A DNA stretch of 64,000 nt from Rhodobacteraceae bacterium HTCC2083 (GTDB lineage Bacteria; Pseudomonadota; Alphaproteobacteria; Rhodobacterales; Rhodobacteraceae). The translations under genes were made by a program, and so were the position numbers. This document shows positions 1 to 64,000 of the stretch, piece after piece (the stretch's first letter is position 1; the number at the start of each line of letters is the position of its first letter). The stretch spans positions 376,017-440,016 of the forward strand of contig DS995276.1 in assembly GCA_000156115.1 (NCBI GenBank), read 5' to 3'. The notes below the pieces were generated by a model. It was not told where the DNA came from, ran no database searches, and saw only the letters and a program-made list of their open reading frames with translations.

Positions 1-93
1 CGGAGCAAAGTCACGTTTCTCGAAAAGCATCTCCGGATACAGCACTTTTGCGCCTTCAAGCGGGTCGGAAGTCTTAATCGGAATGCCGTTCAT
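1..93 (-). CDS. N-terminal fragment of an unidentified protein
   Basis: An open frame enters from the left edge on the minus strand and starts at the ATG at 93. It gives a 31-residue N-terminus beginning MNGIPIKTSDPLEGAK. A clear ribosome-binding site (AAGGAA) lies 6-8 bases upstream of that ATG, which supports translation. The visible part shows no signal peptide or recognisable motif, so no function is proposed. The rest of the gene lies outside the window. Confidence 0.55.
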   Translation of the reverse strand, partial: MNGIPIKTSDPLEGAKVLYPEMLFEKRDFAP

Positions 94-332
94 TTCTCAG
101 TTCCTTTACCTGATAGAGAATTTTTAACACGCCTGCATCAAGTCTTCCTTCTCTCTTTCCGATATCCTGCCACACCATAGATATTTTGATTATCTTTTGA
201 TTTATCATCCTAGGGGGCCGTCAAAAAATTGACGTGGGCGCGAAATTCGAATGGAAAACGAAAATGATACCAAATATTTCCATCGAATTTTGCACTAAAA
301 CATGTTCAAGCAACATTCGACGTTGGACCAGT

Positions 333-575
333 TTAGTCCAAGTAATCAACCTCAATTGAGCGCGCGTTCAAAGCCGTCACCAACCCAGAGAAGACATTTT
401 TGCACACAATGCTTTCACGCAAAGCGTCATCAATGGTGCTCTGGTTTGTTGATCTGCTTTTAATCTCCAAAACGCGACGCTTGCCAGCCAAAGCGTCGTA
501 CACCACTTGCATTTCACCACCCACACTTACGCGAAGTCCGACAAATTCATGTCCATTTTTTGTATGATACGCCAT
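333..575 (-). CDS. small hypothetical protein, 80 aa
   Basis: The ATG at 575 follows a GAGGG ribosome-binding site at good spacing, so it is preferred to the in-frame TTG four codons upstream. The product is soluble and mixed alpha/beta in character, with a basic middle (AGKRRVLEIKSR) and no membrane segment. I do not recognise the family. It lies alone between the left-edge gene and the IS21 remnant, with about 240 bp of non-coding DNA on its left and 290 bp on its right, so its context gives no functional clue. Confidence 0.5.
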   Translation of the reverse strand: MAYHTKNGHEFVGLRVSVGGEMQVVYDALAGKRRVLEIKSRSTNQSTIDDALRESIVCKNVFSGLVTALNARSIEVDYLD

Positions 576-739
576 TTTGACCCTCAATCGTGCAGTCCAG
601 TACTAAAAATTACTACATTGGAATATGTTTTAAAAATTGGCAAAAGATAGTCAGGCCTCCCGTGCTCTTGATGAAACAATCTGGCAAAGTATGCTGAAAA
701 CACACTGCATTTGGTACTCTCTTGAGAAACCTACACAGG

Positions 740-788
740 ATATCTGGCCAGTAATAAACTGAATTTATTACTAAAAATGGCCAGATAT
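740..788. repeat. long imperfect inverted repeat (hairpin)
   Basis: Outer arms ATATCTGGCCA (740-750) and TGGCCAGATAT (778-788) are perfect complements. Inner arms GTAATAAA (751-758) and TTTATTAC (764-771) are too. The loop is CTGAA, and a 6-base A-rich bulge (772-777) sits on one side. The structure lies about 80 bp beyond the 3' end of istB. It could be a terminator or a mark of the IS boundary; the sequence alone does not decide. Confidence 0.6.
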
Positions 789-867
789 TTGCTTTTTTAT
801 CTAAAGATATTACCGCAGAGGATACTTAGAAAGCTATTCGAATCGCGGCTTTCCTCGGCAGAGCTTG

Positions 868-1665
868 CTAAGCAGGAGAAGCTTGTCTTTGCTCTTGCAA
901 AATCCGAGCGAAGCTAGGCTTACGCGGCGCAGTCGCACCGCTCACTTTTCGCATTGATGGTCCATCCAAAGCGATCCGGTGAGATCGGTGGACCAAACGA
1001 TCCAAAATCGCATCCGCAAATGTCGGATCTGCGACAATGTCATACCATTTTTCCACAGGCAGCTGACTGGTGATGATTGTCGCTTTGTTGTCGTAACGTG
1101 CGTCAACGACTTCCATCAAATCTCGGCGTTGGGCCGCGGTCATAAAGTCGGGTCCCCAATCATCGAGGATCAAGACATCCGCGCGGCCTATCTTTTTGAA
1201 TAGGCGTTCGAAGGTGTCATCTTTTCGGGCCGCCTCAAGCTCGTTGAAGAAGCGGGGCATTCTAAAGTAAAGAACAGAATTTTCTTGGCGGCAAGCTTCG
1301 TGGCCAAGCGCGCAAGCGAGATAAGATTTTCCAACGCCGCATGGCCCGGTGATCAGAACGGAACTGTTGTCTTTGATCCAATTGCACTGGGCAAGATCTT
1401 GGAACTTCACCTGATCAAGCTGTCGAGCGGTTGTGTAATCAATGTTGGCGATTTTGGCTTCTGTATCGCGCAATTTAGCGCTCAGCAGGCGTGATTGAAA
1501 ACGACGCTCGCGGCGATTTTGATCTTCACTCATCGCCATAATGTTGATCCATTCAACCGGGTCGATGGAGCGACTGGCGCTCTGCACAAGTAGTTTTTCA
1601 AAGGCGGCATCCATACCATCAAGCTTCAATGTGCGAAGTATGTTTTGTACGGAGGTCGTATCCAT
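868..1665 (-). CDS. istB: IstB-like ATP-binding protein of an IS21-family element
   Basis: IstB is the AAA+ helper ATPase that assists the IstA transposase in IS21-family transposition. The 265-residue product has the expected length. It shows a Walker A motif GPCGVGKS near residue 107, a Walker B motif VLILDDWG near residue 163, and the IS21-type ending HRIALDGPSMRK. The gene starts 11 bp after the stop of the istA remnant, the usual istA-istB arrangement. The frame is intact, but without a whole istA the element should not move by itself. Confidence 0.93.
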   Translation of the reverse strand: MDTTSVQNILRTLKLDGMDAAFEKLLVQSASRSIDPVEWINIMAMSEDQNRRERRFQSRLLSAKLRDTEAKIANIDYTTARQLDQVKFQDLAQCNWIKDNSSVLITGPCGVGKSYLACALGHEACRQENSVLYFRMPRFFNELEAARKDDTFERLFKKIGRADVLILDDWGPDFMTAAQRRDLMEVVDARYDNKATIITSQLPVEKWYDIVADPTFADAILDRLVHRSHRIALDGPSMRKVSGATAPRKPSFARILQEQRQASPA

Positions 1666-1676
1666 GTTATTTTCCC

Positions 1677-2162
1677 TTAGTTAAAATACCTGGCACCGCG
1701 AATATTGGAGTGTGCGATTGTTGTGGGCGAGTTGGGTTGGATTTCTGTGGCGTCATCATGTTGTTTGCGGATGATCGAAACCACCACGCTAAGTGAGCTG
1801 CTTCCCGAGACGAGAGCTTGTTGGCAAGCTTCGTCCAAAACGTCGGGTCCGTGTTCATCGAGTAAAGCAAGGCAGCTTTTGTAGATCTGGACTTTTTGTG
1901 CAGGCGTCTGTGAATTGAGCGCCAGAGCTTTTGCCAAAACGCATAGATTTGTGCCGGCATTGGTTACTTCGAGCTCAGCGTTTCTTACTGAGAGCATCGG
2001 TGCTGGCACGGGCTCCAACGCCGAAGCTGTTTTTAACTCTTCGTATGTAGATGGTTCTGCGTCAGCAATCAGGATTTCCAGTTGTGCCGCGAACAAAGCT
2101 TTTGCCGTGCCCTGCGTCTGAACATCAACGGCGTGTTTCATCCTGTAAGGGGAGAGATCCAA
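1677..2162 (-). pseudogene. istA: IstA transposase, C-terminal remnant
   Basis: The last ~75 residues match the tail of IS21-type IstA proteins: a helical stretch KSCLALLDEHGPDVLDEACQ followed by the ending HSNIRGARYFN, directly upstream of istB. The helix-turn-helix and DDE catalytic domain, which would need about 350 more residues, are absent upstream. The frame beginning around 2162 is therefore only the 3' end of the gene. The first ~90 residues of the open frame are not clearly IstA-like and may be rearranged sequence. Confidence 0.72.
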
Positions 2163-2580
2163 AAGTGCTGTTTTTTGACCTTGCTGAATCGGGACAATCT
2201 GATGTTCTAGCCTCGACCATTTCGCTTGGATGAGACTGATCCGCGCCTTCTATCAAATTCTTAATCTGATTGCGAAGTTGGTGATCATTATCATTTATTT
2301 TTCTCGGAAACGGGCTTAAACTGCGTGCAACGAGTTTGCGATTACAAGCGGCGAGATGACGCGCCTCTGAAGCGGACATTAGTGGGAAATTACCCAAGAG
2401 TATCTCATTCTTAAGGGTCTTAATTTTTAATTGTTGCATCCAGACACGCGTTTTATCAGCACGTGCGCGCAAAAAAATATCTTAGTAAATATAGTGATCG
2501 GAAAGATCTTGGTTTTCAGAGGGAGAAGGTTTTCTCTCTATGCTCTTTAGCATTTCGAAGACGTATTTCTTGTGAGACAT
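2125..2580 (-). pseudogene. possible small gene interrupted by one stop codon
   Basis: An ATG at 2580 opens a 32-codon frame (MSHKKYVFEMLK...) ending in TAA at 2482-2484. The same frame then stays open for about 120 codons to 2125, including a stretch MQQLKIKTLKNEILLGNFPL. One base change would restore a protein of about 150 aa whose end runs into the IS21 remnant. I see no family resemblance. It may equally be two chance ORFs, so confidence is low. Confidence 0.25.
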
Positions 2581-2755
2581 TTTAAAACTCTGATTAAAAA
2601 TTGCATCATCAAAAAGGAGATTAACGACACTAGAGAATTTTTAAAAAAGTACAGGGCCCCTAGAACGCCTGTACTCTGCGTGAGTGGCGTTATTAGAAAG
2701 GATAGTCGTTAGCCTAGAGAGAGGTAGGAGGGTCTTGGAAGAAATAAAATCGGTT

Positions 2756-3202
2756 TTAGGCAGCAAAGCTTTGGTTGTATTCCGTCAGATTATCTTGCCA
2801 GTTCTTATTATTTGTCGGAGCTTCGAATAGAGCAAATTCGAGCGAAGAGTAACGAATTGGGCTACGAAGAGAGATATCGCCGATTGCCTGCCGAGACCTT
2901 TCGAAATCATCGCGCTTAAACTCGTCGGAAATCAAAATGACTGGGACAGTCGGGTAATCCACACGCAGGGTCGTGAGGCGATCAAGCACGTTACTGATGC
3001 CGCCCAGACCGTCGATGTCAACGAACAGAAAGTCGTGGGAAGCGGCTTCGACGTACGACAAAGAGTTGAAGACCGCAAAGTTCTGTGCTTCATCTAGTGC
3101 GATACCATTGCCACCTAGCAATCCGCGTAAAGATGTAAAATGGCGTCCGTAAGGGCCGATAAAACCAATCTTGGCGTCTATGTCCTCAAAATGAGTAAAC
3201 AT
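2756..3202 (-). CDS. receiver-like (pseudo-receiver) protein
   Basis: This 148-residue protein has the size and strand pattern of a stand-alone response-regulator receiver domain. A hydrophobic strand ends in FLFVDIDGLGG near residue 62, where the phospho-acceptor Asp normally lies. A second strand reads VPVILISDE, and SLRSPI takes the place of the usual Lys-Pro. The N-terminal acidic pair and the conserved Lys are not obvious, so phosphorylation is uncertain. A strong GGAGG ribosome-binding site precedes the ATG. It lies about 120 bp downstream of rpoN on the same strand, which suggests a role in flagellar control (inference). Confidence 0.6.
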   Translation of the reverse strand: MFTHFEDIDAKIGFIGPYGRHFTSLRGLLGGNGIALDEAQNFAVFNSLSYVEAASHDFLFVDIDGLGGISNVLDRLTTLRVDYPTVPVILISDEFKRDDFERSRQAIGDISLRSPIRYSSLEFALFEAPTNNKNWQDNLTEYNQSFAA

Positions 3203-3325
3203 TATATCCTCCGATGCGCTATCTCGACATTATGTTAAAAAAATGCACAGGTATCACTTACTTCAGTGCGCGATCGCTATCTTAGGATATGTCTTCACCC
3301 AAATGCGCACCAAAGAGGTTTTAAG

Positions 3326-4669
3326 CTACGCAAATGCTAGTAGTTGATAACCACGGCGGCGTTGGGATGAAGACGGAATGCTGTCGAGCTTGCGATACTT
3401 TGCGACAGTTCGACGCGCGATCCGCAGCCCTTGGCTGTTCAACTGGCTTGTGATCGCGTCATCGCTCAGTGGTTGCTTGGGCAATTCATCGTTGATCATT
3501 TTGCGAATTTTCTCTCGGATCATCATTGCAGACGCGCCCTCTTCTGAGTCGTCGCTTTCAATCGCAGTGCTGAAGAAGATCTTAAGCGGAAAGCATCCTT
3601 GCGGTGTTTGCATCATCATAGAAGACGTAACTCGGCTGATCGTGCTTTCGTGTACGCCCACATTGTCTGCGATCAATTTAAGCTTAAGCGGACGCATCTG
3701 ATGCATCCCCTCTTCAAGAAAGGCTTTCTGATATCGGACGATCTCGGCGGCGACCTTGAGGTTGGTTTCGTTACGTTGCGCAATGGCGCGCGCAAGCCAG
3801 CGGGCAGATCCAAGCGCGCCTTGAACAAACTCTTTGTCAGCGTCTTGCATGGTGACCTTGCGAACTTCGCGACTCATTTCTTCGTCAACACGGATACTTG
3901 GCAATGTCGCTTTGTTCAACTCGACACGCCACTCCCCTGATTCGCTTTTGAAGGCACGCAAGTCTGGCTCACGGATAGGTTCCGCACTGCCATCGTCCAG
4001 CTGAAGGCCAGGCTTCGGGTTCAAAGAGCGTATCTGGCGCAAGGCGACGGTTAACTCGTCTTTACTGCATTGCAGCTTGCGTCGAAGTTCTGGAAAACCA
4101 CCCCTTTGGATGATCTTCAGATTGTCGATTAATATAAGAAGACGCGTTTCCTCTGGGCCTTCCCCTGTGACTTGTAGCTTGAGGCATTCAGAGAGGTTGC
4201 GCGCAAAAAGCCCAGCGGGTTCCGCTTTTTGAACTTGCGCCAAGACGCCTTCGACCACTTCAATCTCGACCTTAAGCGTCTCGGCGATACAGGACAAAGG
4301 TGAAGACAGCCAACCTGTTGGCTCAAGATCGGCGGCCAATGCGTATCCAATTGCACGTTCTTTAGGACCAGTGATCAATTCATCGACTTGATTAAAGACA
4401 TGAGCACGGAATGTGTGATCAGATGAGTCTTGGAGAAGGGAGACAGGATCAAAATCATTTGCGCTTGAAGACTTACGAGGTATCGAAGGCAACCCTCGCA
4501 GTGCTTTGGGGCGTTCGACCTCTAAGAATGGATTTTCTTCGGCAGCACTGTCTGCATATTTTGCGAGTTCAAGGTTGTTGAGCAAAAGAAGTTTAATCGC
4601 CTGCTGTAGCTGCGGAGTAAAAACAACGGATTGGCGCTGGGTGATCTGAGCCTGCATAGACAAATGCAT
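3326..4669 (-). CDS. rpoN: RNA polymerase sigma-54 factor, flagellar copy
   Basis: Sigma-54 directs RNA polymerase to -24/-12 promoters and needs AAA+ activators. The 447-residue product has region I (QAQITQRQSVVFTPQLQQAIKLL), the core-binding and HTH regions, and the C-terminal RpoN box ARRTVAKYRKL near residue 420. AAGGGA upstream of the ATG at 4669 fits as a ribosome-binding site. Its place among flagellar genes, with many sigma-54 promoters around, suggests a dedicated motility copy like RpoN2 of Rhodobacter sphaeroides. It is divergent from the sigma-54 promoter at 4778. Confidence 0.96.
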   Translation of the reverse strand: MHLSMQAQITQRQSVVFTPQLQQAIKLLLLNNLELAKYADSAAEENPFLEVERPKALRGLPSIPRKSSSANDFDPVSLLQDSSDHTFRAHVFNQVDELITGPKERAIGYALAADLEPTGWLSSPLSCIAETLKVEIEVVEGVLAQVQKAEPAGLFARNLSECLKLQVTGEGPEETRLLILIDNLKIIQRGGFPELRRKLQCSKDELTVALRQIRSLNPKPGLQLDDGSAEPIREPDLRAFKSESGEWRVELNKATLPSIRVDEEMSREVRKVTMQDADKEFVQGALGSARWLARAIAQRNETNLKVAAEIVRYQKAFLEEGMHQMRPLKLKLIADNVGVHESTISRVTSSMMMQTPQGCFPLKIFFSTAIESDDSEEGASAMMIREKIRKMINDELPKQPLSDDAITSQLNSQGLRIARRTVAKYRKLDSIPSSSQRRRGYQLLAFA

Positions 4670-4777
4670 TATGTTGATTCCCTTTAATTAACTTTGAAAT
4701 CATTTAAGCATACCAGAAGTGACGAGAGATATGATCTTTAGATTTTTTAATAACTCTAAAGTTTTACTGCTTAATTT

Positions 4778-4793
4778 TGGCACGATTCTTGCA
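4778..4793 (+). promoter_or_regulatory. sigma-54 promoter for the 81-aa membrane protein gene
   Basis: TGGCACGATTCTTGCA is a perfect -24/-12 element (TGGCAC, five bases, TTGCA). It lies 35 bp upstream of the TTG start at 4828. The longer ORF that begins at 4777 would overlap this promoter, which is why that start was rejected. Confidence 0.92.
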
Positions 4794-4827
4794 TTTACTG
4801 ATTTATAGAAATATTGGAGAAGAAGCT

Positions 4828-5073
4828 TTGAAACTTGAACAACCCAAGGAGAAAGCTTTCAAAAACACGCCTTGTCGTACATGCATTTCTATCAGGCTTT
4901 TTCTTTTATCATTTCTTGGAATTATTGCGCTCACTATAATTGGAACTGACACTGCGGGCATTGTTGAGGGGATGTCCACGATGACTGTTGCGATTATTTT
5001 TGTAGGGATGCTTGGGTGCCTCGCGGTTGGCAAATCTGTGATCGAAATTGCGCAAGGGTATCGCAATAAGTAA
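4828..5073 (+). CDS. small two-helix membrane protein under sigma-54 control
   Basis: The TTG at 4828 follows GGAGAAG at proper spacing and gives an 81-residue protein. It has a CxxC pair (CRTC) near residues 16-19. Two hydrophobic segments follow (around residues 22-42 and 48-70), then a short charged tail. The perfect sigma-54 promoter immediately upstream places it in the flagellar regulon. The family is unknown to me. Its position next to rpoN and motA suggests a motility role, for example at the membrane around the motor, but this is inference only. It ends in a palindrome shared with the convergent DUF1566 gene. Confidence 0.7.
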   Translation: MKLEQPKEKAFKNTPCRTCISIRLFLLSFLGIIALTIIGTDTAGIVEGMSTMTVAIIFVGMLGCLAVGKSVIEIAQGYRNK

Positions 5074-5089
5074 TCTTAAGATTACTTAT
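5066..5089. terminator. 24-bp perfect palindrome between convergent genes
   Basis: The palindrome has half-sequence ATAAGTAATCTT followed by its exact reverse complement. It spans the stop codons of both converging genes (TAA at 5071-5073 on plus, TAA at 5088-5086 on minus). This fits a compact bidirectional terminator, although the stem is AT-rich and has no strong T-run. Confidence 0.55.
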
Positions 5090-5601
5090 CTATCTTTCAC
5101 CAATCTTATTGCGAAGGACTGAGTGTTTGCCGCACGGCCATAACTATGGCCCGTGTAAAAGTTCACTACCCAATGACCATTCGCAAGAAATCGATTTTTG
5201 TCAGCTGTCCAATAGCTACCAGCATAAGTCGCTGGAAAATACTTGGCGTTGATCATTGGTGGTTCGTCATTAGTCTCGATCAGTGCTATGAGTTCTTTGC
5301 GCGTGGGTAGACGCCACCCTTCTCCAGAACTTGCCAAGGTCCGCTCCAATACAACACTGATGGCTGCATAATGGAGTTGCATGGGCTCACCGACACATGT
5401 TTCATCGCTCCACACTTGCCCGATACTGCAACGCATCCATTCAAGACCCTCCATAACGTCAACGGCAACGGGCCCTTTTGAAAAATAAGTCTTGCTGCTA
5501 TTTGCGCTTACGGCGTGTGTTGAGGGGGCCAAAAAAGCAAAAGCGCAAACGATTGCTTTATAGTCGTTCAATTTTTTAAATGGTTTTCTCGCCAAGAGCA
5601 T
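5086..5601 (-). CDS. secreted DUF1566 (Lcl C-terminal type) protein
   Basis: The ATG at 5601 has a GGAG site upstream and is preferred to the GTG at 5613. The 171-residue product begins with a basic N-terminus and a hydrophobic segment ending in APSTHAVSAN, a likely signal peptide. The rest follows the DUF1566 pattern: GLEWMRCSIGQVWSDETC, then WRLPTRKELIALIE, then an aromatic SYWTADKN and a final FAIRLVKD. DUF1566 domains occur in secreted or surface proteins whose exact roles are mostly unknown. The gene is divergent from motA, whose sigma-54 promoter lies in the shared upstream region. Confidence 0.75.
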   Translation of the reverse strand: MLLARKPFKKLNDYKAIVCAFAFLAPSTHAVSANSSKTYFSKGPVAVDVMEGLEWMRCSIGQVWSDETCVGEPMQLHYAAISVVLERTLASSGEGWRLPTRKELIALIETNDEPPMINAKYFPATYAGSYWTADKNRFLANGHWVVNFYTGHSYGRAANTQSFAIRLVKDR

Positions 5602-5625
5602 ATCTGACTCCACGTCTCACTAACT

Positions 5626-5641
5626 TGGCACTCTGCTTGCA
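5626..5641 (+). promoter_or_regulatory. sigma-54 promoter for motAB
   Basis: TGGCACTCTGCTTGCA matches the -24/-12 consensus completely. It lies 38 bp upstream of the motA ATG at 5679, so the stator genes are predicted to be RpoN-dependent rather than FliA-dependent. Confidence 0.9.
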
Positions 5642-5678
5642 GGAATCGTGCCGAAGACGCGCGCAAAAGGAAGATCGC

Positions 5679-6440
5679 ATGGATATTGCATCACTAGTAG
5701 GTTTCATTGGAGCATTCGCGATGATTGGCGGCGCCATGGTTGTTGGTGGTGGTCTAGCACCCTTTGTAGATACCCCATCAGTCTTGATTGTTATTGGCGG
5801 TACGTTCTTTGCTGCGATGTACACAACACCCATCGGTACTTTCTTGGGAAGTTTTAGCGCAATGGCAAAAGCCTTCTTGCCACCGGTAATGAAGCAGAAC
5901 GTGCTGATCGAGCGAATGGTCGAACTTGCGGGTGTCGCTCGCAAAGACGGTATGATGGCACTTGAAGGTCAAGAAGTGCCAGACAAGTTTTTTGGTAAAG
6001 GCATGCAACTGCTTGTGGATGGTGCCGACGAAACCAAATTGGTGCAACAGCTCAACCAAGAAATCAAGTCGATGAAGGGTCGCCATGAAGCCAATCAGAA
6101 TGTCGTAAAAGCGTGGATCGATCTTGCGCCTGCAATGGGAATGATCGGAACACTCATCGGTCTCGTCCTTATGTTAGGCAACATGGAAGACGTAAAGTCG
6201 ATCGGTCCATCCATGGCGGTTGCTTTGCTAACAACGATGTATGGCGCGATCCTCGCAAACGTTATCTTTGGTCCGATGCTGACCAAGCTTGAAGGTTATA
6301 CAGCCTACGAGGTCACCTACAGAGAAATGATCGTGCTGGGACTGCGCAACATCGCGCGCGGTGAGTCTCCTCGCAATATCCAAGATCAAATGGTTTCAAA
6401 TTTGCCGCCTAAGATGCAGGCAAAAATCGAAGCGGCGTAA
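5679..6440 (+). CDS. motA: flagellar motor stator protein MotA (PomA type)
   Basis: MotA forms the stator ion channel with MotB and generates torque on FliG. The start at 5679 (MDIASLVGFIGAFAMIGG) follows AAGGAAG; the upstream extension in this frame overlaps the sigma-54 promoter and is rejected. The 253-residue product has four membrane segments, two near the N-terminus and two around residues 145-200. A cytoplasmic loop lies between them. The N-terminus DIASLVGFIGAFAMI and overall length fit the sodium-type PomA branch better than the proton-type MotA. motB follows after 24 bp. Confidence 0.93.
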   Translation: MDIASLVGFIGAFAMIGGAMVVGGGLAPFVDTPSVLIVIGGTFFAAMYTTPIGTFLGSFSAMAKAFLPPVMKQNVLIERMVELAGVARKDGMMALEGQEVPDKFFGKGMQLLVDGADETKLVQQLNQEIKSMKGRHEANQNVVKAWIDLAPAMGMIGTLIGLVLMLGNMEDVKSIGPSMAVALLTTMYGAILANVIFGPMLTKLEGYTAYEVTYREMIVLGLRNIARGESPRNIQDQMVSNLPPKMQAKIEAA

Positions 6441-6464
6441 CCCAAGCAATTCGGGGAACATCCC

Positions 6465-7700
6465 ATGTCCGAAGCCATTGAAGCTGAAATTGATGATAAT
6501 GATGATGATGAATGTCCAAAGTGCCCCCCTGTCGGGGCACCTGCATGGATGGCGACATTTGCTGACCTTGCGATCCTTCTTATGGCCTTTTTCGTTTTGA
6601 TTCTGTCATTCGCGGAGATGAATATTCCAAAGTTCAAGCAGATCTCTGGGTCGTTAAGGGACTCGTTCGGCATCCAACGTATTGTTCCAGTCGTGGAACA
6701 GCCGGAAGGCACAACCATTCTGGAGTTGAACTTCAGCCCCTCCCCTTCCCCGTCAATAACTGAAGAGGCCACGCAAGAAACGACAGAAGTGCGAGAGCCC
6801 GAGGTGAAAGTCCCAACAGATAATCGCGACAACGACGGCAAGGACAACCTGAACGAGAGCGATGAAAACCGAGAAGGTTTAGGCGGAAAAAACGCTGATG
6901 GAGCTGGCGACGGAAAGTCTGACGCTGAAAAGTTCGCTGAAGCGATTGAGAAAATTGGCGCATCGGTAAACGTAAGTGCAGAACTCGTTGACGGAAAAGT
7001 CGCAGTTAATTTGAACGCGGAACAGTCGACACCAGAAGAAATGATCGAGAAGTTTCAACGCGTCGCCCAAGCGCTTGAGATTGCAGAGCTTGCAACCGGC
7101 AATTCCGAAAATGAGGTGTTGTATGCCGGCTTGGACAAAGACCTAAGCCAGTTGATCGGTATGGTCTCTGTGATCCAAGACCAGAAAAATGCGATAGACG
7201 GCGAAAGCATCGAAGAGGACAAAGAGCGCGCTCAAAAGGCGCTCGATAAGGCTCGCGAAGCGGAGGCCAAGCTGAAAGCCAATCTTGAAAATGAAATTGA
7301 GAATGGTCTAGTGACAGTTGAGCGGCGCGAAGGTAAGGTTTTTGTCAATCTTGGCTCTGGCGGCGCTTTCCCTTCAGGCTCTGCTTCGCTCACAGGGGCG
7401 GCACAGGCCATCGTGGCTGAGCTTGCAGCCACAACGAACGATCCTGACAGCTCTGTCGTGGTGGCAGGTCACACGGACAACGTGCCTATCGGATTTGGTG
7501 CGCTGTATCGAGACAACTGGGATCTTGCAGCAGCACGCGCTGCGAGCGTTGTCCAAGAGATCGAAGGTTTAAACCTCGTACCCGAACGTGAAATGTCAGC
7601 AACGAGCTATGGCGAAGCGCGCCCCATTGCTGACAATGACACCCCGGAAGGTCGCGAAAAGAACCGACGGATCGAGATTGAAATCGAGTTTAAACAATAA
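6465..7700 (+). CDS. motB: flagellar motor stator protein MotB (PomB type)
   Basis: The 411-residue protein has a short acidic cytoplasmic tail (DDNDDDECPKCPP). One membrane helix carries the essential ion-binding Asp (ATFADLAILLMAFF, around residue 35). The plug region SFAEMNIPKFKQISGSLRDS resembles PomB. A long acidic and coiled linker is followed by a C-terminal OmpA-like peptidoglycan-binding domain (VVAGHTDNVPIG, NWDLAAARAASV, NRRIEIEI). The linker of roughly 200 residues is longer than in E. coli MotB (308 aa in total). It is cotranscribed with motA from the sigma-54 promoter at 5626. Confidence 0.94.
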   Translation: MSEAIEAEIDDNDDDECPKCPPVGAPAWMATFADLAILLMAFFVLILSFAEMNIPKFKQISGSLRDSFGIQRIVPVVEQPEGTTILELNFSPSPSPSITEEATQETTEVREPEVKVPTDNRDNDGKDNLNESDENREGLGGKNADGAGDGKSDAEKFAEAIEKIGASVNVSAELVDGKVAVNLNAEQSTPEEMIEKFQRVAQALEIAELATGNSENEVLYAGLDKDLSQLIGMVSVIQDQKNAIDGESIEEDKERAQKALDKAREAEAKLKANLENEIENGLVTVERREGKVFVNLGSGGAFPSGSASLTGAAQAIVAELAATTNDPDSSVVVAGHTDNVPIGFGALYRDNWDLAAARAASVVQEIEGLNLVPEREMSATSYGEARPIADNDTPEGREKNRRIEIEIEFKQ

Positions 7701-7749
7701 TGATCATATTACGCAACATGCACCAAAGTCAGTAAGTTACATCCACTTG

Positions 7750-7974
7750 ATGTGTGAGCAGCACGAACTTGTTTTGAGCAATGGAATCTGGACAGAAAGT
7801 TTCCAACCCGGAACGCAGGCACTTTTAGGAGTTGAATCAGAACAGCGCGATGAACTGTTTACTATCTTTCCCGAACTCCGGAATGAAACAGCTCGAAACC
7901 TTTATCATTCTGCAAGAATATCTTTGAAAGCTTGGGAAAGCCGTGTCGCCATTAATGCTATGGTTTGGCTCTAG
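7750..7974 (+). CDS. possible small hypothetical protein, 74 aa
   Basis: The open frame downstream of motB from the ATG at 7750 encodes MCEQHELVLSNGIW and onwards, a soluble protein with a plausible amino-acid mix. The upstream part of the frame overlaps motB and is a shadow. There is no clear ribosome-binding site. The end overlaps the convergent gene by 4 bp. It could be a motB-operon appendage or chance; the family is unknown. Confidence 0.35.
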   Translation: MCEQHELVLSNGIWTESFQPGTQALLGVESEQRDELFTIFPELRNETARNLYHSARISLKAWESRVAINAMVWL

Positions 7975-8723
7975 AGCACCCCGATTTCAGACTCTAGAGT
8001 TGCAGTGTCTTCGCGTTGTGCAAATCTGAAAGTGAGCTTGTCGTGAAGCTGAAGCGCAATAGACTGAGCTTTTGATTCAGAGGTCGTTGCCAGAACCATG
8101 ACTTTATACATGCCCTCTCGACGCATACCTGCTTGAATCAGATGTACTTGTTTGCGTCCAACGATGATGCACATCGCAACGTAGATAATCAGGCTTAAGC
8201 TCGGATTGATGACAAAGCTTGTGGATAAGAGGCAAATTGCGGTGGCGAGCGCCTCCCAAAGGCGACGGGAAATAAACCACAAAGGTGGGAAAACCATCGC
8301 AAGTAAAGATCCCTGCAAATCGACAACGTCAGAAGCACCGTACATATCTGAAAAAATTGCATAGTTTCCAAGCGCGCTTGGGTTATGCGATTGCGCAGGC
8401 AAGCGGCTTTCAGAAATGGCGTTTATTTGTTCTTGAGACAGCCTTTGCGCATCTCGATTGATCTCAGCGCTCGTAATAACATCAAAGGTCTTTTCACCCC
8501 TTAGAATAGTAAGCACAACGGGTGCTGTATCACGCTCCAGAAGGATTTTGATCGCGTGAGCGACACAGGCTAAACGCTTCCAAGAAATACCATTCACCGC
8601 AACGATTAAATCCTTCGGCTTTAACATCAAAAACTGCGTCAGATGCGATGTTGCACCCCCACGTACGCGCAGCGGCGACGGTGGATGGTCCGGGGGCGTG
8701 TTGTCGGATTTTGTGTCAGCCAT
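7971..8723 (-). CDS. membrane protein with PDZ-like N-terminus, flagellar accessory
   Basis: The 250-residue product has an N-terminal part with the PDZ-like strand MLKPKDLIVAVNGISWKR. A middle region (YAIFSDMYGASDVVDLQGSL) leads into two or three hydrophobic helices (about residues 143-190), and a basic, soluble C-terminus follows. The membrane part loosely resembles DUF2628-type small membrane proteins; I am not certain of this. It is the last gene of the long minus-strand run that begins at fliK, 5 bp after the coiled-coil gene. It is therefore very probably coexpressed with the export apparatus. Its function is unknown. Confidence 0.65.
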   Translation of the reverse strand: MADTKSDNTPPDHPPSPLRVRGGATSHLTQFLMLKPKDLIVAVNGISWKRLACVAHAIKILLERDTAPVVLTILRGEKTFDVITSAEINRDAQRLSQEQINAISESRLPAQSHNPSALGNYAIFSDMYGASDVVDLQGSLLAMVFPPLWFISRRLWEALATAICLLSTSFVINPSLSLIIYVAMCIIVGRKQVHLIQAGMRREGMYKVMVLATTSESKAQSIALQLHDKLTFRFAQREDTATLESEIGVL

Positions 8724-8728
8724 GTGAC

Positions 8729-9559
8729 TTATGGGTACTTGATGACATCAGGCTGCTGCGCAGCTCTTGCACGCTTCGTAGGTGCCTTAGCACGGGCCTT
8801 TTTCAACTGATTGATGCGCATGTTGAGATCATTAACCTTCACATCCATCTTCTTTTGGAGGGCTGCAACAGAATCCGAACCGGGACCCGAGTTCACTGCG
8901 TCGAGCGCCTTGGACACATCTTTGACCAAGCTCTGGTAATCCTCCATCTGCGCCGTCAACGTATCTTGCATCCCAAGCGATACTGTCATCGCCAATTCGC
9001 CATTTAAGGTGGCAATGCGATCACCCACATTGCTCACCAACTCCTCGCTACGAAGGTTGGCGGCTTCTTCCGTCACAAGCCCGGTCATATCGATTGTCAT
9101 TTGAGCGACACTGGCGCGTAGCATTCCAATTTCTGACGTAGAGGCTGAAATGTCCGCAGTGCTTTCTTTGAGCGTTTTCATTTCTGCAGACAGGGTGCCC
9201 ATTTTGTCGCCGAATTCTTCGATTAATTTCACCTTTTTTTCTAAACTTGAGACATTTTCAGTCAGCATCGAAAGCAGTTCTGTGTTCATCGCCGCAAGGC
9301 GTTGCAAACCAGCCGAAGAGCGTTGCCAAATGGCACCCATGAGCGCAATGCTCAAAATAGCGATACACGCCGCTGCGATGATCCCGTTGCGAGAGATTTT
9401 TTGCAATTTCTGAACGCTTGCAGTGGTGGACTCAAACTGCTTTGATACTTTACCGAATTCTGTAGTGACATCCATTGATGCCTCGGCTGCATCCAATGCG
9501 ACTTGAATGCTCTGATCCAAATCCAGCGCGTGCGATTTCTTCCCAGGTTTCTTGGCCAT
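8729..9559 (-). CDS. single-pass membrane coiled-coil protein, flagellar accessory
   Basis: The ATG at 9559 (MAKKPGKKSHALDLDQ) with AAGGATAG upstream is chosen over an ORF start 46 codons earlier that overlaps the previous gene. The 276-residue product has a basic start and a helical region. One membrane segment follows (GIIAAACIAILSIALMGAI, around residues 60-80). A long heptad-rich domain rich in Leu, Glu, Ser and Thr comes next, then a Lys/Arg/Ala-rich tail. The layout resembles methyl-accepting or tether-type proteins but has no recognisable signalling domain. Its place in the fliK-flhB operon suggests a structural or assembly role at the basal body (inference). Confidence 0.68.
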   Translation of the reverse strand: MAKKPGKKSHALDLDQSIQVALDAAEASMDVTTEFGKVSKQFESTTASVQKLQKISRNGIIAAACIAILSIALMGAIWQRSSAGLQRLAAMNTELLSMLTENVSSLEKKVKLIEEFGDKMGTLSAEMKTLKESTADISASTSEIGMLRASVAQMTIDMTGLVTEEAANLRSEELVSNVGDRIATLNGELAMTVSLGMQDTLTAQMEDYQSLVKDVSKALDAVNSGPGSDSVAALQKKMDVKVNDLNMRINQLKKARAKAPTKRARAAQQPDVIKYP

Positions 9560-9576
9560 TTTAGGGCTATCCTTAC

Positions 9577-9789
9577 TCAAATATTCTGCATCTTTCGCAT
9601 TCTTGATGAGTAGTATGCACATTCCATGCCAGTTTCGTTCAGCACCAATCGTGCAGGGATTTCGCGTGATTTGAACCCGAACCGAGAACAACTCCACGGG
9701 TGACGTGGCTCATATGTGAGCCTTAGATACTGGCAATCACCGCACATTACGCGGGGCTTTTTTATTGAGGGTCTCGAATACGAGTTCAT
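9577..9789 (-). CDS. small four-cysteine protein, possible zinc-binding, flagellar accessory
   Basis: The start ATG at 9789 overlaps the stop of the upstream gene in an ATGA, which supports it over the GTG at 9816. The 70-residue product carries CGDC near residue 16, then Cys in PWSCSRFGFKSREIPAR, and a last Cys in GMECAYY. Such small CxxC...C...C proteins with a GFKSR core are known next to flagellar genes in other proteobacteria and are often mislabelled uracil-DNA glycosylase. This is from memory of the family. It may bind zinc; no enzyme domain is visible. Confidence 0.7.
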   Translation of the reverse strand: MNSYSRPSIKKPRVMCGDCQYLRLTYEPRHPWSCSRFGFKSREIPARLVLNETGMECAYYSSRMRKMQNI

Positions 9790-10019
9790 GACAGGAGATC
9801 TTTGATTTGATGCCACAAGTTATGGATGTGAAACCGCAGGCCCGCGGCAATACACGCGACAGCGCATAGTGTCATGAAAAGCGCCTTGAGCACCGTTTCC
9901 TCTTTCCACAAAACATTTGCTTCGCCGGCGAAGAACACGCCTACAAGCAGGAACGTGAATGTACTTATTATCTCACCTTTGCTTCTGTGCTGGCGGCGAG
10001 GAGCCTGTTTGCGTATCAT
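9786..10019 (-). CDS. small two-helix membrane protein, flagellar accessory
   Basis: The 77-residue product has a very basic N-terminus (MIRKQAPRRQHRSK). Two hydrophobic helices follow (FTFLLVGVFFAGEANVLW and ALFMTLCAVACIAAGL), then a short His-containing tail. Its ATG overlaps the flhB stop (ATGA), and its own stop overlaps the start of the next gene in the same way. Translation is therefore coupled to flhB. I do not recognise the family. The tight coupling points to a part of the export or motor membrane complex (inference). Confidence 0.7.
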   Translation of the reverse strand: MIRKQAPRRQHRSKGEIISTFTFLLVGVFFAGEANVLWKEETVLKALFMTLCAVACIAAGLRFHIHNLWHQIKDLLS

Positions 10020-11167
10020 AAAAGCGCCTTTCCGTTTTCGTCAAATCGCATATCTTCAGGGAGTTCGACCTCTGGGGCATCGACCTCTTCTTCTTCGTTA
10101 AGTCGGTAGATAAACGCCAAAACCCCCGCCACAGCAGAGAACAAAGGCGCAGGAATTTCTTCACCAACTTGGCCCGCAAAAAACAAAGCACGCGCGAGCA
10201 GCTCATTGCGGAAAATGGTCACGCCCGCATCCCTGCCCGTCGAAATAATTTCTTGAGCAAAGTGCCCCCGTCCCATCGCCAAAATTGTTGGCGCTCCAAC
10301 AGTGCCAACTTCATACTTCAAAGCGACGGCAAAGTGGGTTGGGTTGGTGATAATCGCTGTCGCTGTTGGGACTGCATCCATCGCTGCTTTGCGCGCTTTG
10401 GCGCGCGATCCAGCCGTCATCTGCATTCTGCGAATTTTTGCTTTTACCTCAGGCGAACCTTCAGTTTGCTTGCTTTCGTCGCGGACTTCCTGAAGCGTCA
10501 TCTTGAGCTGCTTGTTATGCTGGTAATGTTGATACATCACATCGGCCATCGCCATGATGCCCAGCACAAACAAGAACACGATAATCAACAAAACAAACAC
10601 ATCATTCATTCGCGACAAACCACCAGTCAGATGCGTCGCGTTAGACACCAGCAAGCTTTCGATCTGAGACACAAAAACCATCACAGATGCGCTGATAAGA
10701 AGTGTTACTTTGCCAATCGCTTTGAGCATCTCGACCAAAGCTTTCATCGAAACCATGCGTTTTAAACCGCTCAACGGGTTAATACGGCTTGCTTTGAAAG
10801 CAAGCGCACCATTGGACCAATTGATTAATCCTGACATCGCTGCTTGTGTGGCAATCACAACGACAAGCATTGGAAGAGCAAAGACAACTGACTTCCAAAA
10901 CATGAACCGAAAGCTCGCGCCTAAATTGCCAAATATCGCGTCAGTAAGCCCCTTTTCACCCGAAAAAGAGAATAGCATGCCCCATTCTTGGACGAGGCTT
11001 GGCAAGACCGGGACAAGACCAACATAGATCAACATGCCAATGAAAAGCGTCGTAAAGACGAACAACTCTTTAGACGAGGGCACCTGCCCATCTTCTTTTG
11101 CTTTATCCAACCGCTTCTGGGTTGGTTCCTCGGTCTTCTCTTGACCGTCGCTTCCCCCTTCAGCCAT
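10016..11167 (-). CDS. flhB: flagellar type III export switch protein FlhB
   Basis: FlhB is the membrane component that switches export from rod/hook to filament substrates after FliK measures the hook. The 383-residue product begins with the typical acidic/basic N-terminus (GSDGQEKTEEPTQKRLDKAKEDGQ in part). It has four membrane segments and a cytoplasmic domain. The autocleavage motif is TNPTHFAVAL near residue 270. It overlaps fliR by one base and the small gene downstream by four, so it is embedded in the fliK-to-flhB operon. Confidence 0.97.
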   Translation of the reverse strand: MAEGGSDGQEKTEEPTQKRLDKAKEDGQVPSSKELFVFTTLFIGMLIYVGLVPVLPSLVQEWGMLFSFSGEKGLTDAIFGNLGASFRFMFWKSVVFALPMLVVVIATQAAMSGLINWSNGALAFKASRINPLSGLKRMVSMKALVEMLKAIGKVTLLISASVMVFVSQIESLLVSNATHLTGGLSRMNDVFVLLIIVFLFVLGIMAMADVMYQHYQHNKQLKMTLQEVRDESKQTEGSPEVKAKIRRMQMTAGSRAKARKAAMDAVPTATAIITNPTHFAVALKYEVGTVGAPTILAMGRGHFAQEIISTGRDAGVTIFRNELLARALFFAGQVGEEIPAPLFSAVAGVLAFIYRLNEEEEVDAPEVELPEDMRFDENGKALL

Positions 11168-11988
11168 TACGCAGACCCCTGAATACTGGTTTCAAGAAAC
11201 TCCAGAATGAAATTCAACAAATCGCGGGTTGCAAAGGCCATCGGCGTCGTCGCGAAATAGAGCGCGAAAAAGCACGCCAGAATGGTGAGTGGAAAGCCAA
11301 ACGAAAACAAATTGAGCTGGGGCGCCGAACGCGTGATGACACCAACGGTGATGTTGGCGAGCAATAGAATGGCAACAATGGGGAATGACAACAGCGACGC
11401 CATTGAGAACATATGCCCCCCAGACGTGAGCCCAGACGCAATCAATGCTTGAAAATTAAATGGACGACCCAGAGGCATAAGATCGTAACTGCCTTTGATC
11501 AATGCAATGCAAACCAAGTGCCCATCCATCGCGAGGAAAAGTACAATCCCAAAGAGGTTTAGCAGCTGGCTGATAACAGGAGTTTGACCGCCCAAGTTGG
11601 GATCAACCTGAGCCGCAAAACCAAGTCCCGCAGAAGACGCCACTTTCTCGCCCGCAAGAGCCACAGACGAAAAAAGAACTGTCAAAATGAGGCCCAGTAA
11701 TAGTCCCATCGCGATTTCGACCATGATAACTTCAACCAACAAAAGGAATGGCAGAGTTTGCGGATCTGGCACTTCGACCTTTCCGAAAAACGATACAGAA
11801 ATCAAAATGCTCACCATTACCCGCACCTGCACAGGGATAGAGGCGGCTCCAAAAAAGGGTGCCGAGAGAAAAAATGCGCTTAGCCGAATGGTGTGCAAAA
11901 AGAAGACAAGCCCATAGTCGAAGACCAGCTGTAACTCGACACCTCCAACACCGATGATGTCATCAAGATTTGGGGTTTGGGCGATCAT
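11167..11988 (-). CDS. fliR: flagellar type III export protein FliR
   Basis: FliR is a membrane protein of the export gate, which it forms with FliP and FliQ. The 273-residue length is normal, with about six hydrophobic segments and typical FliR stretches such as RLSAFFLSAPFFGAASIPVQVR near residue 35. The start ATG overlaps the fliQ stop by 4 bp, and the end overlaps the flhB start by one base. That is strong evidence of translational coupling through the export operon. Confidence 0.95.
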   Translation of the reverse strand: MIAQTPNLDDIIGVGGVELQLVFDYGLVFFLHTIRLSAFFLSAPFFGAASIPVQVRVMVSILISVSFFGKVEVPDPQTLPFLLLVEVIMVEIAMGLLLGLILTVLFSSVALAGEKVASSAGLGFAAQVDPNLGGQTPVISQLLNLFGIVLFLAMDGHLVCIALIKGSYDLMPLGRPFNFQALIASGLTSGGHMFSMASLLSFPIVAILLLANITVGVITRSAPQLNLFSFGFPLTILACFFALYFATTPMAFATRDLLNFILEFLETSIQGSA

Positions 11989-12251
11989 TGCAGCATACGA
12001 ATTTGATCAAAGATCATCGCGAAATAATCTACCATTTCACGCATCATAAATGTTGAGAGAAGGGCCATGGCCAACAGCACGACGACAAGCTTTGGAACAA
12101 AACTGATCGTCGCTTCGTTGATGGAGGTCGCCGCTTGCAAAATACCGATGATTAAACCAACGGACAAAGCAACAACAAGAATGGGGCCAGCGGTCATGAT
12201 AATTTGCCAGTACGCGCCTCGTAGGCTTTCGACGTTAATATCAAATTCCAT
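11985..12251 (-). CDS. fliQ: flagellar type III export protein FliQ
   Basis: The 88-residue product has two membrane helices and the family signature around GPILVVALSVGLIIGILQAATSINEATISFVPK. It is an export-gate component that assembles with FliP and FliR. The size is typical of FliQ. The gene lies 4 bp after fliP and overlaps fliR by 4 bp. Confidence 0.96.
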   Translation of the reverse strand: MEFDINVESLRGAYWQIIMTAGPILVVALSVGLIIGILQAATSINEATISFVPKLVVVLLAMALLSTFMMREMVDYFAMIFDQIRMLQ

Positions 12252-12255
12252 AGCG

Positions 12256-13026
12256 TTAATTCACATATGTTGAAGCGATAGAACCGATCGTCATCGCCCA
12301 TCCATCGACCAAAACGAAAAGCAAAAGCTTGAAAGGTAAAGACACCAACATTGGGCTCAGCATCATCATACCAAGCGCCATCAAAATCGATGCGATCACC
12401 AAATCAATCACCAAAAAGGGCAAGAACAACAAAAAGCCGATTTGAAAAGCAGTCTTCAGCTCAGAGGTAATGAAGGCGGGCATCAAGACAGTATAGGGCA
12501 CGTCTTCGTTACTTTCATATGGTGCGTCACCTGCCATCTCTGCAAACATCGCAAGCTCGGACTCGCGCGTATTAAGAATAAGAAATTCGCTCAGAATAGC
12601 GGCACCTGTTTCAATGGCAGCGACGGGTTGCATCTGGCCATTCAAGTACGGCGAAATCGCCTTTTCGTATATTTGCTCAAACGTCGGTGCCATGATGTAA
12701 AAGGTCAAAAACAACGCGATTGAAATCAGAACTTGGTTAGGGGGCGTTTGCTGCGTTCCCATCGCTTGGCGCAAAATGGACAACACAATTATGACCCGCG
12801 TAAAGGCTGTAATCCCTAAAAGAAAAGACGGTAAAATAGTCAACGCCGTCATGAGAGCGAGGATTTGTAAAGACAATGAATACTGTGTCTCGCCGTCTGC
12901 GCCTGTTGTTACATTCAGGGCAGGCATGCCTTCAACGGCCGTTTGCGCCAAGCTAATAGAGGGAACAAGCGCGGCCGAGACAAGCGCAAGAGACAGAGCA
13001 CGAATGCTGAGGCGGCGATCAATCAT
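12256..13026 (-). CDS. fliP: flagellar type III export protein FliP
   Basis: The ATG at 13026, preceded by GAAGG, is preferred to the GTG at 13035. The 256-residue product has a cleavable signal-like N-terminus (ALSLALVSAALVPSISLAQT), as in many FliP proteins. Membrane segments follow with the family stretches FTRVIIVLSILRQAMGTQQTPPNQ and PYLNGQMQPVAAIETGA; the C-terminus ends in a hydrophobic helix pair. It forms the core of the export gate with FliQ and FliR. The 5' end overlaps fliO slightly. Confidence 0.96.
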   Translation of the reverse strand: MIDRRLSIRALSLALVSAALVPSISLAQTAVEGMPALNVTTGADGETQYSLSLQILALMTALTILPSFLLGITAFTRVIIVLSILRQAMGTQQTPPNQVLISIALFLTFYIMAPTFEQIYEKAISPYLNGQMQPVAAIETGAAILSEFLILNTRESELAMFAEMAGDAPYESNEDVPYTVLMPAFITSELKTAFQIGFLLFLPFLVIDLVIASILMALGMMMLSPMLVSLPFKLLLFVLVDGWAMTIGSIASTYVN

Positions 13027-13321
13027 GATGACCACCTTCTAGCGCCAATGTCGAGACGTCGTTTGCCCCATCACTCAGCTGCAAAAGACCCGCCTGTCCA
13101 CCTTTGCCTTGCAAAACAACCACGCGTTGGCCCGCAATCTCGAACAAAGAAAGCTGGGTTGATCGCTCAAGCTTGTAGCTGTCGATCAGAACCAGGTGCT
13201 TTGTACCCACACCCAGTTTATCTTTGAAAACACCCGATTTTGTCAGGATAATCTGACGGGCAAGAAGCAGCACAGCAAGGAACGCCACAACAATAATAAT
13301 TTTTGTTAAATCAGGGGTCAC
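13019..13321 (-). CDS. fliO: flagellar biosynthesis protein FliO
   Basis: FliO assists assembly of the FliP gate. The protein has one N-terminal membrane helix (IIIVVAFLAVLLLARQ) followed by a soluble domain with KLGVGTKHLVLIDSYKLE, VVVLQGKGG and a short tail, about 100 residues in all. The GTG at 13321 has a GAGGA site upstream; an in-frame GTG at 13336 gives five more residues and cannot be excluded. It overlaps fliP by 8 bp. Confidence 0.87.
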   Translation of the reverse strand: MTPDLTKIIIVVAFLAVLLLARQIILTKSGVFKDKLGVGTKHLVLIDSYKLERSTQLSLFEIAGQRVVVLQGKGGQAGLLQLSDGANDVSTLALEGGHHD

Positions 13322-13363
13322 TGAAAAAATCCTCACACTAAAAATTTGAAAAAGAGAAGGGCC

Positions 13364-13663
13364 TCAGATTTTGTCGACACGCTTTTCTGGATCAACGATG
13401 TCGGAAAAACGGATGCCAAATCGCTCGCCAACCATCACAACTTCGCCTTTTGCGATCATTGTGCCGTTGACCAGAATATCGAGCGGCTCACCCGCAAGAC
13501 GGTCAAGCTCAACTACAGATCCTTCGTTCAACCGAAGCAAATTCGCGATTGTGATTTCGGTCCTGCCAACTTCAATCGACATTTGAACTTCAATGTTCTC
13601 AAGCGCGCGAAGTTTATCTTTTTCAGATCCCTGTGCCGGGGTCGCTAGTTCAGTATCAGACAT
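13364..13663 (-). CDS. fliN: flagellar motor switch protein FliN
   Basis: The 99-residue protein contains the SpoA/FliN domain: NIEVQMSIEVGRTEITIANLLRLNEGSVVELDRLAGEPLDILVNG in its middle and GERFGIRFSDIVDPEKR at the end. FliN builds the lower C-ring with FliM and binds FliH for export. It is shorter than E. coli FliN (137 aa) because the variable N-terminus is reduced. It lies between fliM and fliO in the operon. Confidence 0.96.
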   Translation of the reverse strand: MSDTELATPAQGSEKDKLRALENIEVQMSIEVGRTEITIANLLRLNEGSVVELDRLAGEPLDILVNGTMIAKGEVVMVGERFGIRFSDIVDPEKRVDKI

Positions 13664-13684
13664 AGAAAATGCTCACTTTATCTA

Positions 13685-14659
13685 TCACAGCGCCAGCTGC
13701 TTGCGGATAATGGTTATTGCGCTCGTGCCGGCAACTTCGCCGATATCGGCAACGAACATCTCTTGGCCATGAACCATGACGCCCAGACCGGTTTTCAACT
13801 GGATCGGAAACACGTCTCCAGCCTCCAGCTCGACAAGTTCGCGCAACGAGACCTTGGGCTTGCTCAGCTGAACATTCATCGGCAGTGAAACCTGCATTAC
13901 TGCTTGCTCCAAACGTTCACGCCAAGTCAGGTCATCTTCGATAACATCAGATTGCATGCGTGATCGCAGCTGTGCTGCAATCGGCTTAAGCGTTTGAAGC
14001 GGGTAAAGAATGTCGAGTGTTGCGCTCTCGGCTTTGGGAAGTTGCACTGTGAACTTACAAACGATGATCGTGTCACCACCATCAACGAAAGAAGCAAATT
14101 GCAAATTTTCTTCACGCGCATGCTCAGAAAACGACAGTGGCATCAGATCTTGCCATGCCGTCAAAAGAACATCGTTCAAGCCGTTCGTAATGATCTCGAT
14201 GACGCGCGTTTCCGTCGCCGTAAACTCACTACGAAGCGCGTGCTTCAAACCCAGCTCGCCGCCATAGTACCCATTAGTTAAAGCGGAAATAAATTCCGGC
14301 TGCATGACCATCATTTTGCTGCCGCGCAATTCATCAATGCGTGACGTCGAAAGACTCATCAAAGAGGGTGAATCTTTCGAGTACTCATCAAAGGTCTGAA
14401 CCGTGGGCAACTGCGCAGAAATACGCGGCTGCACCCGAAGCATGGGTTGAAAGACAGACCTGGCAAGGCGTGCAAAACGTTCATTGATCACTCGCAAAGC
14501 ATAGTAGTCGCCCATAAGCGAGAGATCGTCAGATCCGAATGCAAAGTCCCTTACATCCTTCTCTGAAATTCGATTTTTGCCAATCGGTACAGACCCTTGC
14601 TTATCAAGACTATTGATAAGCGCGTCCACTTCATCTTGGGTTAGCTTTTTCGTCGACAT
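13685..14659 (-). CDS. fliM: flagellar motor switch protein FliM
   Basis: The 324-residue product has the N-terminal CheY-P-binding peptide (LTQDEVDALINSL). A middle CheC-like domain follows, then a C-terminal SpoA domain (KPKVSLRELVELEAGDVFPI). FliM forms the C-ring and receives the chemotaxis signal. Keeping the CheY-binding peptide implies that chemotaxis proteins exist elsewhere, since none are in this window. It is preceded by fliL and followed by fliN. Confidence 0.96.
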   Translation of the reverse strand: MSTKKLTQDEVDALINSLDKQGSVPIGKNRISEKDVRDFAFGSDDLSLMGDYYALRVINERFARLARSVFQPMLRVQPRISAQLPTVQTFDEYSKDSPSLMSLSTSRIDELRGSKMMVMQPEFISALTNGYYGGELGLKHALRSEFTATETRVIEIITNGLNDVLLTAWQDLMPLSFSEHAREENLQFASFVDGGDTIIVCKFTVQLPKAESATLDILYPLQTLKPIAAQLRSRMQSDVIEDDLTWRERLEQAVMQVSLPMNVQLSKPKVSLRELVELEAGDVFPIQLKTGLGVMVHGQEMFVADIGEVAGTSAITIIRKQLAL

Positions 14660-14674
14660 GATAATCCGCCAGCC

Positions 14675-15241
14675 CTACTGCATTATATAGGAGGTCAAGT
14701 GGACGCCCTCGACGCCACCGAAACCTTCAAGGCGTTCCATCTCAGCGTTGATCGTGTTCTTGAGATCTTCAGCCAGTGCTTTTCGTGCATCGCTGCCGAC
14801 AACGTCTTCTTCAGTGTAATCGCTGAGTGTAACAAGCAACGCCGCTTTGACCGCAGGCATATGCACTTCGACATTCGTCAGAATCTCGTTGTCGTATTGC
14901 GTCGATATCCCAATGCCAATTTGCAAGAAACGGCGCGACCCTTGTAGGTTCGTTGTCAGCGTTCCGGGAAACTCAAAATAAAGCGTTTGAAAAACTTCGT
15001 CCCTTGGACTGTCTTTGCTCACTTTTTCAGGGGTGACGTCTTCTTCGGTGACTTCTTCACTTGCCGGCTGGCTGTTGCGTTCAATGATTTCGGCCACCAA
15101 TTGCTCAGGTGAATTCTTCTGTGGTCCAAACATTAAATAGCCAATGCCCAGACCAATCCCAAGCACGACAAAAGCCCCAACAACGAACAATATGATTTTC
15201 AGCAATCTTAATTTCTTTTTGGGTTCTTCTTCGTCAGCCAT
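14675..15241 (-). CDS. fliL: flagellar basal body-associated protein FliL
   Basis: The 188-residue product has a charged cytoplasmic start (MADEEEPKKKLR) and one membrane helix (IILFVVGAFVVLGIGLGIGYLMF). A periplasmic domain contains YFEFPGTLTTNLQGSRRFLQIGIGIST and LVTLSDYTEEDV. FliL surrounds and supports the stator units. The linker after the membrane helix is acidic and a little longer than in enteric FliL. It follows fliK by about 27 bp. Confidence 0.93.
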   Translation of the reverse strand: MADEEEPKKKLRLLKIILFVVGAFVVLGIGLGIGYLMFGPQKNSPEQLVAEIIERNSQPASEEVTEEDVTPEKVSKDSPRDEVFQTLYFEFPGTLTTNLQGSRRFLQIGIGISTQYDNEILTNVEVHMPAVKAALLVTLSDYTEEDVVGSDARKALAEDLKNTINAEMERLEGFGGVEGVHLTSYIMQ

Positions 15242-15268
15242 CTAGCCAATCCTTATTTCTTAATAAAT

Positions 15269-16870
15269 TTACAACAATATGTTGAGGCGATCGGGATCCT
15301 CGTGATCAATCCGATCCTTTTCAGCAGGCGCGTTTCGCTCTAGCAGCTCAATCTCGCCATCATCCTGTGGCGCGTTCTGGTCAGAGCCACCTTGCTGGCC
15401 TCGCCCGCCTGTTTGCGCAGAATACGACCCAAGCTTAAGACCAGCTTGATCAAAAGCGCTTTCAATCTGGCCCTGAACATCGCGCAACATCGCGGTGGTC
15501 GAAGCAACTTCAGCCATCATGCGAAGTTCAAGACCTTTGCGGCCATCGCTCAGCTTCAGCGTGATCTGACCCAGATTTTGCGGCAAAATGCTCAACGTCA
15601 TGCTGCCACCCGCTTGCGCCATGCTTGCTGCTCGGTTCACCAATGTTTTGGTCCAACCCTGACGCCGCAAATCCAAAACTACTGCGGCACCCGCACCGCT
15701 TGCAAAAGCAGTCGGCGCAGTTTGGGATGCCACGTTGGACGACTTCGACATTGTGGCACTGGCTTGTGTGAGTGCTAGTGCGGGCTCTGTATTTGGGTCA
15801 TCTTTAGGCAAGGAGTTTTCTAGATTGCTCTGCGCTGCGGCTCGTTGAATTGCCGCTTCGTGCACAACCTGCGTTGCTTGGGGAAAAGCCACATTGGTGA
15901 CACCCTCGCCCAAAGTAGTCTGGACGGCAGGGCGCGTTCCAACAGCCTCCAATGGACTGTCATCCGACAACACATCTTCGTTCAACCCATCAACGCTGAT
16001 CTGATTTTTTTCGACTTCAGACACCCGTTCTGGCATAACAATCGCAATCGCGGCCAAAGGATGAACACTGGTGGTTGCGCGCACCAAATCAGCGGCTTTT
16101 TCAGGCATAGGCACGCCAACGGGTACGTCTAAATCAACGGCTAGGTCTTCTACGGGGTCTGCCAAATCACGGGAATTTTGCGTACCAGAAGCTCCTTTGA
16201 TGGGCGCTTGGCTCCCAAGACGCGGCGCGGTCGTGTTTGCTAATTCTTCAGCAAGCTTAATCAGTCCAACCGTGTTCACCGGCTTAATGCTTGTCACAGC
16301 AGTCTTCAAAAGTGGATCATCAATCAACGTCGCATCGATTACAGGAACCTCTTGTTCACCTTGCGCAACCAAGAGCTTTGGTACGAACTGCTCTGAAAAG
16401 TCGGCGCTAAACTCAAGATCAACCGGTTCTATCAAGAGACTCTGGCCTTCATCGAAGAGCGCTGCGTCCTCAAGGCTCACTGCTAAGTTAACCGGAAAAG
16501 GAGCGCCCGCAGGCTCGGCCAAGACCACCTTTTCAGAAAGAATGCTCCAGGCTGGGACCGCCGCGAAATCGGGCCATGGATCAAGTTCAAGCTCTTCGCC
16601 CTCAACGACCGTTTCTTCAGGTTTTAAATTCTGACGGGGTGCCAAAATGCTATTGGTTTGCTCGCACGCGCCAATGCCTTCATGTGTTAGCGTCTCACCC
16701 ACCACGGTTTGCGCTGGCACCTCTTCATTCGCTTGAACAGCTACAAAAAGCGTCGCAAACGGTGTCGCTACAGCTCCCTCCCCTACGCCCGCCGCACGTG
16801 ATGTGAGTATCGACGACGAAGCCGACGCGACATCAAGTTTTGTCGATGAGGTTTGAAGTGTGGCGCTCAT
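15269..16870 (-). CDS. fliK: flagellar hook-length control protein FliK
   Basis: FliK is exported during hook growth and triggers the FlhB substrate switch. The 533-residue product has a long low-complexity N-terminal ruler rich in Ala, Val, Glu and Asp. The conserved hook-length domain near residues 420-500 reads GGSMTLSILPQNLGQITLKL and continues to a ...DVQGQIESAFDQAGLKLG type stretch. It is the first gene behind the sigma-54 promoter at 16905-16920. A longer-than-usual ruler is of interest because the hook subunit here is giant. Confidence 0.9.
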   Translation of the reverse strand: MSATLQTSSTKLDVASASSSILTSRAAGVGEGAVATPFATLFVAVQANEEVPAQTVVGETLTHEGIGACEQTNSILAPRQNLKPEETVVEGEELELDPWPDFAAVPAWSILSEKVVLAEPAGAPFPVNLAVSLEDAALFDEGQSLLIEPVDLEFSADFSEQFVPKLLVAQGEQEVPVIDATLIDDPLLKTAVTSIKPVNTVGLIKLAEELANTTAPRLGSQAPIKGASGTQNSRDLADPVEDLAVDLDVPVGVPMPEKAADLVRATTSVHPLAAIAIVMPERVSEVEKNQISVDGLNEDVLSDDSPLEAVGTRPAVQTTLGEGVTNVAFPQATQVVHEAAIQRAAAQSNLENSLPKDDPNTEPALALTQASATMSKSSNVASQTAPTAFASGAGAAVVLDLRRQGWTKTLVNRAASMAQAGGSMTLSILPQNLGQITLKLSDGRKGLELRMMAEVASTTAMLRDVQGQIESAFDQAGLKLGSYSAQTGGRGQQGGSDQNAPQDDGEIELLERNAPAEKDRIDHEDPDRLNILL

Positions 16871-16904
16871 TGGCTTTGGACTCTCCTAAAGTTCCAAAGA
16901 TCAA

Positions 16905-16920
16905 TGCAAATGCAGTGCCA
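16905..16920 (-). promoter_or_regulatory. sigma-54 promoter for the fliK-flhB operon
   Basis: On the minus strand TGGCACTGCATTTGCA is a full -24/-12 match. It lies 34 bp upstream of the fliK ATG at 16870, inside the 85-bp gap between fliJ and fliK. Confidence 0.92.
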
Positions 16921-16955
16921 AGTTTATGATCACCCTGTCATTTGTCAAAATTTTA

Positions 16956-17378
16956 TCAACTGCTTGGAAGTCTCTGATAATTAGCCTGCTCTAGGTCGAC
17001 CTTGATTTCAAGCTCTTCCCGCATCGCTTTCAGAGCATCTTGCGCCTTGCCTGCGACCACTTTCTGTTTGTGGCTCATTTGGACAATGAGCGCAGAAATG
17101 TTGCTCATCTCAACACGCAAGAAGTCCAGCTTGTTTTGCAAGGTTTGTGCTTCTTCAATCAAACGAAGTTCATACCATCGGTTGGTTTGCAGCTTTTGCG
17201 CATGCTGCACCTTTTGCAGGCTCGCGTCCTCTCGCAATTGTTTGATGCGCTCTAGCAGCGCTACCAACTCAGCGATTTCACTTCTGAGGGCATTCTGCCG
17301 TTGAATGAATTGCGGCAAGCGTGCTTGCTCCTTGAGCGCCATGTTGTTCAACAACCGCGCACGTCTTGCGGAGCTCAT
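16956..17378 (-). CDS. fliJ: flagellar export chaperone-like protein FliJ
   Basis: The 140-residue, almost wholly helical product is rich in Leu, Gln, Arg and Lys, with heptads through its length. This is the coiled-coil pattern of FliJ, which inserts into the FliI ATPase ring. Sequence conservation of FliJ is low, so the call rests mostly on position: its ATG overlaps the fliI stop by 4 bp, and it ends the fliE-J operon. Confidence 0.82.
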   Translation of the reverse strand: MSSARRARLLNNMALKEQARLPQFIQRQNALRSEIAELVALLERIKQLREDASLQKVQHAQKLQTNRWYELRLIEEAQTLQNKLDFLRVEMSNISALIVQMSHKQKVVAGKAQDALKAMREELEIKVDLEQANYQRLPSS

Positions 17379-18700
17379 CTGCCTCCAACTACCGAATTAA
17401 GGGTTCTTGCGCTCTCGCCAAGCTCTGCTCTTTGCTTTGGGGTTTGTCCAATGAACGAAACAAGCTTCGGCCAAAGCGCGACAGCCTCATCAAGATCCGC
17501 ATCCTGCCCCGAGACATAACCCCCCATCAACATCAAGTCCCTATTCTCATTATAAAGCGCAACCATCCGTTTGAATTTGCGCGCAGAGGCTTGTTGTTCA
17601 GGCGTTACAATATCATTCATCACACGGCTGATTGAGGCTGGTATATCAATTGCCGGATAAATCCCCATTTCAGCGATCGAGCGACTTAATACAATGTGGC
17701 CATCCAAAATGGCGCGGGCGGTATCGACAACAGGATCATTGCCATCGTCCCCATCCGCAAGAACCGTATAGATCCCAGTGATTGAGCCAGAGTTTTCGCC
17801 AACGCCCATCCCCGCTCTTTCGATCAATGTCGGGATCATCGAAACAACAGACGCCGGATACCCTTTAGAGGTTGGCAACTCGCCAAGAGCTAGACCAATC
17901 TCGCGCTGCGCATGCGCCACACGTGTCAAGGAATCCATAATCAAAAGAACATTTTTGCCTTGATCGCGAAAGTGCTCGGCCAATGCAGTGGCACGGCGTG
18001 CCGCACGAATGCGCAACAAAGGCGAACGATCTGCTGGCACCGCTACAATACTGATCCGATCGCGCGCTTCCTCGGTCATGATTTCGCGCACAGCTTCGCC
18101 TACTTCCCGCGCGCGCTCACCAATAAGCCCCATCACAATGACATCCGCCGAAGTATATTGCGCCATCATTCCCAGAAGCACTGACTTACCAACACCTGAA
18201 CCCGCAATAATGCCAATGCGCTGCCCACTTCCAATCGTCAGAAGGCCATTCACCGCACGCACCCCAACATCAAGTGCGCCGGGAATGAGTTTGCGCGCCA
18301 GAGGGTTAAGGAAGGTTCCGTTTAAAGGAACACTGTCGTTTCCTACGGGCGCGGGTGCCTCATCCAAAGGATCGCCCAACGCATCAACGACACGTCCTAG
18401 ATATGCGTCTCCAACGTCAACAAAAACGCCTTCGTCCACAAGCGAAACTTGCGCCCCAGCTTGCACGGCAGCACCTGATTCATAAAGCACCAACTTGTTG
18501 AGCCCATCGCTGTACCCAATTACTTCACCAAGAACGACCGTTCCAGTTGCCGTTTTCACTGAACACACAGACCCGACCGAAACTGGAAAGCCATCGCATT
18601 CCAACAACAACCCATCGTAGCGCGATACGCGTCCAGTGAGCGTCGACTTGGTCGTCGCGTTTTGAATAGGTCGCGAAATTTGCTTCGTGAGGTCTATCAT
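17375..18700 (-). CDS. fliI: flagellum-specific ATPase FliI
   Basis: FliI is the F1-beta-like ATPase energising flagellar export. The 441-residue product shows a Walker A motif GSGVGKS near residue 166 and a Walker B motif NVLLIMDSLTR near residue 250. It also has the type III ATPase stretches GRVVDALGDPLDE and LGELPTSKGYPASV. It overlaps fliH and fliJ by 4 bp on each side. Confidence 0.97.
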   Translation of the reverse strand: MIDLTKQISRPIQNATTKSTLTGRVSRYDGLLLECDGFPVSVGSVCSVKTATGTVVLGEVIGYSDGLNKLVLYESGAAVQAGAQVSLVDEGVFVDVGDAYLGRVVDALGDPLDEAPAPVGNDSVPLNGTFLNPLARKLIPGALDVGVRAVNGLLTIGSGQRIGIIAGSGVGKSVLLGMMAQYTSADVIVMGLIGERAREVGEAVREIMTEEARDRISIVAVPADRSPLLRIRAARRATALAEHFRDQGKNVLLIMDSLTRVAHAQREIGLALGELPTSKGYPASVVSMIPTLIERAGMGVGENSGSITGIYTVLADGDDGNDPVVDTARAILDGHIVLSRSIAEMGIYPAIDIPASISRVMNDIVTPEQQASARKFKRMVALYNENRDLMLMGGYVSGQDADLDEAVALWPKLVSFIGQTPKQRAELGESARTLNSVVGGR

Positions 18701-19626
18701 TCCTCCACCTGATCATTCTCTGGCTGATCTTCTGGCTCTAAAGGCGCGACGTGATTTACCTCCAAAATATCACAAATTTCCGCGCCTCCAACGCGAAGGC
18801 GCGCGTCTCCACGGCTAAGAGCGGGGTCACTGCGCAACTCAATGCGCGGCTGGGTTTCGGTGTCATCAAGGCCCAGTTGCACCAATCCAAGATCCTCAGG
18901 CGCGACGAATAGGGTACGATCCGCTGACAAATGCGCCAATCGATCCAGCAATCGGTCAATGCGGTTCATCAACAACTCGGGCATATCCTCGAGCGCAAAT
19001 CCGATACGCTCAGACGCCAATTCAAACACGGCTGCATTGATATTTTGGGACAATGCCTCTGTGTCCAATAGATCGGGTGCGCTTAGACTCGCGACTATTT
19101 GCTCCAACGCCGCGAACTGTGCTGTCAGTTCTGCTTCCCTTTGATTTTCCGTCATCGCTTTGCCCGCAGAAAACCCCTCTGCATAAGCATCATCTTGCAA
19201 GACCTGTAACTTTTCCTTTTCCAACTCAGCAAGAAGCGCTTGAGCTTGAGCGGATACATCCGGCGGTTCTTCTGTAGCAGGCCGAATAGGCTGCGTTGGC
19301 GCTTCATCCGCCACGACCCTCGCAGCTGCGCCTCCTAGCGTTTGGATTTCGGATGCAAAATCAGCCTCGATTGCGTTCTCGACAGTATCTGTGTCGATGG
19401 CATCAGAAACGTCTTCCAAAACAGGCTCTACAACAGGATCGGGAATGACGACTTTAACTGCCATCTCCTGCCAATTCAGCGCTTTGAACACTGGCTTTGC
19501 AGCTCCAGGCGCTTTGCTATCGCGCGCAAACTCTGAGCCACGCATACCTGAAAGCACAGTTTGGAGATCCGTTGGAATATAGTCAACTTGCTCCGATTCA
19601 CGATGTATTGATGATGAAGCGCTCAT
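18697..19626 (-). CDS. fliH: flagellar assembly protein FliH
   Basis: FliH is the negative regulator and stator of the FliI ATPase. The 309-residue product has an acidic, variable first half, then a helical segment (KEKLQVLQDDAYAEGFSAGK) and a C-terminal domain with DRTLFVAPEDLGLVQLGL and SRGDARLRVGGAEI, as in FliH. The family is poorly conserved, and position between fliG and fliI makes the call secure. It is longer than E. coli FliH (228 aa) because of the N-terminal extension. Confidence 0.88.
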   Translation of the reverse strand: MSASSSIHRESEQVDYIPTDLQTVLSGMRGSEFARDSKAPGAAKPVFKALNWQEMAVKVVIPDPVVEPVLEDVSDAIDTDTVENAIEADFASEIQTLGGAAARVVADEAPTQPIRPATEEPPDVSAQAQALLAELEKEKLQVLQDDAYAEGFSAGKAMTENQREAELTAQFAALEQIVASLSAPDLLDTEALSQNINAAVFELASERIGFALEDMPELLMNRIDRLLDRLAHLSADRTLFVAPEDLGLVQLGLDDTETQPRIELRSDPALSRGDARLRVGGAEICDILEVNHVAPLEPEDQPENDQVEE

Positions 19627-19628
19627 AG

Positions 19629-20687
19629 TTAAACCATTTCATCCCCACCACGACCTGCAAGCACGATTGTCCCTTCGTCAGACATCTTGCGCGCAACTTC
19701 GATGATGCGCTTCTGCGAGGCTTGCACTTCGGTCAAACGCACAGGTCCAAGAACTTCCATTTCGTCCCGAACATTGGCGGCAGCGCGCGTAGACATACAT
19801 CCAAACAACTTGTCTTGAAGTTCGTCTGCGGCACCTTTGAGCGCCATAATGAGATCATCGGCTTCGACTTCACGCAACAATGTCTGCAAGGACCGATCAT
19901 CGGACAGACCAAGATTGTCGAAGGTAAACATATTGTCTTCGATCAATTGCATTAGGTCTTTGTCGTAATCTTCGATCGCTCCAAGAATACGTTTTTCCAT
20001 CGTTGCTTTGGTGAAGTTCATGATCTTCGCCGCCGCCTTTACGCCACCAACTTTTGTAGAACGTAGGCTTGTGTTGGCTTTGAACTTCATCTGGATAACA
20101 CTTTCCAACTCACGAAGCGCTTCTGGATCGACCATTTCTAAAGTTGCAATGCGTTGCACAATATCGGGCTGGATTTCACGTGGCAAAAGATTCAAAACAT
20201 CAGACGCAAGGCTGTAGTCCAAGTAAGAGATGATCAAAGCGATGATTTGCGAATGTTCATCTTGCAGAAGTTCGGCAATTGAACGCGCGTCCATCCAATC
20301 CAAGATCTCGATAGGTCGTTCACTGCTTGCAGGCGTAATACGACTCAAAACAGATTGTGCTTTGTCTTCTCCAAGAGCGCGGTTCAAAACATTGCGAATG
20401 TGGTTTCCCGCACCAAGCCCCAAACTGGTTTGCCCCTTGATGATCATCAAGAACTCATCCAGCACAGCATTCACAGTTTTCTGGTCCGTATTGCGAACGG
20501 AATACATCGCCGCGCCCAAGTGTTGTACTTCGCGTGGACCGAGATTCTTCAAAATCTCTGCTGCTTCTTCTTCACCAAGAAGCATCATCAAGATCGCAGA
20601 TTTTTGTGTTCCGCTTAAGCCCTTGACAATCTCTGCAGACGTCAAATCTAAGTTTAGTGAGCCATCCATGAACTCAGCCTCCTGCAT
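19629..20687 (-). CDS. fliG: flagellar motor switch protein FliG
   Basis: FliG forms the upper C-ring, binding FliF through its N-domain and MotA through its C-domain. The 352-residue product carries KSAILMMLLGEEEAAEILKNL near residue 30 and EHSQIIALIISYLD, typical of the middle region. The charged torque-generating region FTFDNLGLSDDRSLQTLLREV lies near residue 260. The gene starts 12 bp after fliF and ends 2 bp before fliH. Confidence 0.97.
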   Translation of the reverse strand: MQEAEFMDGSLNLDLTSAEIVKGLSGTQKSAILMMLLGEEEAAEILKNLGPREVQHLGAAMYSVRNTDQKTVNAVLDEFLMIIKGQTSLGLGAGNHIRNVLNRALGEDKAQSVLSRITPASSERPIEILDWMDARSIAELLQDEHSQIIALIISYLDYSLASDVLNLLPREIQPDIVQRIATLEMVDPEALRELESVIQMKFKANTSLRSTKVGGVKAAAKIMNFTKATMEKRILGAIEDYDKDLMQLIEDNMFTFDNLGLSDDRSLQTLLREVEADDLIMALKGAADELQDKLFGCMSTRAAANVRDEMEVLGPVRLTEVQASQKRIIEVARKMSDEGTIVLAGRGGDEMV

Positions 20688-20699
20688 TTAGGATCAGCT

Positions 20700-22475
20700 T
20701 TACTGATCCATATCGTTTTCCATCATACCTTTGAACACGTTTGAAACGCGTCCTGCGTCATCGTCAACCATCATCCGGATGAGCGCAATTTTATCGTCAT
20801 AACTATTCGCCGTATCCAACATCTCGGCAGAGATTATACCGCGTTTCGATTTTAGCTTGGCCTTAATATATTCGAGCGACTGTCCAGCTTCCATTTCAAT
20901 GGCATCCATATCGATAATGTCATCGTCATCTGACATCAGAATTTTTCCTGCGGCACCCTCACTTGGCGTCGCGAAGAGCTGTGTCAAAAGTGGTTTCACA
21001 ATCCCAAGCGTCACAATCGCTAGCACAGCTAGTATGAGCATATTTCGTGCCATTTCGCGCACCCACTCATCTTCATGCCACTGCGCAGGCTCTCTGTTGG
21101 ACATTGAAGCGAGAATAGATTCCGAGGAGATATAGGGCATGCTAGAAACCGTAAGCGTATCACCCCGACGGGCGTTAATGCCAACTGTACTTGCAACAAG
21201 CGCTTTTATCTCTTCAATTTTCTCTGGATCAATTCCGATTTGCATCAGCGGTGCTTCACCACCTTCAACACTTTCTCCAATCGGAGACAATTCGCGCAAC
21301 AAGACCGCGACATGAACACCTGTGAGCAAAGCCATTGGACTGCTTTCAGAAGACACTTTCCGGCTTACTTCATAATTGCGCAGGTTGTTTGACGAACGCA
21401 TCTTTGCACTCGAAGACTCTTCCGCTTGTGCATCACCCTCTTCGCCATTGCTCTCAACACGTCGCTCAAAGCTAGGCATTTGCGGTGGCGTATTTGTAAA
21501 CGCACCTGGAACACCACGGCTTGGCGCGGAAATCTCTTCTTCCAAAGCAGATTGCTCGCTCAGCAAAGCAGACTGATCTGGAACAACCATATCTTGCGTC
21601 ACTTCACGGCGGGTAAAATCGATGTCCAAGCTCACTTGTGCAGAGACATTTCCCGGGCCGACAACGGGTGTCAACAAGCTCTCGATGCGGCGACGATAGA
21701 TGTCCTCCAATTTCAACTGATAATCCAACTGTCGATCTGCTAACGTCGTTGCCGGGTCATCCACAGAGTCAGATAACAGACGGCCGTTCTGATCAATCAC
21801 CGTGACCGCACTTTTGGGAAGGTTTGCCACCGACGACGACACCAGATGAACGATCGCCTGTACTTGCTGAGAACTAAGTGCGCGACCTAGTTTTAGTTGA
21901 ACGAAGACCGATGCGGTTGGATTTTGAGCGTTACGCGCAAACGCGGAGCGTTCTGGAATGGCCAAATGCACTCGCGAACCTGCAACAACATCAATGTTGT
22001 CGATGGAAAGAGACAGCTCAAGCTCTTGGCTTTGCTTCAAGCGCATTCTTTCGACAGAACGCGATGTCCCCATCGGCATATCCGATAACACGCTATATCC
22101 ATCTGGCATCGATGTCGGAAGACCTTGGGACGCAAGCGACAAACGCGAATTATGATAATCTCCCACTGGGACGGTCATTTCACCTGTAATAGGGTCAATC
22201 TGCACATCAGTGCCATTTGCACGAAGCGCTTCCATAACTGCAGGTTTTTCAGATTCAGGCAAAGACGCAAACAAAGTCGTGCGATCTGGCACCTGTAATG
22301 TCACGTAAAAGAACAAGCCAATCGCGACAAGGAAAACGGCAGCAACAACCGGGAACGCGCGTTGGATCGCAGGTTGGCGATAAAAGCTGCGCAAATCCTC
22401 CACGCCTTGCGATATCCGTGCCATCAAGCCTGTTCGCACCGGAACCATAGAGGCATTCGTTGTGCTATCGCTCAT
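20700..22475 (-). CDS. fliF: flagellar MS-ring protein FliF
   Basis: The 591-residue protein builds the MS ring, the base for assembly. It has a first membrane helix (FPVVAAVFLVAIGLFFYVTL, about residues 41-62) and the YscJ/FliF periplasmic domain (RLSLASQGLP, VHLAIPERSAF). A variable acidic region precedes a second membrane helix (MLILAVLAIVTLGIVKPLL, about residue 480). The C-terminal tail ends in a FliG-binding stretch (KIALIRMMVDDDAGRVSNVFKG). GGAGG sits in front of the ATG. Confidence 0.97.
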   Translation of the reverse strand: MSDSTTNASMVPVRTGLMARISQGVEDLRSFYRQPAIQRAFPVVAAVFLVAIGLFFYVTLQVPDRTTLFASLPESEKPAVMEALRANGTDVQIDPITGEMTVPVGDYHNSRLSLASQGLPTSMPDGYSVLSDMPMGTSRSVERMRLKQSQELELSLSIDNIDVVAGSRVHLAIPERSAFARNAQNPTASVFVQLKLGRALSSQQVQAIVHLVSSSVANLPKSAVTVIDQNGRLLSDSVDDPATTLADRQLDYQLKLEDIYRRRIESLLTPVVGPGNVSAQVSLDIDFTRREVTQDMVVPDQSALLSEQSALEEEISAPSRGVPGAFTNTPPQMPSFERRVESNGEEGDAQAEESSSAKMRSSNNLRNYEVSRKVSSESSPMALLTGVHVAVLLRELSPIGESVEGGEAPLMQIGIDPEKIEEIKALVASTVGINARRGDTLTVSSMPYISSESILASMSNREPAQWHEDEWVREMARNMLILAVLAIVTLGIVKPLLTQLFATPSEGAAGKILMSDDDDIIDMDAIEMEAGQSLEYIKAKLKSKRGIISAEMLDTANSYDDKIALIRMMVDDDAGRVSNVFKGMMENDMDQ

Positions 22476-22511
22476 TATCGAGTCCTCCTTAATAGAGAAA
22501 AAGTTCGGTCG

Positions 22512-22850
22512 TTAAACCGGCATATTTATGATGTCTTTGTATGCGCTCAGCGCTTTATTCCGCACGTTCAGCGTGAGCTGAAAGCCAAGTGATGAAACCT
22601 GCTGACCCACCATCACTTTGGTCAAATCAGTTTCTTTGCCTGTTTCGAAGTCTTGGACCAACTGAGCTGCATCGGCCTGTGCATTCGCAACTGAATCGAG
22701 TGAATCTTTCAAGCGATCCGTGAAGCTAGGTTCATCCGGACGCATCTCAATTCCAGAACCGGATGCTCGCTGATTCATATCTCGCGCACGGTTCAGTGCA
22801 TCGCTTGCAGTAAGTGAATTAATAGATCCAACTGAAAAAACGCTGCTCAT
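22512..22850 (-). CDS. fliE: flagellar hook-basal body complex protein FliE
   Basis: FliE connects the MS ring with the rod. The 112-residue product has the usual length and the C-terminal signature EVTQLVQDF-like AAQLVQDFETGKETDLTKVM followed by FQLTLNVRNKALSAYKDIINMPV, which matches the FliE family end. It is 12 bp downstream of fleT and 36 bp upstream of fliF, so it belongs to the fleT-fliEFGHIJ operon. Confidence 0.95.
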   Translation of the reverse strand: MSSVFSVGSINSLTASDALNRARDMNQRASGSGIEMRPDEPSFTDRLKDSLDSVANAQADAAQLVQDFETGKETDLTKVMVGQQVSSLGFQLTLNVRNKALSAYKDIINMPV

Positions 22851-22862
22851 TTGCTTGTTCCC

Positions 22863-24029
22863 TTAGAGTCCAAGACGCTGTTCAGCGACAGGGTCGCCTG
22901 CGGCAGTAGCAAACGTCGTAATGTTAGAGAATTGATCAATCATAATCGCATCCGCAGTGATGCAAGGCCCAGCCTTCAACACCAGCGCGCGCTGAATAAT
23001 GTTTTCAAGTTCACGAATATTGCCGGGCCAGTCATACGCTTCCAAAGCGGCAATTGCGCTGGGTGCCAGATAGGCGATCTCGCTTACATCGCGCGCATAA
23101 CGCACAAGAAACTCGATCGCTATCGGCAGAATATCCTGAGGGCGCTGCGAAAGTGGCATCGTTGCGACAGGGAAAACATTCAAGCGGTAGAACAGATCTT
23201 CCCGAAAACGACCCGCAACACATTCAGCCTGCATGTTTCGATTAGACGTTGCCAGAATACGAATGTCGACTTCGATCTGACGATTGCCACCAACAGGTGT
23301 AATTGCCAGCTCCTGAATAGCGCGCAGTAGCTTGGCTTGAAGGGTCATCGACATCTCGGAGATTTCATCCAGAAGCAACGTTCCACCTTCCGCCGCGCGG
23401 ATCAGGCCAACATTGGTCGTGGAGGCACCCGTGAAGGCCCCTTTCTCATGACCAAATAACATCGCTTCCAGCATATTCTCAGGAATTGCGGCGCAGTTAA
23501 TTGCGACAAACTCACCGTCTGAACGGCGTGATCTTTGATGGATATACTTCGCCATCACCTCTTTGCCGCTCCCTGTAGGACCGTTGATGAACACACTCAC
23601 ATCCGCTTCAGCGACACGCTCGGACATTTTGAACAAATCTTTAACGTTTTGATCACGCACAATCGCGCGTCTTGTTCCATGCAACAAAGCGCACAACAAC
23701 AAGATCGCGTATTCACAATCCAACTGCTGGCCAAGCGCAATACATGCGATCTTGCCATTCAGCTCCGTTGTGACCGAATACTCTGGCGCCTGCTCGTCTA
23801 CGATTAGAACAGTACGTGCTCCATATTGGCGCGCCACTTCAATCACACCGCTTTGACCACCAAGTTCGCTCGCGCGCACATGCGACATAACAAAAAAGTC
23901 TGTACCTGCTCGCTTCTGTGAGGATTCAAAATACTCTACCTCGGTCACAGCCACGATGTGATCCAGTAGCATATCTTGTATAGCTTGCGCCACGTCAAAA
24001 CTTTTTTTGTCTATAACAACTCGTTGCAT
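22863..24029 (-). CDS. fleT: sigma-54 activator without DNA-binding domain (FleT type)
   Basis: The ATG at 24029 follows GGGAGAT; the longer frame would run over the sigma-54 promoter. The 388-residue product has an N-terminal domain of about 115 residues without receiver signature residues. A complete AAA+ domain follows: GPTGSGKE Walker A, the GAFTGA sigma-54 contact loop, GGTLLLDEI Walker B and RFREDLFYRLNVF. The protein ends shortly after the AAA+ domain (AEQRLGL) with no Fis-type helix-turn-helix. This matches FleT of Rhodobacter sphaeroides, which works with FleQ. It is the first gene of the fliEFGHIJ operon. Confidence 0.88.
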   Translation of the reverse strand: MQRVVIDKKSFDVAQAIQDMLLDHIVAVTEVEYFESSQKRAGTDFFVMSHVRASELGGQSGVIEVARQYGARTVLIVDEQAPEYSVTTELNGKIACIALGQQLDCEYAILLLCALLHGTRRAIVRDQNVKDLFKMSERVAEADVSVFINGPTGSGKEVMAKYIHQRSRRSDGEFVAINCAAIPENMLEAMLFGHEKGAFTGASTTNVGLIRAAEGGTLLLDEISEMSMTLQAKLLRAIQELAITPVGGNRQIEVDIRILATSNRNMQAECVAGRFREDLFYRLNVFPVATMPLSQRPQDILPIAIEFLVRYARDVSEIAYLAPSAIAALEAYDWPGNIRELENIIQRALVLKAGPCITADAIMIDQFSNITTFATAAGDPVAEQRLGL

Positions 24030-24054
24030 TTTATATCTCCCGTTGGCGCTAACA

Positions 24055-24070
24055 AGCAAAAGACGTGCCA
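24055..24070 (-). promoter_or_regulatory. sigma-54 promoter for fleT-fliEFGHIJ
   Basis: On the minus strand TGGCACGTCTTTTGCT matches TGGCAC-N5-TTGC. It lies 25 bp upstream of the fleT start at 24029, in the divergent region with fleQ. FleQ acting alone here would set up the fleT step of the cascade (inference from the Rhodobacter scheme). Confidence 0.9.
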
Positions 24071-24207
24071 AGTCAAAATTTCCGCACACATGCCCAAGGG
24101 TGAGCTATCCTTTGGGTTAAAAAATTATACTTAAGAATTTTTTATATATCTAAAGACAAGCCAACATATTTGTAAAAACTGGATAATAGTATGTGCAATC
24201 CAAGAAA

Positions 24208-24223
24208 TGAGGTACGCACCTCA
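24208..24223. promoter_or_regulatory. 16-bp inverted repeat upstream of fleQ (possible operator)
   Basis: TGAGGT-ACGC-ACCTCA is a perfect 6-bp inverted repeat with a 4-bp centre. It ends 20 bp before the first possible fleQ start. It fits a small dimer-type operator or a leader hairpin. The binding protein cannot be told from the sequence. Confidence 0.4.
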
Positions 24224-24243
24224 ATTAGCGTTAAAAAGTCTGT

Positions 24244-25362
24244 ATGGAGTTGGAATACAAAATGAACGCCGTTTTCAAAAATATAAAATTCATTAACCCA
24301 ATAGTCGGAAGCTCTCCCGCAATCAAACAAATGCAAAGTGATCTGCTTGATTGCGCACCTTATAATGTGAATGTTTTAGCAACTGGCCCCACAGGAGCCG
24401 GCAAAGAGTTAGTCGCACAGGTTATTCACTTAGCCTCTGGCCGTAAGGGTCCACTTGTTTCTGTAAATTGTGCCGCGATCCCAAAAGACCTGCTTGAAGC
24501 AGAACTGTTCGGGCACGAAAAAGGAGCATTCACTGACGCGATTTCACGTCGCGTTGGTCGGATTGAGCAAGCTGAGGGCGGCACACTCTTTTTGGATGAG
24601 ATCGGCGATATGCCTCTTGATCTCCAAGCCAAGCTTTTGCGCATTATTGAAGCCCGTGTCGTGACACGCGTTGGCTCTAACACAGAAACGCCAGTAGATT
24701 TCAGACTTGTTTGTGCGACGCACCAAGATCTGGAAGCGAAAGTCGCACTGGGACAGTTTCGCGAAGACTTGATGTACCGTCTATCGGTTTTCGTTGTTCG
24801 CGTGCCGTCTTTGAAAGAAAGGCTGCAAGATATTCCCGAACTTGTGGAAAAGATTTCACAACAGATGGAGACTGGCGATACGGGTTTGGTTCCTCCTCGT
24901 TTTGAGCTTTGCGCGCAGGCAGAACTCATGCGCTATGACTGGCCTGGGAATGTACGCGAATTGAAGAACTTTCTACAACGCGCTGCGGTTTTGTCGCGTG
25001 GTGAACCGGTCGAACATTTAGATATTCGCAGATTGTTGAATGGCAAGATCAAAGTCGCTGAAGAGCAAGAAACGCTTTGGGACGCAATTGAGGCTCTGCC
25101 AAAACATGAAGACAGTTTAAATCCAGAAACGCCAGATTATGAAGCAACTGGGTTGTCGCTTTCGCACGAACGTATTCGTGAAACTCTTGGGGCTGGTCAG
25201 ATTTTTTCTTTGAAAGAGCATCTAGAGAAACACGAAAGCGATATCGTGAAAATTGCGCTTGAAATGTGCGGTGGAAATACGGCTGAGGCCGCAAAATTGA
25301 TGGCGCTGAAGCGCACCACGCTCATTGCTAAAATTCACAAATATAACCTTGTCGATCTTTAA
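24244..25362 (+). CDS. fleQ: sigma-54 activator FleQ type, no receiver domain, with Fis HTH
   Basis: This 372-residue protein begins almost directly with the AAA+ domain: FINPIVGSSPAIKQMQ, Walker A GPTGAGKE, Walker B GGTLFLDEIGDM and QFREDLMYRLSVF. The C-terminal Fis-like helix-turn-helix reads MCGGNTAEAAKLMALKRTTL near residue 340. It lacks the N-terminal receiver domain of Pseudomonas FleQ. The sigma-54 contact loop reads GAFTDA instead of GAFTGA. Two starts are possible (24244 and 24262). It is transcribed away from fleT; no sigma-54 promoter is seen in front, so a housekeeping promoter is likely. Confidence 0.87.
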   Translation: MELEYKMNAVFKNIKFINPIVGSSPAIKQMQSDLLDCAPYNVNVLATGPTGAGKELVAQVIHLASGRKGPLVSVNCAAIPKDLLEAELFGHEKGAFTDAISRRVGRIEQAEGGTLFLDEIGDMPLDLQAKLLRIIEARVVTRVGSNTETPVDFRLVCATHQDLEAKVALGQFREDLMYRLSVFVVRVPSLKERLQDIPELVEKISQQMETGDTGLVPPRFELCAQAELMRYDWPGNVRELKNFLQRAAVLSRGEPVEHLDIRRLLNGKIKVAEEQETLWDAIEALPKHEDSLNPETPDYEATGLSLSHERIRETLGAGQIFSLKEHLEKHESDIVKIALEMCGGNTAEAAKLMALKRTTLIAKIHKYNLVDL

Positions 25363-25384
25363 ACGCTGAGCGCAATGCTTTGGG

Positions 25385-25783
25385 TCATTGAACTGGGATG
25401 TTCCAGGAAACGTCCGCGATCGCATAGGTGCTGTTGTTATCGGGAATGAGATATCCATCCGATGAAATCTTCATGTGTTCGTGCAAAGCCAACATAACAG
25501 AAGCAGGACGCGGCGACGGACCACTCAATAGGCCCAAGAGCACATCAAATCGTGCAATTTCAATGGCCATAGTCCCCTGCATGACAGGACGATTGTCTTC
25601 GACAACAAGCTGACCAATATTGCCGAACTGGGGATGATCCAAAGTCGCGATTGTCAGTATGACGTTTCCTTTAGACACGTTTTTCAATGAGCCCTTCAGT
25701 ACAATATTAGGAAGTGCGCTATGACCAATGATCGCAACATCCACAGACTGAATCGAAACATGAACCGAATTTATGTGTTCCAA
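25385..25783 (-). CDS. hypothetical protein downstream of fliA
   Basis: The frame has no ATG near its 5' end; TTG at 25783 with AAAGG upstream is the likely start, giving 132 residues. The protein is soluble and rich in beta-type hydrophobic stretches (SVHVSIQSVDVAIIGHSALPNIVLKG in part), without membrane helix or signal peptide. I do not recognise it. It lies 41 bp after fliA on the same strand and is convergent with fleQ, so it is probably cotranscribed with flhG-fliA. Confidence 0.55.
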   Translation of the reverse strand: MEHINSVHVSIQSVDVAIIGHSALPNIVLKGSLKNVSKGNVILTIATLDHPQFGNIGQLVVEDNRPVMQGTMAIEIARFDVLLGLLSGPSPRPASVMLALHEHMKISSDGYLIPDNNSTYAIADVSWNIPVQ

Positions 25784-25824
25784 CAGGCTAGCCTTTCACC
25801 CGTTGCGCGACATGCCCACCCAAA

Positions 25825-26550
25825 CTAGGCGGCCTGCGAATTATCAATGTAATCTTTTAGAAGGGGTTGCATTTTTTTGAATGCAGACGACTTGATCTGA
25901 GACACACGTCCTGACGTCACATCCAGAACCGCTGCAATCTCAAATAAATTCAACTCTTCAACGTAATAGAGCTGGAGCACCAAAGCTTCCCTCTCCGGTA
26001 GGGTCTTTAGAGCATAGAGCAGCGCCTCTTTCAGGCGCGCGCGATCCAGCTCTTGCTCTATCGGTGCATCTGCCGTTGCAAACCACATGGAATGCTCGTC
26101 ATATTCATCTTGGATCGAATTGTGATAGCTGCTGTTTAAGGTCTGCTCCCAAGCAGTGAACTCATCAAGGCTTAGTCCGACAGCTTTGGCCACTTCATGC
26201 CCTTCAGGAGCGCGGCCAAGATCATGCACCAACTTGTTGCGCGCTTCATTGACCTCTTTGTTAATTTTCATCGATTTCCGACTAAGCGCCGAATTTTTTC
26301 TCAAGAAATCGTTGATAGCGCCACGCACGCGGATCACCGCATAGCTTTCAAACGAAATGCCTTCTTGACGGGTGTAACGTTGAGCCGCTTCTATCAAGCC
26401 CATCAGACCAATCTGCAAAAGATCGTCAAACTCAACAATTGATCTCACACGTGAATGAACATGATGTGCAACTTTGCGAACCAAAACTTCATGCTCACTC
26501 ACGATCTTTTCGATACTGTTTTGAGCTGTTTGATAACGATGCGCACTCAT
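25825..26550 (-). CDS. fliA: RNA polymerase sigma-28 factor FliA
   Basis: FliA directs transcription of late flagellar genes. The ATG at 26550 (MSAHRYQTAQNSIEKIV) is used; the longer frame overlaps flhG. The 241-residue product has region 2 (FDDLLQIGLMGLIEAAQRY, ISFESYAVIRVRGAINDFLR), region 3, and region 4 with LPEREALVLQLYYVEELN and the HTH AAVLDVTSGRVSQIKSSAF. The gene starts 7 bp after flhG ends, with a weak ribosome-binding site that suggests coupling. Confidence 0.95.
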   Translation of the reverse strand: MSAHRYQTAQNSIEKIVSEHEVLVRKVAHHVHSRVRSIVEFDDLLQIGLMGLIEAAQRYTRQEGISFESYAVIRVRGAINDFLRKNSALSRKSMKINKEVNEARNKLVHDLGRAPEGHEVAKAVGLSLDEFTAWEQTLNSSYHNSIQDEYDEHSMWFATADAPIEQELDRARLKEALLYALKTLPEREALVLQLYYVEELNLFEIAAVLDVTSGRVSQIKSSAFKKMQPLLKDYIDNSQAA

Positions 26551-26557
26551 AACGCGA

Positions 26558-27343
26558 TTAACCGCAATCGGAGGCAACAACCTCAGTTTGACGCGATGTG
26601 CTAAGCGGTGCTGCAAGAATGCGATGAACCACAGTGTCGATATGCTCGATGAGATGCTTTTCGCCAGGTGCTTGCACGATCGGCTTACACTTTTTTGACG
26701 ACCGCGCGATTGCATCGCGCAGTGGAATATATCCTGTGTAGATTAACGACACTGGTAAAAAGCCACAAACTGTACGCTCAAAGTTGTCATAAAGCGTTTG
26801 GGCTTTAACCTTATTGTCCGCCATATTGACGACGATGCTGAACTGCGTGATCCGGCGTTCAATGTAGGCGTTCTTGATCAACGCATAGGCATCCACAAAA
26901 CTCGTTGCTTGGCCCAACAACACAATCACCACGTGATCTGAATGAGAGAGCGCATTCAACACACCGTCTCCAGCCCCCGCGGCGGCATCCATAACCACGT
27001 AATCATAACTTTCTTTCAAGCTACGGATTTGCGGGACGAGTGTTTCAAGCGGATCCCCATCTTTCTCGACCAAAACGCTGGTACCAGAACGTCCAGGTAG
27101 TATGGAAACTGTTCCTGGGATTTTCTGAATTGCATCAGACAGCGCACATTTTTTCTCAATCACGTCAACAAGGCTGAGTTCCGGGCGAAACCCCATCAAA
27201 ATGTGCGCATTGGCCATCAGCAGATCAGAATCGACCAAGAGCGTCGAACCAGCGATCTCTTGTAAGCGGATTGAAAAATTGACTGCAAGCGACGATTTTC
27301 CGACACCGCCTTTACCACTTGCAATTGAAATAACTGTGCTCAT
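26558..27343 (-). CDS. flhG: MinD/ParA-type ATPase FlhG (FleN)
   Basis: The 261-residue product has the deviant Walker A GKGGVGKSSLAVNF at residues 10-23, DSDLLMANAHILMG as switch region, and YDYVVMDAAAGAGDGVL. These are the marks of FlhG/FleN, which limits flagellar number. In Pseudomonas FleN it also restrains FleQ. The gene stands directly before fliA and behind a sigma-54-like promoter. FlhF, its usual partner, is not in the window. Confidence 0.9.
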   Translation of the reverse strand: MSTVISIASGKGGVGKSSLAVNFSIRLQEIAGSTLLVDSDLLMANAHILMGFRPELSLVDVIEKKCALSDAIQKIPGTVSILPGRSGTSVLVEKDGDPLETLVPQIRSLKESYDYVVMDAAAGAGDGVLNALSHSDHVVIVLLGQATSFVDAYALIKNAYIERRITQFSIVVNMADNKVKAQTLYDNFERTVCGFLPVSLIYTGYIPLRDAIARSSKKCKPIVQAPGEKHLIEHIDTVVHRILAAPLSTSRQTEVVASDCG

Positions 27344-27370
27344 CTACACCTCCTAGTATAGAGCGAGTTT

Positions 27371-27386
27371 TGCAAGAATTGGGCCA
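27371..27386 (-). promoter_or_regulatory. probable sigma-54 promoter for flhG-fliA
   Basis: On the minus strand TGGCCCAATTCTTGCA differs from the -24/-12 consensus by one base in the -24 box. It lies 27 bp upstream of the flhG ATG, in the gap after the DUF882 gene. If real, FliA production depends on RpoN. Confidence 0.65.
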
Positions 27387-27427
27387 ACTCAGGCGTTACC
27401 TACGAACAACCGACAACTCTTTTGAAA

Positions 27428-28114
27428 TTAGGCAGAGCCCCAAGCTCGCTTTGGTCCGCTGTCAATATGGACAAACGTGCTGTACGTTCCGACACCGCCA
27501 GGACAGATATTCTTAGCCGCTTTAGACAACTCACGGATCGAAACATTCGGGAGAGAAAAATCAATCGCGCGCCCTTGTATATGGAGCGAACGCCGCGCAA
27601 CTTTACTGCTCGAACGCCTCAACATATTGTTGGTTTTCTTTGATCTATACCCGGAGGTAATTCTTACCTCCAACGCCCCAGATTTAGGCGCGTAGTTGGT
27701 GCACACATCAATCAATGTTTTTAAAACAGCACCATCAATCTCTTTGATCTCATTCTGGCGCCAGTCCCTCAGAAAATGGTTCAATTGCGAGACTTGCTTC
27801 TTCCTCAAGCCACCCTTTTCTTGAAGGCTCATCGGCATCTTCTCTCCGGTGTTCGCATTCAAGAACGCCAACTTCATTGAGCTTTTGATAATGAAGTTAG
27901 GAACGTGCTTGGGCGTCAAAAGGGTCATCGGAGCCAAATCAGGCTCATGGTCATTATAAAGGTTACGAAGACCATCACTCATATCGTCGCTGCGACTCAC
28001 GACTTTAGAAAAAAGACCGCCTCCCATCTTTATATCAAAAAGTGGAGCTGCAGTGCCCATGCTCGGCATAGCTAACGCCCCCAGCAAAACTTTGCGTCGC
28101 GTCAAAATCATCAA
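27428..28114 (-). CDS. DUF882/M15-type peptidoglycan peptidase, Tat-exported
   Basis: The 228-residue product starts with LTRRKVLLGALAMPS, a twin-arginine-type signal. The C-terminal half is a DUF882 (peptidase M15A-like) domain with ITSGYRSKKTN, the metal site SLHIQGRAIDF (His and Asp ligands) and TFVHIDSG (second His and Asp). Such enzymes cut peptide cross-links of peptidoglycan. It lies among flagellar genes, where FlgJ lacks its own muramidase domain, so local wall opening for rod passage is a reasonable role (inference). The stop of the next upstream gene is about 34 bp away. Confidence 0.82.
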   Translation of the reverse strand: MMILTRRKVLLGALAMPSMGTAAPLFDIKMGGGLFSKVVSRSDDMSDGLRNLYNDHEPDLAPMTLLTPKHVPNFIIKSSMKLAFLNANTGEKMPMSLQEKGGLRKKQVSQLNHFLRDWRQNEIKEIDGAVLKTLIDVCTNYAPKSGALEVRITSGYRSKKTNNMLRRSSSKVARRSLHIQGRAIDFSLPNVSIRELSKAAKNICPGGVGTYSTFVHIDSGPKRAWGSA

Positions 28115-28148
28115 ATCACCAAAAAAATTAGTTACAAAAGCTCCAGTC

Positions 28149-28952
28149 CTACCGGGTCAATTTTTCAATCATGTCTGTATAGGTTTGCAGAATTCTCGAA
28201 GAACCCGAGAACTGCTGTTGAGCACGGATCATGCTCGTCATTTCTGTCGTCAAATCCACGTTGGACGATTCCAACGCACCTGTTTGAATACTTCCAAAAC
28301 CTTCAGATCCGGCAACGCCCAAAACCAATTCGCCTGACTCACGGCTCTCTTTGAAACGGTTCATGCCCATCTGACGCATCGCGGTCGTATTTGGAAAAAG
28401 AGCAATCGCGATTTGACCGACTAACCTCGGATCTTCAGACCCATAAGTTGCCAACATCTCACCGTCAGATCCAACTTCCAACGCCGTCAGCTTGGCACCG
28501 TCTTCGTTCTGAAAAGGCACAACCAATTGCTGCATACCTCGGCCACCAAGACCGTCATATCCGTAGACAATGTCATTTTTAGAAGACCGAAGAACGCCGT
28601 TTTCATCGAGCGAAAATTCACCATCGCGCGTAAATGAAAGAACTTCGGACGGTGTGCCATCTGAATTGGGAGTCGTTGTGACAAACATCCCGTTGCCTGC
28701 AAGCGCCATGTTCAGAACGCCATCGCGTTCCATCATGCCACCTTGCTTGGCACTTTGCCGCGTTTGTTCAACGATACTTCCCGTACCAGTCGCCGTGCGC
28801 GATACAGTTTCAGGTGAGGTCCCGTTATAGAGGTCCGCGAAACTTGCGTTACTTTTGCGAAACGCTGTCGTACCAGCATTGGCAACGTTGTTAGAAACCA
28901 CAGAAATTTCAAACATCGACGTCGACATGCCAGATAAGATTGTCCCAAACAT
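28149..28952 (-). CDS. additional hook/rod-family protein (FlgE/FlgF-like)
   Basis: The 267-residue product has the N-terminal rod/hook motif (SVVSNNVANAGTTAFRKSNASF) and the FlgE/F/G core (MALAGNGMFVTT, FTRDGEFSLDENGVLRSS). The usual C-terminus is present too (GSIQTGALESSNVDLTTEMTSMI, SSRILQTYTDMI). It is separate from flgE, flgF and flgG, which are all present at 36.7-42.6 kb. A strong AAGGAG site precedes the ATG, and a sigma-54-like element lies at 28987. It could form an extra rod, collar or hook segment; exact orthology is unknown. Confidence 0.85.
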   Translation of the reverse strand: MFGTILSGMSTSMFEISVVSNNVANAGTTAFRKSNASFADLYNGTSPETVSRTATGTGSIVEQTRQSAKQGGMMERDGVLNMALAGNGMFVTTTPNSDGTPSEVLSFTRDGEFSLDENGVLRSSKNDIVYGYDGLGGRGMQQLVVPFQNEDGAKLTALEVGSDGEMLATYGSEDPRLVGQIAIALFPNTTAMRQMGMNRFKESRESGELVLGVAGSEGFGSIQTGALESSNVDLTTEMTSMIRAQQQFSGSSRILQTYTDMIEKLTR

Positions 28953-28986
28953 TGCGAACTCCTTTTCAAAACGTTCGCAATGTTTT

Positions 28987-29002
28987 TGCAGGTTTCATGC
29001 CA
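28987..29002 (-). promoter_or_regulatory. possible sigma-54 promoter for the extra hook/rod gene
   Basis: On the minus strand TGGCATGAAACCTGCA keeps the invariant GG and GC bases and the spacing but departs from TGGCAC and TTGCA by one base each. It lies 34 bp upstream of the ATG at 28952. Confidence 0.55.
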
Positions 29003-29023
29003 AAATGAGGGACCGCTCGAAGA

Positions 29024-30286
29024 TCACTTCAAATAATCAAACAAGGTTCTTTGCCCGATCTGAGAATATGCTTGTCGCGCGACGTTTTGCGTCAACATCA
29101 GTGTTTGCATTTCGGTGATTAATTTTTCCAGATCAGCAGATGCTAACTCATCCACCTTAAGCTCAAGCGATAAAGAGCGCGTTTCCAGCGTGCGTTCTTG
29201 AGTCTCCGCGCGCACCATTCTGGCACCCACGGTTGTGCGCGACACAGCGATGCTTTCACCAGCGGCAACGATCTTTTCGATCTGTGCTTCTAACCTCTGT
29301 GACTTCGGAACCAATATCTCAATCGGATCTTCACCGACGCTCAAGGTGAACTTCGGCTGTCGCATCGCTAAATCAACGCCCTCAACCTCTAAATTGGACA
29401 GCTCAATCCCACCTGTGGAACTACGAAGTTCGAGCTGCCCGTCCACTTCCATGGCAAAAACTCCAGTATTTTGGGTTTGCGCATTTATCGCTTCGAGCAT
29501 GCGTTGCGTTGAGCCATCAACAACGTCTTTCGCAACAATCGTTACCGCACCATCCGGCCCACTCAAATCAAAAGTCCAATCGCGTGGTTCACGGTCAGAA
29601 TTGACACTAAGTGTCAAATTTTTATCGCCCTCGGTTGTGATGCCGCTTATGGTCGTAAGCTCGGTTGCAAGCGCAGCACCAAAGCTGTCGATGATATCAA
29701 ACATCCCCTGCGAACCAGCTTCGGTTTGAACCTGCATAAAGACTTCACTGCCATTGACCGACGTCGGCAAACGCATGGTCTCAGACGCCGCCAATGTGTG
29801 ACTGCCTCCATCTCCGTGATACACGATGCGCCCGTCTTTGCCCTCTTGGAACGGCAAACCATCTGTTGCGTATCCGCCGAATAAGGCTTGGCCATTCGAG
29901 GTGCGAGTGTTGGCCAAGTCCACCATCGCATCGAACATTTGAGCAACTTCAATTTCGATAGCATTCAGATCTGACACATTCGCTGTCGAGCTGCTTGCCG
30001 TGATCGCTTGCTCTCGCAAACGCGACAGAATGGTATCTACATCGCTCAATGTCGTATCACTCAGAACCAAGCGATCCTGCGCAAGCCCAACGTTACGTTT
30101 GAACCCGTCGAGCTGTGAGACGCGCTCTTCCAAAGCAGACAACTCAACCGCAGCAAGGGGCGACTCCGATGCTTCGATAATCGCCTGCCCCGTTGAAATC
30201 TTCGTTTGACGCACTTGGATTTCGTCGTTCAAATCTGCGAAACGTGTCAACATGCGATCAGAGAAAAGTTTTGTGGAAATACTCAT
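29024..30286 (-). CDS. flgL: flagellar hook-filament junction protein FlgL
   Basis: The ATG at 30286 (MSISTKLFSDRML) has GAGG upstream and is preferred to TTG at 30298. The 420-residue protein shows the flagellin-like N-terminus (FADLNDEIQVRQTKISTGQAIIEASESPLAA in part) and the C-terminus with ASADLEKLITEMQTLMLTQNVARQAY. FlgL (HAP3) joins hook and filament. Its length is normal for the family, in contrast with FlgK next door. The fragment before the start codon overlaps the flgK stop. Confidence 0.92.
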   Translation of the reverse strand: MSISTKLFSDRMLTRFADLNDEIQVRQTKISTGQAIIEASESPLAAVELSALEERVSQLDGFKRNVGLAQDRLVLSDTTLSDVDTILSRLREQAITASSSTANVSDLNAIEIEVAQMFDAMVDLANTRTSNGQALFGGYATDGLPFQEGKDGRIVYHGDGGSHTLAASETMRLPTSVNGSEVFMQVQTEAGSQGMFDIIDSFGAALATELTTISGITTEGDKNLTLSVNSDREPRDWTFDLSGPDGAVTIVAKDVVDGSTQRMLEAINAQTQNTGVFAMEVDGQLELRSSTGGIELSNLEVEGVDLAMRQPKFTLSVGEDPIEILVPKSQRLEAQIEKIVAAGESIAVSRTTVGARMVRAETQERTLETRSLSLELKVDELASADLEKLITEMQTLMLTQNVARQAYSQIGQRTLFDYLK

Positions 30287-30294
30287 AAGAAACC

Positions 30295-33200
30295 TCAAGA
30301 AATTTGCAAAATCGTATCAAACAACTCGCGCGCGGTTTGCAGAATGCGTGCAGCGGCTTGGTAAGCTTGCTGTTGTGACATCAGTTGAGCCGCTTCGTCG
30401 TCCATTTTGACTCCACTCAACTCGCTCTCCGCCGCGACAGCCGCGTCGTAGACAGCTTCGTTTGATAAATTCGTCAAACGCGCAGCTTCCAACGTCGCGC
30501 CTACTTCGGAGGCAATGTTGCGGAAATCGTCCTGAAAGCTAGTTATACCAGCGCGGTTTTGACCATAAGCGGCCAAGACATCCATATTACGTGAATCACC
30601 TGGCGCACGTTGGCCAGTGGCAAGCTCAAAACTGTCTCCAGTCTCCGCGAAACCCGAGAATTCAATATTTTGCCCTGATACATTAAAATGGGTAACCCCG
30701 TTCGATGTTCGCGTCGCGATAGACGCTCCAGAATCGAGATCAAACAATTCGACGCGACCTGTTTCAGCATCAATCATCTCGATACGAAACTGCGCAGAAC
30801 CCCTATCTGCATCCGACATGACAGGACCCGTTTCAAATTCAGCCGCAAGGCGTTTAGCCCCCTGCCCGCCCATGACGACAATCAATTCTTCGTCAGGAAT
30901 ATCATTTAAACGCACATACGATTCAGCCGAGCTCACACCACCTGCGACGATATCAACCGCAACGCCACCGGTGCTTCGGGCATTCAATATGCCGTTCTGA
31001 ACTGTCAGATCGACAGTCCCGACTTTAAACCCAAGCTTCTGCGCCGCCTCACTCGGGCTTACCGAAAGTGCCCCCATCTGCGATTGCAAAACACTCAGGC
31101 TAAGCGCACTTTGTCCTGAAGACGTCGAAACGATCTGCGCGCTTATCAATCCTTGCGCCGACTGAGGAAGCGTTATCGCAAAGGTGCCGTCCTCAACGGC
31201 AACCGAAACCTCATGCTCGATCCCGTTTAGATCAACATCAAATTGATACTCACCATCCGCAAGCCCCGCCAAAATCTCACGACCTTGCAGAGATGCTTTG
31301 CTTTGTGTCGCACCAAGCCCGAATTGTTGGGCTGTTTCATCGGCAACTGCCACGGGCCCTTGCCCCGACAGCTGGCCGCCAACGACAGCCAGCGAAAGCG
31401 CATACGTCCCGTTCTCTTCGATCAAACGCGGAACAATGCGTCCTCCCTCAGGACCTGTCACCGCAAAGTCCAACTGGCTTAGACGGCTCGGATCTCCGTC
31501 ATCAACACGTGTCAGCGTGTACTCAGCCCCACCAAGCAAGAACTTGGCGGCACTGCCAACCGCTGGGATATCTTCAAGCGTCATAGCCGAGCCAAGCAAT
31601 GAAGGGATTGGCGCTTCGCTGCGCAGTTCAGCAACCGTGTTCAAGGCGACGTCCGTATCGGAGGGAAAAGACCCCGTGCCCACATTGGCGCGAAAGACTG
31701 TGCCGTCCGGCATGCGTAGCGCAGTTTCAAAGCGTGCTGAGGGCGCATGCACGCGCGAGCCGTCGACATTGCTAGCCACACCATCAATTTTTGGATCTAT
31801 ATTGTAACGCAACGCAGCATTCGAACCACCTGCGCTCAAATCTTTCGTCACCAATCCACCAACCGTCGGTTCCCGCTTGGAGGAAAGCGAATGTGACTCA
31901 TCCCCGATGCGCGCACTGCTCAGATCAAACTCTGCATTGCTACTAAACTGGACTGTTCCACTTATGCGCATATCCGCATCCAAAGACACGGACATCTGCG
32001 GGTTGATCGCATCATCCAGCGCAAGCGATTGGTAACTCTGATCCAGCACGGAAACAGACATACTGATACCGCTCAAAGACACATTGCTTAGCCCAATATC
32101 GAACCCAGCTTCTTGCGTCAGTGTCAGGCCATCTTTTGTCGTTGTCAGATCTGCACGAATGCCCGTTTCAGATGATCTTAAATTGACGGCGTCCACGAAA
32201 GCGGTCAGATCGCCATCGCTCACAAATGCACTTATGGATGCAGCTTCTGCGCTAGAGCCAGTCAAATCCAGTTGCATCGACCCATTCGAACCCGTGTCTA
32301 AATTGAGACCAACGACAGTCATCGCATTTGCTTGAACACCAACCGAGACCAAAGCAGCATTCGCACTTTCAGCGACATAGGCCGCATCAACCGCAGGCGG
32401 GATTTCGAATGAACGCTCAGCGCCAGTCGCCAGCGCAAGCGTGAGTGTTTGCGCTTGGGTTTCATTCACTCGCAGATCAGAAGAAATGTTACCACTATTA
32501 CTCCCGCGCAACCCTGAGAGACTGCTCGATAGCGCGTTCAAACCACTGTTCATCGGGTCGCTACTGCTCTGACTTTGAACAATACTAAGCCCTCGATATC
32601 CAACGCCGTTGGTCACCGTTGTGTAATCAGCGTGATATTCCGCTTCTGAACTGAACCCGTTCTCGAATGTCAAAAGCTCCGCGGCTTCGTCAGCCGCCAA
32701 TGGTGGTCCGGAAATTTGTCGCCCTTCGCGCGTGAAAACACGAATGTCTGATGCGGACTGTGCTGCGACAACGTCAGTGCTTAGACTATTTCCTGAAGAT
32801 GCACGCGCGGCCATTGCGCTCAAATCACGCGAGCCGTCAGAAGCGAAAACCAATCCTTTTTGAGATCCAGTCACAGTCAGGCCGAGCTGCGCGATTGATT
32901 GCCCACCAGTACTTTTCAAAAGCCCTGACGTAAGGTGATGCGCAATCTCTGATCCAGACCTCCACTCTTCAGCATCCACCGAAGCAGGATCTAAAGAGAA
33001 CATATGCCCCATGCCGTCCAAGGTTAAAGCAATCGTCGAAATATCTGCATCATTTTGCGCAATGACTGTGGCTGTCGCTTGCGTCGCAAAACTCGCAAGC
33101 GTGATCTCTTGTGTGCCACGTGGGATCATTCCAACCACACCCGCTCTTAAGAAATCTTGCGCAACGACTGGTGACAAATTGTTTGCGAGGCTTTCTGTGA

Positions 33201-34590
33201 TTGACGGCAATGCGCTAAACACGGGCTCAACCAGCGACGTCGATAGAACCGCGTTGCCCAAATTGGCAGGGTTCGGACTTATCGAAACGGTAGACGCTGC
33301 TGCGATTTCTTCGGGACGTTCTAACAAGAATGAAATGCGCGCTGCATCTCCGGTCTCACGTACAATATCAAAGGAGTCGCCCGCAGCCGCTTTCCCAACA
33401 ATTTCGATAACCGCGCCATCCAATTCAATCCGATTGCGCCCTTCTCCCAAAACCGCACCATCACCGTCTTTCAAGGTCCAAAAATCGCTCTTCACCTCAT
33501 AGCTTAAAGTCATCTGTGACAACTCATTTGCACGACCGGGCACCGCGAGAACGTTTACGTTTACCTCGACGTTACCTTTGTTAAGAGCGCTGCGAACAGG
33601 CGTGAACTGCGCTGTTGAAAACAACTCGCGCCCCAAATCGCCATCAAGATCGACACCTTGAGCGTGCTGTCGGTTCATCTGCGTACTAAAATTGCGCGCC
33701 AACTCGTCTAACTCTAGGATCGCACGTTGCGTTGTTTCAAACGCATCAACAAGCCCGCGCAATTCTGCGGATTCAAGCTGCGGAACGATTTGCCCAGATC
33801 CAATTCTGAAAGCGACGGCGCCTTGATCCGTCATCATTGCACTCAGCGTTTTCGCGTCAGCGCCGGTTAAAATAACAGGGCCTGCAACCGATGAACCCAA
33901 GCGTAACTCAACATCGTTGCGCTCGCCAATTGTAACATTGACGGGCAATATTCCTGAGAGCGTATCAATGAAACGATCACGTTCATCCAATAAACTGTGG
34001 GGCGGGTTCGCTCCAAAATTTGAAGAGCGTAATTGCGCGTTCAACTTCCCCAACACCTCGATGTTTTGGCTCGCTTCGGCCAATCGCATTTCAATTTCTT
34101 GAAACGTCCCTTCGCCAAGGTCATTCAACATCATCGCCGTCGTGTTGAAAGAATTACTGACGGTATGGCCCACTTCAATAGCTAGTGCGCGCGGGGCGCG
34201 ATCGCCTGGTTGTGCCGCAACTTCGCTCAAGGAATCGAAAAAGGCGGTCAGGGTCACACCCAAATCGCCATCCGTTGGTAGGATAGTGTCTTCCAACTGC
34301 TCCAACTTTTTGACAAACGCGTCAGAGGATTCAAAACGCGCCGTTGCACCCCGCTTGCTTTCGCTCAAAAAGGAGTCATATGCGCGCCGGATTTCTCCCA
34401 GCTTTACGCCCAATCCCGTCTGCGACATCACCGACGTCAACTCACTTTTAATATCAGACACTTCCGTCAAAGACGCTTCGCGCCGCCGATACCCTTCGGT
34501 ATTGGCATTCACAATGTTCTGCCCCGTGACATTTAGCGCTTCACGTTGTGCACTGACGGCACTGCGACCTATGTCTAGAAGACTTGCCAT
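30295..34590 (-). CDS. flgK: giant flagellar hook-associated protein FlgK
   Basis: The 1431-residue product is two to three times the usual FlgK length (about 550). Its ends are canonical. The N-terminus reads SLLDIGRSAVSAQREALNVT with NIVNANTEGYRRR; the C-terminus has LTNLSNEAVYDAAVAAESEL and QQAYQAAARILQTARELFD. Between about residues 340 and 1320 lies an insertion of beta-rich repeats rich in Ser, Ala and Asp. It includes a flagellin-IN-like stretch (DGDLTAFVDAVNLRSSETGI). The frame is continuous and codon use looks like that of neighbouring genes, so this is a real large protein. FlgK (HAP1) is the first junction protein. Confidence 0.93.
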   Translation of the reverse strand: MASLLDIGRSAVSAQREALNVTGQNIVNANTEGYRRREASLTEVSDIKSELTSVMSQTGLGVKLGEIRRAYDSFLSESKRGATARFESSDAFVKKLEQLEDTILPTDGDLGVTLTAFFDSLSEVAAQPGDRAPRALAIEVGHTVSNSFNTTAMMLNDLGEGTFQEIEMRLAEASQNIEVLGKLNAQLRSSNFGANPPHSLLDERDRFIDTLSGILPVNVTIGERNDVELRLGSSVAGPVILTGADAKTLSAMMTDQGAVAFRIGSGQIVPQLESAELRGLVDAFETTQRAILELDELARNFSTQMNRQHAQGVDLDGDLGRELFSTAQFTPVRSALNKGNVEVNVNVLAVPGRANELSQMTLSYEVKSDFWTLKDGDGAVLGEGRNRIELDGAVIEIVGKAAAGDSFDIVRETGDAARISFLLERPEEIAAASTVSISPNPANLGNAVLSTSLVEPVFSALPSITESLANNLSPVVAQDFLRAGVVGMIPRGTQEITLASFATQATATVIAQNDADISTIALTLDGMGHMFSLDPASVDAEEWRSGSEIAHHLTSGLLKSTGGQSIAQLGLTVTGSQKGLVFASDGSRDLSAMAARASSGNSLSTDVVAAQSASDIRVFTREGRQISGPPLAADEAAELLTFENGFSSEAEYHADYTTVTNGVGYRGLSIVQSQSSSDPMNSGLNALSSSLSGLRGSNSGNISSDLRVNETQAQTLTLALATGAERSFEIPPAVDAAYVAESANAALVSVGVQANAMTVVGLNLDTGSNGSMQLDLTGSSAEAASISAFVSDGDLTAFVDAVNLRSSETGIRADLTTTKDGLTLTQEAGFDIGLSNVSLSGISMSVSVLDQSYQSLALDDAINPQMSVSLDADMRISGTVQFSSNAEFDLSSARIGDESHSLSSKREPTVGGLVTKDLSAGGSNAALRYNIDPKIDGVASNVDGSRVHAPSARFETALRMPDGTVFRANVGTGSFPSDTDVALNTVAELRSEAPIPSLLGSAMTLEDIPAVGSAAKFLLGGAEYTLTRVDDGDPSRLSQLDFAVTGPEGGRIVPRLIEENGTYALSLAVVGGQLSGQGPVAVADETAQQFGLGATQSKASLQGREILAGLADGEYQFDVDLNGIEHEVSVAVEDGTFAITLPQSAQGLISAQIVSTSSGQSALSLSVLQSQMGALSVSPSEAAQKLGFKVGTVDLTVQNGILNARSTGGVAVDIVAGGVSSAESYVRLNDIPDEELIVVMGGQGAKRLAAEFETGPVMSDADRGSAQFRIEMIDAETGRVELFDLDSGASIATRTSNGVTHFNVSGQNIEFSGFAETGDSFELATGQRAPGDSRNMDVLAAYGQNRAGITSFQDDFRNIASEVGATLEAARLTNLSNEAVYDAAVAAESELSGVKMDDEAAQLMSQQQAYQAAARILQTARELFDTILQIS

Positions 34591-34592
34591 GC

Positions 34593-34919
34593 CTAAACGT
34601 CCCCGTCAGAGACCCTGTGCTGGAACTGGCGCACAAGGGCGTCCGCAATTCCAAGCGACTCGCGCTGTGAAAGGGCCGTTGCATATTCTTGGTCTAACAT
34701 AGAGTTAAACGTCTTCAGGCCTTCATTGTTTAGCAACGGGTCAGCTAATTGCGCAGATCGCGCGCTCGACAGAATGGATTTGACGAACAAAGCTTCAAAT
34801 TGTTCGGCCACTTCGCCTAACTTTTCACGCTCTGATGGACCGTGTGCCACAATAGGTTTTGTCGTGCTCGCGACAGGCCCGGAGGCCATTTTCAAGACAG
34901 TGGAACTGATCGTAGTCAT
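34593..34919 (-). CDS. flgJ: FlgJ, rod-binding domain only
   Basis: The 108-residue product has the rod-binding domain signature EQFEALFVKSILSSARSAQ, then NNEGLKTFNSMLDQEYATAL. E. coli FlgJ has an additional C-terminal muramidase domain of about 150 residues; here it is absent, as in other alphaproteobacteria, so wall opening must come from another enzyme. The gene is 2 bp upstream of flgK and 22 bp after flgI. Confidence 0.92.
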   Translation of the reverse strand: MTTISSTVLKMASGPVASTTKPIVAHGPSEREKLGEVAEQFEALFVKSILSSARSAQLADPLLNNEGLKTFNSMLDQEYATALSQRESLGIADALVRQFQHRVSDGDV

Positions 34920-34941
34920 GGTGCGTCCTTCTCAAGCTAGA

Positions 34942-36075
34942 TCAAATGATGATGAGCTGAGCGCGCAAAGCACCTGCTACTTTCAAGGCCTCAAGAATGG
35001 CCACCAAATCTGACGGTGTAGCGCCAATCGCATTGATTGAATCAACTACATCGCTCAGGCTAACGCCTGGATTAAAAAGGAAGGCGCGTGCAATTGGCTC
35101 ATCAATAGCAATTTCTGTGTCAGCCGTTTCGATTGGATCACCGGGGGCGTTCACAATTGCACCGTCCAGAATGATCGTTTCATTCGTCGGCGTGACTTCA
35201 ACGTCTTCGCGAATGCGAACCGTTAAAGAGCCGTGCGTAATGACCGCTGGCGTGACATTCACATTACCGCCAATCACAACAGTACCGGTGCGCGAATTCA
35301 CGATGATCTGCGCAGGCGGTTCGGCGGGCTGCACTTCAACTTGCTCAATCAAACTCGCAAAAGACACTTTCTGCGACATGTCGCTTGGCGCCAAAACTCG
35401 AATAGAGGACGCATCAATCGGAACTGCCGTGTCGCCGCCAAACACAACGTTGATTGCGTCCGCAACGTTTGTAGCCGTTGAGAAATCCGCAAGGTGGAGA
35501 TTAAGAATGAGGTAGTCATTCGTGATAAACGGGTTCTCAACCATCTTCTCAACGTTAGCGCCTTGTGGAACACGTCCAACCGTTGGCACGTTCACGGTCA
35601 ATGACGACCCATCAGCACCAGAAACACCCATACCACCAACAAGAAGGTTGCCCTGCGCAATCGCATATGTTTCCCCGTCAACACCCAACAAAGGGGTCAT
35701 CAAAAGTGTTCCACCACGTAGCGACTCTGACGATCCCAACGCAGAAACAGTCACATCAAGCGTTTGTCCCGGCTTCACAAATGCGGGCAAATCAGCCGTG
35801 ACGATCACAGCTGCCGCATTTGATCCATCCAGCCCGTCCGCCTCTGTAACCATACCAAAACGCGACACCATGGACTGCAAAGACTGCAACGTTATACCCA
35901 AATCGCCATCGCCTGTGCCGGACAAACCAACCACCAGACCGTAGCCAACCAACTGGTTCGTGCGCACACCTGCGATGCTTGCGAGATCCTTGATACGATC
36001 CGCATAAACCCCATTCGCACCCCAAAAGGTAAACAACATAAAAATTGCCAAGATCGTATGAAATCTACGGGACAT
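34942..36075 (-). CDS. flgI: flagellar P-ring protein FlgI
   Basis: The 377-residue product has a signal peptide ending near GVYADR. The FlgI start of the mature protein follows: [20 protein letters not shown] and [13 protein letters not shown]. The C-terminus reads [20 protein letters not shown]. FlgI polymerises around the rod in the peptidoglycan layer. The gene starts 10 bp after flgH. Confidence 0.97.
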
Positions 36076-36085
36076 TCATCTACTC

Positions 36086-36736
36086 CTAGATAGAGTTCAG
36101 CGCTGAAAAAGCTTTTGGAATCCAACCGCGCTTCGCGGTATCGGCAAGATCGCCTGCGCCAATGTATGTAATCTCGGCATTCGCCAAACGGTTCGAATTC
36201 ACAACATTGGTCGGGCTGATATCGCTCTGGCGAACAAGACCGCTCACCCGAACATATTCGTCTCCGTTGTTGAGCGTTAATTTCTTTTGACCCAGAACTT
36301 CCAAATTTCCATTGCTCATGACGCGCACAACACTGACAGTCACAAGACCTGTGAAACTATTTGACTGTTCTGCAGCCCCGTTGCCTTCAAAATTTTGTGC
36401 AGATCCCGTTGAGGCAACAGGAACGTTAAGCAAGTTTGGAACACTCAACGACAGGCTATCTGATTTAGCTGCTGACGCTGTCTGTGACTTGGTCGCTTGG
36501 AAAGACTCATTTAACGCAATCGTCAAAATGTCGCCAACCTTTGAGGCGCGCTGCTCAACAGCAAACAAGCCAGACGCGTTGGCATGGTAAATACTACCAT
36601 CAGCTGGTCCTGTACGTTCGTTCGCCTCAGGCATAACAGGTTGAAAAGCATGGCTGGCTTCGTCTTCTACATAAGTCGAACAGGCGCCAAGAGCGCACAA
36701 CATAAGAGCCGCGAACACTTTAGGGATAAAAAACAT
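36086..36736 (-). CDS. flgH: flagellar L-ring lipoprotein FlgH
   Basis: The 216-residue product has a lipoprotein signal with lipobox LGAC near residue 18. The FlgH core includes GSIYHANASGLFAVEQRASKVGDILTIALNE in part, then VSVVRVMSNGNLEVLGQKKL and YVRVSGLVRQSDIS. It forms the outer-membrane bushing around the rod. flgG lies 9 bp upstream. Confidence 0.96.
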   Translation of the reverse strand: MFFIPKVFAALMLCALGACSTYVEDEASHAFQPVMPEANERTGPADGSIYHANASGLFAVEQRASKVGDILTIALNESFQATKSQTASAAKSDSLSLSVPNLLNVPVASTGSAQNFEGNGAAEQSNSFTGLVTVSVVRVMSNGNLEVLGQKKLTLNNGDEYVRVSGLVRQSDISPTNVVNSNRLANAEITYIGAGDLADTAKRGWIPKAFSALNSI

Positions 36737-36745
36737 GTGAGCACC

Positions 36746-37534
36746 TTAGAGGTTATTTGAAATGTAACGCATCATTTCGTCTGATGCTGTGATGGACTTG
36801 GAGCTGACTTCATAAGCACGCTGCGTTTCGATCATCTCGACCAATTGCTGAACGACATTGACGTTTGAGGACTCCAAAGAGCCCTGCACCAGCTTGCCAA
36901 TGCCCTGCGCTTGCGGGGACGCAACAGTAGGGTCACCACTGGCCGCCGTTTGAACCAGAAAGCTTTCTCCAACAGGCTGAAGCCCGCGAGGGTTTGCAAA
37001 AGAGGCAAGCGTAAGCTGGCCCACCTCTTGCGGCTCTTTTTGCGCGGCACTTCGAACCGAGACGATCCCATCTTGGGAGACATTCACCTCCACCACATCA
37101 TCAGGAATTCGAATCTCAGGCTGAACAACATATCCACTGGCTGTCGTCAGAGCACCTTCAGCACTGCGCGAGAAAGAACCGTTACGCGTATACCCAACAC
37201 GTCCATCTGGAATCAAAACCTGAAAGAAACCTTGCCCGTCAATCGCTAAGTCAAACGAGTTGTCTGTGTTAACCATCCCGCCCTGGGAATACAGCTTCTG
37301 CGTATTCACTGCGCGTACACCTGTTCCGAGCGCCAACGCAGACGTGAGTTCCGTGCCCTCTGATGTCTGATCGCCACCGCCACGCTTGACTTGGTAGAGT
37401 AGGCTTTCGAAATTAACGCGGTCGCTCTTAAAGCCAACCGTATTCAAGTTAGACAAGTTGTTCGCGATAACCTGCATGCGCGTTTGTTGCGCATTCAGGC
37501 CCGTCTTTGCGACGTGCATTGCATTGGAAGACAT
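36746..37534 (-). CDS. flgG: flagellar distal rod protein FlgG
   Basis: The 262-residue length is the family norm. The N-terminus (VAKTGLNAQQTRMQVIANNL, SNLNTVGFKSDRVNFESLLY) matches FlgG. The core (AIDGQGFFQVLIPDGRVGYT) and the C-terminus (LVQGSLESSNVNVVQQLVEM, EVSSKSITASDEMMRYI) do too. It is the first gene behind the sigma-54 promoter at 37570 and is followed by flgH, I, J, K and L. Confidence 0.97.
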   Translation of the reverse strand: MSSNAMHVAKTGLNAQQTRMQVIANNLSNLNTVGFKSDRVNFESLLYQVKRGGGDQTSEGTELTSALALGTGVRAVNTQKLYSQGGMVNTDNSFDLAIDGQGFFQVLIPDGRVGYTRNGSFSRSAEGALTTASGYVVQPEIRIPDDVVEVNVSQDGIVSVRSAAQKEPQEVGQLTLASFANPRGLQPVGESFLVQTAASGDPTVASPQAQGIGKLVQGSLESSNVNVVQQLVEMIETQRAYEVSSKSITASDEMMRYISNNL

Positions 37535-37569
37535 TGGCGGCTCCGTAATCTATTCGTTCAATGCTATAA

Positions 37570-37585
37570 TGCAACTGATGTGCCA
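37570..37585 (-). promoter_or_regulatory. sigma-54 promoter for flgGHIJKL
   Basis: On the minus strand TGGCACATCAGTTGCA is a full -24/-12 match. It lies 35 bp upstream of the flgG ATG, in the 82-bp gap between flgF and flgG. This shows that flgG onward can be transcribed separately from flgB-F. Confidence 0.92.
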
Positions 37586-37616
37586 AACTGAGCCGAAATA
37601 GAAAACTAAACCAATA

Positions 37617-38378
37617 TCACTGAGGCAAACGCATAATCCGGCTTGTGCCTTCGTCAATTTCTTGTGCCAATGAAATAAACTTGACGCTCATTTCAAATTT
37701 CCGCTGGCTTTCGATGTTTTTGACAAGTGCCGTGATCGTGTTCACGTTGCTGCTTTCCAAAAAGCCCTGCGAAATACGTGCGCGTTGATCGGGTTCAGGA
37801 AGTGGATCGCCGTTTGACGGTCTAATATGGCTATCAATCGACTTTGAAAGTTTCACATCTGCTGCCGACGTCGTCGCAATAATTGGCCCCGGCACAAAAG
37901 TACCTTCTGGTGCGCCAAACAACTCGACCTGAATTTGCCCTGTTTCTTCGACAACAATCCGTCGTGCTTCAGGCAACTGGATCGGGTTCATGTCCGTGTC
38001 GAGCAAACGACTGCCTGCCCCATCTATGATGAAACGTTCTAAATCGAATCCAAAATCACCCCGTCGAGACAACGCAGGATCACCTCCCGTAGCCGGAGCA
38101 ATCATAAAATAACCTTCGCCTCGGATCGCGGCGTCCATCGGCTCACCGGTGTTTTGCATCGCACCCTGCTCCGCTGAGAACAGCGTACCTTTTCCTTGCC
38201 GGCTAAAGACACGCGAGCGGAATTCGTCAAACGATTGAAGGGCTTGGGCTTCACGCGTCACGACAAGGTCAGCACGATAGCCTGGAACATTCACGTTGGC
38301 CATGTTCTGCGAATTTACAGTCAGATCCGAACTAATATTGCGCATACTGTTCAGAGCGATGTGAATATTGCGATCCAT
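37617..38378 (-). CDS. flgF: flagellar proximal rod protein FlgF
   Basis: The 253-residue product has the rod motif DLTVNSQNMANVNVPGYRAD. The FlgF-type core (MDAAIRGEGYFMIAPATG, LSRRGDFGFD) and the C-terminus (SQGFLESSNVNTITALVKNI) follow. Its position between flgE and flgG is the classical FlgF position. It follows flgE after 63 bp that contain a hairpin. Confidence 0.92.
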   Translation of the reverse strand: MDRNIHIALNSMRNISSDLTVNSQNMANVNVPGYRADLVVTREAQALQSFDEFRSRVFSRQGKGTLFSAEQGAMQNTGEPMDAAIRGEGYFMIAPATGGDPALSRRGDFGFDLERFIIDGAGSRLLDTDMNPIQLPEARRIVVEETGQIQVELFGAPEGTFVPGPIIATTSAADVKLSKSIDSHIRPSNGDPLPEPDQRARISQGFLESSNVNTITALVKNIESQRKFEMSVKFISLAQEIDEGTSRIMRLPQ

Positions 38379-38400
38379 GTTGAACCTTTCTTGTTATGAA

Positions 38401-38423
38401 GACCCGCTCATCCCAAGCGGGTC
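38401..38423 (-). terminator. hairpin between flgE and flgF
   Basis: GACCCGCT (38401-38408) and AGCGGGTC (38416-38423) form an 8-bp GC-rich perfect stem with a 7-base loop. It lies directly after flgE on the minus strand. There is no T-run, so it may attenuate rather than end transcription into flgF. Confidence 0.6.
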
Positions 38424-38441
38424 TCGACATTAGTCATCAGA

Positions 38442-41400
38442 TTAAGTTCGAATGTTGATGATCGTCTGTGTCAGCTGAGTAGACGTTTCAATCGCTTTAG
38501 AAGACGCTTGAAAGTTTCGCTGAGCAGTAATCAAATTGACGAGCTCTTCCGTGATATCCACATTCGAACGCTCTAACGCGCCAGATTGGATCGAACCGAA
38601 ACCTTCTGTGCCAGCTTCACCAATCAACGGTTCACCCGATGTTGCCGTCTCAACGAAAGTCGCATTACCAACCTGTTTCAAACCGTTCTGGTTGTTGAAG
38701 TTCGCGAGAACAATTTTGCCAAGCGGCTTGTTTTGACCATTGGTATAATTCGCACGCAGCAAACCTGTTGCATCGATATTAAGTCCATCCAATCGACCAG
38801 AGGTGAAGCCGTTTTGCTCAAGGTTGTTAACAGCAAACGGTGTCGCTAACTGCGTTGAACTGCTGAAATCGATATCAAGCGAAATCGAGAATGAATCGCT
38901 CTGGGATTCATAGCGCGTCATGCCTTGAGGGCTGATCAACTTTCCCGTTTTGTCGAAGGTCAACTCTCCCTCATCTAGGTAAAGTGGGTAGTAATCTGCC
39001 ACAAGGTTGTCTGGCTCGGTATCTACGATATCGCCGTTCTCGTTCACGTAGAGCGGAATGCCATTTTCATTCGTAGCCTGAACCAATTTTGCAATTGTCG
39101 GAACGCTGCCCACACTCAACGGAACGTCATCCAAGCCGAGCTTCGCAGGCCCTTTGACGCGGATTGTTGATGTGTCACCCGTTGTCCCTGTCGTGAAAAC
39201 AAAGTTGTTTTCAGTCGGCTGGTACTTAACCGTGACACCACCAATAGTTTGACCAGTTTCTGGGTCGCGCATTTGGTTGATACGTTGCTCAAGTAGTTCG
39301 GCCAAGGTTGTGCCGATATAGTTGCCACCTGGGATCTCAATATTCGCGTTCACTCCGTTGACGGACACGTTGAAAGTGGTTTCAAAATTCGCGGGATTTA
39401 GGAAAACAGGCTGGCTGTTCAGAGGATCTTTTGCAGGTCCGCCAATCGCCTTTGCTGGTTCCGATTTCAAACCCGTACCTTCCAAGAAACCAACACTTAC
39501 AGTTGAACCAACACCCATCAAATGGCTTTTGCCGTCTGCCAGAACACGTGAGGCCAAATCGATTGTCCCGTCGCCTGTGATTGCAAGTCCTGTGCTCGCG
39601 TCGATTTCATAACGACCAACTTGAATGTTAGAGGCCTTTTGATCCGTCTCGACACCCATCGCCTTGTTCGCGCGAACCGCCTTACCTGTGGTGCCACTTT
39701 CAAAAGTAAACGAGTGGGAGTCTCGATCATAACTCACTTTTGCACCAAATCTGTCTGGGCTGCTACTGACAAGACCACCATCTAGGATAAACGGCGAGCC
39801 GCTGACATTGGTCGATGCAGTAATCGTCACCTTGCTCGAATTACTCAAAGCGCCAGCACTCATCGATGGTAAGTTTTCAGAGTTCCCAGACAACATCTGA
39901 ACCGCTGAAACATCACTGATCGTGCCACCTGGTCCAAGCGCTGTATGATCAATGTTAAAGACGATGCTTTGCGTCGCAGCATCATATTTGATCTTGATCG
40001 GCGGATTGCGCTCATCGACCCATTCAAGTTCAATCGCCGAGTTGCTAAGGCCAAAGTCAGACGCAGTTGGGCTCGCTTCGACGCCTAGTTGAGCTTCGAA
40101 AGCGCCAAAGATCGACTTATTCGAACCATTCACATTTACATCAGTATAGGAGTGACGCGCGCTTTCACGCTCGCGCAGGACGATACGCTGGCTGTTGAAA
40201 CTTTGAGCCGATCCATCAACTTGTAGATCAGCACCTTCAAAAAAGGCCTCAACATCTGAGGATGCTTCAGACAGAACAATAAACGGATTGTCAACGTCGA
40301 CGTCGATGGCAATGTTATTATCGGGCAAGCCCAAATCACCCGTTGCGATCTGGATCGTGTTACCATCCAAGGAGGTAATTCTATACGTGCGTCCATTGAT
40401 TGCGCTCGCCACATTGTCAGCGCCCATAAGGACGATATTGTCACCAACGCTTAGACCCGCGACCGATTTCATCGTGATAGACAAACGATCTGCTTCAGCA
40501 TCATACTCGATAGCGGGGCTTTGCCCAGACGTCGCGACTTCGCTCTGACGATCATACACTTTGACATCGGGACGATTGCCAAAGTTTGTGTATGCCATAT
40601 AGCGCTGCTCACTCACAGCAAAGGACAGCGACGATGCACCGGATTCACTTTCAATCGTTGGGCCAGTGATACTCAACACAGAGCCGTTTTGTTCAACAGC
40701 AACATTGCGAACCCCTGTTGCATCGATCTTTTCTTTGATCTTTAAAGCGATGCTTGTATCGGTATCCGTTGCTTCGACGTCAACGCTCAAAACGGCCCCG
40801 AAAGCTTCTAAACTCAAAGTCGTTGGCGCATTCGCAGTCGCACCTGAAACCGTTAGTTCACCATTGGCAACACTAATCTCAGGTGCTGTTGATGAAACGC
40901 TAAAGAGCTTCTCGACCTTGCTTTTGATTGCATCCAAAACTTCGGTTTCACTTGTCGCACCATCAGGAATGGCAACAAAGACATCACGATCTTTCACCGA
41001 AAAAGAGACTGATTTACCGCTTTCAGTTGGCGCATTTTGAATTGAGCTTACTGTGAACTCACCTTCAAAATAGTCGATGTCCCACCGATCCGATCCGTTC
41101 GCTAAACTGCTCACATCCAAATCACGCGTCGTGTATTCAAAACCGAAAGATTGCGGCATTTCGGGTGGATCTGCCAACTTCTCTGTCGTTGTGATTTTCG
41201 CAAATTGATTGCTTGCGATATTTGGTACTGCTGATTGGTTTTGACCCAACTGATCGTTCAAAGTGTCATTGATACGAGCCTGAGCATGCGCAAGGAAAGT
41301 ATCTAGTTCGAAGTTGGGTGACGTTAGATTGGCAACATCAATACCAGCTTGCGTCGACACAAAACTTGGCTCAAGCAAGTCAATCGAAACACTATTAGCA

Positions 41401-42641
41401 ACGGGCACATCGCCATCAGTGCTAGGCGTGAACAACTGAATGTTGATTGTGTCTTCGCCGCCTTTGCGCACCTCAACTTTGCGAGCATCATCGTAGGATT
41501 CGTTGATTGCGCGTTCGACCTCAGATGCCAATTCTTCGGCATTATAGTTGCCAGGACGAATAGAAATACTGACAGGTCGCGTACCATCATCAAGGTTGAC
41601 CAAAAGAAAGTCATTTCCCCAATAAACACCTTGGTTTGCAGCGTCAGCTTCGTAAGTGGCACCGAACAACATCGGGTCCGTCACAATTTCGATCTCTCGC
41701 GAACCCTCATCACCGAAATCAAACCCGCTCTGTTCTCCTGTCAGGATTGCAGGTTGAGACGGTAAACGCGTCCGCAGTTCATCCAACTTATAAAGCGGTG
41801 CACTACGACCGGCAAAGTAGCTCGGGTCAGGCACAGTCGTGGTCTGGTTGCCAAATTGGTCAATGTAAATCTGATTGCCATTGTCGTTAAGCGCAGGAAC
41901 CAAATCAGGGGAGACCACCTCGTCGTTGATAACAAGACGAGTTTCAAATTTGTTGGTAGGATCCTCAGCCGACGCCGCTTGAGTTTTAATATAATAAACC
42001 GTCGCAATTGTCGGGTTACCCAAATCGTCAAAAATCGTGAACGATGTTGAGTTTGTAAAGCTTTCAGGATCGTCAGGATCGAAAGTATAGCCATCCCGAA
42101 ACTTATCCTTCTCCATCGCCACTTCAGCGTTTGCGGGCAAATTGACGGATAGATCCACGTTTGTCGTTGCTTGGGGATCACCCGAGGTGACAGGCAAGCG
42201 CAAAGGCGTAGCGCTATCGATGTCTTTTGCCGTGACAGAACCGTCTTCGTTAACTGGATACGTCAGCAAAAATTGACCGGAGCTATCAACAACGTTGCGA
42301 TTGTTATCGACATTAAAAGAACCGTTCCGCGTGTAAACAACCTGCGTTGAAGTCTGGCTTGGCTTGAGCGCAAAGAAACCTTGGCCCGAAATCGCCATGT
42401 CCAAAGCATTCAAGGACGACGCGATGTTACCCTGTGTGAACTGTTGCTTAACGCCTTTCAGGATCGCACCCGAACCAATGGATGACGAGCTGTTTTGCAA
42501 AGGCGACGTCGCAAAGATATCGCCGAATTCAGCACGAGATCTTTTGAAACCAGTCGTTCCAACGTTTGCGATGTTGTTGGAACTCGTGGAGATATCTGAT
42601 TGGGCGTCGTTAAGGCCTGTAAGAGCGGTGTAGAAAGACAT
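38442..42641 (-). CDS. flgE: giant flagellar hook protein FlgE
   Basis: The 1399-residue product is about three times the usual FlgE (400-450). The N-terminal ~140 residues are canonical (SFYTALTGLNDAQSDISTSS, NVGTTGFKRSRAEFGDIF, MAISGQGFFALKP). So are the last ~120 (GKIVLANFNNQNGLKQVGNA, GSIQSGALERSNVDITEELV). In between lies about 1100 residues of beta-rich, Asp/Ser/Thr-rich sequence. It includes recurring units of the type PGNYNAEELASEVERAIN (near residue 370) and GGNYIGTTLAELLEQRINQM (near residue 1110). It should form a hook with very large outer domains. The frame is uninterrupted. Confidence 0.95.
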   Translation of the reverse strand: MSFYTALTGLNDAQSDISTSSNNIANVGTTGFKRSRAEFGDIFATSPLQNSSSSIGSGAILKGVKQQFTQGNIASSLNALDMAISGQGFFALKPSQTSTQVVYTRNGSFNVDNNRNVVDSSGQFLLTYPVNEDGSVTAKDIDSATPLRLPVTSGDPQATTNVDLSVNLPANAEVAMEKDKFRDGYTFDPDDPESFTNSTSFTIFDDLGNPTIATVYYIKTQAASAEDPTNKFETRLVINDEVVSPDLVPALNDNGNQIYIDQFGNQTTTVPDPSYFAGRSAPLYKLDELRTRLPSQPAILTGEQSGFDFGDEGSREIEIVTDPMLFGATYEADAANQGVYWGNDFLLVNLDDGTRPVSISIRPGNYNAEELASEVERAINESYDDARKVEVRKGGEDTINIQLFTPSTDGDVPVANSVSIDLLEPSFVSTQAGIDVANLTSPNFELDTFLAHAQARINDTLNDQLGQNQSAVPNIASNQFAKITTTEKLADPPEMPQSFGFEYTTRDLDVSSLANGSDRWDIDYFEGEFTVSSIQNAPTESGKSVSFSVKDRDVFVAIPDGATSETEVLDAIKSKVEKLFSVSSTAPEISVANGELTVSGATANAPTTLSLEAFGAVLSVDVEATDTDTSIALKIKEKIDATGVRNVAVEQNGSVLSITGPTIESESGASSLSFAVSEQRYMAYTNFGNRPDVKVYDRQSEVATSGQSPAIEYDAEADRLSITMKSVAGLSVGDNIVLMGADNVASAINGRTYRITSLDGNTIQIATGDLGLPDNNIAIDVDVDNPFIVLSEASSDVEAFFEGADLQVDGSAQSFNSQRIVLRERESARHSYTDVNVNGSNKSIFGAFEAQLGVEASPTASDFGLSNSAIELEWVDERNPPIKIKYDAATQSIVFNIDHTALGPGGTISDVSAVQMLSGNSENLPSMSAGALSNSSKVTITASTNVSGSPFILDGGLVSSSPDRFGAKVSYDRDSHSFTFESGTTGKAVRANKAMGVETDQKASNIQVGRYEIDASTGLAITGDGTIDLASRVLADGKSHLMGVGSTVSVGFLEGTGLKSEPAKAIGGPAKDPLNSQPVFLNPANFETTFNVSVNGVNANIEIPGGNYIGTTLAELLEQRINQMRDPETGQTIGGVTVKYQPTENNFVFTTGTTGDTSTIRVKGPAKLGLDDVPLSVGSVPTIAKLVQATNENGIPLYVNENGDIVDTEPDNLVADYYPLYLDEGELTFDKTGKLISPQGMTRYESQSDSFSISLDIDFSSSTQLATPFAVNNLEQNGFTSGRLDGLNIDATGLLRANYTNGQNKPLGKIVLANFNNQNGLKQVGNATFVETATSGEPLIGEAGTEGFGSIQSGALERSNVDITEELVNLITAQRNFQASSKAIETSTQLTQTIINIRT

Positions 42642-42683
42642 GTACTCTCTCCTTATTTACTATCTGAATGGGTTTGGGCGGCC

Positions 42684-43376
42684 TTAAAGACGGAACCGCA
42701 GAACTTCTGCGGCACTCACGTCACCGTAGTCTTCAACTTCAAGCTGGGCCTCACCAGACCCTGCAATTGAAGCTCCGATCACTTCAGCAAACACGTTTGG
42801 CACAAGCCCTTCAGGACCGTCACCATAGTTTACCGTTACATCTAACTTCATACTGCGATGTCCGTCGCGATATTCTTCTGGCAGGTCTGTCCACTCAAAA
42901 CCCGACATGCCACTTGCGCGGGCACCAAGGTCTAGCGTGTGCAACACTTCGCCCGTTTCTGCGTCTAGAAATTCAACTCGAGTTTCCAGTGAGGTGCGCT
43001 CAAGATCCAATACGCCATGCACTTCGCCCTTGTCATCTGCGCGCGCAATATTGCCCGGCAATAAGACCGAATGCCCCAGCATATTCACTGATGAGCCAAC
43101 ACGAAACTGACCCAATTGATCAGCAATAGTGTTCAACGTTTTACCCATGTCACTGATACCAGCGACCGATGAAAACTGAGCCATTTGCGCAATGAAATCA
43201 CCATTGTCCATCGGTGCGAACGGATCTTGGTTCTGCAACTGAGCCGTCATAAGCTTCAGAAAATCGTCTTGTCCCAGCTCTTCCTTAGCATCTTCAGGCT
43301 TGGCATCGGTCGTGCTAATCCCAAGTTTGGACAACAGCGCATTTTGCGCACTTAAACTGTTATTATCTACTTCCAT
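42684..43376 (-). CDS. flgD: hook assembly scaffold protein FlgD
   Basis: The 230-residue protein shows the FlgD signature LGQDDFLKLMTAQLQNQDPF with PMDNGDFIAQMAQFSSVAGI near residues 33-75. A C-terminal Ig-like/FlgD domain follows (LDLERTSLETRVEFLDAETG). FlgD caps the growing hook and is lost later. It lies between flgC and flgE in the flgBCDE operon. Its length is normal even though its client FlgE is giant. Confidence 0.96.
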   Translation of the reverse strand: MEVDNNSLSAQNALLSKLGISTTDAKPEDAKEELGQDDFLKLMTAQLQNQDPFAPMDNGDFIAQMAQFSSVAGISDMGKTLNTIADQLGQFRVGSSVNMLGHSVLLPGNIARADDKGEVHGVLDLERTSLETRVEFLDAETGEVLHTLDLGARASGMSGFEWTDLPEEYRDGHRSMKLDVTVNYGDGPEGLVPNVFAEVIGASIAGSGEAQLEVEDYGDVSAAEVLRFRL

Positions 43377-43387
43377 TGGTTAAACTC

Positions 43388-43807
43388 CTACGACTTACCC
43401 ATGTTCACAGTTCGCATCATCAAGGTGCGCATCGTCGTGACGACTTCTAGATTGTTTTGGTATTGGCGACTGGCCTCGATCATATCGACCATCTCCTCAT
43501 TCACATCGACTGGCGCGATGTAGACATAGCCCTCTTCATCCGCGAGTGGATGGCCCGGCTCGTGAACGCGCAGGGGTTCACGGTCTAATGCAATCACGTC
43601 GCGTACTTCGACAGATGCCCTTTCAGCATTGCGCATTCCGTCCTCAAAAACTGTTTGAAAGACAGGGCGCAGCGGACGATATGCATCCTCTGCAGAACCC
43701 GCACGCGCCTCTGCGTTGGCAATATTCGAAGCAACAGTGTTCAGACGCACCATTTGCGCCGCCATTGAGCGGCCCGCAATATCGAAGACGTTCTTTATAT
43801 CAGACAT
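43388..43807 (-). CDS. flgC: flagellar rod protein FlgC
   Basis: The 139-residue product has the rod motif (RLNTVASNIANAEARAGSAE) and the family middle YRPLRPVFQTVFEDGMRNAE. The C-terminal ANPDVNVEEEMVDM-like stretch reads VDVNEEMVDMIEASRQYQNN. It overlaps the flgB stop by one base, and flgD follows after 11 bp. Confidence 0.96.
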   Translation of the reverse strand: MSDIKNVFDIAGRSMAAQMVRLNTVASNIANAEARAGSAEDAYRPLRPVFQTVFEDGMRNAERASVEVRDVIALDREPLRVHEPGHPLADEEGYVYIAPVDVNEEMVDMIEASRQYQNNLEVVTTMRTLMMRTVNMGKS

Positions 43808-44193
43808 TATTCACCTCTGATTGCGGACATCAGGCCCGCGACACGTTTGTTTAAGAACTCAAGCGTTGACATGTAGCGCACCGAGTTTTCGGAGAACTCT
43901 ATCTGCTCTACAGACATCTCAACCGTGTTTCCGTCCAACGACGGGTTCAACGGTTGACGATATTGAACACGATCAGCGCCAACACCTGTAAGGTTGTTGA
44001 CGTGACGCGGTGCGCTCATACGAACGGGGCTATCCCCAATGCGTGCTGACATCTCACGGTCAAAATCCATGTCGCGCGCCTTATAGCCTGGCGTCGCAGC
44101 ATTCGCGATATTGGACGCAAGCATGTTATTGCGAGCACTGCGCAAAGACAGCGCAGAAGCTTGGAATGAAATATGCTCTTTAAGTGCGTTCAT
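43807..44193 (-). CDS. flgB: flagellar rod protein FlgB
   Basis: The 128-residue product begins NALKEHISFQASALSLRSAR. It carries the rod motif NMLASNIANAATPGYKARDM, then QPLNPSLDGNTVEMSVEQIE-type sequence common to FlgB, and ends at TLEFLNKRVAGLMSAI. It is the first gene of flgBCDEF, directly behind a perfect sigma-54 promoter, and is divergent from the unknown gene at 44268. Confidence 0.95.
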   Translation of the reverse strand: MNALKEHISFQASALSLRSARNNMLASNIANAATPGYKARDMDFDREMSARIGDSPVRMSAPRHVNNLTGVGADRVQYRQPLNPSLDGNTVEMSVEQIEFSENSVRYMSTLEFLNKRVAGLMSAIRGE

Positions 44194-44231
44194 GTTTTTC
44201 GTCCCCGTTTCTTCGGTTCTGGTCCAATAAT

Positions 44232-44247
44232 TGCAAGTTGAGTGCCA
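44232..44247 (-). promoter_or_regulatory. sigma-54 promoter for flgBCDEF
   Basis: On the minus strand TGGCACTCAACTTGCA matches the -24/-12 consensus fully. It lies 38 bp upstream of the flgB ATG at 44193, in the 74-bp divergent gap shared with the gene at 44268. Confidence 0.92.
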
Positions 44248-44267
44248 AATTCATCACGGAGCTGAGA

Positions 44268-44846
44268 ATGTCGAAAAAAACTTTACGAAGCTTGAGAAAA
44301 CCTACAAAGCGAACCGCTAAAAAACCTGCGCACACGGCCAATGAAACAACGGTACGATTGATGCACGGGCTCTCGGAGGTCCCTGCACTGCAAGTCATTA
44401 ACGTTTTAAATGAAATGCTGATAGATGCGACAGATCCATCAATCCGCACGGCTATTCTGGATGCACGGGTACAAGTATTGCGCGCCCGCACAGGCGCCAG
44501 CAACGCAGGTCGAGATGTCAAGCATGACACAACGCTTTCTGATTTATTCCGAGACAAATTCCCAAAGATGCAGCTACGCTGGTCAGCACACGACGCTGAT
44601 GACACCATCCATGATCTGGAAGAGCACAACCGCGAGCCTTCAGATGAAATGGTTCAAATGCTACTGCTTGAAAAGTACACGCATCAAGGTTTCGAACTGC
44701 CAATCGGGGCTATTCTTGCGGCCCCAAAAGAGGTCGCCGAACAGCTCTTCGCGACAGGTGTGAGCGAACTTTACACACCTGAACCAGCGCCACAAAGCGA
44801 AGGCGATGATACAGAAGTCGCTTCTCAGGTTCTCGATGGCACCTAG
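44268..44846 (+). CDS. hypothetical protein divergent from flgB, 192 aa
   Basis: The ATG at 44268 (MSKKTLRSLRKPTKRTAKK) has GGAGCTGAG upstream; the longer frame to 44184 overlaps flgB and is rejected. The product has a strongly basic first 25 residues. A helical middle (EVPALQVINVLNEMLIDATD), an acidic stretch (HDADDTIHDLEEHNREPSDE) and a hydrophobic-patched end (GFELPIGAILAAPKEVAEQL) follow. It has no membrane helix. The family is unknown to me. Its position in front of fliD, opposite flgB, suggests a flagellar accessory or export-chaperone role (inference only). Confidence 0.65.
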   Translation: MSKKTLRSLRKPTKRTAKKPAHTANETTVRLMHGLSEVPALQVINVLNEMLIDATDPSIRTAILDARVQVLRARTGASNAGRDVKHDTTLSDLFRDKFPKMQLRWSAHDADDTIHDLEEHNREPSDEMVQMLLLEKYTHQGFELPIGAILAAPKEVAEQLFATGVSELYTPEPAPQSEGDDTEVASQVLDGT

Positions 44847-44866
44847 ACGAGTGACGCAGCAGTCGA

Positions 44867-44894
44867 TGAAGTAGCGACAGAGTAACGCCGATAA
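44867..44894 (+). promoter_or_regulatory. candidate sigma-28 (FliA) promoter
   Basis: TGAAG at 44867-44871 and a perfect GCCGATAA -10 box at 44887-44894 are separated by 15 bases, close to the FliA consensus TAAAG-N14-GCCGATAA. The site lies just upstream of the small ORF at 44909 and could also serve fliD. Confidence 0.55.
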
Positions 44895-44908
44895 TGTGAG
44901 GGCATAAA

Positions 44909-45010
44909 ATGAGCAATTCTTTAGTCGGTCTCAGCTTCATTGCGTTGTTAACCGCCGGCACATTGCGCGACTGCGCCAATCTGACAAGATATTTAAAAGG
45001 AAACATATGA
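44909..45010 (+). CDS. very small ORF, 33 aa, coupled to the next gene
   Basis: The ATG at 44909 is preceded by GTGAGGG. The peptide (MSNSLVGLSFIALLTAGTLR and 13 more residues) is hydrophobic at its N-terminus. Its TGA overlaps an ATG at 45007 in an ATGA, a sign of translational coupling. A good sigma-28-type -10 box lies 15 bp upstream. It resembles no family I know. It could be a real small membrane peptide or a leader ORF. Confidence 0.4.
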   Translation: MSNSLVGLSFIALLTAGTLRDCANLTRYLKGNI

Positions 45011-45014
45011 GTGT

Positions 45015-45254
45015 TTGGGGGTACATGCCCCTTTCGAGCGGGTCACCTTCGAAAAACTTTCTATCGGTCAGCAATGCAAAATCCTCGGCGCAGAGCCCAC
45101 AAAGTCAAAGATCACCTTTGCCAGCGACGACGTCTTGATTGCAGATTGGGGGCGCACGCAGCTGTCTATCCAACGCGAAACAGGTGCGATCACGACAATT
45201 AATAATGGAATTATGCGCACGCATAACTACAAAGTCATGAAATTTCGCATGTAA
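45015..45254 (+). CDS. small hypothetical protein before fliD, start uncertain
   Basis: The frame from TTG at 45015 encodes about 79 residues (GVHAPFERVTFEKLSIGQQC and onwards), ending in RTHNYKVMKFRM. The best initiation signal (AAGGA, then ATG at 45007 coupled to the preceding ORF) is in another frame. One extra G in the GGGGG run at 45016-45020 would join that ATG to this frame. Either TTG is the start or there is a frameshift or sequencing error in the G run. The function is unknown; position suggests the fliD transcript. Confidence 0.5.
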   Translation: MGVHAPFERVTFEKLSIGQQCKILGAEPTKSKITFASDDVLIADWGRTQLSIQRETGAITTINNGIMRTHNYKVMKFRM

Positions 45255-45277
45255 ATACAAACAAATTCTAACACGCG

Positions 45278-45305
45278 CTAAATGTTGGCGCATCACTGAC
45301 GTTTA
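45278..45305 (+). promoter_or_regulatory. weak candidate sigma-28 promoter before fliD
   Basis: CTAAA at 45278-45282, 15 bases, then GACGTTTA at 45298-45305 resembles CTAAA-N15-GCCGATAA only in part. It lies 23 bp before the fliD start. Low confidence. Confidence 0.3.
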
Positions 45306-45328
45306 TAAAGGCTAAGGGAGTCTCAGCC

Positions 45329-46978
45329 ATGGCGGAAATGAAGACTGATATTCTATCGGCGCTCAGTCAGAACGGCAGCGGCATCCAGCTGCAAAGCCTT
45401 GCCAGCAGCCTCGTAGAGGCCGAGACAAACAGCGACCGCGTTTTAACAGAACGCCGTGTTGAAGACGCCAACACGTCGATCTCTGCTATGGGACTTTTGT
45501 CGTCTCAATTGGGCCTGTTCAAAGCAGGCATGGCCAGTACTGCTGAATCCGCGTCACGCGTTGCCAGCTCAACGACGAACGCCGTCTCCATCGAAGTCAC
45601 CATGGAAGCGCTCGCTTCTGATGTCTCTGCTGTTGTGGAGGTAAACACCCTTGCCACCTCTCAGGTCCTTTCGATCAATTTTGACACCAACACGAACACC
45701 AGTACTCTATTGAGAGGGACGAGCATTTCGCTTGCGACTGACAATGCTATGACCCCACTCAATATTCCAATTGATGGAACCAACAACACGCTGACAGGGT
45801 TTACCCGTTCTTTAAACAGTATCGATGGCATGTCTGCGTCCTTAATCAACACCGGTGAGAGCATGGCTTTCATTATCAAAACCGATGCAGGTGTTATCAA
45901 CGCACTAAACGACGATTCCATCCGCTCTATCAAGGAGGCGTTGGGCCTCACCGCCAATGGCACCGAAGGCCAAAGCGATGCTACTAACAATCCTATGGGG
46001 ATTTCGAGCGATCTTGTCGCTGCGACAGATGCCAATTTTACAGTCGATGGTGTCAACGTCACACGTGAAAGCAATGTAATCGAAGATCTGTTCACCGGTC
46101 ATCGCATAACGCTCAATTCTATTGGAACCTCAACGTTGATTTCAAACGAAAGCAACACATCCGTGCGCGAACGGATCTCGCAATTCTTAGCTGAAGTTAA
46201 CACCCTCAAAGACTACCTCAAAACCGCAACCCAACGTGGGCTTAACGGCGCAGAAGAAGGGTCTCTTGCTGGCGACGTAGCTGCGCAGTCGATTTTAAGC
46301 AAAATGGGTCGTCTCACAACAGAACCGATTTCCGGCTTTGGCGAGCAACCAGTATATCTCGCGCAGTTGGGCATTAAAACTGAACTTGATGGCAGACTTA
46401 CACTTGATGAGGCCTCCTTTGAGCGCGCAATGGAAAAGAACCCAGAGATCGCTGAGGCTCTTTTTGCCTCTCAGTACGGCTCCAATGATCCCGGGATCGC
46501 AGTAACAGGGCTTTCCTTCGCACCGCCGAAAGCAGGGTCATACGCCTTGGTCTATGATCCAAACACCACGCCCCCTTCTGCAACGCTGGATGGCGAAAAT
46601 CTGGACATCAGCTTGGATAGCAATGGCAAGACAACCCTTCGTTCCTCTTTGGGCGACACGAACGGCATGACGATAACACTTGAAAACGAACAAGCCGTCT
46701 CCGCAAACGTGCGCTATGGCGTCAGCTTAACCAACAGTCTCGAAACATATAGTGATGCACTGATCGGCGCGGGTGGGTTGCTTGCAAGGCGCGAAACCGA
46801 ACTGACCGAAGATCTGCAAGACTTTGAAAAGGACCTGATCGCCATTGAAGAGCGGGTCAGCCTTCTCACAGAGCGCTACAACATCGAGTTTGGACGCATG
46901 GAAGCGATGATCGCCAGCATCAATGAAACTGGCGAATACATGGAAGCTTTAGTCGATTCTTGGAACCAAGATAACTAG
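45329..46978 (+). CDS. fliD: flagellar filament cap protein FliD
   Basis: The 549-residue product has a helical N-terminus (LQSLASSLVEAETNSDRVLT) and a beta-rich middle with a flagellin-IN-like repeat. The FliD C-terminal domain reads LGDTNGMTITLENEQAVSAN, RETELTEDLQDFEKDLIAIE and RYNIEFGRMEAMIASINETG. FliD (HAP2) caps the filament and guides flagellin folding. AAGGGAG upstream supports the ATG. The gene is convergent with the response regulator, only 9 bp apart. No fliS or flagellin gene follows. Confidence 0.93.
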   Translation: MAEMKTDILSALSQNGSGIQLQSLASSLVEAETNSDRVLTERRVEDANTSISAMGLLSSQLGLFKAGMASTAESASRVASSTTNAVSIEVTMEALASDVSAVVEVNTLATSQVLSINFDTNTNTSTLLRGTSISLATDNAMTPLNIPIDGTNNTLTGFTRSLNSIDGMSASLINTGESMAFIIKTDAGVINALNDDSIRSIKEALGLTANGTEGQSDATNNPMGISSDLVAATDANFTVDGVNVTRESNVIEDLFTGHRITLNSIGTSTLISNESNTSVRERISQFLAEVNTLKDYLKTATQRGLNGAEEGSLAGDVAAQSILSKMGRLTTEPISGFGEQPVYLAQLGIKTELDGRLTLDEASFERAMEKNPEIAEALFASQYGSNDPGIAVTGLSFAPPKAGSYALVYDPNTTPPSATLDGENLDISLDSNGKTTLRSSLGDTNGMTITLENEQAVSANVRYGVSLTNSLETYSDALIGAGGLLARRETELTEDLQDFEKDLIAIEERVSLLTERYNIEFGRMEAMIASINETGEYMEALVDSWNQDN

Positions 46979-46987
46979 GCCAGCACC

Positions 46988-47638
46988 TTAAAGGAGGGAC
47001 CGTTCACGGCTGATGATAGCCGCATGCGCACGATTGCGCGCCCCAAGCTTTTTACAGATTGCACGCATGTGCATCTTCACAATGACCTCGGTTGCGCCCA
47101 TGTCGCGAGCAATCTCTTTGTTCGTCATTCCATTCGCGGCGCGCCGCAGGACATAAAGTTCTTTATCGGTCAAACCATGTTTGTTCTCAACGTCCGTCAT
47201 GGAACCTGGGAAGTCAGCACCAACTGGAACGAAAATCTGACCTGAGCAGATCAGTTCAATAATACTTCCAAGTGAGCGCAGCGGCATCGTCTTGGCAATG
47301 AGACCGCGCACACCAAGTTCAATTGCTTTATCTAGCACATGCCTATCAACTTGGCCCGTGAACAATACAACATGCCCGTCCCGTGCGGCACGAACGACTT
47401 GCGCAACGCTATCCAGCCCGGACATTCCGGGCATACGCAAATCCAAGAGGACAATATCGAACTTATCACGACCTAAAAGCTTCAGCAGCGATTCCAAATC
47501 GTAGCAGCATGAGGTCTCAAACCCCTCATCCCCACCAAGCATCGAGGAAACTGCATCTGCGAGCAACTTGTGATCGTCCGCAATCGCAACCCTCAAGATC
47601 GTTCCGCTATCGTCGTCATCATCATCATTCAAGTTCAT
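46988..47638 (-). CDS. NarL/LuxR-family response regulator
   Basis: The 216-residue protein has a receiver domain and a LuxR-type HTH. The receiver has acidic pair DDHKLL at 21-22, phospho-acceptor Asp66 in DIVLLDLRMPG and conserved Lys in IAKTM. The HTH (LTDKELYVLRRAANGMTNKE, VIVKMHMRAICKKLGARNRA) lies at about 155-210. A run of six Asp at residues 5-10 is unusual. It lies between fliD and a divergent hybrid-kinase operon, so it is the likely output of that phosphorelay. Confidence 0.9.
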   Translation of the reverse strand: MNLNDDDDDDSGTILRVAIADDHKLLADAVSSMLGGDEGFETSCCYDLESLLKLLGRDKFDIVLLDLRMPGMSGLDSVAQVVRAARDGHVVLFTGQVDRHVLDKAIELGVRGLIAKTMPLRSLGSIIELICSGQIFVPVGADFPGSMTDVENKHGLTDKELYVLRRAANGMTNKEIARDMGATEVIVKMHMRAICKKLGARNRAHAAIISRERSLL

Positions 47639-47902
47639 TCTATCATCCTAAAAACTTATCAAAATTACCAACAACCAGCAGGGTGTCAAAAAAAAAACTG
47701 ATACTACAAACTTGTGAACTTTCCGCTATAGTTCGAGTGCGCCGTACAACTTAAGAAACTCTTACGCTCTTTTTTCTCAAAACACAGCAGTTAACCACAG
47801 AATTTATCAAATTAACGCTTAATATATCTTTTGATACATAGTTCTTTTCTTTTAGATATATCTTAAAGAAACATATCAAACCATAGTGGCAAGGAAACTA
47901 AA

Positions 47903-48382
47903 ATGACCCAATTTATAAAGACAGTTATAACAGTATTGTCTTTCGCTGCGCTGCCCACCCTTGCGTCTCCGCAAGACATACTTAGCGTCACGAATGGTGA
48001 TCTGACGATCGAGTTTACCAAAGACGACATTGCAAAGTTGGACCGAACCACTTTTGAAACAACAACAATCTGGGCCGAAGGAAAAATTGAATTCTCCGGA
48101 CCATCTTTGCTGTCCATCGTTGGCCTTGCCGACATCACCGAGGGTGTTCTCACTCTGACCGCTGTCAATGACTACATCATCGAAATTCCAGTTGCCGACA
48201 TCACAGATGAAACGCCTATCATCGCCTATCTGATGAATGGCAAACCATTCAGTCGTCGTGAAAAAGGGCCATACTGGGTCGTTTATCCATACGACTCTGA
48301 TGTTAAGTACCAAAATGAAGAGATCTATGCGCAAAGCATCTGGCAGCTCCTTTCAATCGAGAAAAATGAAGAAGAATCGTAA
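47903..48382 (+). CDS. periplasmic protein with molybdopterin-oxidoreductase-like fold
   Basis: The 159-residue product has a signal peptide (FIKTVITVLSFAALPTLASP). The body resembles the small oxidored-molyb (SUOX-fold) proteins: ILSVTNGDLTIEFTKDDIAK, GPSLLSIVGL, PIIAYLMNGKPFSRREKGPY and WVVYPYD. The cofactor-binding Cys of catalytic members is not seen, so it is probably not an enzyme. It ends 4 bp before the hybrid kinase and may be its periplasmic ligand-sensing partner (inference). Confidence 0.75.
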   Translation: MTQFIKTVITVLSFAALPTLASPQDILSVTNGDLTIEFTKDDIAKLDRTTFETTTIWAEGKIEFSGPSLLSIVGLADITEGVLTLTAVNDYIIEIPVADITDETPIIAYLMNGKPFSRREKGPYWVVYPYDSDVKYQNEEIYAQSIWQLLSIEKNEEES

Positions 48383-48386
48383 GTAA

Positions 48387-50882
48387 ATGAGAACTCGGCT
48401 CCGTAAACAGCGATCTAGAATTCGCAATTTGTCTGCAATGACACTGTTCACGCTGCTCGTGTTCGCTTTCTTTATTCTGCTGATCGGTGGCAGAGCACTG
48501 AAAACACAAATTGACCAATTGGCTGTTGCGTCGTCTGACAACTTGGGATGGAACATTTCGCAAGTAAATGTCGACTATAAGAATTTTTTGGCTAACGTAT
48601 TAGAGCCTATGACCCCTGGCTCAGAAGACGGTGTTGAAATTTCAGCGGCCGAGTTCTTAAAGCTCCAAATTGCATTCGATATTTTTTACAGTCGGGTCGA
48701 CGTGATTGGGGCCGCCTTAACGCGTCTCGCCACACCCCTTGCAGGAAGGGATGACTATAACTTTGTCGTTCGAAAGAGGGAAAAGCTTGCGGAAATCATT
48801 GACGGCATGAGAGCGCCAACGCATGACGACGTCTATCAGTTTTACCTCGTCGCAAAAGTCGCGGAACCACACATAAGAACCATCACAACGCGCGGCCTGC
48901 AAAGCCTTTCAACGGCCCAGACCGAAATACGCGCAAAGCAATACGACACCTTTACGCGATTTCATGCGTCCTCGTTCATCATTTTAGGCTTCGTTTTACT
49001 TTCATGCCTCCTAGCATTTCGCTTATGGCGAGACTTGGAAGAACGCAGTCGCAATATTGAAGTCTCTGCAACAAATGTAAGAAACGCTTTTGAAGCTGCA
49101 CAATCCGCCGTGATCTTAATGGATTCAGACGGCTTGATCATCCAATGCAACGATGCAGCCACGACATACTTCGGAACGGTTCAAGAGGATATTCTTGGCC
49201 TAGATTTTGTACATGGGCTTCTCGACATTGATAGTGTCAACGAGTTTTTACTCTATCAAAAAACGCCTTTCACGCACACGATCCGACTAATTGCGCGATC
49301 TTCAGACTACAAACAATTTCCGATCGAAATGTCAGGCGTTTGGACGAAAGACGTTGAAGGGCTTGATACCTATATTATCTATCTCACAGATATCTCCGAA
49401 CAGCTTGCTGCTGAAGAAAAACTCAAAACATCCCGTGATGAAGCCAAAGAAGCCTCTAACGCCAAAAGCCGCTTTCTTGCAACGATGAGTCATGAAATGC
49501 GTACACCGCTCCATGGGTTGATAGCGTCGCTCGACATGATCGAAGAAACCAAGCTCACGCAAGCGGATCAAAAGCTCTTCAAGACCGCTCTTGAATGTAG
49601 CAACCGCGCATTGGAACAGGTCACAAGCATTTTGGACCACACGCGTTTGACCCGTATAAAAGAGGTCGCGCAGCCCTTCGCTGTTCGCACTGTGCTTGAG
49701 GACATTCAGGCAGTGCTAACACCTCTCGCGGCGGCCAATGGGAACACCTTGGAGATGACATTCCTCGGTGAGGGCACAGAGTTTCGCTACAAGGGCCTAC
49801 CAGAGGCGTTTTCACGTGTCATGTATAACCTCATTGGCAATGCAATTAAGTTTACCCAAGACGGATCAATTTCGATTGAGATGATTTCGACGAAAGGTGG
49901 CACTGAAAATACACGTTGCTTGAACTTTGTGGTGTCCGATCAAGGAATAGGTATCGCCAACGAAGATAAGGCCCGTATCTTTGAAACCTTCGAAAAAGCG
50001 AAATTCAACGAAGAAGATAGCACCCGTGGCTCTGGCTTAGGGCTTTCAATCGTCAAACATTCGCTCGAGCAGATGGATTCTGAAATTCAAATGACCAGTC
50101 GGCTGGGGCGAGGTAGCAAATTTAAGTTTATGCTTGAGCTGGAAATAGCTGAAGACGGCATCGCAATCGCATCTCCAGACGTTGAATCTGTGGAAAGCAA
50201 AAATGGCTCTCACCAAGTGTTGCAAGGAGCTGTGCTCATTGTGGATGACAACAACATCAACCGCACAGTTTTAGGCGAAATGGTTTCGCGTCTTGGCTAT
50301 GAACCAGAGTGTGTTGCACTTGGGAGCGAAGCCGTTGAAGCCGCAAAGCATGAGGAATACGCACTCATCTTGATGGATGTTAATATGCCAGTCATGGACG
50401 GCTATGAAGCGACGCGCGCAATTCGTTCAAACGCAGGAAAATCCAGAGACTCTATCATTTTAGGCGTCACAGCATTGATCCCAAGCGATCGCGACTACTC
50501 TACTGAATCTGGCATGGACGCTATGTTGGCCAAGCCCCTGACCGCTGACCGTCTAGAACGGGCGATCAACTTACATCTTGGTCAAGCCACGGCCTGTGCG
50601 CCATCCGATGACATTGAACAGCTCGTGGACCCTGTCATTGGCAAAAAACTAAAGGCGCAAAGCATGGTAGATGCGCAAACCGCTCTCAGAGTTCTTATGG
50701 ACCCCACAACGTCCTGGAAAGAGCGCAAAGATGCAGCACATTACGCTGTTGGCTCGACCGGGGTAGTTGGGTTCCTTCAACTCAGCTCTATGCTTTCTGA
50801 CGCAGAAGAAGCGGCCAAACAATCTAATCAAGAGTTGATGGATGTTTGTGTCGAGGAGCTCAAGAAAATATTGACTAACTAG
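48387..50882 (+). CDS. hybrid sensor histidine kinase with receiver and Hpt domains
   Basis: The 831-residue protein has a membrane helix at about 17-36, a periplasmic helical sensor domain of about 150 residues and a second helix at about 195-212. A PAS domain (235-340) and HisKA with His369 in FLATMSHEMRTP follow. The HATPase has NLIGNAIKFT, DQGIGI and GSGLGLSIV. A receiver has Asp near 660 in LILMDVNMPVMDG. A C-terminal Hpt-like helix bundle has AHYAVGSTG near 784. The internal phosphorelay would pass phosphate to the LuxR-type regulator at 46988. Confidence 0.92.
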   Translation: MRTRLRKQRSRIRNLSAMTLFTLLVFAFFILLIGGRALKTQIDQLAVASSDNLGWNISQVNVDYKNFLANVLEPMTPGSEDGVEISAAEFLKLQIAFDIFYSRVDVIGAALTRLATPLAGRDDYNFVVRKREKLAEIIDGMRAPTHDDVYQFYLVAKVAEPHIRTITTRGLQSLSTAQTEIRAKQYDTFTRFHASSFIILGFVLLSCLLAFRLWRDLEERSRNIEVSATNVRNAFEAAQSAVILMDSDGLIIQCNDAATTYFGTVQEDILGLDFVHGLLDIDSVNEFLLYQKTPFTHTIRLIARSSDYKQFPIEMSGVWTKDVEGLDTYIIYLTDISEQLAAEEKLKTSRDEAKEASNAKSRFLATMSHEMRTPLHGLIASLDMIEETKLTQADQKLFKTALECSNRALEQVTSILDHTRLTRIKEVAQPFAVRTVLEDIQAVLTPLAAANGNTLEMTFLGEGTEFRYKGLPEAFSRVMYNLIGNAIKFTQDGSISIEMISTKGGTENTRCLNFVVSDQGIGIANEDKARIFETFEKAKFNEEDSTRGSGLGLSIVKHSLEQMDSEIQMTSRLGRGSKFKFMLELEIAEDGIAIASPDVESVESKNGSHQVLQGAVLIVDDNNINRTVLGEMVSRLGYEPECVALGSEAVEAAKHEEYALILMDVNMPVMDGYEATRAIRSNAGKSRDSIILGVTALIPSDRDYSTESGMDAMLAKPLTADRLERAINLHLGQATACAPSDDIEQLVDPVIGKKLKAQSMVDAQTALRVLMDPTTSWKERKDAAHYAVGSTGVVGFLQLSSMLSDAEEAAKQSNQELMDVCVEELKKILTN

Positions 50883-50934
50883 CCGTTTAAACCCTTGTTC
50901 AGTGCTACCCTAGCAATGTCTTTCTAGCGATCTG

Positions 50935-51432
50935 TTAGTCCTCAAGACTCTCAATTCTGATCTGTCTGAGGCTCCCCTCAACCGCGGACAAGCTCGCCTG
51001 TATCCGCTTCATGAAATGTGTCGTGACATACTGCGCTACAAACTTTGTTGGAGCGGCCAAAACGATTTTTGTGGCGTCACCCTCAAGCGCGGTAAGTTGC
51101 GACAGCCATGCATTAAAAATAGCAGGTTCCTGTTCTCGCAATCTTTCGGCAACAAGCGCCCAACCTGTATTATTGTCAAAGATCGGCATTGTACTATTTG
51201 CACGCATGGGCACAACATTAGAGATTTCTTGCTCGGGGGCCCCCACCATACGTGCCGCAAAGTCAGGCCCAATCGCCTCCCAATGAGGTGCACTTTGCTC
51301 AATAATAGAGTCTAAGTTGATCGAATGCTGCGTTACGCGTCCCCGCCCTGATGCAACAGCAACACTAATCCATCCCAAGCCTCTCATATGGGCGAGCTCT
51401 CTCTTTGCAGTTCGCTCAGTCACACCCCACAT
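50935..51432 (-). pseudogene. 5'-truncated protein with DnaA-N-like domain
   Basis: The first ~55 residues contain a winged-HTH-like segment (VTERTAKRELAHMRGLGWIS). The last ~75 (GWALVAERLREQEPAIFNAW, KIVLAAPTKFVAQYVTTHFM) resemble the N-terminal domain of DnaA. The open frame continues upstream of the ATG into sequence reading GRFGVGQKELARMWG until it meets an IS3-type end, so the true N-terminus is missing. Related proteins occur in replication initiators of Rhodobacteraceae extrachromosomal replicons (the DnaA-like type), but I cannot prove that assignment. It lies 52 bp after the hybrid kinase, convergent to it. Confidence 0.65.
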
Positions 51433-51475
51433 ACGGGCCAGCTCTTTCTGACCGACGCCAAAACGACCCGTAACT

Positions 51476-52042
51476 TCACGACAATCTCTTCGGGCTTTGG
51501 TCTCTTAATGGCCATCTCAGGTCCTCCGCTTTCCTAACTATAGGGGCGGACCACTTCAAAGGGGGAGGCTCAATCGGGAATGACGGTGACGTTAAAAAAT
51601 CCAGCGCTTGTGCGCGTTGCGCCACGTCAACGCGTGCAACGGTCCAAGGTGACCCGCTGGCCGTATGCAACTCTGCGTAATCACCCAATGCAGCGAGCGT
51701 ATCATTGGCGGGATTAAAGCTCACCGAAATCATCCGCACATTCTCGCGCGTTTGGACGAGCGCGTCGCGCAGCTGTGCAAAGTCACTGCCCGCTGTTTGG
51801 CAGATCGTTGGGCAAGTGGTGTAGATAAACTCGACCAACACGATTTCGCTCGATTGGGAGCGCAAGGATTGGGAAGTGCCGGTCATATCCTCAAACATGA
51901 TGTCGGGGACGTAAGGGCGGTGTTTCGCCACCACCACCCTGCGCGCACCTTCGGCTGTAAAAGCCTGCAACCCATCGGTCGCGTGATAAAGGCAGGTGAG
52001 GCCCAGAAGGGCCGCACCTATTGTGAGAGGGATTGAGATCAT
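51476..52042 (-). pseudogene. SCO1/SenC copper chaperone, C-terminally truncated
   Basis: The ATG at 52042 overlaps the stop of the oxidase subunit I gene (ATGA). The product has a membrane anchor (PLTIGAALLGLTCLYHATDG). The thioredoxin-like SCO domain has the copper motif CPTIC in VEFIYTTCPTICQTAGSDFA, then MISVSFNPANDT. The conserved last part with the copper-binding His is missing. After FLTSPSFPIEPP the frame enters the IS3 end and stops at 51476. SCO proteins load the CuA site of subunit II, which is also broken here. Confidence 0.75.
51480..51560 (-). mobile_element. IS3-family left-end remnant with orfA start
   Basis: On the minus strand GGAGGA is followed by ATG at 51515 and MAIKRPKPEEIVVKLR, the typical OrfA start of IS3-family elements in Rhodobacteraceae. 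The frame is lost around 51480, where the DnaA-N-like gene begins. Sequence between about 51520 and 51560 (CCTTTGAAGTGGTCCGCCCC on minus) is probably the IS end. The element has been reduced to about 80 bp and marks a recombination junction. Confidence 0.6.
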
Positions 52043-53502
52043 GTCTTTGCACCTCGCCGCATCAGCCCTTTGACGTAACCGACGAGTAACAGCGTTGTCA
52101 CGAGGATCACAACGGCGGCAAACACTGTCGCAACCTGGCTTTGTAGCTGCCATGCTTCATAGTGGACGGCCCAGCGGCGCGGGATGGAACTGGCCCCTGA
52201 CCACAGGAACATCAGCACAAAACCTGCCCCGCCTGCAACGTATGCCAGAAAGGCAAACCGGTCCAAGCCAGATTGCGTCACGCGGGAGGTGTCTTTTACA
52301 AGCCAAGCCGCGAACCCGAAGGCCATCGCAGCCTCACCAAGTAACAGATAGGTGTGGAAATGCCCCGGCACCCACTGCGTGTTGTGCATTAACTTATTGA
52401 CCGAGACCATACCGTCGATCATCGCAGGGATCGCACCGACACCCCAACCACCGACACCGAGGACCAGCAATTTTGTGGCCAAGTCCCATTTCATCCCTGA
52501 CCCTTTTATGTACAGGGCGGTTGAGAACAGGGTGACCGCGATCAATGGCACACCCGATGCGTAGGACACGACTTGGCCCGTGGCCATCGCCCATGCGGGC
52601 ATGTTCACGTCTTGCAGCAGGTGGTGAAAGTAAACCGCTTGCACAAAGACCACGACGGCAGCCCACGCAATGGCGAAAAGGCGTATGCTTTTCCACGGTT
52701 TTCCGGTGTATTCGGGGATGATCTCGTAGACCGCAGTGACCGCCATGTAGATGGTTGCGTTGATAAACACGTGGCCAAAGAAATAGGTTGCGTTCTTGGC
52801 GAGCAATGCGTCGACCGCGAAGCTGGGGATCAACAAGTTCACGATATTAGCCACCAAGACGATTGCCCCAAATACGATCCCGATGGAGTTGAAGACCATC
52901 ACGCTGGAGGCTGCGATGATTGTTGGGGGCGGGGCAGCGGCTGTGTCACCGTTTATAATGAATTTCCAGCCGAGACCGCCAAACAGACCTTTGAAAGACT
53001 TGGAAACCTTGTAACCCATCTCAAGGTAGTAAATCAGAAATCCGACACCGATCAGCAAGTAACCGACACAGAACACAACCGCGGCCCCTGCTTCCCACGC
53101 GCCACCGGAAATCGCGGGCAGAGGAAACAGAAATGTCCATGCGCCGCCGTATTGCCCGAAAAAGATTGACCCAAGGATGCAAACCACACCGGCAAGGAAT
53201 AGCCCAAGAAAGATGAGGTAAACCTTGGGATTCAGATCTACATAGCGCGCCACAAAGTACCACAGGATTGTGGCACCTGACAGCGCAGCAGAGCCTACCA
53301 TGCCAGCGCCATGCGCAGTGAGAAGTTGGTAGAAAATCGCCGGATCAAGGTCTATGATGCCGCCCTGTGCCGTGCGCATGACAAGCCCAAAGATCATCAT
53401 CAGCAAAAAGACCACACCGCCCAAACCCATGGTCAGCTTGATCATGTTTGCGCGTAAGTTCTCAGGCGGTGCTGTATCTATTTTAACTGTTGCATCGGTC
53501 AT
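52039..53502 (-). CDS. heme-copper oxidase / NO reductase-like catalytic subunit I
   Basis: The 487-residue protein has about 12 membrane helices and the heme and CuB ligands of the heme-copper superfamily. These are His in LTAHGAGM (low-spin heme), GHVFIN (first CuB His), HH in VYFHHLLQD, and His pairs in HNTQWVPGHFHTYLL. The Tyr expected four residues after the first CuB His in A/B-type oxidases (HPEVY) is Asn here. That points to a NO-reductase-like branch with CuA subunit II rather than a proton-pumping oxidase. The frame is intact, unlike its partners on both sides. Confidence 0.8.
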   Translation of the reverse strand: MTDATVKIDTAPPENLRANMIKLTMGLGGVVFLLMMIFGLVMRTAQGGIIDLDPAIFYQLLTAHGAGMVGSAALSGATILWYFVARYVDLNPKVYLIFLGLFLAGVVCILGSIFFGQYGGAWTFLFPLPAISGGAWEAGAAVVFCVGYLLIGVGFLIYYLEMGYKVSKSFKGLFGGLGWKFIINGDTAAAPPPTIIAASSVMVFNSIGIVFGAIVLVANIVNLLIPSFAVDALLAKNATYFFGHVFINATIYMAVTAVYEIIPEYTGKPWKSIRLFAIAWAAVVVFVQAVYFHHLLQDVNMPAWAMATGQVVSYASGVPLIAVTLFSTALYIKGSGMKWDLATKLLVLGVGGWGVGAIPAMIDGMVSVNKLMHNTQWVPGHFHTYLLLGEAAMAFGFAAWLVKDTSRVTQSGLDRFAFLAYVAGGAGFVLMFLWSGASSIPRRWAVHYEAWQLQSQVATVFAAVVILVTTLLLVGYVKGLMRRGAKT

Positions 53503-54005
53503 TGGGCCGCCTCCGTGACGTCGAATTCATTGATCATGTCGTGATGCGCGATTCCGCACAGTTCCATGCATAGGATTTGGTAGGTGCCGGGGGCGTCAAA
53601 CGTATGCACCAGCTTGTTGGTGTAGCCGGGCATCGCTTAGACTTGTGCCACTAGCGTCATGTCAGGGGTGTAAATGCCCATGCCGTGCGTGACGTCTTCG
53701 GTGGTGACGCGAAACTCCACCTCTTGGCCCATTGGGATTTCATAGATGTCGGTTTCCCATCACCACTGGCCGCCCGAGATGTTCACAACCATGGGTGCTG
53801 GACCTGCTGAAACATGAGGGTTCTCGCGCAACGTGGCCACGGAAATGATGACGCCAAAGACTATCATACCCCACAACAACAGGCTTCGGTTTTTGTTGGC
53901 TTGAGGTCCCGCAGCGGGCCCGTCGTTGGCATAGACTGCGCAGGTGTAGGTCACACCTACAACAGCCATCAACGCGAGGCTGATTATTAAAATCGTCGTC
54001 TGCAT
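53499..54005 (-). pseudogene. CuA-type subunit II with two in-frame stop codons
   Basis: Reading from ATG 54005 gives two N-terminal hydrophobic segments, then NISGGQW and TGA at codon 82. The same frame continues WETDIYEIPMGQEVEFRV, THGMGIYTPD, TAA at codon 123 (before AMPGYTNKLVHTFDAP), and the CuA motif CMELCGIAHHDM near the end. Both stops are single-base changes away from Trp and Gln codons expected in the family. Its final TGA overlaps the subunit I ATG (ATGA). This is a recent pseudogene unless the stops are read through. Confidence 0.87.
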
Positions 54006-54045
54006 AGAGCGTTCCTTTGTGTCAATTTACGCTTCACCGTATTAA

Positions 54046-54089
54046 TTGGTATTTTAAATGTTAATTTAATTAAGCACTGTAAATACCAA
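54046..54089. promoter_or_regulatory. inverted repeat in the divergent rrf2/oxidase region
   Basis: TTGGTATTT (54046-54054) and AAATACCAA (54081-54089) are exact complements separated by 26 AT-rich bases. They lie between subunit II (start 54005) and the Rrf2 gene (start 54114), a natural place for autoregulation by the Rrf2 protein. Confidence 0.55.
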
Positions 54090-54113
54090 ATATGTGTGTT
54101 AAGGATACGCGTT

Positions 54114-54557
54114 ATGCAGTTATCCAAATTTACCGACTATGCCTTACGCACGCTTATGCATCTTGCTATTGCAGAAAAGCATATGTTGACGACCCGCCAG
54201 ATCGCCGAGATCCATGACGCAAAGTACAACCACCTTGCAAAAGTGACCCAATGGTTGGTGCGTGAGGGATATGTTGCCTCTGTCAGAGGCAGGTCGGGTG
54301 GTCTGAGATTAGCCAAGCAGCCCAGGCACATAAACATAGGATATGTCGTGCGCGACTTGGAAAGCCAGACTGAACTTGTCGAGTGCTTGCGGCCCGATGG
54401 GGGCAGTTGCGTATTGGCCCCGTCATGCGGTTTGACCTCTGCACTTAGGGTAGCACAAGACGCATTTTATACATCTCTAAGTACGATGACGCTGGCAGAT
54501 TTGACGAAGAACAACGCTCCTATGGCCAGACTGCTGGCGCGTCTGAACGAAGAGTAG
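54114..54557 (+). CDS. Rrf2-family iron-sulfur regulator, NsrR type
   Basis: The ATG at 54114 (MQLSKFTDYALRTLMHLAIA) is the usual Rrf2 start. The 147-residue protein has the winged HTH (LTTRQIAEIHDAKYNHLAKV, VRGRSGGLRLAK). It has the three-Cys cluster motif ECLRPDGGSCVLAPSC near residue 92, the arrangement that binds an NO-sensitive Fe-S cluster in NsrR. It is divergent from the oxidase/NO reductase-like genes and probably represses them. It remains intact while its target genes decay. Confidence 0.87.
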   Translation: MQLSKFTDYALRTLMHLAIAEKHMLTTRQIAEIHDAKYNHLAKVTQWLVREGYVASVRGRSGGLRLAKQPRHINIGYVVRDLESQTELVECLRPDGGSCVLAPSCGLTSALRVAQDAFYTSLSTMTLADLTKNNAPMARLLARLNEE

Positions 54558-54591
54558 GCCGCCACTTAATATTGGGGCGGCCTAGTTGGGT

Positions 54592-54954
54592 TTACTGTCC
54601 CAAATTTCCGCTGGCGATTTGTTCTTCAAATCGGTTGCGCGCTTTGTTGGACAAACGACCCTCAAGGAATGACGCGGGCACCTCTGCAACGTCGCCGACG
54701 GCAATCGTCATCACCATTCCCATCGTAAAATGAGGCTTGCACTTGATGCCGTATATTCCGCTGACATCAAAGGTGACTTCGATCTCTTCATTGATATCAC
54801 CTTTGAATGCACTGGCCGCATCGGGGAACATACCATCGATGGTTTCGGCGTTATGTCCTCTGTCTGAGGCGAGGAACCTGACCGTGTCACCTGCAGCAAT
54901 TTCTAAGAACGCAGGCTCAAAGGCCATGCGCGCGTCGTCAGTTCGGTTGAGCAT
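54592..54954 (-). pseudogene. pseudoazurin lacking its signal peptide
   Basis: The 120-residue frame matches mature pseudoazurin: MAFEPAFLEIAAGDTVRFLA, DRGHNAETIDGMFPDAASAF, and the copper ligands His in GHNAE, Cys in GIKCKPH, the following His and Met. Pseudoazurin is a periplasmic electron donor to nitrite, N2O and NO reductases. The frame is closed by TGA immediately before its first ATG, so no export signal can be encoded. The protein would stay in the cytoplasm, and the gene is probably 5'-truncated. Confidence 0.78.
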
Positions 54955-55435
54955 TCACCGCTCCATTTTTAGTACAGTGATCCAAATGTTCAGACCAAAA
55001 TCAATAGGTCCTGAGTCTAGCTTGGATAGCGAATAATAGACTCTTCTGCTCTGGGCTCTGTGTCGCCGTTAGATCGATTGCAGCATGTGACCTCAAAGAT
55101 AACATCGCTTTCAGTAAAGACGGCCCAAAGGAGACACCAGCACCAGGTCAATCGCCGCAGAGCAGCTTCTCCAAGCCGGACGTTAATCGGTCTTGCGAGA
55201 TTAAATCGACCAAATGAAGGCCCCATCGGAACATTAGATCAAAAACTACCTGAGACGTTTTCCAATACTCAAAGATATCCGGGACCAAAATTTTCAAGAC
55301 TTCAGGCTCGTCCACACATGTCCAATTCCACCTCGCAATACTGCTTCTCACGCTAAGTCTGGAAATCTATACTTTTCGTTTCTATTGAAACCCCACTAAG
55401 ATGCGTACATTCACTTCACAAACTAGGAAATTTCC
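54955..55435. other. 481-bp stretch without a recognisable gene
   Basis: No frame here has both a good start signal and a familiar sequence. A minus-strand frame at 55148-55351 (including KILVPDIFEYWKTSQVVFDL) is the longest plausible reading, but it resembles nothing I know. Because it follows the truncated pseudoazurin, this is probably degraded sequence plus the promoter of the oxidoreductase operon. Confidence 0.5.
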
Positions 55436-56932
55436 TTGGCAACATTGAAGATATTAACGCGACGCGCTGCCTTGCTGGGCGGTGGTGCCGCTATTGGGGG
55501 TTTGGCGACCAAAGCGTTTACCCCATCCAACCCGACGCTCGACGGCACACGCTTTATCAAGCCAAGTGGAGCAGCGGACATGTTGAACGATGCCAGTGGT
55601 CTAAGCGAAACAACAATTTTTCGCCACATCACCATAAAGCATGATCCCGGCGCTCAACTCATCACCGCCATCCGCACAGAGCTAAATGAAGCCAGAGAGA
55701 ACGGTCGTCCCGTCAATGTTGGCGCGGCACGTCATTCGATGGGTGGGCAAGCAATTCCGCGCGATGGGCACGCAATCACTTTTGACAATGGACTGGTTGA
55801 ACCTGACACTTCCAATCAAATGATGCGGACACATTCGGGCGCGCGGTGGAGCGATGTCATTGCTTTGGCAGACCCATTAGATCTTGGTCCACGTGTCATG
55901 CAATCTAACAATGACTTTGGCATCGCTGCGACCTTCTGCGTGAACGCACATGGATGGCCTGTAAAAGAAGGGCCAATGGGCAGCACCGTTCGCGGGTTTG
56001 AAATGATTTTGCCAGACGGTGAACTCGTGACATGTTCGCGCACTGAAAATGCTGATCTGTTTGGAATGACAATGGGTGGCTATGGCCTGACCGGTATAAT
56101 CACCCAAATGGATGTCGAATTGGCAAAGAACCAGCGCCTTGAACCAACCTATGCTGAAATGCCCGGGGAAGAATTGGGGACACGTATCGTCGAAGCTCTT
56201 GCTGATGGTGAAGTCACCATGGCCTACGGTCGCCTCAGCGTGACGCGCGCAGATTTCATGTCAAAAGCTCTATTAGTAACCTTTCGGCCAAGCGCAGATC
56301 AAAGCGACCTCCCCGCCGCCAGCGGTTCAGGCGCTGCGGCAAATATTGCGAGCCGGATTTATCGCGCGCAGCTAGGCAATGAAAGGATGAAAGACGTGCG
56401 TTGGTGGTTCGAGTCCGATTTAGCGACAACGATTGTCAGCGGGCCGTCGACCCGTAATAGTCTTATCAACGAACCTGTCGTGACGTTGGATGATCGTAAT
56501 CCCGACCGCACAGATATTCTTCATGAATATTTCGTATCACCCGATCGATTTGCAGAATTCGTAAGGCTATGTCGCGAGGTGATACCCGGATCATTCCAAG
56601 AGTTCCTAAACGTGACTTTGCGGTTTGTTGACACAGACCCCGACAGCTGGCTTGCTTATGCGCCGGTCCCACGAATTGCCGCGGTCATGTCGTTTAGTCA
56701 GGAAATGACTGCACGCGCCGAGGCGGATATGCAAAGGATGACACAGGAACTTATCGCTGGTGTCAATGCGATTGGCGGGACCTACTACCTGCCCTATCGG
56801 CCACACGCACGTCAGGACCAACTCGCACAGGCCTATCCTCGCGCAGCGGAATTCGTAGCGGCCAAACGGGCGCTGGACCCTAATTTGGTCCTACGGAACA
56901 ATCTCTGGGACAGTTACTTGAGGGTACTATGA
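55436..56932 (+). CDS. Tat-exported FAD-binding oxidoreductase (PCMH type)
   Basis: TTG at 55436 follows AGGAAA at good spacing; no ATG is available in frame. The 498-residue protein begins LTRRAALLGGGAAIGGLATK, a twin-arginine-type signal. The FAD-binding domain follows with VNVGAARHSMGGQAIPRDGH (the PCMH HS/G region), then FGIAATFCVNAHGW and GMTMGGYGLTGIITQMD. The C-terminal part is of the berberine/sugar-oxidase sort and ends RALDPNLVLRNNLWDSYL. The substrate is unknown; sugar alcohol or lactone oxidation would fit the family. It starts a four-gene operon. Confidence 0.83.
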   Translation: MATLKILTRRAALLGGGAAIGGLATKAFTPSNPTLDGTRFIKPSGAADMLNDASGLSETTIFRHITIKHDPGAQLITAIRTELNEARENGRPVNVGAARHSMGGQAIPRDGHAITFDNGLVEPDTSNQMMRTHSGARWSDVIALADPLDLGPRVMQSNNDFGIAATFCVNAHGWPVKEGPMGSTVRGFEMILPDGELVTCSRTENADLFGMTMGGYGLTGIITQMDVELAKNQRLEPTYAEMPGEELGTRIVEALADGEVTMAYGRLSVTRADFMSKALLVTFRPSADQSDLPAASGSGAAANIASRIYRAQLGNERMKDVRWWFESDLATTIVSGPSTRNSLINEPVVTLDDRNPDRTDILHEYFVSPDRFAEFVRLCREVIPGSFQEFLNVTLRFVDTDPDSWLAYAPVPRIAAVMSFSQEMTARAEADMQRMTQELIAGVNAIGGTYYLPYRPHARQDQLAQAYPRAAEFVAAKRALDPNLVLRNNLWDSYLRVL

Positions 56933-57336
56933 CAATACTTCAGAAATTCGCACTCGGTTATTCCGTCGTTCTGCTAGGTGCAGCAGCCCTAAACTATGTC
57001 CCCGGCATTACCGACGTTGATGGTCGTGCCTTTGGCATTTTCGCGCTTGATCTGTTTGACGATGCACTTCATCTGGTTTCGGCAATTTGGGCGCTATTGG
57101 CGGCATTTTTTGGCGCACGCGCCAGCAAGGTATTCTTGGTGATCTTTGGCGCGCTTTATCTCGGTGATGGCGTTTTTGGGTTTTTCACAGGCTACGGCTA
57201 TCTCGACTTTGGTATCTTCACCAACGCGTCTGAGGGTCTTTCCTTCACGCTTTTCCGTATTCTTGCCAACTTGCCACACATCGCTTTGGGTGGCGTTGCA
57301 TTGGGCGCAGGTCTACGGTTCGGTCGCAACACATGA
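56929..57336 (+). CDS. four-helix membrane protein (DUF4383-like)
   Basis: The ATG overlaps the oxidoreductase stop by 4 bp. The 135-residue product has four hydrophobic helices with the pattern DDALHLVSAIWALLAAFFGA and GALYLGDGVFGFFTGYGYLD, which resembles DUF4383 proteins. No catalytic residues are evident. The tight operon suggests it works with the exported oxidoreductase, perhaps as a quinone or membrane partner (inference). Confidence 0.7.
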   Translation: MTILQKFALGYSVVLLGAAALNYVPGITDVDGRAFGIFALDLFDDALHLVSAIWALLAAFFGARASKVFLVIFGALYLGDGVFGFFTGYGYLDFGIFTNASEGLSFTLFRILANLPHIALGGVALGAGLRFGRNT

Positions 57337-58376
57337 GGAAGTTCCTTAAACTGGTTGTGTTATTGATTTTACTGTTTTTTGTCGGGCTCACCGCGCCAGT
57401 TGCCTATATTGAACTGGCTTGCCGACCCACCGAAACAGCTTCAACCTACGAACCAATTTTACTGCCAGAACATCACCGCGCGGAAGGTAAAACACTACTC
57501 ACCTATCCAGAATGGCATATCGTTCATGCTTATGATGACTATGCCAAAGTGATCAGCACCAGCGATCCACACGATTATCGATACCTGTCATCAATCGGTG
57601 GTTTCTGGACATCTCTTTGCAGTCTTTCGCAAGCGTCCGGCCCACACGGTGGATTTCCAAGCTCTTTCAAGCAGACAATCTACACCATCGGGGTCAGCTT
57701 TTCGGCTGAACTTCTTGCCAAAGCCCTCTATGAAGAAACAATCGGCCGTGCCGCTACATGGATGCGTGGCGACACGCGCGCACCGCTCGATGATTTATCA
57801 GCCGATCAAGCCGAACAATACAGCGCATTCTTACAGCAAGTCCCTTGGTATCGCTGGGACTTCGCTCGCGACGCCCAAGCATTAACTGTAAATGCCGGCG
57901 ATGCGTTGCGTGACCGCGAACGTCGGTTTGCGCTCGGGATAGAGTACCGAACAAAGGCCCAGTACGCGAAAGTTATCGCCGCCGCTGTCGCCAACATGGA
58001 ACCCGACGCACTTCGATTGCGTTTGATTGTGACCGGTCTGAGCAACGAAGAGCTTACGGCCTTTGACAGTTTAAACATCATCGCAGAACATGACCAAGGG
58101 ATCGAGATCGACACGCCACGTTATCGCGAATTGACTGTGTTGTTGTCGAAAATGGCGCAGGCCAATGGCGACTTTGTCGAGATTGCCGGAAACGATGACA
58201 TTTTGTTAACAGCGACGTCCGACAGCGCAAACCTTGACGAAGCTCTCTACAGCTTCACGCGCCAAGGCTATGGCGACTTCCGACACTTGATCCTGCTGCC
58301 GGTCACGGACTTGGCGGATACTTTGCGAAGTTTGGACGGGCAATCCCTACATTTGGAACACATCCATGACTTTTAA
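57333..58376 (+). CDS. conserved membrane-anchored protein of unknown function
   Basis: The ATG overlaps the previous gene by 4 bp. The 347-residue protein has one N-terminal membrane helix (LVVLLILLFFVGLTAPVAYI). A soluble, probably periplasmic domain follows, with LLTYPEWHIVHAYDDYAKVI, SSIGGFWTSLCSL and FKQTIYTIGVSFSAELLAKA. I do not recognise an enzyme family. The many conserved-looking aromatic and charged residues and the coupling to a Tat-exported FAD enzyme suggest a joint periplasmic function (inference). Confidence 0.68.
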   Translation: MRKFLKLVVLLILLFFVGLTAPVAYIELACRPTETASTYEPILLPEHHRAEGKTLLTYPEWHIVHAYDDYAKVISTSDPHDYRYLSSIGGFWTSLCSLSQASGPHGGFPSSFKQTIYTIGVSFSAELLAKALYEETIGRAATWMRGDTRAPLDDLSADQAEQYSAFLQQVPWYRWDFARDAQALTVNAGDALRDRERRFALGIEYRTKAQYAKVIAAAVANMEPDALRLRLIVTGLSNEELTAFDSLNIIAEHDQGIEIDTPRYRELTVLLSKMAQANGDFVEIAGNDDILLTATSDSANLDEALYSFTRQGYGDFRHLILLPVTDLADTLRSLDGQSLHLEHIHDF

Positions 58377-58647
58377 GACTTGGGGCATTTCCATAACTGC
58401 AGTCGTGATTGGCTGGTTTTGCCTCCAACTGTCAGTAATGTATCTCACGGATGCAGCGCCTGGCGCAGTTGCCTTGTTCCCCTCAAATGACTTCATCGCC
58501 CGCTTACCTAAAGATATGGCCATCGTTGGGGCTGGGTCCAATTGGATCACGGTTTGGTCTGACCGACCAAATCTCGGCCAAAACCTATATGCCGCCGGTG
58601 CCTTGATAGTCTTACCCGCCGGACTTCCTGGCTGTTTACCACTTTAG
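58366..58647 (+). CDS. small membrane-anchored protein, 93 aa
   Basis: The ATG lies 11 bp before the end of the preceding gene. The product has an N-terminal hydrophobic helix (GISITAVVIGWFCLQLSVMY) and a short soluble part (KDMAIVGAGSNWITVWSDRP). A weakly hydrophobic end (AGALIVLPAGLPGCLPL) closes it. It may be complete, or cut at its 3' end where the sequence turns non-coding near the recombinase remnant. The family is unknown. Confidence 0.5.
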   Translation: MTFKTWGISITAVVIGWFCLQLSVMYLTDAAPGAVALFPSNDFIARLPKDMAIVGAGSNWITVWSDRPNLGQNLYAAGALIVLPAGLPGCLPL

Positions 58648-58879
58648 ATGTCGATGTCTTTAGAAGGGCTCGAAACGGACTTGCGGCGGTGCAGCACTCG
58701 AAAAACCGATTGTCGCAGCCCCCGAGGTCGGCAAGGCGGGACAAAACTGCCGTCCAACAATTGAATTTAGGTGACCGCTAACCGTCGAAGTCATTTGACG
58801 AACGTGGAAACCCCCAGAGCAACAAACCCTCTCTTAGCAAATACCGCTATTTGGTCCCATAAGCGCTGACGTCAGACAC

Positions 58880-59074
58880 TTGAGGCCCAAATCAAAGCCT
58901 TTGGTTCGAGAATGGAATGGTAAGCGGTATCAAGTCGACGTCACCGACACTGGGTATGTGTTGAACGGTGAGGCATACAAATCGCTCTCAGCCATTGCGC
59001 TGCACATAACTGGAACCAACTGGTCCGGCCCACGCTTCTTTGGTTTGACCAAGGTAGCGGGGAGCGCCGCATAA
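58880..59074 (+). pseudogene. DUF2924 protein, C-terminal fragment
   Basis: The 64-residue frame (LVREWNGKRYQVDVTDTGYV, then SLSAIALHITGTNWSGPRFF) is the end of a DUF2924 protein, which normally has about 130-170 residues and stands directly upstream of a large serine recombinase in alphaproteobacterial elements. The first half is missing. It ends where the recombinase frame begins, keeping the normal gene order. Confidence 0.72.
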
Positions 59075-60400
59075 AGAAAATCCGCTGCGCCATCTATACC
59101 CGAAAGAGCTCGGAGGAAGGGTTGGAGCAAGACTTCAACTCTCCGGATGCCCAGCACGAGGCCTGCGCGGCCTACATCGCCAGTCAGAAGCACGAGGGCT
59201 GGGTACAGGTGGTGGAGCGGTACGATGACGGAGGCATCTCAGGCGGCACGCTGGAGCGGCCTAGCTTGCAGAGGTTGCTGGCAGACATAGATCGCGGTGC
59301 CGTTGATCAGATCAACGGTTTACAAGATCGACCGGCTGACACGCTCTTTGGCCGACTTCTCCAAGATAGTCGACGTCCTGGATGTAGCGAAAGCCTCGTT
59401 TGTGTCTGTAACCCAATCGTTCAACACTGCGACCAGCATGGGTCGCTTAACGCTGAACATGCTTTTGAGCTTTGCTCAGTTTGAACGCGAGGTGACGGCA
59501 GAGCGCATTCGAGACAAGATCGCCGCTTCAAAAAGCAGAGGGTTTCATCACACCAGAACGGTGGGATCGCATTCAAACAATGTTGCAGGACGGCGCGAGC
59601 AAAAGCAGGGCCCGTGAAACCGCAAAGCAACGCTCACTGCTCTGCGGTAAGATTAATGATGAGACCGGGGATCGACTGACACCATCGCACAGCAAGACAA
59701 AAGCTGGCACTCGGCTTCGATACTACGTCTCGCATCGATTGATCAATAACAGCGGCGCAAAAAACAAGGAGGGTTGGCGATTGCCGGCGGTAGAGTTGGA
59801 GAGCAAGGTCGCCCATGTGATCGCCAAGCAGCTCACGGCCCCCTCATTCATTGGACCGCTCTTTCCAGATGCTACAGCCGCAGAGATTGCAGATGCCGAG
59901 GCTAAGATAGATGCCATCGGTGACAGATCAACTTCATGGCTTGAACTTATCAAGCGCATCGATCTGAATGCTGGCGAGCTAAACATCTGCTTAGACCAAA
60001 AGAGGATCGCAACACTCTTCGAGCGCGACAGTAACGAGCAACTCCAAGACCTACTCACAATCAAAGCCCCTTCCAGATCCGTAAACGCGGAGTGGAAACC
60101 AAACTGATCTTTGCGGATGCGCCAAGCCAGCGCGATGAGACTTTGATCAAGAATATCGCCAAAGCCCATCACTGGTTTGAGCAAATCAAGTCAGGCAAGA
60201 CATTTTCTCAAATCGCTGCGAACGATCAGGTCTCCAAACGACGCATCCAACAGATGATCGAACTCGCGTTTCTGGCACCGGACATTATCCGTGATGTTAT
60301 GGATGGCGCTCAACCAATTGGGCTCACATCTGATTGGTGTCTGCGACACGCCATCCCAGTAAACTGGGCTGAGCAACGCGCATTGATCGCGACTCTATAA
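59071..60400 (+). pseudogene. large serine recombinase, broken by frameshifts and a deletion
   Basis: Pieces in different frames align end to end. The first is the N-terminal catalytic domain (IRCAIYTRKSSEEGLEQDFN, then RYDDGGISGGTLERPSLQRL) with the catalytic Ser in TRKS. After a frameshift near 59320 comes VYKIDRLTRSLADFSKIVDV to FAQFEREVTAERIRDKIAAS. After a large in-gene loss near 59540 comes ITPERWDRIQTMLQDGASKS. After another shift near 60090 comes the C-terminal end. It would have mobilised an element here; it is inactive now. Confidence 0.85.
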
Positions 60401-60567
60401 GCTCCCACCTCAAACTCGTATCGCGGAAATGGCGACCTCAGACTGATGGCATATCTGCGCCTCATTCAGCGCCACCTAACAGACTGCATTACAAACCCAA
60501 CGGCGTAACCCACGGATAAGTCGGCACTAACTCGCACAACACTCGTATCGGGAATATAAGTGGGTAC

Positions 60568-60642
60568 TGGCTGGGGTGGTAGGATTCGAACCTACGGTAC
60601 ACGCTACCAAAAAGCGTTGCCTTACCGCTTGGCTACACCCCA
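60568..60642 (-). tRNA. tRNA-Gln (anticodon TTG)
   Basis: On the minus strand the sequence folds into a full cloverleaf. The acceptor TGGGGTG pairs with CACCCCA, followed by G and an encoded CCA. The anticodon stem is ACGCT/AGCGT with loop TTTTGGT (anticodon TTG), and the T arm is GTAGG-TTCGAAT-CCTAC. The 3' end points toward the recombinase pseudogene, the usual side for element integration. Confidence 0.96.
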
Positions 60643-60706
60643 TCAGTGATGCGCTATTTACGCGGGAGGGAAGCGGCGATCAAGGGCATATTTGCAAAAA
60701 ATGCAC

Positions 60707-62050
60707 TTATTCCTCGGGGGCTTCTCGACGCAGCAAATCACCATCTTCTGTCTCTTTACGTTCGGCATCGACAATTTGCTCGAGCGCCGTATCGGCGATG
60801 GCGTCAACAGCCATAGCCACTTGGCTTTCTTCGCGAATATCTGCGTCTCGCGCGAGCTCTTTATACATGCTATCCGTCGTGCCTTCTTCGGCAGATGCAA
60901 GTTTGGCCAATGAGGGTGAAAGCACGCGATAAGTCGGCTCTGGCATCCGCACATCGGCCTTTTCCAACGCAAGTTTTACCAGACGAATCGATTCCCCTCG
61001 CGCCGCAGCAAGAGACGATTTATGCTGTTCGATCCATCCCGTCAGAATGATCGAGACCGTACTGTCTCCGATTTCATCGATCCAAACTGCGGGGGCGGGA
61101 GTGTCCAAAACAAATGGCAACTCTTGCAGTTTTTCCAGGGCGATGCGCTGCGCGTCTACGAAATCAGTCTCCGGTGCGAGGCCCAGCGAGAATTTAAAAC
61201 GGCGTTCGTCATTGCGCGAAAAGTTCACGATCCGGCTTTTGAACACCGTCGCATTGGGGATCCGAATGTGGTTGCCATCAAAACTGAGCAGAATCGTCGC
61301 GCGGGATGTCAGGCGGATCACTTTGCCCGTATCGCCGCCAATCTCGATCGTATCATTAGGCCGAAATGGCTGGCGGATTGACAGCATTATAGAGGCGATA
61401 AAGTTCTCAACCGTGTCCTTCACTGCGAAACCAATCGCGAGACCGATGATACCAGCAGCACCAAGGATTGTAGACAAAAGCGCCGTCGCCCCCATGATAT
61501 CAAGCGCTACAACCAAGCCACCGACCATGAAGCCAAGCCGTAGGATTTGGCGATAAATGTCAGCAATAAAGGCATTCGGTGCGAGCCTGTTCCATGGTTG
61601 ACGCATATTGGCGATGAAAAACCCGACAAACACGATGATGATAAACGCCAGCAGCGCGACCGAAGCTAAGGGCACAAATGCAATCACCTGCGCCATGCGA
61701 GCGCGAAAACGCTCGACGGCTGGATTAAGCCGTTTCACAACATCCGTCGTTTCGGTCACGCTATTCTCAATCGCGACAACACCTTCAACGCGACCCGTGA
61801 GCTCGTTTAAACGTGCAATCTTTTCACCATCAAGGGTAGTTCCGCGTAGCGTCACAATGCCTGAGGTGACAATTACGGTAACATCCTCATAGCCATCGAG
61901 TTCCGCAAGAATATCGCGAATGCGCACGGCCATAGCCGCATCTTGCGTCGCGCTGTCTTCCACGGCGATAGCGCCTTCGGGTTGGCTTTCAGATTGGGCG
62001 GAAAGCTGAAACGGGATGGCAAGTAGAAGGACGAAAAGGAAAACGCGCAT
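60707..62050 (-). CDS. MscS-family mechanosensitive channel with BON domain
   Basis: The ATG at 62050 ([20 protein letters not shown]) gives a signal peptide and a 447-residue protein. Residues ~30-100 form a BON domain ([20 protein letters not shown], then [13 protein letters not shown]). Membrane helices follow, then the MscS pore region ([20 protein letters not shown]) and beta domain ([20 protein letters not shown]). MscS channels release solutes on osmotic downshift. The C-terminus is acidic and helical, longer than in E. coli MscS (286 aa). Confidence 0.9.
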
Positions 62051-62182
62051 GATCAAAATCTCATTCAAAATAAATGTAGACGCAGGGTAACCTGCAAAGC
62101 GGCAATAGGAAAACCCTCTATCGCGTCGCCAATCATCACGTTAAGAGTGCGCAAACAAACTATCATCCAGGAAAGCTGCCCC

Positions 62183-62860
62183 ATGTCCTTTGATCGATCT
62201 GTTAAAATTGCACCCTCCATCCTTTCTGCTAACTTCGCTAATTTCGGCGCTGAAATCGAAGCTGTAGAAGCGCAGGGCGCGGATTGGATCCACGTTGATG
62301 TGATGGACGGCCATTTCGTACCCAACCTCAGCTTTGGCGCGACCACCTGCGCAGCAATCCGCCCACATATCAAAACTATGATGGACGTGCATTTGATGAT
62401 CTCACCCGTGGATGCCTATATCGACGGTTTTGCGGAAGCGGGCGCGGATTTCATCACTGCCCATGTTGAGGCGGGACCACACATTCACCGCACCTTGCAA
62501 GCGATCCGTGGCGCAGGCGCAAAGGCAGGCGTTGCCTTGAACCCCGGCACTCCCGCAAGCGCGGTAGAACATCTGCTCGATATTTGCGATTTGATTTGTG
62601 TGATGACTGTGAACCCCGGATTTGGCGGGCAAAAATTCATCCCGCTTGCGCCAAAGATTGCAGAATTGCGTGCGATGATCGGGGATCGCCCTGTGCATAT
62701 TGAGATTGATGGCGGCGTAACGCCAGACACTGCAAAAAGCTGTGTGGATGCGGGTGCGGACGTGCTTGTTGCAGGTTCTGCCGTGTTCAAAGGCGGCTCT
62801 GTGAGCAATCCTGCGCCTTATGGTGACAACATACGCGCAATCCGCGCGAGCGTTACATGA
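62183..62860 (+). CDS. rpe: ribulose-phosphate 3-epimerase
   Basis: Rpe interconverts ribulose 5-phosphate and xylulose 5-phosphate. The start at 62183 ([20 protein letters not shown]) gives 225 residues. The TIM-barrel signature motifs are clear: [44 protein letters not shown] and [13 protein letters not shown]. The metal-binding His and Asp residues lie in the first, second and last of these. The META-domain gene starts within its last codons (ATGA overlap). Confidence 0.97.
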
Positions 62861-63246
62861 TACGCCTCATCGCAGCTTGCGCGCTACTTTTCGGAACGGC
62901 CTGCGTCGGGGATGAGAGCCCCGCCAAATATGGTGCTTCGGGAAAATTTTGGTCACTGAGCGAGATTGACGGCGCCGCATTCGGCGCGCGCGCGACCATG
63001 GAGTTCGACGAAGCTGGTTGGATCAAAGGACAAGCGCCCTGCAACCGCTATTCCGCGCAGCAGAAAGCTCCCTATCCTTGGTTTGAGGTAGGGCCCACGA
63101 TGGCGACGAAAATGGCCTGCCCTGATTTAGCCGCTGAGAGTGCATTCTTCACAGCGCTCTCCGCGATGACACTTTCAGAGGTCGGGAACACTACCCTTAT
63201 CCTCTCAAATGACGCGGGCCGTACGATGGTGTTCAAGTCCGAGTAA
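62857..63246 (+). CDS. META/HslJ-domain lipoprotein-like protein
   Basis: The 129-residue product has a short hydrophobic start ending in GTAC (a weak lipobox). A META/HslJ domain follows: [60 protein letters not shown] and [17 protein letters not shown] proteins act in the envelope, often under stress, but their exact role is unknown. It overlaps rpe by 4 bp and the convergent recO by 14 bp. Confidence 0.83.
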
Positions 63247-63967
63247 TCAGACGCGAAAAGAGATCGACGTAACGCCCACGCGCTTCTGGCAAGCTGCGAT
63301 TGCCTAAACTCGGCGCGAGCTTTTGGCTCAAAAAGTATCCGGTTGTTCTAAGGGCTTGCTCTATTTCAGCGTCACTCCCCATCCCCTGCCCGATAAGGAT
63401 TGGTGGCAAAGGGAGCAGCTTGTTCACCCAAGGTCCTGCCACTTGCTCGCTCACCGCGCGCCCGGTGCGCGGCGAAATGTAGATGAGGTTTTCGTTGGTC
63501 CCGGTAACCGCACAGGCGCTCAAATCTAACCCCATGCCACACGCCTCAAGCAGCGCCATCTCAAAGCGTAGATAGGCCAGCGGCCAAACCTCATGCTGAC
63601 CCAGCAGGTCCAAAAGCTGCTCACTTTGTTTATAAAGCCGCGTATTCGCTTCGCGTTCGGGTAAGGCAAAGGCGAGCAAAGCCGTCACCGCATTCAACCC
63701 CGCAAGCGATAGACGGTCCCCAAGTGCAGCAGCCGCGCGAGAGCGCAAAGGCTCCACCGTGTAAGTCCCCAGATGATCCTCAAGACGGGCACGCCAGCTA
63801 ACATCCAGCTGGGCACCGGGTTGCAAAATTGGGGCGATCTTACGTGATGTTCCCCCGCGCACGATGCCCGCGTGACGCCCGTGCTCAATCGTGAACACAT
63901 CAATGATCGCGTTGGTTTCGCCGTGGCGGCGCACAGAGAGCAGAATTCCCTGATCGCGCCATTCCAT
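63233..63967 (-). CDS. recO: DNA repair protein RecO
   Basis: RecO works with RecR and RecF to load RecA. The 244-residue product starts [20 protein letters not shown] and contains [40 protein letters not shown] and [13 protein letters not shown], which match RecO. Its ATG directly follows the TAG of the upstream DUF1491-like gene, a common order in Rhodobacteraceae. Confidence 0.94.
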
Positions 63968-64000
63968 CTATTGCAGCCCCTGCTCACCCAGCAATGTACG
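63968..64000 (-). CDS. C-terminal end of a DUF1491-like protein
   Basis: A minus-strand frame enters from the right edge and ends RTLLGEQGLQ with TAG at 63970-63968, directly before the recO ATG. The ending resembles DUF1491 proteins (RTLLDEPGL), which precede recO in many Rhodobacteraceae. Only ten residues are visible, so the call is tentative. Confidence 0.5.
   Translation of the reverse strand, partial: RTLLGEQGLQ

Follow-up and report, generated by a model that had tools for sequence, protein, structure and literature searches.

The flagellar hook is the textbook universal joint, and the window studied here, the whole 64,000-nucleotide stretch of DNA analysed from Rhodobacteraceae bacterium HTCC2083, raises the question of what becomes of that joint when its subunit is greatly enlarged. 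An uninterrupted flgE ORF with an ATG start, with AAGGAGAG a short way upstream, encodes 1399 aa with a predicted mass of 148.6 kDa and no cysteine, and is organized as follows:

38442..42641, minus strand: flgE, giant flagellar hook protein, 1399 aa; FlgE domains, with FlgE hook proteins as the top PDB sequence matches
42147..42641, minus strand: FlgE N-terminal D0/D1 part, residues 1-165 (approximate boundary); Flg_bb_rod at 3-33, LlgE_F_G_D1 at 83-127
41835..42101, minus strand: first half of FlgE_D2, residues 181-269; PF07559 profile positions 10-91
39051..41834, minus strand: insert within D2, residues ~270-1197, ~928 residues; between both PF07559 matches
38805..39050 (G000:C5:414821-415066), minus strand: second half of FlgE_D2, residues ~1198-1279; PF07559 profile positions 55-142
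38445..38786, minus strand: FlgE C-terminal D1/D0 part, residues 1286-1399; Flg_bbr_C at 1352-1397

Flg_bb_rod, LlgE_F_G_D1, the first half of FlgE_D2 and Flg_bbr_C all exceed their Pfam cut-offs, and across 74 aligned giants the mean conservation in 25-residue blocks is 0.89-0.98 over residues 1-150 and 0.89-0.99 from residue 1276 onwards; in the PDB sequence search the top matches, all FlgE, align at both ends only. The NCBIfam FlgE equivalog cut-offs are missed (NF004240, 395.1 bits vs 472; NF004238, 387.7 vs 400) and that of the broader FlgEFG model TIGR03506 is exceeded (289.9 vs 70.25); these misses restrict automatic naming of FlgE and leave the domain evidence intact. The intact ORF and its end domains bear out the earlier note's description of a giant FlgE with canonical ends, whereas the ~1100 extra residues it placed between them shrink to ~928, because the second half of D2 matches at residues ~1198-1279 and bounds the insert.

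The neighborhood is that of a flagellar cluster, in which flgE sits among flgB-flgL genes: flgD, F, G, K and L are recognized by their families and accompanied by flgH, flgI, a rod-binding FlgJ-like protein and two small rod proteins in the places of flgB and flgC. The cluster in the window also includes sigma-54, sigma-54 activators, a FliA-like sigma factor and a MinD-like ATPase. Its hook- and filament-related members are:

15269..16870, minus strand: fliK, hook-length control protein, 533 aa; PF02120 above cut-off
29024..30298, minus strand: flgL, 424 aa; TIGR02550 above cut-off
30295..34590, minus strand: flgK, giant hook-associated protein 1, 1431 aa; FlgK_D1 and flgK_ends above cut-off
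42684..43376, minus strand: flgD, hook-cap protein, 230 aa; PF03963 above cut-off
45329..46978, plus strand: fliD, filament cap protein, 549 aa; FliD_N and FliD_C above cut-off

By its domain content and operon context, and by genome searches in which no second FlgE was found, the window gene most probably encodes a working hook subunit, and it is the sole FlgE found in the genome. Its FlgK is likewise giant, and comparable proteins recur beside giant FlgE: counting complete ORFs filtered at 1000 aa, 29 of the 74 aligned giants, the window included, have a complete giant FlgK (1127-1687 aa), no complete best FlgK match below 1000 aa occurs among the matches listed for giant-flgE loci, and FlgK frames of 1285-1793 were found in nine of nine class genomes. 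The pairing is not visible locally at seven loci (L064, L070, L080, L082, L085, L098 and L114), in whose stretches no FlgK-like ORF was found. Giant FlgK is also encoded in eight clusters with an ordinary FlgE, and therefore FlgK enlargement probably preceded that of FlgE. Rhodobacterales flagellar clusters have been sorted into fla1, fla2 and fla3 (PMC12363192). According to PMC7277832, the Fla1 system of Rhodobacter (Cereibacter) sphaeroides has a giant FlgK of 1363 aa, in which deletions (FlgK1) impair swimming, but a FlgE of 423 aa as against 1399 in the window; the likeness of the two clusters is one of gene content.

How widespread, then, is the giant subunit? Among 90 loci (L029-L118), all but six (L031, L032 and L035-L038) carry a giant flgE, and 75 of these 84 fetched loci hold complete ORFs of 1239-1547 aa, under titles from Rhodobacterales, SAR116, PS1, HIMB59 and other Alphaproteobacteria. 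The open-ended L056, L089, L099, L101, L105 and L115, L097 (733 aa), and L112 and L113 (open-ended, below 700 aa) were left out; with L045 and L100 duplicating G090 and G193, 73 complete relatives and the window make up the 74 aligned giants. Two non-alphaproteobacterial titles, Opitutia (L047, a 6,279-base contig counted among the 75) and Halieaceae (the excluded L056, 3,421 bases), may be binning errors. At L031, the gene after flhA, whose start had suggested flhF, gave no Pfam match. The closest relative found, FlgE of Thalassobacter stenotrophicus (L039, 1406 aa; 78% identity over aligned residues), shows no difference in kind. A tree of the core places the 74 giants on one branch (SH-aLRT 84) against eight long-branched ordinary rows, which favours a single origin; this tree gives no showing of transfer between orders. 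Judged from these sequences, giant FlgE is a conserved trait of a clade of flagella, common to many marine bacteria, and does not belong to a single species.

Of 220 genomes sampled from the class, with all matches listed, 108 gave a FlgE_D2 match, and open frames above 1000 aa occur in nine of these: six of this clade (the window's own genome included), two of another lineage and one with a 647-aa ORF. The size is unusual, as the earlier note held, but as a clade-wide trait with other large FlgE in the class rather than a singular case. In a sample of the order, where 174 of 390 genomes gave a match, frames above 1000 aa among the matches listed are those of G000, G193 and G354, and in the phylum sample (297 of 397) none of the matches listed exceeds 1000 aa, the largest being 667; both sets of lengths describe the matches listed rather than the full distribution. 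Open frames run from stop to stop and overstate ORFs (G251, 671 vs 425 aa; G865, 1029 vs 647 aa). G030 has an 868-aa frame with a FlgE-like match, from which no FlgE ORF was recovered. The other Alphaproteobacterial lineage with large FlgE (L135, 1246 aa; L136, 1066 aa; L140-L142, 843-876 aa) likewise combines FlgE ends with a long middle; its insert, in a profile from few sequences, gave a probability of 0.4 against the window insert, with no detectable kinship, and its enlargement was probably independent. Among the open-access titles and abstracts listed in the literature searches, none describes a FlgE of this size; PMC5069557 calls the 865-aa FlgE of C. jejuni 'one of the longest', and the window protein does exceed it, as had been claimed with respect to known enlarged forms.

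Within the insert, conservation separates three parts:

41217..41834, minus strand: conserved inner part, N side, residues 270-475; occupancy, conservation, dN/dS
40017..41216, minus strand: variable outer part, residues 476-875; block conservation, dN/dS
39051..40016, minus strand: conserved inner part, C side, residues 876-1197; block conservation, dN/dS

Blocks 276-475 have an occupancy of 0.94-1.00 and a conservation of 0.63-0.82 among the 74 giants. The median dN/dS rises from 0.007 in the core through 0.025 in the inner to 0.08 in the outer insert (22, 14 and 11 usable pairs out of 26 independent ones, those with saturated or out-of-range dS being excluded; dS is high and the values are rough). 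Purifying selection acts on FlgE, graded from core through inner to outer insert. An assembly artefact, a fusion of genes or a decaying gene might be read from the relative L097, with just a 733-aa ORF, and from third-position GC, which falls to 0.38 at residues 501-600, a stretch that few relatives have and that may be a later gain. However, this reading is already contradicted by the 75 complete relatives, by dN/dS far below 1 and by third-position GC of 0.42-0.53 elsewhere in the insert, close to the 0.465-0.555 of neighbouring genes; we consider its probability negligible, in agreement with the earlier note.

The same gradient bears on the alternative that the outer domains mainly display a surface, for adhesion to particles or algae or as a changing shield against phages or grazers, with stiffness as a by-product. 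The outer part changes at about three times the rate of the inner one and gains and loses stretches: residues 526-625 are found in about 10% of giants, and L034 has an additional repeated stretch. Two Foldseek matches to phage tail sheaths perhaps indicate a general surface module. However, purifying selection is clear on the outer part and stronger on the inner, and the exposed layer of any mechanical part is expected to vary at its surface; display as the main role is thus a serious but rather unlikely option.

Repetition within the insert was sought both at a previously noticed G-N-Y pattern and blindly:

39597..39869, minus strand: internal repeat copy A, residues 925-1015; hhalign with copy B
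39126..39389, minus strand: internal repeat copy B, residues 1085-1172; hhalign with copy A
41502..41552, minus strand: G-N-Y motif copy 1, GNYNAEELASEVERAIN, residues 364-380; overlaps model 1 helix 219-234 (residues 368-383)
39276..39326, minus strand: G-N-Y motif copy 2, GNYIGTTLAELLEQRIN, residues 1106-1122; overlaps model 1 helix 961-972 (residues 1110-1121)

Copies A and B match over 25 columns with an hhalign probability of 96, no reversed control exceeding 15, and a blind scan of 946 segment pairs recovered them at 92 as the only clear repeat. The motif pair, claimed at residues ~370 and ~1110, is real on profiles cut around its copies (probability 64 over 27 columns) but weak, its region scoring 13 in the blind scan against 15 for the best of 946 reversed controls. 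The internal repeat is also what favours an account in which FlgE and FlgK were enlarged via one copied shared module, their size being neutral drift of repeats. That account looks improbable, as the blind scan holds one clear repeat alone, selection on FlgE is strong, Flagellin_IN has no match in the window FlgE or FlgK at E 1, and the search for modules common to the two inserts was unconvincing (best probability 40 over 780 profile pairs, reversed control 14; suggestive at most).

Two structure models of moderate confidence (model 1: pLDDT 72.8, pTM 0.66; model 2: pLDDT 66.9, pTM 0.54, its D0/D1 part below 50) predict strand-rich extra domains, which together with the A/B repeat agrees with the earlier claim of beta-rich, partly repetitive sequence. 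An insert profile from five sequences had its best PDB chain match at E 0.89. Foldseek against the PDB gave no match at E <= 0.001 for model 1, the best related-looking one being a cyanophage sheath-tube (8kee; probability 0.98, E 0.025), and three for model 2, all FlgE hook structures; 17 matches to viral proteins also reached E <= 0.001; several have a very large rmsd and all are leads only, two of them (probability 1.00, E <0.001) being the phage tail sheath proteins. The insert matched C. jejuni FlgE neither by sequence profile nor in the Foldseek lists, from which a distant fold could escape. By sequence and modelled fold alike, the insert appears to match no solved structure.

In C. jejuni, according to PMC5097172, D3 and D4 are inserted in D2, the hook measures 280 Å vs 180 Å in Salmonella, and loss of D3-D4 leads to poor motility and broken flagella. 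Insertion of domains into D2, with layers outside it in an otherwise standard FlgE, is an already known principle, of which the window FlgE appears to be a further and far larger case (~928 inserted residues vs ~386), its wider hook being predicted where that of C. jejuni is measured. Briefly, we advance the following plausible architecture. As in known hooks, D0, D1 and both D2 halves would build the standard 11-protofilament tube; the insert would exit D2, pass through the conserved inner to the variable outer domains and return into D2, giving the hook extra concentric outer layers, a nesting suggested because D2 is split and the insert runs conserved-variable-conserved. Inner domains of adjacent subunits might touch, like Campylobacter D3 and D4, and the outer ones would face water and change faster; the resulting joint would be thick, stiff, break-resistant and matched to the giant FlgK at the hook-filament junction. 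Mass scaling calibrated on the Salmonella and C. jejuni hooks (subunit masses 42 and 92 kDa, 1.21 Å3/Da) predicts a width of 339-356 Å, which agrees with the earlier note's expectation of a hook exceeding 20 nm.

Removal of the insert after export, leaving a hook of ordinary width, found no supporting evidence, and the insert both sits between two halves of one domain and is conserved; we deem such processing highly improbable. Hence, the reading that we hold to be probable, if by no means assured, is that FlgE is a true hook subunit and that the domains inserted in its D2 add outer layers to a hook of ~34-36 nm, whose width and mechanical reinforcement are predicted. Against it counts that Nereida ignava, a bacterium described as non-motile (PMC4770636), carries a giant flgE (L106, 1364 aa). 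A mechanical role is most likely for the insert by analogy with C. jejuni, an analogy of position, since neither sequence nor Foldseek comparison matched the insert to a solved structure, that of C. jejuni FlgE among them. The observation of the earlier note is confirmed and its interpretation partly supported.

More tentatively, and with somewhat less confidence than we place in the reinforced hook itself, these proteins might define a new hook class of marine planktonic bacteria. Such a hook, ~35 nm across and probably exceeding its filament in thickness, would have a conserved inner armour whose folds match no solved protein, a fast-changing outer layer and a giant FlgK partner; it would have been retained even in genomes of ~1.4 Mb and would have passed between orders as a replacement flagellum. 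A marine clade with an oversized junction protein and strongly selected hook subunits that are about three times as large as usual would serve as a natural experiment on what the width and stiffness of a hook mean for swimming, and its insert supplies domains resembling no solved structure found.

The hook gene flgE of the window (38442-42641, minus strand), whose ATG start follows AAGGAGAG, encodes a protein of 1399 residues (148.6 kDa, pI 4.3, zero cysteine), and we found no break in the frame, as the earlier note had maintained. Four FlgE landmarks lie above the Pfam cut-offs; the protein misses the NCBIfam cut-offs for the FlgE equivalog and reaches that of the FlgEFG subfamily, and a phmmer search of the PDB aligned it at its ends only, with FlgE chains as the best matches. 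Positions 10-91 of the D2 model (PF07559) correspond to residues 181-269, and positions 55-142 to residues about 1198-1279; because the model matches twice, the extra sequence constitutes one insert of about 928 residues within D2.

AlphaFold2 models of residues 150-1300 (pLDDT 72.8, pTM 0.66) and, for L057, the smallest giant relative, of residues 20-1219 (66.9 and 0.54; most of the insert at 70-90, D0/D1 ends <50), consist mainly of strands, which bears out the proposal that the extra sequence is beta-rich. Strand-strand-helix-strand-strand stretches recur in both models, and the helices of two of them overlap the motifs (residues 364-380 and 1106-1122) from which recurring units had been proposed. 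That proposal holds for a strong sequence repeat, 925-1015 with 1085-1172 (hhalign probability 96; reversed controls at most 15), the original motif pair itself being weak to moderate (64 when profiles were cut to fit, 13 in a blind scan).

The insertion of extra domains in D2 is shared with Campylobacter jejuni FlgE, described as a protein of 865 aa with D3/D4 inserted in D2, a hook width of 280 A as against 180 A, and poor motility and broken flagella upon D3-D4 loss (PMC5069557, PMC5097172). Mass scaling from the 280 A and 180 A hooks, which assumes identical helical packing, predicts a hook width of 339-356 A for the window FlgE.

Over 74 giants the ends are near-invariant, conservation is mostly high at residues 270-475 and 876-1200, and residues 476-875 are variable, with 526-625 found in about 10%. 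Median dN/dS values (Nei-Gojobori, 26 independent pairs) are 0.007 for the core (22 usable pairs), 0.025 for the inner insert (270-475 and 876-1197; 14 usable) and 0.08 for the outer insert (476-875; 11 usable). Nested insertion, with the outermost domains mid-insert, would give such a conserved-variable-conserved order. In the 1452-aa FlgE of genome G354 (L034 7383-11741, plus strand), the variable zone has apparently acquired a module: an extra stretch at about columns 880-1080 of the FlgE alignment (A1), in which a direct repeat can be seen by eye.

In the family sample, 10 of 120 genomes (source included) matched at E <= 1e-20, and two besides the source have the giant form (G045, 1253 aa; G090, 1244 aa); among the matches listed, the order sample holds two further giants (G193, 1361; G354, 1452). 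At E <= 1e-90, 10 of 385 class genomes (source included) matched, in 7 of 277 genera. When the insert alignment was run against named genomes, 107 of 217 pattern stretches were confirmed and 80 loci kept; complete ORFs in 75 of the 84 loci holding giant flgE span 1239-1547 aa (median 1281). Record titles among the carriers include Thalassobacter stenotrophicus, Nereida ignava, Lentibacter, HIMB11, LSUCC0031, many SAR116, PS1 clade, IMCC14465, HIMB59 and many other Alphaproteobacteria. SAR116, PS1 and HIMB59 are marine plankton. N. ignava was isolated from seawater (PMC4770636), as was HIMB11, which was called likely motile, judging from its genes (PMC4148974). N. ignava carries giant-FlgE flagellar genes despite being reported as non-motile (PMC4770636).

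Enlarged FlgE is not unique to this clade, as a second Alphaproteobacterial lineage, a single family, has its own:

L135 2652-6392, minus strand, large FlgE, 1246 aa
L136 4359-7559, plus strand, large FlgE, 1066 aa

Their inserts have no detectable relation to that of the window FlgE, and both genomes code for an additional FlgE frame of 425-431 aa.

In the 4.0-Mb source genome (window at G000:C5:376017-440016), giant flgE lies in a cluster with family matches to flgD, flgE, flgF, flgG, flgH, flgI, flgK, flgL, fliD, fliE, fliF, fliG, fliH, fliK, fliL, fliM, fliP and motB, a fliI-like ATPase, fliR-like and flhB-like export genes, a motA-like gene, a rod-binding flgJ-like gene and two small rod proteins at the flgB and flgC places. 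Also matched there are one sigma-54, a pair of sigma-54 activators, a MinD-like ATPase and a FliA-like sigma. FlgL (424 aa), FlgD (230) and FliD (549) accompany a second giant:

30295-34590, minus strand, giant FlgK, 1431 aa

Rhodobacter sphaeroides differs in combining a large FlgK1 (1363 residues, with a bulky junction region; deletions in FlgK1 impair swimming) with a 423-aa FlgE (PMC7277832). Among ten ordinary-FlgE clusters (L125-L133 and L038; L134, a continuation of G193, was set aside), eight have FlgK of 1342-1381 aa next to FlgE of 416-505 aa; L127 has no FlgK within the stretch examined, and L131 has a weakly matching FlgK-like ORF of 649 aa. A large FlgK beside an ordinary FlgE in eight clusters suggests, from gene content, that FlgK enlargement probably preceded that of FlgE. 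FlgK frames measure 1285-1793 stop to stop in 9/9 class genomes with giant FlgE.

Directly outside the window are one FlhA and one 882-aa flagellin, the flagellin just before the window (L031 1065-3713, minus strand); flagellin-like frames in 12 of 13 other giant-FlgE genomes range widely, 224-1618, FlgL-like frames counted in. Immediately downstream of flgL, an additional FlgF/FlgG-like rod protein of 267 aa (28149-28952, minus strand) adjoins an M15-type peptidase (DUF882; 27428-28114, minus strand). The IstB-like ATPase of an IS21-type element (868-1665, minus strand) is close to the cluster edge.

No second FlgE was found in the source genome with the giant FlgE or a relative's alpha-type FlgE as query, nor by PF07559 among the matches listed. 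There is a second, incomplete flagellar set near C5:1.656-1.662 Mb (L032 9889-15960), matching FliE, FlgA, FlgH, three rod proteins and a FliI-like ATPase, beyond which the ORF is unrelated; judged by this locus, it is perhaps a decaying older flagellar system. A second FlhA at 1.54 Mb (G000:C5:1540621-1542360), counted with this set, covers profile positions 80-655 of 657 only, the start of the family profile being missing. In two relatives, G193 and G354, the giant FlgE is accompanied by one of ordinary size (stop-to-stop lengths 453 and 439 aa, respectively).
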